64,000 nucleotides of DNA from Panorpa germanica (Eukaryota; Arthropoda; Insecta; Mecoptera; Panorpidae), in assembly GCA_963678705.1 (NCBI GenBank), contig OY783219.1, forward strand, positions 11,408,001 to 11,472,000. The letters are read 5' to 3'. Within the stretch, counting starts at the first letter, position 1; every line of letters starts with the position of its first letter. Positions 1-64,000 of the stretch are shown one piece after another. The translations under genes and the position numbers were made by a program. A model generated the notes under the pieces. The model saw only the letters and a program-made list of their open reading frames with translations, searched no databases and was not told the DNA's origin.

Positions 1-356
1 TGACTGATGTATGTCTTTTTATTATGCATGTTTCTGATATTAACTAAGTCTACTAATAATATCATGTTGCGCTATACATTTATTATTATTTATCGTATCC
101 AGTTTATTTAGCGCACTACTTCTTAAAAAGCAGTATGAAGTATATATTAAATTATATATTTTAATATAAAATGTAATGTAACAAGAGCACATAAATCTAT
201 TTGAAATTTTCAGTTCTCTTGCCAGTAAGATCTCTGCGCAAATATTCAGTTTTTAAATTCAAACTCGTTTCGCATTACCAGATTATTACAGGAACATTCA
301 GTAGATGTTTTGTGAATACAGAGAACCAGTTTTTATTTGTGTTATTATATTTACAG

Positions 357-512
357 CCATTTCGACCAGAGTTCAGCGACTTGGACTATGCCGATGTCGA
401 CTACAGATCCTATGGCCCTATCAACTACAAGGCCGCTTCAATATATGCCCAAATGAAGAAAAATGGACCAAAAATGAACACTGTTGGTAACAACAATGAC
501 AACTTGTTGTAA
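357..512 (+). CDS. 3'-terminal coding exon of an unidentified gene
   Basis: A splice acceptor (pyrimidine tract ending TTACAG at 351-356) opens a frame of 51 codons that closes with TAA at 510-512. The peptide is rich in Asp, Tyr and Asn (it contains DLDYADVDYRSYGPINY) and ends in an Asn-rich tail. Several tyrosines in acidic context would suit a cytoplasmic tail of a membrane receptor, but that is inference and I do not recognise the family. The rest of the gene lies left of the window. The frame upstream of 357 stays open back to 201, but that stretch reads like intron. Later ATTAAA-like sequences (around 530) could serve for polyadenylation. Confidence 0.55.
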   Translation, partial: PFRPEFSDLDYADVDYRSYGPINYKAASIYAQMKKNGPKMNTVGNNNDNLL

Positions 513-897
513 ATAATGTTAATAACAACATTAAATTAAAGTTTTAGTACTCAATTTATTGTAACTTGTAATTATTATTATGTTTGTATATTATAATAAT
601 TATAATATTAGAATAATAATATATTAGTATACACAGGGTTACGATATTGAAGTGTAAATATCAATAATTGCGAAAATTATTAACAAGAGCGCTAGCTACA
701 ATCCGTTAAAATTCAATTTCAATATTTAAAATTTATACTACCATTGCACTGTTAATAGTTTTCGTAAATTAAACGATTATAAAGAACCTCTCATTATAGA
801 GAAATATACTTTGGATGTATAGAAGAATATATAATGTCATCCTGTAGTCATAAATCTTAATCATATGGCTAAATGACAATTAAATGAGACCCTTAAG

Positions 898-1521
898 TGA
901 AACGATACTTGGCCATTTTTTCTAGCGAAATATAGATGACGATACTATACAGCAGGTTAAATATTATGAAAAAAACATGTTTTTTTATGTTTAAATCGTT
1001 TTATGTAAGTAACTATAAACGCGAATTAAAATCTAAAGCTGCAATTAGTTAGATGAATAACGTATCTACATTTTAAGCTTCCATTCACTAACTTTTAATG
1101 AGTTGGAACCGCAAAAATAAGTTTTGAAAATAAATATTGCTATATTTTCTAGTTAAATTCCAATTTTTATACTATATATAAGTCTTAAGCGTAGGTTTGA
1201 CAACCATAATAAAGATTATAAAATTTATGACAAACCCTTAGAAATGTTACCAGTCATATAAAAATTGGAATTTAACAAGAAAATATAGGAATATTAATTT
1301 TCAGAAGTTATTTTTGCGGTTCCAACTCATTAAAAGTCAGTGGAAGAAAGCTTAAAATGTAGATACGTTATTCATCTACTAATTGCAGCTTTAGATTTTG
1401 ATTCGCGTTTATAGTTACTTACATAAAAAGATTTAAACATGTTTTTTTTGATAATATTTAACCTGCTGTATAGTATCGCCATCTATATTTCAATAGAAAA
1501 AAATGGCCAAGTATCGTTTCA
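898..1521. mobile_element. Foldback MITE with ~275 bp inverted repeats
   Basis: The two ends are reverse complements over about 275 bp each, left arm about 898-1172 and right arm about 1257-1521, with a spacer of roughly 85 bp. The termini read TGAAACGATACTTGGCCA. TTAA occurs just outside both ends (893-896 and 1524-1527), as expected for a piggyBac-type target site, although the termini do not start with the usual CCC. There is no coding capacity, so it is non-autonomous. The arms differ at scattered positions, so the insertion is not brand new. Confidence 0.75.
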
Positions 1522-1799
1522 TCTTAACAACATTTTCTTTTAAATTAAAAACATCAAACACGTAATGTAATTAAATCATTGCTATCCGTGAAATTGCCCC
1601 TTCAATATAGCAGATGGCACTAGTTCATTTCAAATTTGATTTGCTAAGGTCTTGTATTGATGTGCGCCACAAATGTATCTGTACAATGTAGTCAGTAATC
1701 GAATATATCAGATTGCATTTTCCTTTTAAATTTATTAAAAAATGCATTTTGTAAAAAGTACGGGTAACAAAGATTTACACTCACATAATACAGAGAATT

Positions 1800-2387
1800 G
1801 GCTTGTGTCCTCATTCTTTAGTGGTCGATTTTTCAATTGTTGATTGAAATTGATGTTAATAAATTGGCGTGTCTATTTTATTAAATATCTAAATATTGAC
1901 GGAGATATAGCAATTAAAAATTTGAATTGTAGTTTTAGCGCTAGAAATGCATTTTAACGTCAGTTATTTGTTGAGTAGGTCAGTGCTGTGGTAATGTTCT
2001 GTAGCTGTTGGTAGTCAAATAATCAAGTCAAATCAAAGAATAATAAGTTTTTATTTTATTTAACCTTGCTAAGGCAGACATAATATTGGAATTTTATTGT
2101 TCCTTGAAAAAGCTGTAAATAATATTTGATATTTTGATATATAAATACATATAGCAGAGATTTATGAGCTGTAAGGTTGTCAGCGGTTGTGATGTTATAT
2201 GCAATTGGAATGTGTACAACGTTGAATCCCTTTAATAATTAAAGAGACAAAATGACTTTTTTAATTGTTAATATCTCTTAACATATAAGGAGTTATTAAA
2301 AAATAATTGAACATTTGAGTTTCTAATAACCCACTTTATCAATATATAGTACACTTTTATAGAAATTAAGACATAAGACACAAGCCC
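1800..2387. mobile_element. MITE with GGCTTGTGTC termini (copy 1)
   Basis: The left end GGCTTGTGTCC (1800) is matched by GACACAAGCC at the right end (about 2386), giving a short terminal inverted repeat. A second copy lies at about 50955-51390. The two align over both ends, including the blocks GGTCGATTTTTCAATTGTTG and TAACATATAAGGAGTTATTA. No coding frame is present. Family assignment is not possible by eye. Confidence 0.65.
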
Positions 2388-4433
2388 ATTAATCTCAAAG
2401 ATATCATAGTCACATATACCGTTAAATCGTTGTTTTCGACCTTGACAGTATCATTTTTCTTTTATCATAATTTTAATATAGTTAACATTATCGAATTGAT
2501 AAGCTTTTAATATTTTACTTTTTTTAATAAATCAGCATTTTCTTTTTCATGTATGATTAAGTGTTTCAATATTGTAATTATATTTAATTAATCTAATGTT
2601 TCATAATGTACCACTTCAACTTTTTTTTACAATCTTCAAATATATTAGTCTAAAAAAATTATTTTAATTTATATATTAATAATAAATGAATATATTTATA
2701 TTATAAATTAAATTATATCGAAAGTATAAATAACTATACAAAATATATATAATAATAATATTTATCGTCTAGATCAATCTGTAAATGCCAAATATTAACA
2801 ATAATTATCGAATAAATTAATTAATAAATTGTAAAAAAAAATATAAACAGATCAATTATTAATAAATGTATATATTTAGAGTTAGACATAAATTATTAGC
2901 TTTATATTTATTATGTCATATATAGAATCAAGTCAAATGACGTGGAGTAAATAAACAGAGTTATGTAGCGTTTATGTAAAAGGTACATCTAAAAGTATCT
3001 ACTACATAAATATTGCTTTAAGAAAGAGCTACGCTCAGAGCATCGATATACTTACGAAATATTAAAGATAGAAATGGAATACACAACCCTGTTTCAAGTT
3101 GGTTTTGAACTTAACTAAAATAGAAAGTAAATGGAATGTGTTCTTATTTGTTTTGCATTTTTAAGAATAATGCTTTACTCGTAATTATGATGTATGTTAG
3201 TGTTATTAATTATTATAAATTCTATTTTACTAATATCCAAATTGTTTTCTAATCGAATAAGTTGATCTGTTTTGTTTTTAACCTAATGTATATAAAATAT
3301 ATGTATTGAAATGATTTGCATTTATTTTATTTTTTATACTTCTTTGAATTTATCTTGAGATATTTTTAAATCAGATATAAATTCATAGGATTCACTTGTA
3401 ATTGTTTTCGCATAATATTTTCGAAGTGATTTCTAAATTGCAGCTCACCTAACGGGCAGTAGCTGAATACCGAGTTTTGAAACAGAATTCAATATTTCTT
3501 TAATATCTTCAAGAAATTTATAAATGATTTTTTTATTCAAATTCTTATAACACTCCTGTATCTACAAACTCTTATTTATTTGCCACTTCTGTTTATGCTG
3601 TTTCTGTAATCTATTTATTATTTAATTTATTAGTCGAAATTTGTTCGAATTAATTTCATATGTTTTTGATTTGTTTACAATTTATAGTCCTAAATAATAA
3701 TAATAATAATTGTAATGTGAGCTTTAATATAGAAAAGTATATTTAAGTAGTTAAGTATTGTAATATATTTAAAAATCATATAATACAGAAAACTACCAAA
3801 CGTTATTATTTAGTATCACTATAGTATACTTTAGATTACGTGATGATTGATGATTTAACAGATCATTTACAGTCTCTACTAGACAACTTCTGCTTATATC
3901 TATACATGAACTTTTATGATGCAACATTTACTTTGAGCGGTAATTAATTCTCCAACATACTCTATAATTCATTTAAAATAACCGCCCCTAAATATTTATT
4001 TCAAAGTCTAATTCAATCGACTTCGGTTCATCTCTATGAAACTAACCCAACAAAAGAAAATTTAACAACCTTCAGGGCAATTCAGAGACCATGTCAGGGA
4101 CTGAAAACTTATTTTATTAACAAATTTGTTATGGCTGATTATGACTTTTGACCAATATAACCTCCTAGATATCAATGCTAAAATAAAAATATTGTGGCAG
4201 ATAATTGTAAATTTGTTGATAATACTTTTTTTTAATATAATTTAATTCATATACATGTTTTAAAATAAAGAGTACGTATAATAGGTTATCAACACCATCT
4301 CGATAGTAACGCCGCAGTCGCCATTTTGAAGTAATGGCAGAAGTCAAGTATTGAAGTTCTAAATGTAATTAAAAATGTTTTTATAGTAAAATATATACAA
4401 AATAACAATTAAGGAATTATAATTTATAAAAAA

Positions 4434-7400
4434 ATGGATCCCGCTAAATTAAAAGTAGTTGAGTTACGTGCAGAATTAAGTGCAAGAGGTTTAGATACCA
4501 AAGGAAATAAGCCTGTGCTTGTGGAAAGATTAAGAGAGGCTTTAAATTCCGATGTTGGAGATGAAGGTATATTTAATTTCATTTAAATATTGAGAAAGCG
4601 AACCTTATGTTTTGGTTAAAATAAATGTTTCTGAACTATGAAAAGTATTTCTGTTTACTTTTTTATAAAATAATTGTCAATATGTAGCTTATACTTATCA
4701 GCCCGCCATTATTCTGACTGTTTGAAAATGGAAGCAATATTATTTTTGTTTGACATAACCTATTACATACAACCATAAGTTTATTTATACGTTGCACAAG
4801 TATATGCAGTTTCTGTGAAATTCTTAAATTTTCTATAAAATATTAACAAAAATATTCAAGTAGGTAATAGTCAATTCATTGTTTCAAGATATTTTTTTTA
4901 ACCAATGACAATTTGATGTGAGCTCTTTATGAAACTTTTGTTTAACAGATAAAGATGCGTCGACCGGAGACGCTTCAGATGAAGAATTTGTTTCCTCTCA
5001 TCAAAGTGAACCAGAAGAAACAAAACCTTCTCGACGATCCAGAGCTACAAGAAGAAATCGATCACCGTCTCCTCAACCTCCTCAAACAATTTCTACACCT
5101 ACTAAAAAATCGTCAAACAAAAGAACTGTTAGTTTTGAAGAACCTAAAATTCAAGAGCCGGAATCATCAGAATCTGAAGATTCCGACAGTGAACTTATAA
5201 CAGGTGATTGTTTACCAACTCCAATTTTTAAAAGAAATATTTCACCTCCAGAGTCAGAAAGTGACAATGACGAAGTAATTACATCTAATGAAGAACAAAC
5301 AAATGAAAGCGAATCAAAAGTAATTTCTGATGAAACTCAAATTGAAAAATCTTGTAAAGTTGTTATACGAGAACCAAAAACAATATGTGTTTCGCCAAAA
5401 ATGCCAATTCCAGAACCCCCAAAATCGATAATCGATAAAACAATACCTGAGAAGTTAGAACAGCCGAAGGAAAGTGAACTAGGAAAAGAAACTGTAAAGT
5501 CTCCAGAAGTTAAATTATCATCCGAAAAATTATCAATATCTGAAATAAATATTGCTAAACCAAATACACCACCACCCACTGAAGTTTCCGAAATATCAGA
5601 GGTCTCACCTGTAGTATCAGAACCATCAAAAACTATGATCGATACTCTACAAATACCAATAGTAAAAAGTCCACCGTCAACACCATACAATGTGGCTGAA
5701 ATAAAAACATCTCTTGCGAAAGCAATTCAAGAGCCTGTTTCATTTCGTAAAGTGGAATCTAGCCCCAAGAAGGTTCAACCTGTTATTATTGAGGAACCGA
5801 AACAAGTTATATGTGAGAAGGTAAAAGAAATTGTTAAAACATCACCTAAGAAAGACAGCAACGAAAAATTATCTGATGTTACAAGTCCCGAAGATATAAT
5901 AAAAATGGACGTGGAACCCACTCCTATTCCATCTATTGTAATTTCTCCAGAAACTGTAGAGGAGGATATTAAAGTTAGTGTAACTGAAATCGCGCCGGAA
6001 TCCTCAGTAGAGAACAAAATTGAGACAGAGAAAGATGTAAAGCAAGTAACAGTGATTTCAGAGTCTATAGATGAGATAATGGACACTTCTGAAGATGCTT
6101 CGGAAAAAGTGGAAACAAAAATTGAAAATGAGTCTGTTGAAGTTTCTTCTGAATGCAAAGAAAATATTGATGACTTAACAGATACTGCAGATAAGAATAA
6201 TGTTAAAGATAGACGGACAGCCAGGGTACGTACCTTTATGCATCTTCTCAAACTTTTATAAATCTTTTATCCAATTTTGTAATATACATATTTTGTATAT
6301 AGTATATTTCAAGTTAGTGTATTATTTAATTAGAAAACAATCATCATAAAGTTTTTGTTTTATTTAGTAAGTGTAGAAGTAATTGCAAATATGTTATTGG
6401 TGAAATGATAGCTATTGTTAAACTCGACTTAATAAAAATCAATTCATATAATAAATAATTTTATACTACACCTATCGTTCTCTTTTCATTGGGTAATAAG
6501 TATTAACTCTTACAAAAGAATTATAAAAAAAAAACTCAGTATGCGTTAAAATAGTGTTGTTTTTATTTTGTTTTCAATAGCAATCATATCTTCGTTGAGT
6601 TGCATGCAATTATAACTTTATTTTAATTAAACCTTTTCATATTTGTAGAAAAATAAGAAATCTCGCTGGGGAAACTTCTCAGAAATAGTTCCAGAAGGCA
6701 TCACAACTGAAGATATTGGGAGAATTGTAGAAGAATTGCCAAAACCAGTAGAAGAACCACCAATGAGAGACGAAAAGTAAGTGTTATTAGTATTATAATA
6801 AATAAGTTGTCATTATTTACAACATTGTTATAAAATGTGTTATGAAATAATAAATAAATTTCTAGTTAAACACATTTTTAACAATTGAATCTTGCTAATT
6901 TTCAATTTATATCAAGCTTCTTTTAAAGTAATAGTTAGTTTTCGTTGATATTTGATCTGACAACCGATTTTTAAATTATATACGTTGTTTTCATATAAAA
7001 CTGCTTTAAAATTATCTTTATATCATGTTTTAAACATCCTCGCACACAAACATATGTTTTATGTGTCTGTATGCAAGCTGTGTAAATGTTTGTTAATCAA
7101 AATATGAATGTTGCAGAAGAGGTCAAAAACGTAAACGCAGTCGCTCCATTTCCCCACCAAACATGGAGGATTCTTATAACTCTGAACCACAGGAAGATGA
7201 ACCGGAATATAAAGATGATGAGGTTTTGTTAAGTTGGTTTGATTCTGATCTATACTTAAAAATAGATCCCAATAACTTTACGATAGCAAAACCAATATCT
7301 TCTGGCATATTTGAACATACTTGGGCTGGCGTGAGAGCTTCATATGGTGTTAGTAAAGGGAAAGTATGCTATGAAGTAAAGTTATTGGAGGATAACAAGC

Positions 7401-10400
7401 TTCATGAAAAGGTATTTAGCCAATCATTTTGTAGTATCTTGCTAATTTCGAATTAATATTTATTATATTAAATTGTTATTTAAATCCTTTTTACAGAACA
7501 ATATTGATCCTCATGCAATACGTTTGGGTTGGTCTGTTAATGATAATAATTTACAACTTGGTGAGTCACCATTTTCTTATGGATATGATAGTTTGGGAAA
7601 CAGTAGTTGTAATAAGGAATTCAAGAAATACGGAGAAAGTTTTACTACAAACGACGTAATTGGAGTTTATCTGGTTAGTAAATCTACTGTTTATCAGCTA
7701 TTATTTAAAGTTTCGATTATATAATTTGATTACAATTGAGTTTATTATTTAATTTGTTTCTAGGACTTAGACTCTTCTCCTTGCAACATTATATACACAT
7801 TAAACGGAATCAACCAAGGAGTAGCATTCGAATTTGAAAAATCTGATCTACAAGATAAAGCACTTTTTCCACATATATTAACTAAAAATATATCTTTTAA
7901 AGTAAATTTTGGTCAAGAAAAGAAATCCTTACTTAATAAACCAAAATTGAAAAAAGTACTTAAAAAAAATATTAGTAAAATTGAAGCTTCTGAAGTTACC
8001 AGCGATAATATAGATAATATTGAGAAAGACGATAGTAAAAATATATCAGCTAAAAGTGATGATGATATAACAGAAGAGAAAATGGAATCTAGCAACAATT
8101 TAGAGGAAAAGCAAGATGACGAAAAGAAAGAAGAAGAAGTGGAAAATATGGAAATATGTGAGGAGAAAAAGGATAATCCTGAAACGAATGAAGAAATAAA
8201 AGAAAATGTATTTGATAAGTTAAAAGATAACATTAAAAAAAGCGATAATGAAGAAAATAAAATAGAAGAATATGAATATATTGAAGAGGTAAATAATATA
8301 TATTACATTAAATTGAATGTTTCTTATTGGCTTATTAATTCTCTTTTAAATTTCTGTTTATAGGACGACGAAGAAGCGATTGGACTTTCTATTTTAGAAA
8401 GTTATGAATATATTGGAAAAATAGAGTTAGATAATAGAGTATCTGGTCCAAAACGTCCAGATTCTAAAACTGAGTGTGAACTCTTTGTGTTGTGCGGGCT
8501 ACCAGGAGTAGGAAAAACCTACTGGGCTACTGAGTGGTCTGCTCAACGCCCAGAAAAGCGGTACAATATTTTGGGCGCCCATAGCCTTGTGAATCGAATG
8601 ACGGTAAGATTAATCAGTGAATTTATATGATTTTATTTCAGCTATTTTGTTAGGTATTTTACAGGTACATAATAATAAGCACATATGTTGAAGAGGACAA
8701 GATTACTTTTTCTGCATTTTTCTGTCCTGTTGTTTCGAATTATTTGTTTAATCTGCTTCTGAGTGATAATCGTTAGGTTTCCACGCTACAAAGTTTTTTA
8801 TACACTAGATTAATGTGACAAGGATATATTAATGGAACCTCTACAGAATTCCAATCACCAGTACAAATAATGTGATATCAAGCAAATCTATACAAAGTAG
8901 TATAATGCTCAGGAGATATTCTGCTTGCGATTTATGGAATACAATTTTATCATATATTAATATATCTCGAAACAATAACAATTATAGATTTTCACATCAC
9001 ATTGAAATCAATCAATCAATGTTTTCATTAACTTCTAAATGTCACTTTGTTATGCATTTTAGACTATTTTTTCTTTTTGTTACTTTTTGAAAATTGGTGG
9101 AAAAGAATCTATTTTGTAATTACAATTTTTTATTAGTTTTATCTCTTCTAATGGCTAATTGTAGTGGCTGTGAAAGTGGAAGTGAGACAGCAACACAAAA
9201 AGTGAAAAATATTTAGTGTATACACTAAAAAGGAAGAAAAAATATTGGATTATCCCGGCTCTCTCTTCTACGTGCCCAGTTACAAAAAACTAAGTAAGTC
9301 GTTATGAATGTCCAGGAGTTGTAACTATAATGCTTGGTTATTCTTTAAAAATTAATTCTACAGAAAAAGACATAAAAGATGATCTTGAATCAATTTATTG
9401 CAAAATTTTCTATTCAATAAACAGAATATAGGATTATTACTTCGAAGGAAATCTGTGCATAATAAACAGTTTACACGACTATACTGCGACATGGATCCAT
9501 TAATATGTAACTGCCTTAAAACTCACTACTTTTTCTATAGAAGCATCTGCAGCAAATGGTTAAATAAACCTAGTAGAATTCGTTGTATAATAGAATGGCT
9601 GGTAATAATTCAAATATATAATATGTAAAGTTTTAACAAAATACAATAGAATTTTCTTAGGTAATACAAAAACACCGAAGTGTAATACTAAAATACAGGT
9701 TCTATTACAATACGATAATGTGAAATGTCTCCAATATTTGTGTTTCAGTTTTTACTTTACAGTCTAGATCTGCATACACTTCTACTAATACTTCAGAATC
9801 ACAATTATAATAAAAAATAATGGACAAGAAGATGATTAAAATATTTTATTTAATATAAGAATAGAGCATTTATTTATCAAAATATATTGTATTTATATTG
9901 TAATAAAATAAAACTGTTTTAAATTCGCAAAGGCAGTGGAATTATATTCATAATTGTTAGTTTGTAAGTAAAATTAAAGAAAATGAAATTTGTACTTATA
10001 TTTATAAAAATATTTTAGATATCTGGTGAGAGCAAGAAGTCCAACTATTCTGGCGATTGGAACTCATTAATTGAATCATGTTCAAAAGCTGTAACACCGC
10101 TATTGAATATTGCCTGTAAAAGGAGAAGAAATTATATAATTGATCAAACTAATATATATCCTGCAGTTCGAGATAAAAAAATAAAACCTTTTGTAGGATT
10201 TGTTCGTAAGGCTATTGTTATTGTACCAACAGAGGAGAGTTGGACAAAACGAAAGTCTGAGCAGGATAAAACATTTTCAAAACAAATTAATGATTCATCG
10301 TTACTTTCAATGAAAGGTACGTTTCAATAGAAATCAAATATATAAAAAAAAGTTAATACAAAAATTTATTTAAATTTATGTTTGTGATTTAGCTGGATTT

Positions 10401-13400
10401 GTCCTTCCGGAGGAGGATAGTATTTTTACGCAAGTTATTTATACTGAACTAAGTGAATCGGATGCAAAAAATGAAGTACAGAAATATAATAATGAAGGAA
10501 AAGAAGCCGGTTTTAACATGAAACCTAAACGTTTTAGATTCGATTCTTACGATAGTGACCGCAATGAACGTGGAAGTAGGAGTGATAGAAGTGACAGATT
10601 TAATAGAAATAGTAGTAGATTTAATGACAGAAGAAACATGGATGATAGGAGAAATTTTAATAGAAGAGGTAATTCAGTATAGTAAAAATTTTGAAATAAT
10701 TATTTATCGTAAAATATTAGTATTTCACTCGTAAAATACGCATGCTTTACAGGAAATGAACGTTTTGAACGACAAGATCGTGGTGGACAAAGATGGGGCA
10801 ATAATCCAAGATTTGGAGGTCCACCACCACCTCAAGGAGGATGGGGTGGAGGTGGTCGCAACAATCAATGGGGTGGACGTGGTGGTGGAGGAGGAAGGTA
10901 AGCAGCAAACATCTGTAAATCCTCACTATAAATTGTCATATAAACATATTAATGTATTCTCATTGTATTAGGCATCCAGGAAATTGGCGCGGAGGGCCTC
11001 CGCCGCCACCACCACCTCATCGTGGTGGTGACCATCGTGGAGAAATAAGACACGATAGAAGTGATCGTAGTGACCATCGCGGAGGTGATCGTGGAATGGA
11101 AAGGGGTGATTTTAATAGGGGTGGAGGTGGCAGAGGAGGTTTTGGAAATAGAAACGCAAATTGGAATAATCGTGGGGGTGGTGATAGAAGATCAAGCAGT
11201 AGTAGTGGTACTAGTCATCAAGGGCGCGGAGGTAGCGGTGGAAGACAAGGACAAGTCAGTATTAGATTTATTTACATTATAATCTTAAGTTTATAAGATT
11301 AGGTATATGAAGAAATTCATAATATTACATATGTAATGTTAGGTGAGGAATAGTAGAAATGTGCAACAAAAGCAGATTTCTCCAAGTCTTTGGAATAATC
11401 AATATGCTTCACAAGTGGTCCAATATCCGGTAAACATCTTAATTTCTTAAAATAATGTCATGAATTTTTTTTTACAAAGCGTTTGTTTATTCCATTTATA
11501 ATTTAAATTATTCAAATTAATCTTTTGTTAGATTGTGGAAAAACATATTGATGATCCTCGGCAAATTCCTATTGTCCCACCTCCTGTAGCTCCTGTTCCA
11601 ACCCCTTTATTTCCAGTGATGGATAATCGACATTTGGTAAATAATTTCTAGATTCAATAATTAGAGTAAGTTGTGAAGAATATAAATAGGTGTACAATAT
11701 AACACAATATTTTACGTAAACAACAAATTTGTTTAATATTTAAAAATTTTGTAACTTTATAATTATAGACTATTTTAAAGTAGTAACCATCGAAACATAC
11801 TTTTCTTTCCTCCGAATGAGACACTATGAATTTTTTATCTTATTATTTAACAAATTACTTTTTATTTTTATGCAATATGCAACATCAATTAATTATTATA
11901 TTAATAATATATAATTAATTATAATATTATATTGTATTAATCTTCGTTAAACAAGATTTTTGATTGATTTAAACGTATACAATTATTTTCTCTACAATTT
12001 TGTTTTGATATATTATATTTGTGTACTTAAGATTTTATTTAATTTATGTTTTTTTTACCAATGATTTCCTTTACTATGAAATATAGCCTTTCTACCTTAT
12101 TAACAACTCTTAGTACGATTTCTTATTAATGTTATTTCTTGTATAAATATTCAAAAAATTTCGACGAGAAACAAAAAAGTATGTAAATTTCTCACGTTTA
12201 TAATATTTAACATAACACAGCCAACACTTGTTTTGATCAATGTGTTTTCATTACAAATTTTCTAAATTTTATAATCAGGTGGCTAACACCAAAAATTCGA
12301 ACTGGGTCAATCCAAATAAACCTCCAAAGGAGAAATCAAATGCACCAGATACTCAGTCGGTAAATACAAATTTAAATTTTCTTTATTTTAAATGTTTCGT
12401 CTTTTGTATTATTATTTTTATTTTTTGAAATTTTTAATTGAGAAATAAATAATGAAATGTGTTTCGTTATTTTATTTCAGTCAAGTAGTCAATCAGGAAG
12501 TGGAAGTGGTGGTAGTGGGAGTTGGCAAAATTGGAACAGTAATGGTCAACAAAATTGGGGACAAGGACAACAGCAGCAGCAACAATGGGGACAGGGACAA
12601 AATTGGAGTCAAGGTCAACAGAATTGGAATCAATCAAACTGGAATCAGGTACATTCATTTTTTTTTTTTTATTAATTGTGTGCCTATCGGCTTTACAATC
12701 TACCGTATTATATTTCTTAATACATTTCATTCCTATATCCATTCAAACTTAAAACTAATTATTACCTTAAAACTAAACTTTATTTATTTATTAAAACTAT
12801 AAATTATTCTAGACTTTTACTACTTCCAAAAGTGCTTTCTGCTTCTTCTTCTTCTCTTGACCCTCTCTCTTCATGTTCCCCATGAAAACTAGATAAAGAG
12901 ATTATTATTTATTGTAATGTTTGTCGTTCCTTTTCTCTATTTCCGCGATCCACTTTTTTTCTTCACTGCCTCCCTTTAATAGCTGCACAATATTCTTCTT
13001 GCTCGTTACTTTTTCCTGACAAGCAAACTTAATGTGCTCTAGTGTTTCAATCTCCGTTCCGCACACTCTATACATTCTTTCCTCGCTATTTGCCCAGTAT
13101 CTGTTTCCTTTCTCCTCGTTTCCCAATCTAAACCGTGCAATCCTTCTCATGTTTTTTGTGTCTTTTTCTTTTAAGTACTGTGGTATCTCTCTCTCCCAAA
13201 TCCTTTTATATTTAGTGTTATAATTGCTTTTCTCGATTTTTTCCATTCTTTCCTGTTGCTGTACCTGCTTGTCCTTTCTCCTTAGCTCATCTTCCACACT
13301 TGCGCCTTCTTCTCTTCTTCTCTCTGCCTCCTCGATCGCCATTCCATTCCTTTCATAATACTCCTTTCTCTTTTTCGGGCTTCCCCCACCCCCCTTCTTT

Positions 13401-14196
13401 CTACTCTCCTCCCTTATATCCCGGCGTGCACCTGTCCAGCTCTAGTACCCATTTAATGTATCTCTCCTGTATTCTTTCCAACATCTCTTGCTCCTTCCAC
13501 CCCCATATCTCTGTTCCATACATCATCATACTCGTTATCAGTCTTATCAAACATCCATAGCCTCTTTTGCATATCCGCCCCAAACACATTTCATCAGGTA
13601 CATTCTATTTTCAAACAAAAAATATTTTTTAAAATGTCTAAATAACCAATCCTAATATATAATTCTTTTGAATAGCAGCAACAACAAGGATGGCAAAATC
13701 AACAAAATTGGGGAGGTGGCTGGAAGGGTTATGGACAATGGGGTCAGCAATATTGGGGGCAGTGGAACCAGGTGAATATAATGTTTCTTTTAATTTTAGC
13801 ACTTTCATTTATAACCTACTACATAATATTCTTCTGTAGGGACAAACAACTGGAAGCAGTACGACTGGAACTTCTACAACAACAACTACGACAGCAGCAA
13901 CAAATGCAATAACAACTTCTAGTACGACGTCTCCTACGTCAACAAATGCAGCTTCTGGTAATTCATATTCGGCACAATACAGTACAAGTTATCCTGGCAT
14001 GCAACAATACCAAAGTGGACAATACAATGCTGGTACGGCAAATGCTACCGGTAATAATGCTTCGTTATCACAAGCACAGATGTATCAGAACTGGGCGCAA
14101 TATGCACAAGCGTATGCGAGTTATGGACAACAACAACAGAGTGCTGCCGGAACTGCAGGAAGTGGAAATTCCATAGAAGAAAAGAAAAAGAAATAA
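4434..14196 (+). CDS. hnRNP U-like nuclear RNA/DNA-binding protein (SAP-SPRY-P-loop-RGG)
   Basis: Seventeen exons: 4434-4566, 4949-6225, 6649-6776, 7117-7411, 7497-7673, 7764-8288, 8364-8603, 10019-10316, 10393-10668, 10753-10897, 10972-11254, 11343-11429, 11532-11636, 12279-12359, 12481-12648, 13676-13771, 13840-14196; sum 4671 nt, 1556 residues. Start: ATG with an in-frame TAA eight codons upstream. Domains: SAP (about 4-38, LKVVELRAELSARGLDTKG), long acidic Ser/Pro/Glu linker to about 540, SPRY (about 545-730), a second acidic stretch, then a P-loop GLPGVGKT at about 890 and DQTNIY at about 967, both diagnostic of the hnRNP U kinase-like domain. RGG/RGGG-rich (about 1025-1255) and Gln/Trp/Gly-rich low-complexity segments follow, ending KKKK. 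The family binds RNA and scaffold DNA in the nucleus and affects splicing and chromatin. Vertebrate members have roughly 750-860 residues; the excess here is mostly linker and tail. A LINE sits in the intron after exon 15. Confidence 0.93.
8604..10018. other. 1.4 kb intron of the hnRNP U-like gene
   Basis: This is the longest intron of the gene, between the exon carrying the P-loop and the exon carrying DQTNIY. It contains small open frames (for example near 8872-9090 and 9398-9628) with no recognisable similarity and no flanking repeats that I can detect. It may hold a decayed mobile element, but I see no ends. Confidence 0.5.
11637..12278. other. 642 bp intron of the hnRNP U-like gene, nothing recognised
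   Basis: An AT-rich intron between exons 13 and 14. I see no coding frame, repeat ends or structured element in it. Confidence 0.6.
12644..12656 (+). repeat. LINE target-site duplication, left copy (overlaps splice donor)
   Basis: ATCAGGTACATTC here matches 13593-13605 exactly. The left copy contains the last bases of hnRNP U-like exon 15 and its GT donor (exon end 12648, GT 12649-12650). The right copy therefore carries a duplicate of the same donor, with exon-like end at 13597 and GT at 13598-13599. Confidence 0.88.
12657..13592 (-). mobile_element. 5'-truncated LINE (non-LTR retrotransposon), antisense in intron 15
   Basis: Read on the minus strand, the fragment encodes the C-terminal part of a LINE polyprotein. 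One frame at about 13589-13401 contains MYGTEIWGW and RIQERYIKWVLELDRCTPGY. A second frame at 13342-12905 contains RIARFRLGNEEKGNRYW and a Cys/His pattern (CGTEIETLEHIKFAC). The change of frame and a stop between them show it is dead. The 3' UTR ends TTGTAAAGCCG followed by AACAATTAATA-type sequence and a poly(A), seen as the T run from 12657. The 13-bp direct repeat ATCAGGTACATTC at 12644-12656 and 13593-13605 is the target-site duplication, typical of target-primed reverse transcription. A close copy of the 3' UTR occurs at about 52600-52795. Confidence 0.88.
13593..13605 (+). repeat. LINE target-site duplication, right copy
   Basis: Exact copy of 12644-12656 on the far side of the LINE. 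It carries a second CAG|GTACAT donor, now preceded by LINE sequence instead of exon 15. Confidence 0.88.
13671..13681 (+). promoter_or_regulatory. NAGNAG tandem splice acceptor before exon 16
   Basis: The sequence TAGCAG at 13673-13678 gives two acceptors three bases apart (exon start 13676 or 13679). Both keep frame, so transcripts may differ by one Gln in an already Gln-rich run. Tandem acceptors of this kind are known to be used together; which one is preferred here is unknown. Confidence 0.55.
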
Positions 14197-16801
14197 GTTT
14201 TAGTAAATCAGATTTTATTTTTGTACAATAATCAAGTTGTAATGCGTGTTTTAAAATTTAAGAAGAACTCTGAATGATCTAGAGTATAAAAGTACAACAA
14301 TACATATGCAGAAACTAATTTAGAGACTTAATATTTTTCAAATTATGACTTATATTAAATATGTTTTTAATTTTTTGTGTAAATTTGTTTATATTAAATA
14401 TATATTTTCTTTGAGACATTAACATAATAAATATATTAGGGAAATCCTTTTATACAAAAAGACAAATATTAAAGTAATAATATCATGCATTAATCAAATT
14501 TAGGGTTATAAGTTTTGTTTTAAAAAAAATACTTTTTAAGTCAAATGTTTGTAATTATAGTAATCATGTGTATTTTAGTAAAATATTTTGACGAAATACT
14601 GTAGGAATATATGATTAAGAGAGAGTGGTGTATACATATTATACAAATAATATAATTTGCCTATTGAAAATTTGGGTTATTAAAATTTAATAAAATTTTA
14701 TCTAATGTGTAATCTAGAATTATAGTTTGTCTTGCAATTTAACTTATTTCAATCAGTAATTATGCATTTATTAAAATTTTTATTATACAATAAAAAGGTT
14801 GTATTGATACAAAGTGTTTTTAATTCCAGAAATCTTAATAGATTAAAACCTTAGAGTATATATCCTGTAGATTAAAAGTGTGTCCAAAATGTGTGCGAGA
14901 GAGAAAGGTATATGTTCCTATTTGTTCTCTATACGCATGCGTCGAAAGTGACAGCTGTCTACATATTATACGTGATAGTTTTACGTTTCTCTCTCGTACT
15001 CCTTCAGGTCAGCATTCTCTCCACATATATATAAGCTGATATAAGCTTTAAGATTAAAACTCAATTTAAATATTATAAATTTTTGTATTGTAAGTTTATA
15101 GAATTAAAGCATATTTTAGATCAGGAATTTGGTAAGTGTAGTAAAAATGAACATTGTAAGGGCAATGAAAGCTTTTATGTTTCATTAATTTTGTCTGCAG
15201 TAAATTAATTTTGTGAAAGGTGTAAATTTAGATCCTTGTGTAGTGATTGATGCCATTTTAATTGGTGTCTATCTGAAATATGTTCAGACAAACACAAAGT
15301 TTTTTATAAAATATGGAGCATTTCTTTTTTATTCTGGTTGAAGTTATATACATAGTACCAGTTATCCCTATATATGTGTTTCTATACCCTGGCCCACCCT
15401 GGATGCCATGGCACTAGATCCCTATTAGCCGCTCTCGCACTTAACCCACACTCACGCAGCGGGCTTCTCAAGTGTCCACCCTATTTCAAAGTTTAAATCG
15501 AATATTAGTGTATTATAAATAACCTTTTCGGGTAAATATTACTTTTCTTTTTATATTCCTGTATAAAAATAACAACTCATTTCGTTATACCAATAAACAG
15601 TTTAACATATTTTTGAAATTATGCAAATTGGCAGACTTTTTAAAACTATTACCACCAGATAGCATCTGAGCAAAAGTTGGTCAACTAAATTAGGCGGGAA
15701 ATTCAAGCTGAGTCCTATTACTTTATAAACGAATTAGAGTATGCACTAATTAAACAACCATAATTACAATTGTATATTCATAACATACTATTTATTGAAC
15801 AGAATAAATAATTAGGCACATTTCGTTTTTACCAGTCTGTTAGTTGATATAAACCTATCTCTATAAGTGATGTGACATTTAATTGTCAATTGTAAATTAA
15901 TTTATTTAATTGAAAAGGAATTAATAATTTATAATCAAATAGCAATTTATTATAAATTAGTACAGTTGCTTAAATATTAAAAAAGAAGAGTATTACTTAA
16001 GAGGCATGTAATTTTTTTGTGAATAGAAACATGAACGTGTAAATATTTTAAAAATATTGTTACTTAGGAACAGAAGCATTTTTAGATAAAAGAATATTAA
16101 GATAATTTTGATTTATACATTTAATTAAGATCATTATTAATGAGAGCATGCGATTTTATTATCTGTTTCTGACATGCGTGAAGAAATAATGCCGAGAGCA
16201 CCAAGCGGGTCCAAAGGGTGGCGCTGCTGCCGTATATAGCAGAGACATCTATAACAATAAGCGGAAGGAAACGAAGTATAAGTGCAGCCAAGCTGAGCTA
16301 TGGTCAAAGCCAAGCCCAGTATCTTAGATTATAATGGTGGCATCTTGTTGATTGACTCAATGCTGACAACATTTTTAAGAAAAATAACAATAAATTTTGA
16401 CTAAAATCAAATGTAACCTAATTTAAAGTGCAAGATATATAAAGGTAAATATATTTGTATAGATTTAATTAATAAGTTTAGTTTCAAATCATATTTTAAT
16501 AGTCTTCCATATTAGCTTTTCGTGTGCCAACGTGTTTTGTTTTAGATAACCGCTTTGAAATTTATTTTTTAGGAACTTTTTGCTGCTTGTTTGACATTTT
16601 GACATTCCTTAATAATAAAAACCCCTAAATTTATTTTGATTATTTTTGATAAGTTTTCATTACTGAAAACAACTACAAAACATATTTAGTATATTGTGGT
16701 TATGTGTCAATAATATTGTGTAATTTTGACTAGATTTCAAATTGATTTAATTTATAATATAACTGTGTAATTATAATGTATTTGTCAAGGTTTTATTCGC
16801 A
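14197..16801. other. Intergenic region between hnRNP U-like and zinc-finger genes
   Basis: The first few hundred bases are the AT-rich 3' UTR of the hnRNP U-like gene. Three less AT-rich patches stand out. One is 14885-15010 (GAGAGAGAAAGG and similar). Another is 15385-15485, containing CCTGGCCCACCCTGGATGCC. The third is 16170-16330, with GGGTGGCGCTGCTGCCG. The first two look like old mobile-element ends. The third may be promoter sequence of the downstream gene or another repeat. I see no gene. Confidence 0.5.
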
Positions 16802-19800
16802 ATGGATGCTAACTCTAATCAACACTGTTTCGTTTGCAATAGTCGTGTCGGTGTATCAAGCAGAAATGCTATTCAAATATTTTCGGACCAAGTAAGTTAT
16901 TATTATGATTGAGAACGAAATAACAATTATTTCATTATGTTAAGTGTTAGTGACGAATTATCTGGCACATGAAGACAATTATTAGAGACAAATTTTGTGT
17001 TTTAGGTGCAAACTTATACGGAGCGTCCTGTTCAGACTACTGTGTCTAATATTCTCGGATTGGACATAAAACCAAGTAATGTTCATTCAGTACTTATATG
17101 TAAAAAGTGTTTTAAATCAGTCAATGAAATCGATGAACTGGAATCTAGAGTTGCTGAACTTAGAGCTGAATTAATATCTAATTACAATCGAACCATTGTC
17201 AAATATAATGGTGAACCTATACATCTAGAACATGAAATTGAAATGTTAGATGAAAGCGATTGTGGTAAGTTTGCAACTTTTTTGTTACGAGTTTTGCTCA
17301 ACACAATGTTTAATATAATAATTATTTTATTACAGAAGATGTTGACAACGAGTTCATGAATGTAGGTTTTGATTCTAGTAATGAAGATTATCAAAATCAA
17401 AATGAACAAAATGAAAATGCTAATGATCCTGTTAATGTAGATGATTCAAAATTAGACGAGGGTGAACAGGTAATTATCATGTAAGCAAAATGGTATTTAC
17501 CGCGGTTTTTTCAGTGAAATTGAATTCTCATTAACATAAACGATTGTAATGATATATACGAAGTCTGTAATGGAATCTTTTCAACAATTGTAATTTATAT
17601 AATAAACAAGAAATATGCTACACCAATTAATTTTAAATTTAATTTAAAAATTACTCATGTTCTAAAACCAAAAAATTGTCACAGCTAAAGGAGGCACATT
17701 TCTGTCTTTATGTTCTTTGTTTCACATTCAATATACTTTATCATAAGATAATCTTTATGTGTACACCACTTTATTAAAGGTAATAAAAGGACATATTATA
17801 TATCGGGAATTTTTTCCTCAACAATCCGCTTTCCGATGATATGGTAAACAGAAAAGAGTCGTACTACATGAAGTTGCATCTAACCCAGAGAGTTAGAAAA
17901 TAAATGACTTCATATAAAACGTAGTGCCGGCGGTACCGTATTATATGAACATACGACCCACAGATTTTTGAGAGACAGTGGTATATTTATAAATATGAAA
18001 GAAAAAGCTTCCTCTTATGATAAAGTGTGTTTACGCGAAACAACTCAAATTATACTCTACTGAAAAAGAGAACCCTTCAGTTTCAAACGAGCGCTTAAAT
18101 ATATCGCGTATATTAATATTGATAACAATGCTATATATGTTTTGATTTGCGATTTATGGATAAATACTTTATTATTTGATGCACGCTATTTACATTCTTG
18201 TATAAATATTATAAAAATCAATTATTTTGCATTATAGGATACGTCTTTAGAATTTCAAATCGAGAGATTACATCAAGAAGATTGTGACAGTCAGTCGGAA
18301 ATTATAAAAGAGATTACAAATAAACAAATTAACAAAGTAGCAGGTATACAAAGGCAAGATTCTAAACCTGCTAATCGAAATAACAGACAAATTGTTTTGA
18401 AGAAACAGAATGAAGACGGACACATTACAACTTCCCATGAAAATGACGACGAACTAACTGTCGAGACAATTGAAATGGATAATGACATGGATCAACAGTT
18501 AGTAGAAATAGTTGCTGAGGGTACTGTAGAGTGTGATGATATTATAGAGGAGGACGAGGAGGAATATGAAGATGAAGAGCACATCGATTTAAACGTAAGT
18601 GGAGATCATCAATTAGATATCAACGCAGATGCGTTGTTAGAGGCAGCGACATTAGCTGAACAACCTGATGAAGGAAACGTGTTAGAAATAATTAATATTA
18701 AGATGGAACCTGAAGATGTGTACACAAAACCTACATTCAAGAAAAGAAGGCATCTTGCTAAAAAAATTAAACAAGAAGTGGAGTATACGGAGCCAATCGT
18801 AAATCGAGAATCATCAGGCTACACTTGTTTACTTTGCACTGTTGATACCAAGGAATCTGCTGAAGAAAATGAACAGTACGATGCTAAAAATATAGTTATA
18901 CATATGAAATCTGTACATGATCAAAGACTGTATATCTGTGATGTATGTGGGGCAGATTTTAGAAAGAGAAATGAAATGAGTGAACATTTAGATGAGCATG
19001 TCGCCACAGAAGAGGGTGACTTTCAATGTGAAGTCTGTAATAGAATCTTTTCAAATTTAAGATTGTTCAGAATTCATAGACGAATGCATTATCCTCAAAA
19101 CAAGATGTGGAATTGTGAAACCTGTGGAAAAAAATATAGGTATGTTTTCTCCTTGTTCAATGTTCATTTAACATATTCTTGAAAATAGTTTGAGAATGAC
19201 AGCTTTCGTCTCCTTCTGTCTATGTTAATATTGATAACTGACTCTTTCATGTTACTTTATCCTTCCAATTTTTTTAATTACTTAACTCCAGCAGAATTTC
19301 TACGCTGTGAAACCATCTTTCATTTGTTCTTTCCACGTGGTTTCCTGCCATTAATTGTTGCTAAATTTTTATTAGAATTCAATTTATAGACTAATAGAAT
19401 TCATTTTTCTATAGAAACCCCTCTGAATTAGGAAAAGGCCACGTACAAACTGTATTTTTTAATCTATATCATACTACTGTTGACCTATTTATTCTAACAA
19501 AATGAAATGTTTTTACACTATCAAACCACTTTCTGAAATATTGTGGTTAATTAATTGGAATTGCTAATTAATTAACTTATCTAGTCTTAGTTTGACTTAG
19601 TTTTTTAGTTCTAGTTGAAAAAACAATCCAAACTAAATATATATTATACTATATACTATATTACTAAATATATGATAGTTTTTTCTCAAGTATTTTTCTC
19701 GAATATTTATTCGTTAGTGGTGATCATTTTTATATAACACTTTTTAGAAACTACTGCGTCGTATCGTAATATTTTCTAAATTTCTTTCTTGTATCCCAAT

Positions 19801-22800
19801 TCTCTAACTGTTTTAACGATAAACGTTTTCCGTAAGTTAACGATATTTGTACCAGATTATCTGTACCAAGTTATCTGTATTATATTATATCGTTACCAGT
19901 ATAGTTTCGTTATAAATAAAGTTAGGGAATCCAACTTTCCGAGAAGAGTTAAAGGATAGCTTAATTTTCTTATATAAAGAACACTGAATACTAATGTTTC
20001 TTGTAATTTTATTCCAGTTCTCGTAATTTATTAGACGAACATATCAACACCCACACAGGAAATAGACCGTATCATTGCAAGCATTGTGCAAAAGATTTCG
20101 CTTCAAAATATACAATGTCTGCTCATTTAAAAACTCATACAGAACGTCCACGCCCGTTTGTGTGTAATCAATGTGGTAAAGCTTTCTTTAGCCAACAAAA
20201 TTTAACACAACATGTCAGAACACACTCCGGAGTGAAAAATTTTGTCTGCAAAACATGTGGTAAGAGTTTATTGTTAAATAATATAAGTTACTTTTGTATA
20301 AAATATTATGGTTATTAATTTGGTACGATTTTTTCAGGAAAGCGTTTTGGTACTACACATAATTTAGAGGTTCATAACATTGTCCATACGGGGAAAAAGC
20401 CATTTATTTGTCGAACTTGTGGAAAGGTATTATCAGTACACTTCTTTCTTTCTTTCGAAATATATATAATGTTATACAATAATTTTTATATTTATAAATT
20501 ATAGGCTTTTGCACGTAAAGCTGAAATTCGAGATCATGAACGTACTCATACTGGAGAACGTCCTTATGCATGCGATATTTGCAATGCCCAATTTTCACAG
20601 CGTTCAAATCTCCAGTCTCATAAACGAGCTACTCACTACGACGACAAGCGTCATAAATGCGATCTTTGTGACAAATGTTTTAAACGTCGACGACTTTTGG
20701 ATTATCATATAAAGGTACATTTAAAAATTTAATAATTCTATTGTGACTCTAAATGACTTGAAATTTCAAAACTAATAAAAAAGAAGACTTATTTTCAACT
20801 TATACGTTGGCTTATTTAGAATCGTCGTCCACATTTATTTGATAATTTCTAGAGTTTTAGTAACTGGATGAAATAATATGCAAGTGCGCATATCGTAGAC
20901 AAAATAACCTAAGGCCGATTTTTCAATAGCTAGTTATTGTGGTTGATACTTTTGTTCTAGTCAAATATAATTACTGCTTAGGTTAAACTTAACAATTCAA
21001 TAATTTTCAGATAATGTGCGCAATTTGTTTAATTATTCCATGGTCGTAAAACGTTACGTACGAAAGTAATTGTAAAATAATTGATATTTTCTCATTAATA
21101 ATTTTAATTTTTAAGGCTACACATACAGGAGAACGGCCATTTAAATGCACTACTTGTGATGCTACTTTTGTCTATCCAGAACACTTCAAGAAACACAAAC
21201 GAATTCATAGTGGAGAGAAACCATATCTTTGTGAGGTAATTATATTTTGAAAATAATTGAATACATTTTTAAACTTATACAAACATTTTTTAACATACGA
21301 TAAGAATTTTACAAAAAGGAAAACAAAAATTTAAAAGGATTTATTTAAATATATATTTAGGTTTGCGGAAAAGCGTTCAACAGCCGGGACAACAGAAATG
21401 CTCATAGATTTGTCCATAGTGATAAGAAACCATACGAGTGTTTAGTTTGCGGACAAGGCTTCATGCGAAAACCACTACTCTATGCTCATATGCAGTCTCA
21501 GGTATATATTAATAATGCAATTTTGATTAAAACAGGGCCGAATTTACCTTTTTCTAGGTTTGGCACAACGACAAAAGAATCAATTGTATCTACCTACAAT
21601 TTATTCGCCAAAATCAATTGTATCTAGTCATAATTTCCTTCAAATGCACGTCTGTCGACCTGTGTCACTCTTAATCTGGCCGGAGATTGAGAACTATATT
21701 TTTGAAGACCTGAATATAATTAAAAATACATGTTTTTTATTTTCAGGGTCATCTTAATGACACTATTGTGGTAAATCAGCCAAGGTTGCAAACAGGTGAG
21801 AGTCACGTGATCAATATGGAAACCATTAATGAAGAAAGTGAATTAGCAGCGCAATCAATTCAAGAAATAGGTCACAAATTGTATCTCAATGACTTAAGAG
21901 ATCATGTTTTAATACAGGGTATGAATCACATTCTTCAGTAATTAAGAAATATTATTTCGTAAAATAATTTATTCTTTTTGAAGTAGATGCTAATGGAGAC
22001 ATTTACGCTGAGGAAGCAACCGATAAGGATATTCAAGATATTCAACAAGCTTCTGATGACGATATGGCCGAAGAACATTTAATAATTGATGGTCAAGTTC
22101 ATTTTAATGAAGAAACTAATGAAAATGAGCAATTGTCAATTAATGAAGTTGAGTTGGAAGATGGAGAAATGTTTCAAGAGGAGGTTAGTAATAAAATAAT
22201 TATTAGGATTTGTAATTAGTCTATTGCAATCAATATAATTATTCTTTAAGTGTATGTTTTTATTTATTTTTCTTTTTAAATGTGTTAAGTGTAAACTATG
22301 GATGAATGGATACATTTCTTTAAAATAAACTAATTCTGAGCTATGTGGTTTGAGTGTTTACTTCTTTTAATTATGAATAATGGTTAAGAAGATATGATAC
22401 TCTCAAAACTTCTTTTATCCTAAGGCTATCTCTCGCTCTGGAATCGACTAACGACTCCGGCGAAAAGTCGAAGTGCACAAGTAGAAAGTTCCAGTGTGAG
22501 AGATCCTTAGAATACAAACTGAGCAGACCTGAATAGGCCATACCAGGGAGTGACAAACGCATGGTTGAAATCAATCACGATTAGGCTTGATTCCTTGTGG
22601 GAACTAGAGGTTATTTAAGATAGGTTTGAAGACAATTATGATTAGATATAATTGGTTTTGCGTTGTACCTAATATTGAAAAGTATAACGCAATGTACATT
22701 GCTGAGTTCATCGCAAAATTTAGTAAATCTGACAAATTAAAGAAAAATAAGAGTAAATCGTTTTGTCGAGCTTGTAGCAAGTGGTGATCCGATTCGCTGT

Positions 22801-23629
22801 TATTCCTTTTTATCTTCCTACGTTACTGAAATTTGCACTAACTATGCATTCAGCTATAGCTTTAAGTCTGAATTAGTCTTCTCCTATTGTAATGCATATA
22901 GCATTCGATTTCCCTTAGTTTCTTATATAATGTACAATTTTTGATCGCGGTAAATTAAAGAAACACTTATTACAATGTAATCAAATGCTTTGATAGTTCT
23001 AACTAAATAATTATATACAGGACATTGATTTTTTTTCAAGTTATATTTAAAATAGTCACGAAATGCTTCAAACTGAAAATGTCTTCAGTTGTTTTATAGA
23101 AACGTATGAATGTTGGAATATGATTTCGTACGTATTGACATTTGAATGTATTTGTATTGTTTATAAGGCTTCGTCGTACTTTCTTTTACATTTCATACTA
23201 TTTTCACTCTTAGTTTGTTTTGGCACTGCCTATTAGCATTAACAATTAGTTTTTGTCATCGTTAAAGTTTCTTTGTTTTTAAATCGATAATTTAAAACTT
23301 TAAATATAAAAAAAAAAATTAATTAAAATTCTTAGCTCCGAAAAAATTTGATTATTTGTACAATGCAGCCTTAATATTTAAATTGTTATTCTATTAACAT
23401 ATAAACAAAATTTTTGTTTTCCATTTTTTAACTGAAATTTCTTTTTTTTTAGGAATATTTTCAAGTAATTGATTCTGAGATAAATTCTAATGAAAATGAA
23501 ATTGAAATTCTACCAAATCAACACAAAGTAGTGAACACGGTAGATGGTCCTATAGAATTGGTTTATATTAAAATACCAGATGCAGAAGGAAACGAGACTT
23601 ACGCGTGGGTTAATATAGTCCATCAATAA
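16802..23629 (+). CDS. ZAD plus C2H2 zinc-finger transcription factor
   Basis: Twelve exons: 16802-16891, 17006-17264, 17336-17469, 18238-19139, 20018-20259, 20338-20426, 20505-20714, 21116-21235, 21361-21501, 21747-21918, 21987-22183, 23453-23629; sum 2733 nt, 910 residues. The N-terminus has the zinc-finger-associated domain: Cys pairs CFVC (9-12) and CKKC (62-65), a dimerisation module abundant in insects. An acidic linker follows ([12 protein letters not shown]). A degenerate finger beginning TCLLC comes next, then about twelve C2H2 fingers from about residue 395 to 733, many joined by TGER/TGEK-type linkers. The last finger ([10 protein letters not shown]) ends in SQGH. The tail (about 740-910) is acidic, a possible activation domain. 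It should be a nuclear DNA-binding regulator; target and orthologue are unknown to me. AATAAA at 23917-23922 is a plausible poly(A) signal. Confidence 0.93.
17975..18068 (+). repeat. ~95 bp dispersed repeat in zinc-finger gene intron 3
   Basis: This block aligns with 44259-44351 in a bestrophin intron. Both begin ACAGTGGT, share TTATGATAAAGTGTGTT-like and GCGAAAC cores, and end CTCTACTGAAAAAG. The start is preceded by TA in the second copy, so a Tc1/mariner-type end is conceivable. This is inference; only one end is visible. Confidence 0.6.
19140..20017. other. 878 bp intron of the zinc-finger gene, nothing recognised
   Basis: This intron splits the third C2H2 finger inside an Arg/Ser codon. 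It is AT-rich, with short repeated TTATCTGTA-like motifs near 19855-19880, and has no coding frame or repeat ends that I can see. Confidence 0.5.
22184..23452. other. 1.27 kb last intron of the zinc-finger gene with a GC-richer patch
   Basis: Most of the intron is AT-rich. A distinct patch at about 22370-22620 is less AT-rich and contains CTCTCGCTCTGGAATCGACT and GGCGAAAAGTCG. It looks like part of a mobile element, but I cannot see its termini or a protein. Confidence 0.5.
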
Positions 23630-23815
23630 GATGAAAATATGCAAATTGATTACTTGTGATTATTGTATTAATAGTTTTGACGGAATTTTTTTTTAAGAAA
23701 CATATAATGTAATTATTCCGTTATTTCTGTCGAATTGTATGGAAAATGAATGTCACTTGCCGTCTGTTTATTATTCTATTAGTAATCTTAATTGAACTAA
23801 GTTGTACATTTTTTT

Positions 23816-24239
23816 AGCATATAAGCAATACGTATATATGTATATTATAAATAGTGTAATTTATAAATTAGTATAATTATGTGGAGTATCTTTAATATGT
23901 GTTGATTTACCTACAAAATAAAAGACCTATGATAGATACATAGAGAGACTACTGTATAATTATTATGTTTAAGTTATTAACTATTTTATAAACCAAATTT
24001 CATGATTTAAATTTACATAAATAAATAAACATAATATTTTACTTATATAACCAAATATTTATATTTAAGTTTTATTAAATTAAAAAAAAAGTATTTATCA
24101 ATTTAAAATTTATTTTTTTAACCTTACCTTTGCTAAAATTCAACATTTTTCTAGAGATTAATTAAATTAATCCTGCTTCCATTTCTAATATTGTAAAATT
24201 ATCATATTTTCAACGTACGATGTAAATTTATATAATTAT
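23816..24239. repeat. Duplicated 3' flank of the zinc-finger gene, copy 1
   Basis: About 424 bp from AGCATATAAGCAATACG to TTTATATAATTA recurs almost unchanged at 25198-25640. The segment contains the presumed poly(A) signal of the zinc-finger gene. Copy 1 lacks 18 bp present in copy 2 (the region around CGTCTAAGAAAATTTT), at a short direct repeat. Near-identity implies a recent event. Confidence 0.9.
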
Positions 24240-24242
24240 ACG

Positions 24243-24397
24243 AGTAACTATGGTTGCGGAAGATCAGGCGTTGTAATTGAGCTGAGCTGAGTGCCATCTA
24301 TGAAACAAGTGATTAACTGTGTCTGTTGCATCTACAATTTAATAGATGGCGCTCAGCTCAGAATTACAACGCCTGATCTTCCGCAACCATAGTTACT
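24243..24397. mobile_element. 155 bp foldback MITE
   Basis: The arms (24243-24300 and 24343-24397) are near-perfect reverse complements. They read AGTAACTATGGTTGCGGAAG at the ends and run inward to a GCTCAGCTCAG/CTGAGCTGAGC core next to GCCATCTA. The loop is about 42 bp. No coding capacity. It starts four bases after the junction where the duplicated 3' flank ends. Confidence 0.85.
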
Positions 24398-24689
24398 TTT
24401 CTATTCAAATAACTTTTAGTACTTTTAGAAAATTAATAAAGTCTGTCAACTATAATTAATACATATCTTATATGATAAATAATTCACTAAACTGTCGATA
24501 AAGTACAATATCTGTTGTGACAAACATTCAAGAATCTCTGTCCTATCTTTCATTTGTCTCATCTTCTTCCATCTCTAGCCATACAGAAAATTTCATTTTG
24601 TTAATATTAGGAATATAGAATAATTTATTTTAAAAATAAAAATATTAAAAAAATTAAAAATTCAACCCTCTAATCAATCAATTTTAACA

Positions 24690-25035
24690 ATAGTATAACC
24701 TTCTTACATCTCGAGGAATGAAGAAAATTAATATAAGAGATGTAAGAATTCTTACATCTCGAGGAATGAAGAAAATCTTATTGTTGATAAAGTTAAAAAT
24801 CAACTTTTTTATCAATTTGACAAGACAACCTTCTTACATCTCGAGGAATTAAAAAAATCTCATTGTTGATAAAGTTAAAAATTCAACTTTTTTATCATTT
24901 TTAACAAGAGTATAACCTTCTTACATCTCGAGAATTGAAGAAAATTTTATTGTTGATAAAGTTAAAAATTCAATTTTTTTTATCAATTTTAACAAGAGTA
25001 TAACCTTCTTACATCTCGAGGAATGAAGAAAATTT
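24690..25035. repeat. ~87 bp minisatellite, 4-5 units
   Basis: The motif CTTCTTACATCTCGAGGAAT recurs at about 24700, 24750 (partial spacing), 24830, 24917 and 25004. Each is followed by a block containing TTGTTGATAAAGTTAAAAA, TTTTTATCAATTTT and AACAAGAGTATAAC. The regular spacing after the first two units is about 87 bp. Units differ by a few bases. Confidence 0.85.
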
Positions 25036-25197
25036 GAGCGCTACTAGAACGAAAACGAACGAGTTTCTGTACGGATACAAGAACTGCAAAAATCTCTTCT
25101 CTATGACCTTATAGTATGGTATTATTTAGTATACTTTTAGCAGATTGGGTATCTCATTATATTACGAAGGATGTGAAAAGGAAAAATAATCTCGAAA

Positions 25198-25640
25198 TAG
25201 CATATAAGCAATACGTATATATGTATATTATAAATAGTGTAATTTATAAATTAGTATAATTATGTGGAGTATCTTTAATATGTGTTGATTTATCTACAAA
25301 ATAAAAGACCTATGATAGATACATAGAGAGACTTTACTGTATAATTATTATGTTTAAGTTATTAACTATTTTATAAACCAAATTTCATGATTTAAATTTA
25401 CATAAATAAATAAACATAATATTTTACTTATATAACCAAATATTTATATTTAAGTTTTATTAAATTAAAAAAAAAGTATTTATCAATTTAAAATTTATTT
25501 TTTTAACCTTACGTCTAAGAAAATTTTACCTTTGCTAAAATTCAACATTTTTCAAGAGATTAATTAAATTAATCCTGCTTCCATTTCTAATATTGTAAAA
25601 TTATCATATTTTTAACGTACGATGTAAATTTATATAATTA
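25198..25640. repeat. Duplicated 3' flank of the zinc-finger gene, copy 2
   Basis: Direct copy of 23816-24239, offset by about 1382 bp, with an extra 18 bp. It stops at the same ATAATTA point, where the large palindromic element begins. Confidence 0.9.
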
Positions 25641-26149
25641 CTAGCTATTTGACCCGTTGCAAGGCAACGAGTGTAAGTTATGTGTTTGTTTCCTTTTTAA
25701 ACAATTAGTATTTTAAATGTGTGTAATGTTTTAATTGAGCTATATCCGCTCCACTTTAAATTAATAAACTGTTTTATTAAATTTACAATATCTACGGTTT
25801 TCTGGCTTTTTTGCAATATTTTCTCAATTCATGGACTTTTTTTCTTTAAAAAATAATTACAATTTATTCAATTTCTTTGATGCAGTTAAGTTCGCTTGGC
25901 TTCAAAATAAAGAACTGCTTCATTACAAAACTTGTAAATAAATTAACAATATATTGAAAAAATAACATATATACAATATGAGATTTCTGGATAATATTGC
26001 GCCTGACAGAGTGGCAACACTACTTACGAGCAAAATTTTCTCTAGAAGAAAGTAATGAATTTCGTAATTATTTTGTGACAATATTTACATACTGAATGTA
26101 ACAACTAATTGGGGATGTTGTGATGTAGTTACTTTACTTAGGCTTTAAA

Positions 26150-27480
26150 ATTAAGAACTGCTTCATTACATTTTAAAAAACTAAGCGCATCTGGCTTTTA
26201 TGCGACCTTTTTTAAACTCATGGACTTTTCTTTCTTAATTTTTTTTCTGGATTTATTGAAATGTTGTGATGCAGTTATGTTCATTAGGCTTTAAAATAAA
26301 GAACTGCTTCATTATATTTTAAGAAACTAAGCGCATCTGGATTTTATGCGACCTTTTGTAAATTCATGGACTTTTTTTTCTTAATTTTTTTTCTGGATTT
26401 ATTGAAATGTTTTGATGCAGTTATGTTCGTTAGGCTTTAAAATAAAGAACTGCTTCATTACATTTAAAAAAACTAAGCGCATCTGGCGTTTATGCTACCT
26501 TTTTTAAATTCATGGACTTTTTTTTGTAATTTTTTTTTCTGGATTTATTGAAATATTTTGATGCAGTTACGTTCCTTAGGCTTTAAAATAAAGAACTACT
26601 TTATTACATTTTAAAAAACTAAGCGCATCTGGCGTTTATGCTACCTTTTTTAAATTCATGGACTTTTTTTTGTAATTTTTTTTTCTGGATTTATTGAAAT
26701 ATTTTGATGCAGTTACGTTCCTTAGGCTTTAAAATAAAGAACTACTTTATTACATTTTAAAAAACTAAGCGCATCTGGCGTTTATGCGACCTTTTTTAAA
26801 TTCATGGACTTTTTTTCTTAATTTTTTTTTTTGGATTTATTGAAATGTTGTGATGGAGTTATGTTCATTAGGCTTTAAAATAAAGAACTGCTTCATTATA
26901 TTTTAAGAAACTAAGCGCATCTGGATTTTATGCGACCTTTTGTAAATTCATGGACTTTTTTTTCTTAATTTTTTTTCTGGATTTATTGAAATATTTTGAT
27001 GCAGTTACGTTCCTTAGGCTTTAAAATAAAGAACTACTTTATTACATTTTTAAAAACTAAGCGCATCTGGCGTTTATGCGACCTTTTTTAAATTCATGGA
27101 CTTTTTTTTCTTAATTTTTTTTTTTTGATTTATTGAAATATTTTGATGCAGTTGTGTTCATTAGGATTTAAAATAAAGAACTACTTTATTACATTTTAAA
27201 AAAGTAAGCGCATCTGGCGTTTATGCGACCTTTTTTAAATTCATGGACTTTTTTTTCTTAATTTTTTTTTTTGGATTTATTGAAATATTTTGATGCAGTT
27301 ATGTTCGTTAGGCTTTAAAATAAAGAACTGCTTCATTACATTTTAAAAAACTAGGCGTGTCTGGCTTTTATGCGTCCTTTTTTAAATTCATGGACTTTTT
27401 TTTGTAATTTTTTTTTCCGGATTTATTGAAATATTTTGATGCAGTTACGTTCCTTAGGCTTTAAAATAAAGAACTACTTC
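26150..27480 (+). repeat. Left-arm tandem array, ~146 bp unit, about 10 copies
   Basis: The landmark AAGAACTGCTTCATTA (or ACTACTTTATTA) occurs at about 26153, 26301, 26449, 26591, 26737, 26884, 27029, 27177, 27323 and 27469, a spacing of 142-148 bp. Adjacent units share variants: ACTACTTTATT and TTCCTTAGG tend to go together. This suggests array growth by unequal exchange. Confidence 0.9.
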
Positions 27481-27899
27481 ATTACATTTTAAATATCTAC
27501 GATTTTCTGGCTTTTGAGTAATTTTAATAAAGTCAAACTTCCAATTTTAAAACGGCGATTATTCGAAAACTGTATGAGATAATTGAAAATGGATTTTAAT
27601 TTTGAAATCAGCATTAAAAACTACGTTCGAAAACATATATTATGTGCCAAAATAAAAATTATATTTTTTTGAAAAAGTAAGAAGACTATAATAGCCTTCT
27701 TACTTTTTCAAAAAAAAAAAAAATTTATTTCGGCACATGATATATGTTTTCTAGCGTAGTTTTTAATGCTGATTTCAAAAATAAAATCCATTTTCAATTA
27801 TCTCTTACTGTTTTCGAATAATCGCCGTTTTAAAATTTGATTTTTGACTTTGTTAATGTTTACTCAAAAGCCAGAAAATCGTAGATATTTAAAATGTAA

Positions 27900-29390
27900 T
27901 GAAGCAGTTCTTTATTTTAAAGCCTAAGGAATGTAACTTCATCAAAATATTTCACTAAATCCAAAAAAAAAAAATTAGAAAAAAAAGTCCATGAATTTTA
28001 AAAAGGTCGCATAAAATCCAGACATGCCTAGTTTTTTAAAATGTAATGAAGTAGTTCCTTATTTTAAAGCCTAAGGAACGTAACTGCATTAAAACATTTC
28101 AATAAATCCAAAAAAAAAAAATTAAGAAAAAAAAGTCCATGAATTTTAAAAAGGTCGCATAAAATCCAGACACGCCTAGTTTTTTAAAATGTAATGAAGT
28201 AGTTCCTTATTTTAAAGCCTAAGGAACGTAACTGCATCAAAATATTTCAATAAATCCAGAAAAAAAAATTACAAAAAAAAGTCCATGAATTTAAAAAAGG
28301 TCGCATAAAATCCAGCCACGCTTAGTTCTTTAAAATGTAATGAAGCAGTTCTTTATTTTAAAGTCTAACGAACATAACTGCATCAAAATATTTCAATAAA
28401 TCCAAAAAAAGATTAAGAAAAAAAAAGTCCATGAATTTAAAAAAGGTCGCATAAACGCCAGATGCGCTTAGTTTTTTAAAATGTTATGAAGCCGTTCTTT
28501 ATTTTAAAGCCTAACGAACATAACTGCATCAAAATATTTCCATAAATCAAGAAAAAAAATTACAAAAAAAAGTCCATGAATTTAAAAAAGGTCGCATAAA
28601 AGCCAGACACGCCTAGTTTTTTAAAATGTTATGAAGCAATTCTTTATTTTAAAGCCTAACGAACATAACTGCATCAAAATATTTCAATAAATCAAAAAAG
28701 AAAAATTAAGAAAATAAAGTCCATGAATTTAAAAAAGGTCGCATTAACGCCAGATGCGCTTAGTTTTTTAAAATGTAATGAAGCAGTTCTTTATTTTAAA
28801 GCCTAACGAACATAACTGCATCAAAATATTTCCATAAATCAAGAAAAAAAATTACAAAAAAAAGTCCATGAATTTAAAAAAGGTCGCATAAAAGCCAGAC
28901 ACGCCTAGTTTTTTAAAATGTAATGAAGCAATTCTTTATTTTAAAGCCTAACGAACATAACTGCATCAAAATATTTCAATAAATCAAAAAAAAAAAATTA
29001 AGAAAATAAAGTCCATGAATTTAAAAAAGGTCGCATAAACGCCAGATGCGCTTAGTTTTTTAAAATGTAATGAAGCAGTTCTTTATTTTAAAGCCTAACG
29101 AACATAACTGCATCAAAATATTTCAATAAATCCAGAAAAAAAAATTAAGAAAAAAAAGTCCATGAATTTAAAAAAGGTCGCATAAAATCCAGACACGCCT
29201 AGTTTTTTAAAATGTAATGAAGCAGTTCTTTATTTTAAAGCCTAAGGAACGTAACTGCATCAAAATATTTCAATAAATCCAGAAAAAAAAATTACAAAAA
29301 AAAGTCCATGAATTTAAAAAAGGTCGCATAAAAGCCAGCCACGCTTAGTTCTTTAAAATGTAATGAAGCAGTTCTTTATTTTAAAGCCTA
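27900..29390 (-). repeat. Right-arm tandem array, ~146 bp unit, about 11 copies
   Basis: Reverse complements of the left-arm units recur at about 27905, 28051, 28200, 28349, 28494, 28641, 28785, 28929, 29076, 29224 and 29372. Two further diverged units lie beyond the unique block, at about 29594 and 29740. A longer higher-order pattern is visible at about 28490-28920, where units alternate between ACACGCCTAG and GATGCGCTTAG forms. Confidence 0.88.
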
Positions 29391-29885
29391 AGTAACGTAA
29401 CTGCATCACAACGTCCCTAATTAGTTGTTACATTCATTATGTAAATATTGTCATTCATTACTTTCTTGTAGAGAAAGTTTTGCTCGTAATTAGTGTTGCC
29501 ATTCTGTCAGGCGCAATATTATCCAGAAATCTCATATTGTATAAATGCTATTTTCAATATAGTGTACATTTATTTGCAAGTTTTGTAATGAAGCAGTTTT
29601 TTTATTTTAAAGCCTAACGAACGTAACTGAATCAAAACATTTCAATAAATCCAAAAAAAAAAGTTAAGAATAAAAAGTCCATGAATTTAAAAAAGGTCGC
29701 ATAAAATCCAGAAACGAATAGATATTTAAAATGTTTTGAAGCAGTTCCTTATTTTAGGCCATAAGGAATATAAGTGTATCCTAAATTTCAAAGAAATGTT
29801 AGTTTTCTTTTATGAAAGAATGTGTATTAATATTTTAAAACAACTAATAAGACAAAAAAATTATTTATGCCCGTTGGTGATGTAT

Positions 29886-31252
29886 ACATATTTCATTATA
29901 TTTAAATATGAATATCCAAACAGTGTTATTTAGGTTGCATACCCTCTTGGAGCAAAGTAGTCTAGGTGCCGTTGAAGAAATAATAACCCATATATATTTT
30001 AAGCTACTATTTAATGGATAAATGATTTTAAATAATTTAATTAAATTAATAATTTAAAATTATAAGAAATAACAAAGAGGTAAATATTAAATAATATACT
30101 TTTATTGAAGAAAGTTTTTTACAATATACATTGCACTAATAACAAAAATTAAGATTTAAAATTATTAGCTATTTTACATAAATTTCTAGATTACTCTAAT
30201 ATATAACTTAAACTATATATTTTGCTTATAGATACATTTCTTAAAGTCAGTAATGTTTAAACTCTCATCTATTGTAATAATTATATAAAAAATTAGAAAC
30301 TACATTATGTCATATTGTTCTGCCAATTTATGCTTTCCCTTATCCTTAGATTTATCTTCCAAATACTTTAAACCAGCTGAAAATAATCTCGAAATACTTA
30401 TTCTTTTCTGTGACGTATTACGCATATGTAAAACATGCGGCAAAACTGAAATTAAAATTTGATATAACTATAACTTCGTCAAGTTTTGGATATTTAAAAA
30501 AAAATAAAAACATCTATACAATTTATTTCAGTCGAAAATTAAAAAAACGAGTTCATAAACCCATTGTAAACGTTTCTGTTTTCATGCAACGACTATTTTT
30601 GATTATTATAAAAAAAAAATAATACAGTTATTATATACTGTTCACTATTTTTGTGTAATATTGTATTACACTTTGTAATATGGTAATATTACATTGCAAT
30701 TTCGTTACCAGATGTCTCCTCAAATTTATTGAATATTTAAAAAAAACCTGCGCTGTCAACCAACCAACTTCATGGAACATAACGGCTGAAACGCCATTAC
30801 AAAATTTTAAGTGATTTGAAGTATATTCGATCGTTTTTTAGTTTTTAGTAAATTAATATTGAATAAACTCTTCAAATAATTTCAAAAAGATATGTATATA
30901 TTTACAATATAAGTCAGCAGTCGTACCTCCAAATTTGATAACATTTATAGTATCATGTTTTACCAAATTTTTTGCTCTTAGTGTAGAGGAATATTTTCAA
31001 CAATAACTGTTTTAAAGCAAACGGTTTGGTTAAAGATTATTTATATTTGATCTTATTGGTAGGTATTTTTTTTATTTACATAACCTATTTTCATTTGTTT
31101 CCAATTATTTACTTAAGAGTACATTAATAATTGTTGTTTTGTAAAGAATGTTATAATTATTTCTTATTACACATGGTTATACACGGTATGACAACAAAAT
31201 ATACTAGCAGTATAAGCAGTAATTAAAAGAGATTTCGTTTACAGATAGTATA
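29886..31252. other. Intergenic region upstream of POC1
   Basis: AT-rich sequence with no recognisable gene or repeat ends. Small open frames at 29736-29933 (inside the foldback end) and 30410-30622 look like chance. TTTACAG at 31238-31244, nine bases before the POC1 ATG, could be the acceptor of a non-coding first exon. Confidence 0.5.
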
Positions 31253-33764
31253 ATGGATAACAACGACCCTACATTAGAACGCCATTTCCGTGGTCATAAA
31301 GATGCTTTAACAGGACTAAGCTTTCATCCCCTAACAAAGCAATTGGCGTCTAGTTCTAATGATTCATCTCTTATGGTCTGGAATTTTAAGCAATCTGTTA
31401 GATGCTATAAATTCTTGGGACATACAGACGCTGTTACAAGTGTAGCATTTTCAACGAATGGCGATTTGGTTGCTTCCTCATCAAAAGACAGGTATGTTTC
31501 ATTAAAAAATAAAGCTAGTAACTACCAGATATAACACAACATTTGTTTTCGCAGAACTGTTCGATTGTGGGTTCCAACTGTGAGAGGCGAATCTGGAGAA
31601 TTTAGAGCTCATACTGGAACTGTTCGCTCCGTTAATTTTTCACCAGATGGATATAAAGTATATAAATTAAAATACATTTGATATCATTATTACAACATAA
31701 AGATTACAACCATTACATTCTAGATTGTAACAGCAAGTGATGACAAATCTGTTAAAATATGGGTTGTCTCACGAAGAAAGTTTGTTTCATCATTTACTGG
31801 GCATACTAATTGGGTACGATGCGCAAAATTTGCTCCAGAAGATAAAATAGTTGCAACATGTTCTGATGATAAATCTACTAAACTTTTCGATGAGAATAGT
31901 GGCCACTGTATACATACTTACTCTGAAGTAAAAGGTACGTTTTGTTTGTAAATAGGAATAAGGAAATGAGTTAGTTAACACATTCATTATTAAAACATAT
32001 ATAAATTGTAGGCCTTCCAAGTCACCTTGATTGGCATCCTAGTGGAACTTGCATTGGCATTGCTATGACTCATGGTACCGTCAAAGTTTACGACACACGC
32101 ATGCATAGATTGCTGCAACATTACAGAGCTCATGCCGAAGCTGTAAAACAAATATCATTTCATCCTAGTGGAAATTTCATGCTAACGGCCAGTCATGATG
32201 GAGCCGTTAAGGTATAACTCTCACAAAAGATGAATGTTATCTTACATTCAAGTAATATTTTACTTAAGCAAAACCTAGTAATATTTAATCTTGAAAAAAG
32301 TACTTCTTAAGATTTTATATTCCTAAAAAGTTTTATGAGTTATATTCATAGAGATATAAGAATAGAGTACGCGAAGTGTACGGCCGTGTGTAAGAGGAAG
32401 CGATAGATGCAAAACGAGAGATAGCCTACCGAGAGTCCTATCTGTTTCTTCGTAGCCGAACCGCTGCTGCTGGCTTAGTTGATTGGCGGTATGGTAGAGA
32501 GTAAACAAGCAAGCAGTCGCTATTGTTAAAATAAAAATATTTGTAAATAGTTAGTGTAGCACACAGTAAATTTTAAATAATATATACAAAGCATTTTAAC
32601 GTCCAGACAATGAATAAAGACACCGACAGCCCCCAACTATTATAGCTATATTTTCGTTAGCGCGGCAGTGAATCACAGTACTTGGCTCGAAAGAGACACA
32701 AAGGACATTTGTGGCTACCTCTCTCTTTGCCTATATTACAGTATTCAGCCTCTTGCGAACTCTAGTCTTCTATCTCTATGGTTATATTTCTTACAATCCA
32801 GTATACAATTAGATATATATTAATGGAACCACTGGTTATTTAAAGGTACTTGACTTGTTGGAGGGAAGGCCGATATATACACTGAAGGGTCATGAAGGCT
32901 CTGTGACTACAGTCGTTTTCTCTGCTGATGGCGAATATTTTGCTACTGGTGGAGTGGATCAACAGGTTTTTATAATATACATTATCATAAAAACTAATAT
33001 ACCGTAGGTAGTAATTTATTTTTTTCTCATAAAGGTGATGGTTTGGAAAACTAACTTTGATCGAGAGAGTCCACCAAAAGCAGCTAATTGTTCTGTAGCA
33101 GCATCAGTTCCTAAAGAATATTTAACACTAAGTAAGAGAGATTCCAGAGAACGTTCAGCTTCACCATCTGTGTACCAGTTGGATGCCAGAAAATCTCAAG
33201 AATTTAATAAACTTCAGGAATTTCAGGTCTGTGATGGTGGTGACTCTGATAAAAATTAAATTATAAATCCACTAATTAAGGGATAACATTATAGTGTTAA
33301 GTTTTGAATACTTTTCTATTTTTTTAATTATATAATGATGCTTCATGTTTAACATAAAATTAATTAGTGATAAATTAGTTTTTATAATAATATTTATTTT
33401 AAAATATATAAAGGTTACGACAGTGGGATCGGAACATTTGCATAAATCCAAAGATGTATACTCAAAAAGCACGTTGAATACATTAGGTACTATCTTATCA
33501 AATCAAGTATGTTTTTATAACACTGAAAATATTAAAACAAAATCAAAACAAAGTTTACTTCCTAGAATTCGATCGAAATCTCATACAAATTTAGATGTTA
33601 TGTGCAAACGAGATTCTGGTGATACCTGTACTAATGCACAGATATTAACAGCTGTAAAAAACCTCTCAGTTCATATTGAAACAATGAAAACTTCTATAAA
33701 TAAATTAGATCATAGGGTTTCTGTAATTGAAGACACCCTACATAACATAACATCTAGATTGTAA
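31253..33764 (+). CDS. Poc1: POC1 centriolar WD40 protein
   Basis: Seven exons: 31253-31491, 31555-31657, 31724-31934, 32012-32211, 32846-32965, 33035-33226, 33414-33764; sum 1416 nt, 471 residues. Residues 1 to about 300 form seven WD40 repeats. The first begins [16 protein letters not shown], and repeats carry GH and WD-like ends (LMVWNF, VRLWVP, VKIWVV). A variable linker follows. The last ~40 residues form the conserved C-terminal POC1 coiled coil ([20 protein letters not shown], then [12 protein letters not shown]). POC1 stabilises the centriole and basal-body wall and is needed for cilium and centriole length control. The introns after exons 5 and 6 use GTTTTT and GTCTGT donors. If the intron after exon 6 were retained, an early stop after DGGDSDKN would give a form without the coiled coil. 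Confidence 0.93.
32212..32845. other. 634 bp POC1 intron 4 with a less AT-rich patch
   Basis: The stretch at about 32360-32510 and 32640-32770 is less AT-rich than the surrounding sequence (GTACGGCCGTGTGTAAGAGG, GCGCGGCAGTG). It is probably part of an inserted element, but I see no termini or coding similarity. Confidence 0.4.
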
Positions 33765-34015
33765 TAAACTAATTTATATATGTTTTGCCTTTTTTTGTAA
33801 ATGTATTACCTTTTGTAAAAAGTGTTTTTATTTTTCTACCTGAACAATATTTGGATAACATGTATTTTATTGAAATATATTTTTATTTTATTTTAACAAG
33901 ATTTTTATTAATTATTATTAACGGAAGAGACTTATATATCTATTGAATAATTTGTAAAAAAAATATATTGCATACATAGCTGCTTGATTAAACATAAAAT
34001 TCCAAAATACTTGAC

Positions 34016-34618
34016 TTATTCAAATACTTTTCCAATATAAGATGTTTCTTTCCCAGTTTTCTTTATTATTTTCAGCAGCTCCTCGTGAGGTATTGTGCCA
34101 GTAACTGTTACTTTCTGCTCTGGTAAACTGATTTGAACATTTTCAATGCCATCTACTGGAAATGACAAATGAAGATAAATTTATGAGATGTTTTATACCA
34201 TATTGAAGACATTGTATTTCGTTCTTTTCCTTATCAGCTTGTTCAAATAATCCTAAGTTTGTATTTAATTTTGATAAACCTATTTACGTGACACAATCTT
34301 GATTTTTATTGATAGTTATTACATTGTTACCCACTTTAAACTACTTTATATAATTGTTATTTAAAATATAAATAAATTTATGAAATGATTTCTGCATCTC
34401 CTTAGGCATGTTAAACAATTTATCATATTTTTAAGATGAAGCAAATATGTTACCTCTTAGTTTGCCTAATACCCTCTCGACAGCACCAGAGCATCCTTCA
34501 CAGGTCATTGCTACTTTAAATGCATGTGTCTATAATAAAAATATTACAAATTATATTACTAATTACAAATCTCAAAAATATGTATGTCAAATTATATTAC
34601 CTCTAACATTTTTGACAT
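34016..34618 (-). CDS. Atox1: Copper chaperone ATOX1 (Atx1 family)
   Basis: Three exons on the minus strand: 34618-34601, 34529-34454, 34155-34016; 18 + 76 + 140 = 234 nt, 77 residues. The first exon codes only for MSKMLE. The second gives [20 protein letters not shown], with the copper-binding MTCEGC (MxCxxC) motif. The third ends [17 protein letters not shown], holding the conserved KTG loop lysine. Length and one heavy-metal-associated domain match the family (about 68-75 residues). It carries Cu(I) in the cytosol to Cu-ATPases of the secretory pathway. The gene converges on POC1 with about 250 bp between the two stop codons. The short first exon was chosen because it supplies the only in-frame ATG next to a good donor (GAG|GTAATA). 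Confidence 0.93.
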
Positions 34619-36914
34619 TTTTAACAACAGATAAACTTAATTTTCTTATATGATAAATTGAGAAACACGCAATTTACAAACAATTACAAGAATATAAATA
34701 ATGAATTGTTAAACTAGTAATAATAAACTTAAATTTATTTAAAAAAATATGAACTTGTATACACCTACGCAAATCAATGAATTATCTTTTTAATATAAAA
34801 TATTTACTAGAATATTAGCGTAAATGAAAATTGATAACAATGCCATCTATTATTACAACGTATAAGTTTTTATTAAAATATCTCTACCGGATATCAAGGA
34901 TTCCTTCTTTTAAATATTGAATGGGGATAGTTTAAAAATATGTATAGTTGTATATTTAAAATTTATTACAAGTAGCGTTTTTTACAATTAATTTATTGTT
35001 TAAAGTGCCGTATTTAGTAACTATGTTAAGCTTGGAGGCACTTTCTTAATCCTAGATACGTATAATTAAGAATAACACAACAAATTTAACTCTTCAAGAT
35101 GCTATTTATGAGAAAGTGTGGTACTGGTAGATTTAGTATACAAAAATATTTCACCTCTAAATTATTTAACAATAACCATACTAGTCTTGCATTTAATTGC
35201 AATACCATTTATCATTTAAGATTAAACATAAAATATAAACAATTCCAAAATATATGATATTCATGCTTAATAAAATGTGTTCTAAAGCTAGATATCTTGG
35301 AAAAATTTAGATTATTATTTTTTATATTAATACTGTTTTAGATTTCCTCATTAACTTTTAGCACAATTTTTTTACTAAAATATTTTTAAATCGTAGTTAT
35401 ATTGATGTTAAAGATACAGTTACGTAATTATTACATTGTGAATATATTTCTTAGATAATTTTCATTGTGAACAGTGAGTGTACCACAAAGACGAAATTGC
35501 TATTCAAAAAGTAAATTGTGACTGGATATAGAAGCTTTAGCGTAAAACATCATCCGAGAGGGTCCTTCAATGTGTACTACTCAGGAAAACCGGATAGCAC
35601 AATCCTTTACTGATTATGTATATAACTTTAAAGTAAATTCATCAAATTTTAGAAAAAAAATCCGCTTGTTGACAGTGAGAATTAACTTTTAGTAAACTTT
35701 ATTATTTATGTGCACCTATAATTGACTAGAATTACTTCTGTTACTTGAAATTTTTATATTTTGATGGCACCAAGGATTTTCTTGCTTATAAAAGAAATCA
35801 TCGTGTATAATTGTGCTTAAAGGCTTTGTTTAAATTTTATTTTATTCGAGGATATATTATATATATCTTACTAAACAAGTTAATGTTTTTTTTACGTGTC
35901 ACTTAAATCAAAATTACGTATCTGCTCTATAAAGGGTACGATACCTGTGTATGCTGATTATTATTATTGTTGGTAATAACTTATAATCAATAAAGTTATT
36001 TAATTTTTTTAAATATTATTTATTATATAAATATTAAGTAGCTAATTTTTTTTTAGTTTTCCCGCTAAACACAACTCGTAAACTCATGTATTATTTAACG
36101 TAATATTTGTTACATAACTTAATGTTTTATTATTTATCGAAATTTAACATAAATTTGTTACATTGTCATTAAATAAATACAAAAAACATTAAATATCTTT
36201 TACTACTATATTAATTTAATATACAACATTTAATTTAGCATAAAAAGTTTTATTGATGTCAGAAAACTTTCTGTTGAAAGATAACTTTTGTTATGTAAAA
36301 GATTAATTTGTTAATATTAAATAAACCTTGAATATACGTAACTGTGTTTAGTGAGTTAACATTATATAAAGTATATTAATACATGTCGAAATATTTAGTA
36401 TATATAATGCGTTAAAATAAGGCAGATTTCAATATACAACATGCAATATCGTTGTTATCAGGTATATGTAATATTTATTTTAAAATACAGAATGTCAACA
36501 TTTATTAATTATCCGAGTTTACATAATAATTTGTGAAGACAATAAATAACGGTTGATCAATTTAAAAAACAATCATATATTGTTGACATAGTTTTAAAAT
36601 ATTTATCCTAGTATTCTTGATTCAATCACATTATAGTAAAATTTTAATATCTTTGATAGATTTAATATCACCAGAGCGCTATAAACATAAAATACTGTGC
36701 ATTATAGCCATAAAATATTTGTACATATTCTACAATAATATACCTAGTAATCTATATGTAGCAGAGACTGAACGCAAACTATGTAAATGATACATAACAG
36801 TATTTTTTTGGGAATAGATTATTAATAAACTTATATTAACTCTATACTTAAAATCACTCATTTGTTATTATTATTTCGGTATAAATATTATTTAAATCTA
36901 CTAATTCACTATAA
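34619..36914. other. Intergenic region between ATOX1 (5') and bestrophin (3')
   Basis: AT-rich sequence holding the ATOX1 promoter (right of 34618) and the bestrophin 3' UTR (left of 36915). One MITE is listed at 36061-36355. A less AT-rich patch at about 35540-35610 (ACATCATCCGAGAGGGTCC) is unexplained. I see no gene. Confidence 0.55.
36061..36355. mobile_element. MITE with CCCGCTAAACACA termini, copy A
   Basis: Left end CCCGCTAAACACA, right end TGTGTTTAGTGAG, giving a 13-bp imperfect terminal inverted repeat around about 295 bp of AT-rich non-coding DNA. Related ends occur at 41243-41543, 41921-41930 and, more diverged, 58853-59119. Confidence 0.65.
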
Positions 36915-39900
36915 TCAAAGCTTATCTCCGTCCCCTTCGCCACCATACATTGAACTCCTGGTTGACAGAAGCCCGCCTTGATTAACATTTTTTATAGACC
37001 CTAATACGTCCATCAAAATACTTTCATTGTCCATTAAATGAAGTTCATTAGCACCTTGTTGAGCACTTATAGATCTAGCTATTTGTTGGATTTGTCTTTG
37101 TCGTCTTTCCTTTTCTCTTGATAATTTTAATTTTTTGAATTCGTCATCTGTACTATCTGACCCGTCACTTTCCAAACTTATAGTGTCCTCTTCAGGTAAA
37201 CCTGTATTGATTGCTTTTATTAATTTTTAATATATATATAGTAAGGTTTAGTGCAGTGTATCTTATACAGCAAAAGAATCCATTAAATATGTGTTGTATA
37301 TTTAAAATGCTTATACATTTTTATTTCATGTTTTACCAGCCATTCATAAGCCATTCCAAAACTTATAAAGTAAAAGCTCCTCTGTGGTGGTTGTATAAAA
37401 TGGATTAATATTACCTCCTATTATAAAACTACCTGCTGCACTTGGAGTTGGGCCACCACTATCATACCGCTCTCTTGGCAAGGCAGCTGCTGATTTTGAA
37501 GGACTCAATGGTTGTAGAGGTCCTAAATGTGTTGGTACTGGAGCAGAAGAACTAAGCAGAGCTTCAACCCCACCACGGGGAAACAGAGGAACAGTGTTTT
37601 GACCTGAGAAAAATGATAATATCTATTAAGTTTTTAATAGAAGAATATTAATAGCTGTAACTCTACTTCATAAATTAGTGTAGTAGATTCACAATTAATT
37701 GTTGTGTTTGTTTGAGTTTGTGTTTATATGTGATGTTCTGTTGATGTTTAACAAGAATGTCGTAGACAGAGATGTGCGTTTTTCAAATGCATATACTCAA
37801 AATGCAAATACAAAATAGCAAATACCTATTTTCTATTTTGTATTTAAATATCTTTTAAGAGTATACAATTTTATATTTTATTTGAAAATTTTGTTAATAA
37901 AAAAGGGTTAATCAGTAAATATTATTTTTTGAATATAAACTTAAAACCCCATTAACATTAGCACCATCTATGATCTAAAAGTATCTGCACAATTGTCTTA
38001 TTAATTCTAATTTAAACTGGTAGATGTGCCTATTATTTTATTATCTTTCCTGTTACCGCCACCATAAGACATTTGATATTCGTTTACCTAAATTTGTTTA
38101 TCATATTTTCTAGTTCATTATTTGTTTTACTACAAGACAATCGCTCCACTTCCTTCCTGAAATATATATATACATAAAAATATATTATTTTACCTACTAA
38201 CCTTAACACTAGTTCGCTTTAATCCCTAAACTACCCCAACTACAAAATAAAAATAATTCCTGTTAAAACTATCTGCCTATACTTAAGTTATCCATTATCA
38301 ACGAACAACACTGTATTACAAATATGGAGATTACAAATACGTTCTAAAAATTTAGTAGAATATAAATAACATATATATTTTATGCAAATTCTTATAATTA
38401 TTAAAAAAAATAATATTTATATTAGTAACATAAAGAGTATTCTATTTTCTCAAAAGTATTTTTAAAATACGTATTTGGTATTTTGTATTTAAATACTAAC
38501 ATGAAATTTATTTTTTATTTTGTATTTGAAATAGGAAAAGAACGAGAGGTATTTGCATTTTGTATTTAAATGCTTTTGAAAAGCATTTGTGCACATCTCT
38601 GGTCATAGACATATGTTGTGTTCAGTAGGTAAATAAAATATTTTAACTACCTATTTCAGAATGGGTCCTATTGTAATCATGATTTCCAGAATTTGGTACT
38701 GGGACAGGATCACTAGGCGGTGGTGGTCCTATAGTATCTGGGAATAAATCTTTCATATTTGGTCGTAACGTATCATTTCTATTAGCCATAGATGTGATAG
38801 TTAATTGTTCATCAACTTCTTCAATAATTTGATCAGCTATTCGCATGCTTCCACCTCCTACAAATTTGCCTTGCATACTTGCTGTACTGGCTGATCCAGG
38901 AAGCCTTGTTAATACTGTTCCTGTAATAAATATAGATTTAGTAAATATTTAATGTTGTAAACGTTGTAGATTGTTGGAATTTATATATTTTACCATCGGT
39001 TTGAGAGCCTGCTGTGCCAGGACGATCTTCTCGACTAAATAGACGTTTTAATACTGATGTAACTGAATTTACACGTGGAATTGAACCTCCTGTGCTTAAA
39101 ATTGAGCTTTGTGAACCTCCAGACATGTGTCTTTCGTGATTACTTCTTATTGAACCTCGTTTTACACTCCCTGCGGTAAAATGTATGCCACTCATTGCAT
39201 CTTCATTAGCGTCCTGTTAAAATGAAATACTTTTATGAATAATTTAATTTTGAGATTGAATAAAATTTATTTAACAAAAAAATGAATTATATATGTGTCT
39301 TTTATAATATTAAATGTTTTAATAAGAGTAGTTCTTAAAATATAACCAGAAGGCATGTATAAAAGAATGGCCTTGAACATCAAGGTTTCAGATTAGGCAA
39401 TTTGTTCCAAGAATTAATTATTTTACGATTACATCAGCAAAATTTTTTTCTATTAAAAAAATTTATAATGGCTTAATGGGTTGGATGATTTAAATCCATA
39501 GTAATTCTCAGTAATTCAGTAACATTTTATATTGGTTGGAATAAATGATTTATGTTGTAGGACTACTATCAATAAAATCTTTTGGCGTATGTTTTATTTT
39601 TATTGTAAATATATTATGTGTCGAAAGCATAAAAACTAGCCTTTCAATAAAAATAAACGATAAAACTTTGACCAATTATTCTATAACAATTATATATGGT
39701 AGTACCGATCGCTGGGCCTCTAGGCATAAATTACCAAGAAACTATTAAAATTTAAATTAAATATAATATTAATAATTAATATACAATATATTTATTTGTG
39801 GCGCGAGCCTTAGACACGTTGGTCAACTTGTAACATCTAAGTTGTCTAATTATTATATTAAGATAAGCTTATAGAGAGATATTATAAGGGAGAGCATATG

Positions 39901-42900
39901 TACATAAAAAATTCAAACAATGTATTTTTAACTGAAAGTTAATCTATGAAAAACAACTTTTGAAATTGAATAGTTTTCTATTTGTTTTACTGGTTTATGT
40001 ACCCTTAATGGTTATATTGATTTCCCAAAAAATGCAAAAAGCTGTAGCAGAAGAAATAAAATTAATGTTTCTTGTTTACTTTTTCTGTCCAATTCTTCAA
40101 TAGGCAGTTAAACTACGTTATGACATTAGCTTCATTTTTTTTTGTTTTGTTAAAGAGCATTTTCCTTGGTTAAGCTACAGTTATGTTTGACTTGAACCAA
40201 AATCAGTACTGAGAAACAGAAATATCAACGATGGAGTTTATAATAAACCATATAGTTAACTGACTATTGAAATATCGACCATCAGTTCAGTAATTATATG
40301 TATTTATAAGTATGTTGTATAATAACAAAATATATACAAATCCCAATAAAACCAAAATGTAAATATAATTAAATAAATAAGTTTGCATAATAATAAGTTT
40401 TGAGCATATGTAATTTTCTTTACATAAATAAAAAGGAAACTTTATGTATAACAAGTTCAATTATTTAATAAAAAACAAAAAGAATTAGCATTGTGACATA
40501 TTACCGTTCTTAACCTATAATCATACTAAACCATTTGACAAAGCAACAGATGTATTAATAAGCTGTGCGCATTTTTCCAACACCTGCACTGAAGAGTGAC
40601 AACCAATTATATTAACTACAAAGCATTGATTTAAAGCAAAAAAATCGCGTTTTAATAATTTTCTTTAACACGGACATTAGCCCACCGTCTAATCAAAATT
40701 TAAATCATATTTATAAATTATAATTTCTAGTTAATGTTTGTCGTTTTAAAATATCCGTGAATCAAAAGCACTAAGGCATCACACAATTAAATTAAAAAAT
40801 AAGCAACTAAAATATACTAAATCGATATATTAAGCATAACTTTATTTATTTTGGCAACAATATAAAAAAGTTTAGCGTTGTAACTACACAGTAAACATTT
40901 TGGAGTCACTTTGCCATCATATTGAAGATGCGTATGATTTTTTTTGTCATGTTCATTTACAGTTCAGTTTCATATTTAGTTCATATGAAATGTATATTTT
41001 ATGGATTACAAATGGCGAAACCACTCCATCTGTCGCAATACAAATGAAGATAAAGTTGATGCGAACTATAATTGAAGTGCAATAGTGATAGAAACGTCAC
41101 AAAAAGGGACACTTCATCAAATTGTTTACTGGTTACCTTTTAAATTCTATAAAAGGTATATATATATATATATTCATAAAGTTGATTATCAGAACATCTA
41201 ATGCGCTTCTATTTCTTAATTAGTCACAATATTGATGATATTCCCGCTAAACACAGTTGTCTACATATAAGATTTTTTTAACATAACAAAGTTTACGTTC
41301 TGCAAAAATTTTTTTTTAGGTTAATATAGTGTCAGATTATATAACAAAAGTTATTTTCGACATAAATTTATGTTTCCCGACGCTTTTTATGCCAAATTAT
41401 ATAATGTTATATATAGAGATTTTTAATTTATGTAATGTCAATGTACCAAAACTATATTAAACTTCGGTAAATAATAACATGTAACGTTAGGTAAAAAATG
41501 TTATGTTATATAATACTTGTATTTATGTCTTGTGTTTAACAGGTTAGTAGTTACAATAATGGAATAATTAAAGGAAGATCAACCCGGGAACACTGAAGTG
41601 ACAATATTCTACAAAAATATATAATAATAATATTCTATACACAAGCTCTTCCGTCTATTGCTATTCCCGTTCCGTTCAGTAACCGATTTTTTTTACTAGA
41701 ATCATAAAATAATCCTCTTTCGGAATAATGTAATACAAGATATTCTTTTCTTGAATTACTATAATCTTAAGAAAACCTTTTAAAGGATTATAAAATATCC
41801 TTAGAAAAAAAAATGATTTTTTGGAAAATTTAGCTCTTTTTAGATATTAAATAATATTACAAGAATATTACTTGTACAAGTAAAAAGTTACATGTATTTA
41901 AGGTAATATTCATGTTTTGTGTTTAGCGGATATATAAGGTACAATCAGGTTCGGATTAACCAATAGACAAATAAGAGTAATGTGTAAGACCCGGATTCAA
42001 TAGGAAAATTACGACTAAATATAATTAATTTCATGTTAACGTTAAAATTTTTAGATACAATTGGGGATTCTAAATAGAATTTAAAAACAAAACCAGACGG
42101 ATATTACAATAGAGATTCAATAAAATTAGTTCAGTAATAATTTATTTGTGGCAAAAAATCATGGCGATTACTGAAATCGGATTTCTAGTTAAAATTATCT
42201 TTATAGAGATTAATTATCTACCGCAAGATGTTTTATCGTTAATGGTTTCCGAAATAACAGGAAATAATTTAAACTTTATATCAAATAGTGACATATTAAT
42301 TTAAAACATTTAGCAATAGTTAATAAAATTGGTTTTGAAAATCACTAATTAGTGGTGTTAAAAGAAAACATTTGGTGTTTAAACAGTATAACATTAATCA
42401 TGCAATCCTGTCACCAGAAACATAAGAAATAATGCACACAAATAATAATACCTCTGCTGCAGAATCTGGAAATTTGTAACTCACAGTATGGTTGTCCAAT
42501 TCATCAAGCCTTATACCAGATGGCGCAACTGTAACCATTTCAGACTCGTTTTTAGGTATTTCAATGTTGGCAGTAGATGGTTCAGGATGTTGCTCCCTAA
42601 ATTGTTCAGCAGCAACAGTATACGGTAACTCAGCAGGAAACACTTGATCCCAATATTGATCCCTGATCAATTCGGGGTGATCATGATGCATTTCATCAAC
42701 AATCATATAAGCTACTTGCAAATTACGATCAACAATCCAATTCACTTCAAAATCATCATCATCTTCTCCAAACGGATTAATTAACGATTCCGCCACTTTT
42801 AACCATCCCATATAGAAGAAGAATTGAAGGGTTGTGAATAAAGGGAAGTATTGATCGATTTGGTTGATAACTCCAGCTACTTTTGAATCGTCTACGTATT

Positions 42901-45900
42901 GTCTACCCATAACTGAGGTTATAAAATATGAATACACAGCTAAGGTGACCACTTGAGTGTATACTAAAGGCACGCTTATGGTATCATAACTTATTAATAA
43001 ACCACATTGACCTCTGAACTTATTCAGTTCATCAATGACTGTCTTCACAGCGAAATCATCACGAATTCGTCCCTCCTTTCTTGCTCTTGTGACAATACTT
43101 GCTGCCCAAACTATTGGCAGCCAGTGTTTTGAATGTCTTGGGAATTTATTATTGAGATCTTGCATTATGACACGTTCATTTTCTAAGAGAAGACCGGCTT
43201 CTACTAGATGTTCTAATGTTGGAAAACGTTTCTTAACTCTAGGTGAGATCATCGTCAGAACCATTGTTAAACAAAGACACACGTATCGCATTATTGTACG
43301 ACGCATTAATCTACCTCGTTCATCCTGAAATTAGAGAAATTATTATTGTTCCACAAAATTAAAGGAGTGTGCCTGGCATATACTCTGTCGGCTAATCTTT
43401 ATAGGTTGCGTTCCACAAAGCGTTCACAACATCCAAAATATTATTTCAACAATTAATGACGTCATCATTAATTTCGATCACGCCAAGCTCACAACGATCC
43501 ACCTGAAGAGTTGGGTCGTAGTGGTCGTTGTTGATCATTTCGACGCAATGTTTAAACATAACACAAAACTTAAAGATGACGATGACAGATGTTAAATAAG
43601 CTTAATAAAATTAATTTTAATTCATATTTAACAGCCATTTATACATTTTTTCTCATACCATAACCTAACTTAATAAATAAACAATGTTCATTATCATTTA
43701 GAATATATTTCTTTTATGAAAAATTAATTTTGTTTGTAGATATAGCTTTTATTACAGAGCTATTTAATCAACTATCGCAATCCTTATTTTTTCAACGCTC
43801 AAAACCACTCAAAACGTTCCATAATCCATTCCACTTGAGTGTATGCTTGCAACGCTCGCAAGCAAGTGGAACGGTAAAACTGTGGTCGTGAGCGTGATTG
43901 TTGTGAACGCTTAGTGGAACGCACCCATAGTGTCAATACACATACTCCATAGTAGAACGAAAGCATGCTAATATCGAGCAAATGCCATCTACGAGCATGT
44001 GTTAGAAATACTCATTCTTCTTTAAGTATGCCACTGAATTACAAGGCAATTTAAGGGGAGTACTCTTTAGCATGCTTGAACGTGTTTTCGTATTAGCATG
44101 TTAATACTGAATACTGCACCAATCATATTATCCTATCATCATCTCACATTTCTATTAATAAACGAGTTCCTTTCTTTCTCGCGTCACAACAAGTTTTTTG
44201 TTGAGTTTATTTCGCAGAAAACTGTCCTTTATAAAACGTTGATCTATTGGTATAGTATACAGTGGTGTATTGATAAACATTAAAATAGAAACCTCCTATC
44301 ATGATAAAGTGTGTTAAAGCGAAACTACTCTAATACACTCTACTGAAAAAGTCTTATCAGTCTCATGTCGGACGTGTTGAAGTTATTGATAAAGTTAAAA
44401 AACAATTAGTGTTCTCTCTCTTTATAATTTCAATAAAGATGTTCTTAATTATTATTCTAGTCATTTTTACAGTATTATCAATTCTAAATTTATTATGCTT
44501 ATGCATCAATAGGACGTATTATATTCCAGTGTGAGATCACCGTTAAACATTTCAGCTTTGAGATAAATGAACTATTTATTCATTTAGATCTGTATTTTTA
44601 ATATTTTAGATTATATTTAATAATAAGTTATATATAGGATAAGTTATAAATTATATGTGCTATATATAATATAATAATATAAGAATTCAAGGTAAAAACT
44701 GCACCTTCTAACCATGGTCTTGTTTTCAATTGAATTATTTAACAATTTGTTTGCAGAAATTGTCATATGAGACAAGCAAATAAAAGCAAATTTGTTATCT
44801 ACGTAACATGACACATGAAAGATTTATTGCTTTATACAGAAATAAAATTCTTGACACTCCTATCTTGTACCGGATTACATAACAATTACACTTATATAAT
44901 TAATATCTGTTATAGAATATATATAAGATGCATATATTCATTGTTATTAATGGGCTTGTTAACTTATCTTTTGGGGGTTGTTTTTTAAAATTTCTGATGG
45001 AAATATAGGTCAATATACGTATGCTAGCGTTTTTATTTGTTAAAATTTTACAAAGTTAACGAAAATATAGCTATTTAAACTTTTAATTTCAATTTTGCCG
45101 CTTTTGTTACTTCTGCGTATGACGTCACAGATGTAATAAGCAATCGAGATTTTTTTTTTTCGGCAATCATAATATAAAACTTGATGGGATATAAGACTCC
45201 AGGTGTTAGTAATCACACACACACACACTCGTATGCTTCTCTGTTGAATAAAAGACAAGTGATAAATCACCGGACGTGACGTTTCATGCAGTGGCGAGTT
45301 ATTGCAAAAAATAATTGGACATTTGAGGTCCTGAAAGCAAACTTTATAAATATAAGGTACAGTTTTATAGAAATTAAATCATGGTTCACAAGCCCACAAT
45401 ATCAGCTCCGTTACTAAAACAGGTATGTATGTAAATAACAGAGACTTCAAAAGAAAATAATCTTATTCGTTTCTGTTTATGTCAAAAAAAGATTTATTGT
45501 TTTTATTCTTTATTAGAAAAACTGTTTTTAACAAGATTCATACGTTTAGGAACTTCCAACTCAATAAATTGTGATCTATAATCCATAAACTTCTTCCAAT
45601 TTAATATAAATCGAAATGTTTTTTATTTTAAGGGTTCCCAAAAATATCTATTATTAGGGTGTCCCCACACGGGTCGACTGATTGCAAACCGATCTGCCCG
45701 AACCAAATGAGAATGGAACTGTGTTGTTAGTAAGAGAACGCACGTGTATACGAGTGAGAGAAAACACACGGCACGAACGAAACTAAACTGGTTTTGAGCG
45801 ACTATGTTTTTCGGTCGCAGTGCATGCTTGGTTGCATGCTTTTGATGGTGACATGATGAGCAGAGATGTGCACAAATACTATTCAAAAGTATTTAAATAC

Positions 45901-48900
45901 ATACATATATACAAATACGACACAATAACATCCCCTATTACGCTATTGTTAAAAATTCTATAGAGTCACGAAACACGGCTCGTCTATTTTGCAATCACGA
46001 CACGTGTGCGGAGGGCCTTCCCAGTAAACAATTTGGTGAAGTGTCCTATTTGGTGAAGTTCGAGTCACTCGTACAATTCTATTCTAACGCTTTACAAGTT
46101 CTCTACCTGTCACAGATTTTGTGTTAGTTTTTCATAATAATATTCTTTCTTTTTCCAACATCATTCATTAAGTATTTCTGTTTCTTTCCCACATGGGTAT
46201 ATTTTTATTATCCGGTCATAAATCATAAACCTACTCCGCTTTTAATTCAGCAGTGAACCGTCGTTGCAATGTCTGTAGCTCATAAAAAGGACCTTTCCTT
46301 TGAACGACTGAATAGAAAACGAACACGTTCCAGACAAAAAATTCATGATATGTAATAAAAATTAAGTAGAATTTACTCCAAAATGTTTACTGGGTTATAT
46401 TACACATATAATAATACGTCATATATTTTTCATATGTTAAATTAATACTGAATAAATGATTTTATATATATTCTGTTAGAGCAAATATGTCACACGCAAA
46501 CACGCAGATAGTGGCATAAAAATCGCAACGATTTCTTACAGTGCGTTCGACAATTTTACTTAAATTCGTCTAAAATACAAAGAGGTCATTCATATAACAG
46601 CAGTCTGTGGTTAATCACATGATCACGTTTAACAAAAAACAAACATGACATTGATCAATGTGAGTTCAATTAAAATATTCATCGGCATGTTCAATAATTA
46701 ACATATGATTTAATTACTATTATGGTAATTAAATATACAGAGTGTCCAGCAAAAGTGAAAAATTATCAAAATATAAAATAAATAACATTTCAACATACCT
46801 GACCATGGACATTTGCGCTGACGAACACGGCGATAGGATCTGGCCAAGGAATACTTACGTACTGGTTCCACCACCTCGTCATCACGATGGAAACGTAAAA
46901 ACCAAGTACGAAGGATAATGGAATTAAATCTGTATATGTTGCGCAATATTGAACGATCATTGCGAAAATCCTGTAAGAAAAATAAGAGTCAATGAATCAA
47001 ATCACTATCTATTGTCACTTTAGGCCTGGCACACTATACAAGCGTATTTAAACAACGGAGAATTCGGACGTAAATCAGCGACTTGGTTGAGCGGCTAGAA
47101 GTCCTGTGTTATTTGCATGTGTTGTTTCACAATGCATACATACCACGTACCGATACGACAGTACGTCAAGTCAAACTTGTGTGCTGTAAAGTGTATTGGA
47201 GTTGTTTTGCACTAACACAATATATCATGAGAGCAAACTGTTATTTTAATTTTTATCAATATACCTCTGTTCCCTTCCAGTCTGAGCCGGCTGATGGCAT
47301 TTACAAGGTAGCGATAGGTTTTAGCGTTGTAGTATGTATACGGTTCGTTAAAATTCGGACGGCTTTATCGCTTGAAGTTCACGAGTTCATTACATTTACA
47401 GGGTTCGGATAGGTAAAGCATAGTAGCGCGTGTACGTCCGGTCTTAATTCGCTTAAATACGCTTGCAGTGTGCGACAGGCTTTACTCTCTACCAATAGAC
47501 TATGGATAAAATGGATAAATATGTAAAGGGTTTTTCAACAAAAACTTTGCTTTTACAAGATATATCTGATATTTGACATATCAGTAGTAGATGCTTTTTC
47601 AATTGTTACAATGAATTCAATTTCGCTCTGTAGTGGATCTGTAAAAGTTACATTTCGTAAAATTCGTGATATTTTCGGTCAACAAAATCCTCCTTCTGAG
47701 ATCGCTATTAAGAATTTGGTCGATAAATTTGAGTCGAAAGCTCGGTACATAATGTGCCGACACTAATGCGTGTTCTACCGAGTTGTTAAATTGAATACTC
47801 GCAACCGTGAACCACAGTGTTGAAGAAGATCCATATTTGCCAATTTCTCAACGTTCTCAACAATTGGGGTTATCCACAACGACCACATGATGAATTTGGC
47901 GTAAGGATTGGCTTTGAAGCCTTCCAAGATGCAACTGGTGCAAGAATTGAAGCTGACCAAAACAAACAAAATTACCGTATTTGGGCTTCTGAAAATCCAA
48001 GAGAGATTGTTCAGAAGCCTTTGCATGCTGAACGTGTCACTGTATGGTGCGCTATGTGGTTTGGAGGCGTGATTGGGCTGTTTCTTCGAAGATGCGACTG
48101 TAAACGCGGTTACGGTCAATGGATTACGCTATCGAAAGATGTTAACAATTCAATTTTGGCCTATTATTGATGATATGGATATCATTGACATGTGGTTTCA
48201 ACATGACGGTGCTACAAGTTACACAGCCAACGAAACAATGAATTTATTGCAAACCAAATTTCCCGATCGCATAATTTTACGAAATTCTACTATCAAGTGG
48301 CCCGATCATGTGATTTAACACGAAGACAGAGTCTATACGGAGCCAATCGAATCGACTGCAGCCTTAACCCGCCATTTTGCCAAAAAGTGATTGAAAATTT
48401 TGATAAAAGAATCGACCACTATCAGCGTGATCGGGTGGACATTATTCGATATCATTTTTCATTTATAATTGCCAAACCTTACTTTTTCTAATACAATAAA
48501 AATTTGAATCATCTTCATTTAAATTCCTTGTTTTATTTTGTTTAAAAAAACAAAGTTCTTGTTGAAAAATCTGATATATGTACAACTAAAGGGTGCCCTT
48601 TTCTACACTTTCTTGTTTCCGAGAACGACAAATTTAAAAATAAATTTCGAAAATATTAAGATATATATAAAAAAACAAAAATATTATTGTCTTATTGTAC
48701 AAATTATGAAGAAAAGATGTAAAACTTTAAAAATTGTACACAAGAAATAATACACTGTCCTTATAAAAAATGAAGTGGCTACTTCAAAAATATTTTACTG
48801 CTCTGAAATAGTACGTATCCAAATGATTTAGTTTTACAGTACGGCTGACTTTTACAGTATAAAATAATACATATTTTTTATAATATTACTTATGATTAAA

Positions 48901-49528
48901 TTTAAAAAAGAATGGAGAAATAAATGTATTTCAGAAACAGCCATTAAGTATTATTCAAAATAAACAAATTAAAGTTAATGTTTGGTCATGTTTACAATAT
49001 TTTTTATATTAAAATACTGTATTTACAGCATGAAGCTGGCAATCATATGCTAGAGATGCCAATAAGCCGATGTAAATAATAGCGTATAATAGTTTTAGAC
49101 AGCGATACGGTCTTACCCTTAAAAATCCAAAGATTATGATTTACTCGAAATATTCATGGTTATTTACATAACTCTTCATGAACAGAATACATATCCCGAC
49201 AATATTTATAGTTATTTTATAATCGTTTTTACGTATTATACAAATTACTGATTATTGTAATATTCTTTTTGACAATCGATTTGATAATATGAGGTGTACA
49301 TTTCAAAACCCGGATTATTTTGTGTTGCAAAGTTTTAAAAATATTAAACAATAATAAAAAAAAAATCACAATGGCCTACAACAATAAATATATGAATTTA
49401 TGCAATGTCCTACTTACTGTTTAGCCTCCACATCGAGCACGAATCTGTACAATATATTTAAGATATAATATAATAATAGGAATGATAGTAGATCTAGCCA
49501 CACTAGTTTGTAAATACTGCCTCGCCAT
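36915..49528 (-). CDS. Bestrophin, calcium-activated chloride channel (5' end missing)
   Basis: Minus-strand exons in order: 49528-49418, 46970-46799, 43324-42452, 39213-38994, 38920-38651, 37603-37415, 37201-36915 (TGA 36915-36917); 707 codons with phase kept throughout. The first exon found starts mid-codon at WRGSIYKLVWLDLL (first transmembrane helix). The start exon, expected to code about 24 residues, was not found. Channel hallmarks are present. The neck motif IPLSFVLGF is seen, followed by MTRWWNQY, and VHGQDERGRLMRRT bridges two exons. NPFGEDDDDFE, the Ca2+ clasp, leads into NWIVDRNLQVAYMIVDEMHH. Bestrophins are pentameric plasma-membrane anion channels opened by Ca2+. The C-terminal third (four exons) is Ser/Gly/Pro-rich and poorly conserved, ending with a basic helix (KLSREKERRQRQIQQIARS). 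Introns hold several mobile elements. Confidence 0.93.
37767..38601. mobile_element. 835 bp non-autonomous hAT element in bestrophin intron
   Basis: The termini CAGAGATGTGC and GCACATCTCTG are inverted repeats. The subterminal regions are rich in AAATGC/GCATTTAAATAC-type motifs in both orientations. The flanks are an 8-bp duplication, GTCGTAGA (37759-37766) and GTCATAGA (38602-38609), one mismatch apart. Terminal repeats starting CAG with an 8-bp target duplication define the hAT superfamily. No transposase frame is visible. A detached end of the same family lies at about 45866-45906. Confidence 0.87.
39214..42451. other. 3.2 kb bestrophin intron
   Basis: AT-rich intron between the channel-core exon and the C-terminal tail exons. 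It holds one MITE (41243-41543) and a second MITE-type end near 41930. Elsewhere I see no coding frames or repeats. Confidence 0.6.
41243..41543. mobile_element. MITE with CCCGCTAAACACA termini, copy B
   Basis: Left end CCCGCTAAACACA (41243), right end TGTGTTTAACAGG (to 41543). It has the same terminal repeat as the copy at 36061-36355 but a diverged interior. A further right end, TGTGTTTAGCGGA, sits at about 41919-41931 behind CATGTTT. It probably belongs to a neighbouring copy whose left end may be near 41583 (CCCGGGAACAC). Confidence 0.6.
43404..43927. mobile_element. ~525 bp TIR element in bestrophin intron
   Basis: GGTTGCGTTCCACAAAGCG followed by TTCACAAC (43404-43430) is matched by GTTGTGAACGCTTAGTGGAA followed by CGCACC (to about 43927), a terminal inverted repeat of about 27 bp. 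Subterminal repeats continue inward (GGTCGT/ACGACC-type). No transposase is present; superfamily not determined. Confidence 0.75.
44259..44351 (+). repeat. ~95 bp dispersed repeat, second copy
   Basis: Aligns with 17975-18068 in the zinc-finger gene. It begins ACAGTGGTGTATTGATAAAC directly after TA and ends CTCTACTGAAAAAG. Confidence 0.6.
45292..45398. repeat. Fragment of the GGCTTGTGTC MITE family
   Basis: About 105 bp matching the right end of the elements at 1800-2387 and 50955-51390. It includes AAAAAATAATTGGACATTTG, TTTTATAGAAATTAA and a terminal CACAAGCCCA. The left part is missing. Confidence 0.6.
45650..45906. mobile_element. Mosaic of a TIR-type element end and a hAT end
   Basis: The stretch at about 45655-45860 is less AT-rich. 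It starts AGGGTGTCCCCACACGGG, a typical DNA-transposon end, and runs through GTCGCAGTGCATGCTTGG. It is followed directly by CAGAGATGTGCACAAATAC (45866 on), a terminus of the same hAT family as 37767-38601. The opposite ends are not evident. Confidence 0.5.
47022..47481. mobile_element. ~460 bp MITE with ~40 bp TIR
   Basis: The left end AGGCCTGGCACAC (47022) continues into TACAAGCGTATTTAA. The right end has TTAAATACGCTTGCAGTGTG then CGACAGGCT (to 47481), its reverse complement with a few changes. There is no transposase frame; the 109-codon open frame inside looks like chance. It lies about 45 bp from the mariner-like remnant. Confidence 0.75.
47526..48574 (+). mobile_element. Tc1/mariner-superfamily transposon, decayed
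   Basis: The inverted ends TTTTTCAACAAAAACTTTG (about 47531) and CAAAGTTCTTGTTGAAAAA (48551-48569) are flanked by TA on both sides (47524-47525 and 48575-48576). The total is about 1.05 kb. Plus-strand frames give transposase fragments: helix-turn-helix region with DIFGQQNPPSEIAIKNLVDK, then NYRIWASENPREI and VTVWCAMWFGGVIG. Next come MWFQHDGATSYTANETMNLL, which contains a catalytic Asp in the family's FQQDGATCHTA motif, and RIILRNSTIKWP. The pieces lie in at least three frames. The segment between the HTH and the first catalytic Asp is largely missing, as is most of the C-terminus. A dead copy. Confidence 0.87.
48575..49417. other. Bestrophin intron, AT-rich remainder
   Basis: Between the mariner-like remnant and the bestrophin exon at 49418-49528. 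Nothing recognisable apart from AT-rich sequence. Confidence 0.55.
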
Positions 49529-50954
49529 CTGTAACAAAAATAAAATATATTAATTTTTAATCATATTTGTAAATGATATGTAAAGGGTGCACCAATAGAA
49601 GCTGACTGTTTTAAATTTACCGCTATTTTGGATCTGTATCACCTTGACATTTCGCAATTATGGTCCACCCATTACTTACGTCACACAATAGTGGGGAGGG
49701 GAGTCATAAGTTTTGTGACGTTAGATCTAATCTAAAATTCGGCTTCCGAAAATAAAATAAGACTAAAAATATACATCTTTTGTCAAATGTGTGACAAGAC
49801 GTGACAACGGAGATGGCAAATTAAAAAAATATGAAATTTATGAGTACTATTATGGGTAACATGAGTCTAGTCAAAAAAGAGTACCTCAACAAATAAGTAT
49901 TCCTTAAGTCCCTAAGTTTAACGGTTTATTCCTGCTATTTTATCTTTATCTTTGTCTTCCATTATTACTTTCTTAGCAAATAACATTAGTACCAAAATAT
50001 CCACACTTTGACGCTGGTTTATTTCACAAAGCTTTTACATAAACACCCGAGCCATTAAGATTATTGTGCATATACTCAAGTCAGAAATTAAACTATGTCA
50101 TAAAAGTAAAATTACAAGAATAAAAATAAAAGGGAACACTAACAAAAAATAACCCTTATTTATTAAAAAACCTCTTCGTTCACAGAAACTTAAATCTACA
50201 ACAAAAACAGGGATAACTTTTTAAAAACATCAACTAGAAAATTTCAGAATAATTAGATGATAATACACTTTATAATTATATAAAAATTGTATGACAATTT
50301 TATAAAAACAATAACCAAAGTTAACTGTACTAATTAGATATGAATGAACAACTGGATTTACCAAATAGTAAATTACATAAGAAATAAACACATATACTCG
50401 TATATTAAACAGAACACCTAGTTCTGTTTAATAATAACAGAGCATATCATTATTTTATTAATTATACATTGGTTTATTTTCATACATTTTTTCCAGTAGG
50501 AATTGGATTACTGTGAAACTGAAAACCACTGCATGCAATATGTCGTGCTTTCAGCTCATGTAAAAAAAATCATCTGGGTCAGCATGCCTCTGTCATCCGC
50601 TTAGCTTTGTTTTTATTGATTTAAACAGTTGTTAAACATATTATTAATATTTTATTATTGTTGTAACTTAGTGGTAAATGAAACTGCTGCTGAAGTTATA
50701 AAAAGAGTACACTGTTACAAAAGATAGTAAGTTTAGTATTAATTTATGATTACATGTTTAATAATTACTATATGTATGTTATATTAAATTAAACCATTAA
50801 TATATTTAATTTAATACACTTATTTTAAATAAATAAAGTAGTTTTATAAACCTGAATGTAGCAGTAAGTTATTTATTAAAGCTTCTTTATTATTTTATAA
50901 TTAACAAAATATTTTTAATGTCTTTTTCATTTATTTAAGGCTTATCTAACACAA

Positions 50955-51390
50955 TGGGCTTGTGTACTCATATTTTAGGGGTCGATTTTTCAATTGTTGA
51001 TTGAAATTGATGTTGATAAATGAATATTGGGGTTTTTATTTTAATAAATATCTAAATGTTGACGAAAATATGGCAATTAAAAATTCGAATTGTGGTTTTA
51101 GCGCTACAGATGTCGGCCATATTTACGACGTAACATGTCTGTACTATTAATGGTATGTCATTTTTTTTATCTGTTACGCTCTGTTGTATAAAAGAGATGT
51201 AACATGTCTTGATATGTTCTATAACGTTGAATCACTTTAATAATTAAAGGGAGAAAATGACTTGTTTAATTGTCAATATCTCATAACATATAAGGAGTTA
51301 TTAAAAAATAATTGGACATTTGAGGTTCTAGTAAACCCACTTTATCAATATATAGTACACTTTTATAGAAATTAAGACATAAGACACAAG
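50955..51390. mobile_element. MITE with GGGCTTGTGT termini (copy 2)
   Basis: The left end TGGGCTTGTGTACTCA and right end AAGACACAAG bracket about 436 bp that aligns with 1800-2387. It lacks about 150 bp of the other copy's interior. The final ~170 bp (from GTTGAATCACTTTAATAATT) is very similar between the copies. Confidence 0.65.
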
Positions 51391-52479
51391 AAAATGAGAG
51401 TTGCTAAGATATATACGAACGTTTACACGACATTTCTATTTTTTTATTTTCAATTAGCTAAATTAGAAGTTCAAAAAATTGTGTTTGAAGTGTTAAAACT
51501 GTATAAATTTAAAACTCATATTTCCTTTAATTTTTATTCAATTATACTATGTAATTTCTTAATGTAATAATTGCTCATTGATAGCAAGTAAATGTAAACT
51601 GAACGCCTAGTAATGATAAAAATAATCTTTGTTATTTTTACGATTACTCTACTTTTGTTTGATAAAGAAATCATGCGTAAAGGTAATTCATCGCATTAAT
51701 TTACACGCGATCCGGAGGAAACAAGTGGAAAATAAAAAAAACTATATTTTAGTAAATAGAATATAGATTTATGTATAAATAGAATAAACGGGGTGAATGC
51801 CCTTATAATGATATGAAGTATTCTTTGTTCATTTGTTTCCGATAAAGGAAATAATTATAGGCCATGTTATTCATACCACATCTATTATTAAGGGGGTTAT
51901 CGGGAAAATTGATAGTTTTTCTTTAACTTGTGGAGTTCATCGACTTATAAATTAAGAAAAGGTAACTGCTTTTAAAATGTTGCCCTATTCCTGAGTTTTG
52001 ATTATTGTATAAGAACATTTTAGGAATCACTTCTAAAAAAAAATATTCCTGAATTTTTATTATTAATTATTATTATTGTTCAGCAATACTCTTAAAAGTA
52101 ACAAAACGTTTTATATTAGGTAATATTGTTTACTTAACAGATACATTTTGTTATGTTAGATAAACCTGAAATAAACATAACTATATTTTGTCGATATATA
52201 TACCGAGACGTAATCGAATGTATTATTAAACATAATATTTTATGTAATTACGTTTCGTTATATAGCGAAGTTCAACATAATTTTGTTACAATTGTCATTG
52301 AAACATGCAAATGACGTAGGCTTCTGAAAACCCGGGGTTGTAATACCCGTCGGGTCCGGGTTCAATATTTTGATCCCGATGGATGCGGGTCCGGGTCGGG
52401 TCCAAAAACAGAAAAATATAAAATCATCAAAATTATCACAATTTATTTATTATTTAAGTTATTACATAGAAGGAGGAAG

Positions 52480-52796
52480 TGTAAAACCAGAGGGTTTATG
52501 CCTGAACAGAGTGATAATAGACGGTTTGTGGAGAGAGGTCAAGGAAGGCAAGAGGTGAGAAGCGGATGTACAGGCAAAAAGGAAGGAGAAGCAGAAAACA
52601 GTGAGAAGGAAGGGTAGAGAACAGGAAGGGTGAGGGTAAAGAGAAGAAGTAGCAGAAAATACTGTGGGAAAGAGAAAGGTCTAGAATAGTTTAAGTTTAA
52701 TTTTAAGTTGAAATTCTATGAAATGTTGTAATAAATATAAATATAGATTGTAAAGCCGAAAGGCAAACAATTAATAATATAATAAAAAAAAAACAT
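52480..52796 (+). mobile_element. LINE 3' end, sense orientation
   Basis: A purine-rich tail (AGGAGGAAG, GTGAGAAGGAAGG) leads into a 3' UTR with GTCTAGAATAGTTTAAGTTT and TAGATTGTAAAGCCGAAAGG, ending in a poly(A) near 52795. It matches the 3' UTR of the LINE in the hnRNP U-like intron (12657-13592, opposite strand). 5'-truncated and without a long frame. Confidence 0.8.
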
Positions 52797-54119
52797 AATA
52801 ACTTTACAATCTCTAATAATTTGTTTTACTCCAAATACCAAAGCATTAAGGGACTTATCCCCAATGCCAATCTTCGTTATCCGTCGAAGTTGGTTTTACT
52901 GTGAATAGCGCGTTATAAAGCTTCTCTAAGTTCAAGGTTCTTTTTTTTGTGTTTTAAAAAGAGCAAACTCCTGCTTTAACTTTCCAAAATCATCAGCTTC
53001 TATCACAACATCACAACAGATTCTTTTGTATTTAAAAAAATTTAATTTTAATTCTTATTACATTGTTAATTCCTTTTCATTGTCATCGACCAATAACGAC
53101 TTCTCCAAGTTGTCCGTAGAATAGACTGCTAAGTTCATGGAAAGTCTACTTATTAGCTGTGTAGTGAAACGGAAGGTATGTTTTGAAGGAACAAAATTGA
53201 GCTCCTACATTAATTTAATATGTAAAATTATATTCTGGCATAAATAAAGGTTTTTTTTGTCAAAAGATGAGATAACATTTGTAATTTTACATTATGTTAA
53301 CGTAAAAAAAATATGTAAAAGGTAAACGTTTTTGTGTTAAATAAATCTTATGTACCGTATACAGTTATTATGTGGATAATTGCGTTCTATTAAAAAACGA
53401 GTCTTATGTCATCTAGCATAACATACGATGCATCTGTTTTATCATATATGGTCCAAAAATATTAGATTATATCTTAGACAACAAGATTACTAAATCTATC
53501 AGAGTTGACATGTTGTTGACTCCAACATTTTGCACAAATGTGGTAGTAGCAGCTACTTCAAACCGTCTTAAAATAAACATTAATTTACAATTCAAATTTT
53601 AGTAGTAAAAATATAACGATGACTCATAGTCTTACATCCAAACAAATAGTTGAATGAATATTCTTGAGACAAATTTCGTGGTATTTTAATAAAAAATCAC
53701 AATAGACATATTTTATCAAAAAAACATTAAACATATTTCTAATCAATGAAATCAATATATATAATTATTAAAAAAAGACCAATCAGAAGTTAAAAATAAA
53801 ACTTATGCAATTTGTATTTAATAAAAACAATTAATTTTATTAATAAATTCAAATGAAAACAATATCAATGTCAAAGATGTTGTTAGATATAAAAAGTTTC
53901 AAGTATTTATCGATGAATTGCTTATCAATGTCGGCGCTTTAGTAAGATAAGGTATGCGGATTTACAATATAGTTTTCCGGTATTTAATTATTTCAAATTA
54001 AAAACAATGACGCCGACTAATTAGAAATACGGCGAAAAAATAAGAAACGAACATGTAAAATTTGTTATTATACTCAAAATATTTACTTGTTATGTTTATG
54101 CTTATATGTATAAATTAAT

Positions 54120-54330
54120 AAATTTCTAATCAGGGCTGCGGAGGCGGTAGAGAAATTGAATTTCTGTTGCATTGGACCAGAATTATATTTTCTGGGTTTA
54201 ATTATTGTCAAGTTAAATTGATTATGTACATACATAATCATAAACTTATTAGACGGTGGTGTAGTGCACATGCTTGAGGTCTCGATACCACAGAACCAGA
54301 TACCACTGCCAACATAGTAACAGTAAAGAA
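54120..54330 (-). mobile_element. SINE-like repeat, copy 1
   Basis: Read on the minus strand, the segment carries GTGGTATCGAGACCTC, close to a tRNA box B (GGTTCGANNCC). A tail follows with TGTACATAATCAATTTAACT and GAAAATATAATTCTG. The tail aligns with 59268-59375 on the plus strand. A tRNA-derived SINE is a reasonable inference, but the box A region is not convincing. Confidence 0.45.
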
Positions 54331-54834
54331 AAAATAAAGAAATGTATAAAAAGGTATGTATAATAACGGACAATAAATGTTTCTTTAATTTTTTTGCAGA
54401 GTACCCCCTTAATTTTTCTGGTTCTTTAAATGACTGGTGAAAAGAATCACATTTGAGATCTTAATAGTTAACTTTATCACTACATTTATAGTCAATTCTA
54501 GAATTTAGAATATTGTTCACAACTCAAATTAAAGTGTGTTATTTTATAAGAAATATTGGCAATTATACGGGTTCTAGAACAGACGAAGCCGAAACCAATC
54601 TTTAACAAATTTATACTAGACTGTAGTAGGCTACAGACATTAATTTGCACTGGATAGAATCGAATATTAGATAAACCAAATTTTTAAAATTGTATTAATA
54701 TTTAATTTGATCGAAGTGGGAAAAAATTCGGTATATAACAAATAAACTTAATTTTTTCTTTTTTAATTCAATTTATTTAACGTCGGTCCTATTGGCGACG
54801 ACTTCCTACTGTTCTAGCAGTTTTTGTGGTTAGT

Positions 54835-55140
54835 GGTCTCAAAAGATTGCTGAGAAGAGATCAGGAAGGAAGAAGATGGATGGCAGAGCAGAGATGGAGA
54901 ATATTTAATACGTCAGAGAAAAGCTGATGAGAGGAACAAGAGAAGGGAGAATGAGCAGGGCGGAGATACAGAGGGGAAGGAAGAAGAGATAAAGGAAAAG
55001 TGGAGTTTAGAATAGTAAAGTAGAGAAGTAGAGGACAGAAAAAGTTACACGAGGAGAAAAAGAAAAAGACATAATCGGTTTCTAAGTTTAATTTAGATTC
55101 ATGAATTGTAAATAATGATTATTACATTTAAATAAATATA
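54835..55140 (+). mobile_element. Decayed LINE 3' end
   Basis: The purine-rich stretch (AGAAGATGGATGGCAGAGC, GGGAGAATGAGCAGGGCGG, GGGGAAGGAAGAAGAG) resembles the C-terminal coding and 3' UTR region of the LINE family at 52480-52796 and 56590-56960, followed by an AT-rich tail. No intact frame. I see no target-site duplication. Confidence 0.55.
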
Positions 55141-56589
55141 CGTACATGTAAAACACTCTACATAATTAAAGTTTCATTATTTAGCAATGAATTTCAGTAA
55201 AACCTCAAATTTAAGTAGTGTCATGGGCGTGTTTTTGTCATCGTATAGTGAATTATTTTTAATTGACCTCATCCAGTGTTATTACACATAGACACTCGCT
55301 ATAAATTACATAATTGTTACATTAATTATGTAATTATAGCTATATAAAACATTCCAAATGAGATACAAATATACATCTCTCACATATGAGTATATATAAA
55401 GTGTGGTATGTACTTTTATATTGATTTAGTACTTAAAATACAGTTAATATTTTGAAATTGTAAATGTAATTAGGAGAATTAATTAAAATTAAAGGTTTTC
55501 AAGGACATTTACAAGACGCTAAAGGGGAGAGGTGTCATAATATCATTTAACACATAAATAAATATAATTATCTTAATGATCTTTATTTTAGTGTTTCTTC
55601 ATTGTTTGTACAAAAAGGTAAAAGCAGTGATGGACAAATATGTTAAGAATATATCATATATGTTAGGTATTAGGATAGTATACCCTAATGTATTTATAAT
55701 ACAGTAACTGGGAAAAAGTTAGCAGATTATACTCGTAGAGTATTGCACTATTGGGTGTAAAATCTGATTTTTGTATTTTCGTCAACTTAGAAAAAATGTC
55801 CTATTTCTCTGGCTATTGGGTTTAGAGAAAAAATTTAAATGCGGTCATATTTGAGATCGATAATAACTACCAATGCCGAGATAACTGAAAAAAAAACTTA
55901 AAAATGTCATAGTTTTTTACCTCAGACATTTTTCTCGAGATCTTTCTAATTGGAAAACTTGGTTTTTCATTACTGGCCCAAAAATTCAATGTCCAATGGT
56001 CTTTTTTCGTGGTAAGGTCACTTTTTGATTACAGATACTACATAACAGAATGAATATGATGTAAATTAGATTGTATGTTTAAGTTTTGTTGAATAAAAAG
56101 TATGACATTCATATATGTAAAATAGATCATTATATAAAATAAAATAAGATACCGATTGTTTCAATTTTTAAACCTTATAACAGTTTCTTATTTGAATATA
56201 AAAGGGATTATTATGGTTTTTCTTTCTCTCAATTCAACAAAGGTTTTCTTAAAGATCTAACAAGATAGACCGCGTGTTGTCTACTAGTGATAACAAAAGG
56301 TATATCGAGATTCTTATGGTATCGTTCGTACTTGTCATTAAAATCAACATGACATCATTGAAACAATCAAGTAAGTGATCAGATTATTAAGTGATTAAAT
56401 GAGAAAATTGTTAAGAAAGAAAATTTGTTATCAGTTTTAAATCTTGACAAATTTTAAGGAATAAATACCTATCTTTAAAAAAACCCGATAAACAATAACA
56501 AAAAAGAACCTTTGTTTAAAAGCTATGCGTTATCAAAATAAATATATGAATATTTTAAAATTACCTATGAATATATAAAATTAAATATA

Positions 56590-56960
56590 TAAAGAGGGAA
56601 GATAGGCATATCAGGATGATCGCAAGCTTCAGGCTAGCGAATGAAGAGACAACGCAAGTGTTGGGGGAAGGAGAATAGAGTATGCAGGATATGTGGGAGG
56701 AGGAAGAAAAGTAGCATATTATGAGTGAACAAGGGAAAACTGTAAGGTGGAAGGAGCGTGAAGGAACTTTTCCTAGGAGAGGGAAAGAAAGAAGGATAAG
56801 GAGTAGGCGAAGAGAGAAGTGGAAAGCAAAGCAAGTGACTTAAGCGAGTAGAGGAGAAAGGCAAAGAGGGATGATAGTAACAGAGAGAAATGTTTTGGTT
56901 TTTTTTAAAGTATTGATATATTTGTAAACAAGTAAGGAATGAAATGTAATTACTAGAATG
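56590..56960 (+). mobile_element. Decayed LINE C-terminus
   Basis: Near 56610 one frame gives RMIASFRLANEE, corresponding to RRIARFRLGNEE in the LINE at 12657-13592. Downstream sequence is the same purine-rich type (GGGAAAGAAAGAAGGATAAG) but interrupted by stops. A 5'-truncated dead copy. Confidence 0.65.
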
Positions 56961-57849
56961 TAATTCGTAAGGACAAGAAACATTAAAAAAAATACGATAC
57001 TATACAAATATGTAAATAAAAAAATTATAAAACAAATTTTCTAAAGCCCCTAACAATGCCCCTCTGTGTATTCTTGATTTGACCAGAAACCGATCATGCA
57101 AAAATAAAAATAATTGTCATTTGAAGTGTTGTAAGACAATGCAATACGTGTAAATGTATTCTTTTGTTTGTAGCAGTTCACTTGTGACCCCTAGATCAAC
57201 AAATTGGATAGCTTCCAATATGTCTTTATCTATCCACTCATCACATCATACTTATACATCAAAAACACCGCAATCTTTTTAAGACAATCACTAACTTTCC
57301 AATGCAGACCTGTGAATCACAGTTCGTCTACTTAATATCTTAACGACCAATAAAAATCGTTGTGTAATCTTGTATTTCTAATGTTTTGTATGTTTTTAAA
57401 TAAACATGACATCACACTTGTCAAGGAATACAGTAAAATTCCAAAGGTATATTTGTAACTCGTTTATTTTTCCTATTTTTAATTATTTTCATTTGTTATT
57501 ATATTTGTATGATAATATTTTCTTATCTCTTTTAAAAAATATTCACCAACACTACACCATAGAGTAAATAATACTGTATATGTATATGTACTACATGCTA
57601 TACTCACGTAATGTTTTCACAACTTTTTGCAGAATAACTAAAACTAAAAAGACAGTTTTGAATACAGTTGTCTTAAAAAGAAAAAAAACATGTTTTGTTT
57701 TATTTTATAACAGTTCTGTTTTTCGAAAACAAACTGTTCACATTGAACAGACTGATTTTGTTTCTAGTGTTTTTCTGTGTGTCCGTTAAAAATGTCCAAC
57801 GACGATGATTTTATAATTAAATGCGATTTTTTTTAAATAAATGACATAC

Positions 57850-58095
57850 CAATAAGAAAACGGAGACATTGGGTCAGTTCTCTATTGAAAAGGAGAGTTC
57901 ATTATGGCACAGAAGAATTATTGCATGATTTAAGTACTGACAACATTGCGTTAAATGGAGAATTGAGATCCTCTCTTCACAACTTTACAAGAATGTCAAG
58001 TACTGATTTTGAACAGGTAATTAATTTGGTAGGACTTAAAATCGCCAAGAAAAATACCATATACCAAAATATACTTGAACCAAGCCAAATGATGC
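57850..58095 (+). pseudogene. PIF/Harbinger transposase (HARBI1-like) N-terminal remnant
   Basis: The plus-strand frame reads RRHWVSSLLKRRVHYGTEEL, then ELRSSLHNFTRMSSTDFEQV and INLVGLKIAKKNT. This fits the start of PIF/Harbinger nucleases (RRxWVxPL..R...G, FRMSxxxFxxLL, LVGPKIxKKxT). A stop in the leader before RKRRHW and loss of everything after IYQN show it is a fragment. The catalytic DDE region is absent. A 14-bp similar sequence, ATAATACTGTATATG, lies at about 57568 and 58399; whether it marks the ends is unknown. Confidence 0.7.
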
Positions 58096-58852
58096 AAACT
58101 GACAAGTGCAAATGTTTACAAAGAACAAAAGTCCATGTCAAACTTAGCAGACTAAAAATCAACAACAAACGTGTTAGGAAATAGGAATGTGTTTTGTTTA
58201 CTAAAACAGTTTTTAAAGACAAAAGAAGTGTTCAGTTTTTACAAAACATTTGGGGTTTTTTTTGTTCAGAAAAACAGTTTTTGTTCGTGTTTTGTTGTTT
58301 TGTCTCTCTGGTATAAAACCTGCAAGACTGTTTATTATACAAGAGCTTCATAAATTTTAGTGATATAACGAACACTTGATCTATCTTTTATATCCATCAT
58401 AATACTGTATATGCTGTACTAATTTAATTTATTATAATTTTAAAATCAAATAAAAGCACACATTTAATTACATGATAATTACAAAATCTAATAAACAACA
58501 TTTAACAACATGTGTTCCAGTAAATATGATTCAATAATTTCATAAAAATCAGAAGATGAATCTCAGTAAAGATAAGAATTCAGAAATGACATAAGACAAA
58601 TAAATTAATCATCAACATTCATTATAGGAAGTTAGGTTTTACTAAACCTAACCTATATGTATATTTAGCAGTAAAAATTACACGTCATAATGACGTCACG
58701 TGAGAGATTCGTGCTCTAACGTTTATAGTTACACTGTTATAAACGATACAAAATTAAATTTAAAGTTTGAATATATAATGATTAGACTAAATTGTGAATA
58801 TACTAATTTTATCAGCAAATTTACAGGTTAAGGTTTATCTAAGATAAGAAAT

Positions 58853-59119
58853 ACCTGTTACGTAAACGATTTTAAATAAATAAACCTTTATTTAGCATTT
58901 TAGTGTACTTACAAAACTTCTTAAAAGTTATAAAATCTGAAGAACTCCTTTTTAATGGTTAAAGGCTTGATAAATACCTTTTACTAAATTGCAAATTAAC
59001 TGTCATTTTAGAACACTGTTGTCATCTATAACTAACTGTAGAACCATGAAGTAATGTTTCACCTTATAAAAAATATTATATGAATATAAGGTAATATCCA
59101 TGTTTTGTGTTTTGCAGGT
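58853..59119. mobile_element. MITE, ACCTG-ended relative of the CCCGCTAAACACA group
   Basis: The left end ACCTGTTACGTAAACG and right end TGTTTTGTGTTTTGCAGGT are imperfect inverted repeats. The right end AAGGTAATATCCATGTTTTG is almost the same as AAGGTAATATTCATGTTTTG near 41900, linking this copy to the element end in the bestrophin intron. Non-coding. Confidence 0.5.
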
Positions 59120-59169
59120 AGATAATTAAGTGAGATGTTTGAACTTTTATTCTACGTAGTATTATTTAT

Positions 59170-59420
59170 TTATTTCATTTCTCAACGTTAGCCTATTTCC
59201 GAAGCTGAGTCTTATCACCGACGATCTCCTACTATGTGTTGTGATGTCGTGGTCTCATATATGTTAACTACACTGCTACCTAACAAGTTTACAATTTTAT
59301 ATGTACATAATCAATATAACTTGATAACAACCAAATAGAGAAAATATAATTCTGTTCCGGTTCCGGTCTGATCAAACCTGAAGCCACAGCAATCAGAGAC
59401 ACACGAGCGAATTATGCTTG
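59170..59420 (+). mobile_element. SINE-like repeat, copy 2
   Basis: The segment from about 59268 (ACTACACTGCTACCTAACAA through TGTACATAATCAATATAACT and GAAAATATAATTCTG) aligns with the reverse complement of 54150-54275. The upstream part (GTCGTGGTCTCATATATG) corresponds to the presumed tRNA-like head. Diverged by roughly one base in five by eye. Confidence 0.45.
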
Positions 59421-59780
59421 ATAATTCCTCAATGTGTCGTCGTCCTACATAGTAATGTTACTAAACTGTATCAAAATAACTGTTCCTACATTTTTTTTTA
59501 TAAAATTACTGTATCAATTTTTAACAGTGTAATTTTATAATCCGTGTGACATTGTTATGTGTTCGTTCTCTATTTTATCCTGACATCATATTTCATGACA
59601 ACTGTTAGCCACACATTCTAAAGGCTTGCATACGAAATTAGGAGCGGTACGTTTGAGTTATTAATTAATTGTCTTTATTTATAGACTGTTGTTGCACCAA
59701 CTAATATTTACAACTAAAAATAAATTGAATTTAAAAAATCAACACCTTTGCACTTTTGCAGAAATATTATATCTATCTTA

Positions 59781-59943
59781 AAGCGGGGATTTCACGATGC
59801 TAGTTGAGTGGATCAGTAATTACGTATTCATACAAAAGTTGAATACTACCCGAATCTGTTTTAGTGCACTCATGAAATGTGTGTCTTTAAATCTGTTTCC
59901 GGTAATAATACTGATCCACTCAACTCGCCTCGTGAGAGCTGTG
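59781..59943. mobile_element. 163 bp palindromic MITE
   Basis: The ends are reverse complements over about 38 bp: GAGTTGAGTGGATCAGT-type sequence on the left (TAGTTGAGTGGATCAGTAAT at about 59799) and ACTGATCCACTCAACTCGCC on the right (about 59911-59930). Outer bases GCGGGGATTTCACGATGC and CGTGAGAGCTGTGC match more loosely. Non-coding. Confidence 0.75.
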
Positions 59944-60225
59944 CTTAAGACTGTTATTCAATAAAGTAACTTCTTGGAAAAAGTATTTGTACGTTAAGCT
60001 TTTTGCACTTAATTTTATTAGGTGTTATATTGACGGTTTTATTTTCATCTTTCAATCAGTATTAGTGGAATGTAGTCTTTAAAATAAAATGATTATCACA
60101 TAGCTTTAAAGCAGAGATATTAGATCCACAAATTTAAATGCATGTAAATTGTCTTTGAATTAAACACGCAGAACGTTGAATCATTTGCAAATATCAAATA
60201 GATTTTAATATTCAATATTATACTA

Positions 60226-60527
60226 GGCGCCGGCGTCACATGCGTCATCCAACATTCATAAGTTCACGTTTTTTAGACATTAGTATACACTAAATTTGTT
60301 GCACTTTCATAGTCCAAACCAATGCAACATTATTCATATATACATTTTTAAAATTTATTAAAATTTCCGCTGACTGTCGGTAAATACAGACTTTTTTATT
60401 TATAATTTTTTTTTATAACCTTATAAAACTGTCTGAATGTATACGTAGCACCAACAAAACATGCTGATGTATTAACTTACAATCTCTTTCAAAAAATGTT
60501 TGATGTTGCACCAAAGTGGACGACGCG
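60226..60527. mobile_element. TIR element fragment, related to 62719-63211
   Basis: The left part shares ATGCGTCATCCAACATT and CATTCATAAGTT, then TTTTAGACAT, with the element at 62719-63211. The right end GTTGCACCAAAGTGGACG matches its terminal repeat. The left terminus itself seems to be missing or altered. Confidence 0.5.
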
Positions 60528-62718
60528 TTAAAGCAGTGGTTCACTGCAAATTTTAACGGTCTCTGTGGGCCATTGGATTATATGAGGACGGGCATACAAT
60601 AAGACACGAACTATACTTGTCCAAAACATTGGGATATCTTCTATCCAAATGCTTCTACATATAGGCATAATACATAAATCCTCATTTATTTCTATTGCAA
60701 ATCTAGCCGCCAAAATACAATTGACTGTCTACGAGATATCCTGCATAAATCACAATTTAAAACAATGGTTCTTAATCTTTACGAAGTCAAGTTTTGGAAA
60801 AATTTGTAAGCTGCAGACATTTTGAAGGGATTATTTCAAAGAGATGGTGTACAAAAGAAAGCATTGACAAAATAACTATAGAAACTTATAGATTATGAAA
60901 CGAAAATGTGAAGAAAAGTGTACGACACTATATCTCATTTAGAGAAGGGATTAAAGTCTAAATCAGGTAAATATTACTTAAAATCTTTACGTTTAGATAA
61001 ACCTTAAACAACAAGACTGTCTTTAGTGGGTATATATTTCCTTTACACACCCCCCAAAATGTCTTAGTATTTAATTTGGTCGGAATCGAAGCCAGAGTCG
61101 GATGAATAAAATTATCCGTAGTCGGATGTTTTTTTTACCGACTCCACAGCACTGATTTAAACGGAGTAATATTCTATATCTAAACCGGAAACCACACACG
61201 CGTATTTGAGTACAAATATTTACGCTCGAAAAGCCGTAAATCTTTACCCTCTCTTAAACATGTGTTGACTTGCAAATCCCTTTAATGCCCATAATTAACT
61301 ATTATTTACAACCAAAGAGTAATAAACAAATAAATTATTTTTTAATATATTTTTATTAATTGCATTAATTTCATTTTATTTAGGCGAATGTTCAAATCTT
61401 GAATATTTACCATATTTTTAAAACATGTGTAGACAGGTGGTATTGAAAAATGTTCGTGTGTACCCATTCCACCAAATAATCGGTAAAGAGTTCGAATAAA
61501 GGAATACGCATGTATAGATGGAGTTAATAAAGTAATATAGAATATAAAATGTAATTGTTAGCGATATTACGTTTTAAGACTTTCAGTACAACCCTGGTAC
61601 AACTCTGGACCTTATTCTATTGCCTGGGCATCCGACGCTTCGGTTTTGGTAAATATCAGTCCGAAACATTCATTACATAACAGTCAATAGAGTTACATCT
61701 AGTATTACATTATATACAGTTACTATATTTGTTAATAAATAACATTATACCAATATTATAAACGGCTTATGATTTGTAATTAGTAAATCCTAATTATTCC
61801 TGACATAATACATTTTATTTTGTAATAATAAAGAGTGAATTATTTGCAAATATTATAGTACCATTGAAAAACTGATGATTCAGAGTAATAAGTCATGCGT
61901 GGTAGAAAATCTATGGCGTTATGCTTGAAAAAACCGATTGTATACACACCTACATGCAATAGTAAGAACGTCACAGATACTGAGCGATGATTTATTTAGA
62001 AGGATAACACAGCAACACACGTTTGCATAATTTGGCATTCATTCATATTACCTAACAAGTACCTACGTATTTGTCATTGTACATAGAAAATATAATTTGT
62101 ATGAACATACATAAAAAAAAAACAATATAAGGATTTGTTTCGATAAATAAATTTGTTATTATAAAATATATCCATAAATGACAACAAAGATGGATGCTAA
62201 AACTAATGAGGACTATTATTTAAAATTAGTTTAAGAAGGTTAAAGCTGAATGAAAGAAATAGGCAAGAATATTTATAAAGTTTTCCTTTATATATATTTA
62301 AAATTATATAATAATTAAAAATTATAGCCCCACACTTTTAGTATTCATAAGCTATATGATAAATTTAAACTATTAATCTATTTTATTTTTAAAAAAAGGT
62401 TTTCTTTATTTATAATTACTTTAATTAACTTTTTATTAATTTTTAATCAACTATCTAAACAATTGTTGCTTGTACTAAACATAATACACCTGTTAAACGC
62501 AGCTGCGTATATTTAGGTTTTATATAACATAATAAAAGTTACCTATAAACGATTTTACCTAATATAAAACGCATTGTGGCTTCTTTTATCGCTTTATGAT
62601 AAACAAATCCACCCTAACTAGCTGCTACTGCACATTGGGATACTTAAAAATAAATTTAAAGTTTTACATTAAATATTACTAGGTATTGATTGTATAAGTA
62701 AAATATGTAATAATGTAT

Positions 62719-63211
62719 CGTACACACTGGTGCAACTTAATCATGCGACATCCAACATTTATATACTTTCATTCATAAGTTGATATTATTTAGACATGAG
62801 TGTACTAAATGGATTGTATGATTAAACATACAACACTAATAAAACCTTAACTTATAATATTTTTTAAAATTATAGGTAGATTTTTATGAAACAAAAATGT
62901 TTCAATCTTTCGGCGGAATTCTAAAAGGATTGCTATTATGAATGTGATCTCGAGCAAAAGGATCAGTCTCTAGTATAATCTCAGTGTTGACGTTTTTTTT
63001 AGTTGTGTTTAGTAAATAAATAAAAATAATTGAAAATTGTGTTTACATGACCAAATGAAATAGACCTATTTGACAAGGGTAAGCACGAGTTAGCACATTA
63101 GCACATTGTTAAATAACTGAGTTTTATTACTTCCTTTTTCTAAAGCAGGTTGAAGGAATTTGTTCGAAATATGAAAGCTTCCGGCGTATTAAGTTGCATG
63201 TCGCACTAGTG
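62719..63211. mobile_element. ~490 bp TIR element
   Basis: CGTACACACTGGTGCAAC at the left and TTGCATGTCGCACTAGTGTG then GACG at the right are imperfect inverted repeats. The pairing continues inward with AACTTAATCATGCGAC and GCGTATTAAGTTGCATG. Non-coding, with a second related copy at 60226-60527. Confidence 0.55.
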
Positions 63212-64000
63212 TGGACGTGTTGTACAACTTCTTCCAACAAATGTTGGATAACGCATGTTTAATTCACACGTATGTGTACGATACTTAAGGATATGGTTGG
63301 TAACCATATCTTCCAATATAAATAAAAATTAAATACAGTGCGTTGGTAGGCGTATTACTTGACAAAGGCTGGACCGATTTGGCTATTTCTTTTTTTAAAT
63401 ATTCGTAATAGTCTGAATATGGTTTTTAGAGAAGGAAAACTTGGAAAATTTAAAAATTCTGAAAAAACTTGAGGTGCTTTTTTCCATGAGATTTGATTGT
63501 CAAATTGTGAATTAAATTAATAGTGACGAAAAATTGATTCACTTGTTTATTTTAATTAAATTGTGAAAAATATTTTTGAAATTTGGACAGGACAACGTTT
63601 GTTAGGTCAGATAGTAATACAATAAAACCATGATTCACGTATTCAAGCGAAAAAATTATTATTTATAGGCTCTAGCTGTTACTAATTATATGTCTAATAA
63701 AAGAATCGTTTGATGTAGTCTTGCTCAACAGTGGCCTTTGTAATAATGTAATAATATGTATTCGTGGTATAAATTACAGATTGCATTCAGTTTGTCCTTG
63801 CAAATGCGAAATTCTATCATGTCTTAATGACGTATGAATAAAATGCTAATGATTCTACATCTAACGCTGCTAACCCACGTGCAAAGTTGGGGAATCCCAC
63901 TTGGAGCTGCCATTACTATGCTCGGCTAAATACTGTTTCAATACAAAAAAACGTGACCTCATACTTACATAGCTTACAATATAGTGGGTTATTGACATTT

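Follow-up and report, generated by a model that had tools for sequence, protein, structure and literature searches.

The present analysis identifies, in the stretch of 64,000 nucleotides of Panorpa germanica DNA that was analyzed (the window), what is very probably a minus-strand copy of a Helitron, inserted between A and T, with a palindromic core and with a 5′ end that was later lost. The element is a canonical, apparently non-autonomous Helitron that has the palindrome as its core, and both termini, the flanking A and T, dispersal over the genome, fixed arms, variable arrays and a protein-coding cargo are directly observed among its copies. Mirror-image repeats inside a Helitron are unusual, and a limited literature search, mostly of titles and abstracts and taking in few subscription journals, found no published Helitron with a foldback or palindromic satellite core. 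The features of the window copy and its insertion site, in window coordinates, are as follows.

23815-24238, plus strand: paralogous unoccupied site, ATAATTA^TACGAG, in which A^T marks the point of insertion
25198-25640, plus strand: host flank at the Helitron 3′ end, a direct copy of 23815-24238 (95% over 443 columns)
25641-30381, minus strand: Helitron copy of 4741 bp, 3′ end intact, 5′ part missing beyond 30381; homology to other copies starts exactly at 25641
25641-25644, minus strand: 3′ terminal CTAG, then host T (AATAGCTAG followed by T); CTAG followed by T in 15 of 16 loci, with unrelated flanks
25652-25672, minus strand: 3′ subterminal hairpin, 9-bp stem, 11 nt from the end, by folding
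25735-25917: outermost diverged unit of the left arm, 72% identical to the consensus
25918-26121: X block of the left arm, inverse match to 29410-29594 (93%, gaps uncounted)
26122-27437: left array, nine full 146-bp units
27438-27689: inner partial unit plus Y block of the left arm, inverse match to 27691-27943 (92%)
27690: palindrome centre, where A27690 is the 1-nt spacer in the window
27691-27943: inner partial unit plus Y block of the right arm, from block alignment of the arms
27944-29407: right array, ten full units, including a duplicated 292-bp dimer (R4-R5/R6-R7, 99%)
29410-29594: X block of the right arm, inverse counterpart of the left X
29595-29780: outermost unit of the right arm, of which 29634-29780 is 89% identical to the consensus
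29781-30381, minus strand: 5′ part kept in the window copy, ~98–99% identical to other copies
30303-30381, minus strand: remnant of the carried gene, 79 bases, the end of its last exon; the remainder of the kept 5′ part lies 3′ of the stop codon

The palindrome of opposing ~146-bp arrays, which the original prediction had described from the letters alone, proved real in the self-comparison called for at the time: an inverted match at 26115-29268 runs over 3165 columns at 91% identity, and TRF placed the opposing arrays, with a period of 146/147, at 26121-27493 and 27866-29408. The centre was rightly said to be nearly spacerless, but the 11-base spacer assigned to it did not survive, those 11 nt being themselves nearly palindromic and the true spacer 1 nt; counting outward from A27690 there is a single mismatch in the first 26 positions, at the fifth. 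Divergence between the arms, also claimed earlier, was found in all blocks compared, with 153 aligned sites differing between arms. Between arms, the inner partial unit with the Y block was 92% identical, the X block 93% and the arrays, in mirror register, 91–93%, so that X, Y and array blocks differ by ~7–9%, and the outermost units were 79% identical, i.e. 21% different, between left and right arm. Of the outer edges first proposed, 25642 was off by one base (25641), and 29885 was wrong, since homology to other copies runs to 30381. No open reading frame of 110 aa or longer was present in the palindrome or the window copy, and no RNA family was detected at the gathering threshold. Besides the full units (nine left and ten right), the unit set of both arms includes diverged or partial units. 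In pairwise comparisons that took in 11 units of the left arm and 13 of the right, duplications were apparent within arms (L2/L6, 99%; R4/R6 and R5/R7, 99%), and cross-arm pairs at equal mirror positions were overall no more alike than the rest. The arrays have therefore undergone turnover since the two arms separated.

The host genome (464 Mb in 249 contigs) was searched with a 601-bp array-Y piece, which gave at least 407 matches, and among the matches listed at least 28 loci, the window's included, had abutting plus and minus matches and so represent the same palindrome. Twenty-one loci were examined, namely the window and 20 that were fetched, the latter being 19 of the other 27 loci with abutting matches together with L019, whose plus partner is not adjacent. 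Other copies with the same outer ends had been anticipated; copies were indeed found and the left end is shared by most loci that have a 3′ end, but the proposed right end is not. The 3′ terminus was present in 16 of the 21 loci, as AGCTAG or TGCTAG followed by T in 15 of them and with small changes in L017. A matching 3′ end was absent from palindrome loci L025-L028, and L014 runs off its fetched stretch. Over the 15 located 3′ ends (105 pairs), mean identity was 95% over the 60 nt inside and 36% over the 60 nt outside, and the adjoining base was T in 15 of 15. The 5′ terminus TCCTATATTATAATG, with host A before it, was present in six of the 16 copies with a 3′ end (L012, L013, L016, L017, L018 and L024), the start in L013 reading TCCTCCTATATT and being counted from its first TCC; five copies with both ends measure ~5.6–6.4 kb. 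Within the stretches read, TCCTATATTATAATG was not found in the other ten close copies, the window's among them, and their break points are various. Ten copies extend further 5′ than position 30381 of the window copy. Loss or rearrangement of the 5′ part is common in close copies and is explained only in part. The 5′ motif was also matched without a nearby 3′ end in L025 and on the plus strand of the window at 16322. A different 5′ end at 29880 (A^TCACC) was plausible from the window alone and was ruled out, as other copies continue past it. Taken together, the copies have a 3′ CTRR, a 5′ TC, a hairpin 10–12 nt from the 3′ end and A/T insertion without a TSD, which are among the criteria for canonical Helitrons.

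Across the 21 loci the palindrome join was recognisably the same in every one, in altered form in L018, L019, L023 and L025, and the centre spacer was 0 nt in 16 loci, 1 nt in four and 3 nt in one. Left and right X blocks were 90.6–93.5% identical in 14 of 14 loci in which the two X blocks and a Helitron 3′ end are all present, and same-arm X blocks were 95.2–100% identical to those of the window in the 13 other loci, gaps being uncounted in both comparisons. X blocks are thus closer by arm across copies than between arms, and the inverted duplication therefore came before these copies spread; the left and right arms are each a fixed variant that new copies inherit. Array length ranged over 16 copies from 4 to 16 units in the 3′ arm and from 6 to 21 units in the 5′ arm, and the 146-bp arrays thus changed in length at a later stage than the inverted duplication. 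Two loci without the Helitron 3′ end, L028 (1582-7899) and L026, had outer X blocks that hardly differ between arms (99.5% and 97.6% identity) and are perhaps products of later exchange between arms. In L019 (4060-5139) the palindrome centre is tandemly multiplied, with alternating Y blocks at a period of ~304–307 bp.

More distant relatives were sought among ~15 3′ ends in the 83–86% similarity band, of which five were fetched (L035-L039). Two of the five (L037 and L039) also have the 5′ terminus TCCTATATTATAATG, and units lie in both orientations in four (L036-L039) and not in L035 within its 3 kb. In sampled unit pairs, identity of arm to arm was 90% in L038 and 86% in L039, compared with 82–84% and 79–82%, respectively, to window units; the corresponding values were 82% and 78–81% in L036 (two units from each arm) and 78% and 78–82% in L037. 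The closer arms of L038 and L039 could reflect repeated palindrome formation and not one event. Pattern scans of viral contigs and prokaryote contigs with motifs of the element gave 0 matches.

An alternative explanation could be a foldback DNA transposon of the FB, Galileo or Tetris sort, with a cut-and-paste transposase that would bind repeats in long TIRs. The internal plan is the same, with outer, tandem-repeat and inner domains inverted, and an FB/Galileo-like layout without matching termini had been noted at the outset; matching termini are indeed lacking, but kinship with FB/Galileo did not hold, the true ends being Helitron-like, canonical and asymmetric by multi-copy alignment. A systematic TIR+TSD search returned 15 candidates, the best with a score of 16 against best scores of 13–15 in ten shuffles, but this sole candidate above the shuffles lies inside repeat units, and the runner-up, at 14, falls in the range of the shuffles. 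FB-type ends were accordingly rejected, and a foldback transposon is highly improbable. It is also decidedly unlikely that the host maintains the structure as a locus for endogenous hairpin RNA (siRNA), as first suggested, with a transcript that would fold to a long duplex and be diced. Arms that are ~91% complementary over ~2 kb with a 1-nt spacer, and the end of a carried gene just upstream in the Helitron sense, would suit such a locus, but the differences between arms had no G-U bias on either strand (32 vs 40, p = 0.41, with L7 and R8-R9 excluded) and the structure is a dispersed repeat as opposed to a single conserved locus.

Adjacent insertions can give palindromes, and the present one could in principle have originated from two separate Helitrons or satellite blocks inserted head-to-head by chance. 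This would not account for a recognisably identical join with a spacer of 0–3 nt at all 21 loci (the alteration in L019 consisting of tandem Y copies), nor for the same left and right X variants in 14 of 14 loci, and the probability of such an origin is minute. Long-read data are known to contain artefactual perfect inversions, and a mirror artefact of assembly or sequencing would give a palindrome of that kind, but here the arms differ at the 153 aligned sites, and many loci whose flanks are unrelated have this structure; we give this explanation next to no credence, in agreement with the original prediction, which had dismissed it.

The defining motifs of canonical Helitrons given in one report are a 5′ TC, a 3′ CTAG and a 3′ hairpin ~11 nt from the end (PMC5148889), and insertion between A and T is given in that of another (PMC5714489). 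Canonical Helitrons (Helitron1) share the 5′ TC, 3′ CTAG, hairpin and A/T insertion with the present element, which differs from them in that its core is a several-kilobase spacerless palindrome of satellite-like arrays. HINE, DINE-1 and Cg_HINE, which the accessible portions of the literature describe as non-autonomous Helentrons with a central satellite-like tandem array (PMC4067079, PMC7492417), resemble it in having such an array inside a rolling-circle element. HINE-type elements are there given one central array and subterminal inverted repeats of 11–15 bp, with T-rich or TT targets for HINE/DINE-1 (PMC4067079, PMC7492417), whereas the present element has two opposing arrays, A^T insertion and a CTAG end; the T-rich target of Helentrons and HINE was not found, the target at the ends located here being A^T. 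Closest in internal plan is Tetris of Drosophila, with TIRs of up to 1735 bp, ~220-bp repeats, an outer domain, tandem repeats and an inner domain in two inverted arms, and 8–10 bp TSDs, according to the part of its description available (PMC4079207), but the present element is without TIRs and 8–10 bp TSDs at its ends. Galileo and FB are likewise described, in partial texts, as having long, internally repetitive inverted arms (PMC3573991, PMC3688188), but neither symmetric TIRs nor the P-superfamily transposase of Galileo was seen in the present element.

The window copy showed no transposase. Helitron_like_N (PF14214) had 150 scored places among 893 candidates in the genome, the listed ones all above the cut-off, and more than 20 of the listed matches sit in open frames of 1119 residues. 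By motif matches, three of eight loci (L042, L043 and L044) have an inverted repeat and GCTAG followed by T after the Rep domain on the same strand, and L047 has only the right half of this pattern after its Rep domain; GCTAG followed by T also occurs by chance in Rep loci. Rep domains are plentiful in the genome, but no autonomous element sharing these termini was found there. As it shows no transposase of its own, the window copy was probably mobilised in trans by RepHel enzyme encoded at another genomic location. The palindrome itself would have formed once, before amplification, when a strand used a short hairpin to fold back and serve as its own template, leaving a centre in which CTA runs directly into TAG. 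Such a fold-back origin is the most likely, the one observation that points to it being the spacerless centre. New copies would then inherit both distinct arms, with arrays gaining or losing units by slippage or unequal exchange, and the window copy would have lost its 5′ end after insertion on the minus strand between A and T.

The palindromic repeats would appear to have no host function. It is conceivable, if unlikely, that the palindrome is a working part of the element, such that a kilobase-long duplex in the single-stranded intermediate of rolling-circle transposition protects or steers the copy, or that it acts as dsRNA against Helitrons or the carried gene; the copies would in that case make up a “foldback Helitron” lineage that the palindrome holds together, and would amount to a mobile hairpin cassette. 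Long spacerless palindromes are held to be unstable, but here one such palindrome has seemingly been carried to dozens of loci, with same-arm X blocks 95–100% identical among the close copies compared, and inverted arrays occur as well in four of the five examined relatives with 14–16% diverged 3′ ends. The copies offer a natural series in which to study how palindromes arise and how they are copied in rolling-circle transposition, and the same series bears on whether such elements feed siRNA pathways. Two themes that are usually separate, satellite arrays inside Helitrons and foldback transposons, are brought together.

Gene capture is a known Helitron trait, and one protein-coding stretch is shared by all six copies with two ends, which have these exons in their 5′ half, and by four more copies; this stretch is the 3′ portion of a gene and runs to the stop codon. 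It lies at 1762-2514 in L018 and is an open frame in many copies, and a protein match marks its remnant in the window at 30303-30395 on the minus strand. A 251-residue piece had 21 matches in the genome and no match in Pfam. One database relative was found, the unnamed protein P0121 with 36% identity, for which Pfam gave one weak match below the cut-off; this kinship and the broken, intron-like frames suggest that the carried gene looks cellular in origin, and its motifs may be those of CCDC174. Changes among copies comprised 12 synonymous, 23 non-synonymous and one stop over 11 rows, against a neutral expectation of 24/71/5%, so that in these rows there was no clear constraint and no clear departure from neutrality. 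Two ORFs in the 5′ half of L018 had no match in a Pfam scan.

At the insertion site, AATAATCTCGAAATA occurs in the window at 25185 and 30382 only. These positions would fit a tandem duplication of 23815-25197 followed by Helitron insertion into the second copy, after which a deletion may have removed the 5′ end of the Helitron along with the greater part of what was left of the duplicate. A dispersed repeat (30380-30511 and, inverted, 45029-45156; 76%) starts right where the Helitron copy breaks off on its 5′ side. The window has a G+C content of 29%, and the palindrome lies between a C2H2 zinc-finger gene (17006-22219, plus strand), with a weak zf-AD match below the Pfam cut-off, and a WD40-repeat gene (31223-33764, plus strand), which from its ORFs we take to be POC1-like. 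Further along, at 42401-43330 on the minus strand, is a bestrophin exon with a Pfam match, and its named database matches are mostly insect bestrophins. A small inverted-repeat (MITE-like) element with ends AGTAACTATGG...CCATAGTTACT occupies ~24243-24397, and a short array of an 87-bp satellite (TTCTTACATCTCGAGG...) lies at 24749-25033. The palindrome centre resembles part of the unit of this satellite, and the palindrome copies in L019, L022, L023 and L027 are positioned beside or inside tandem arrays resembling it.
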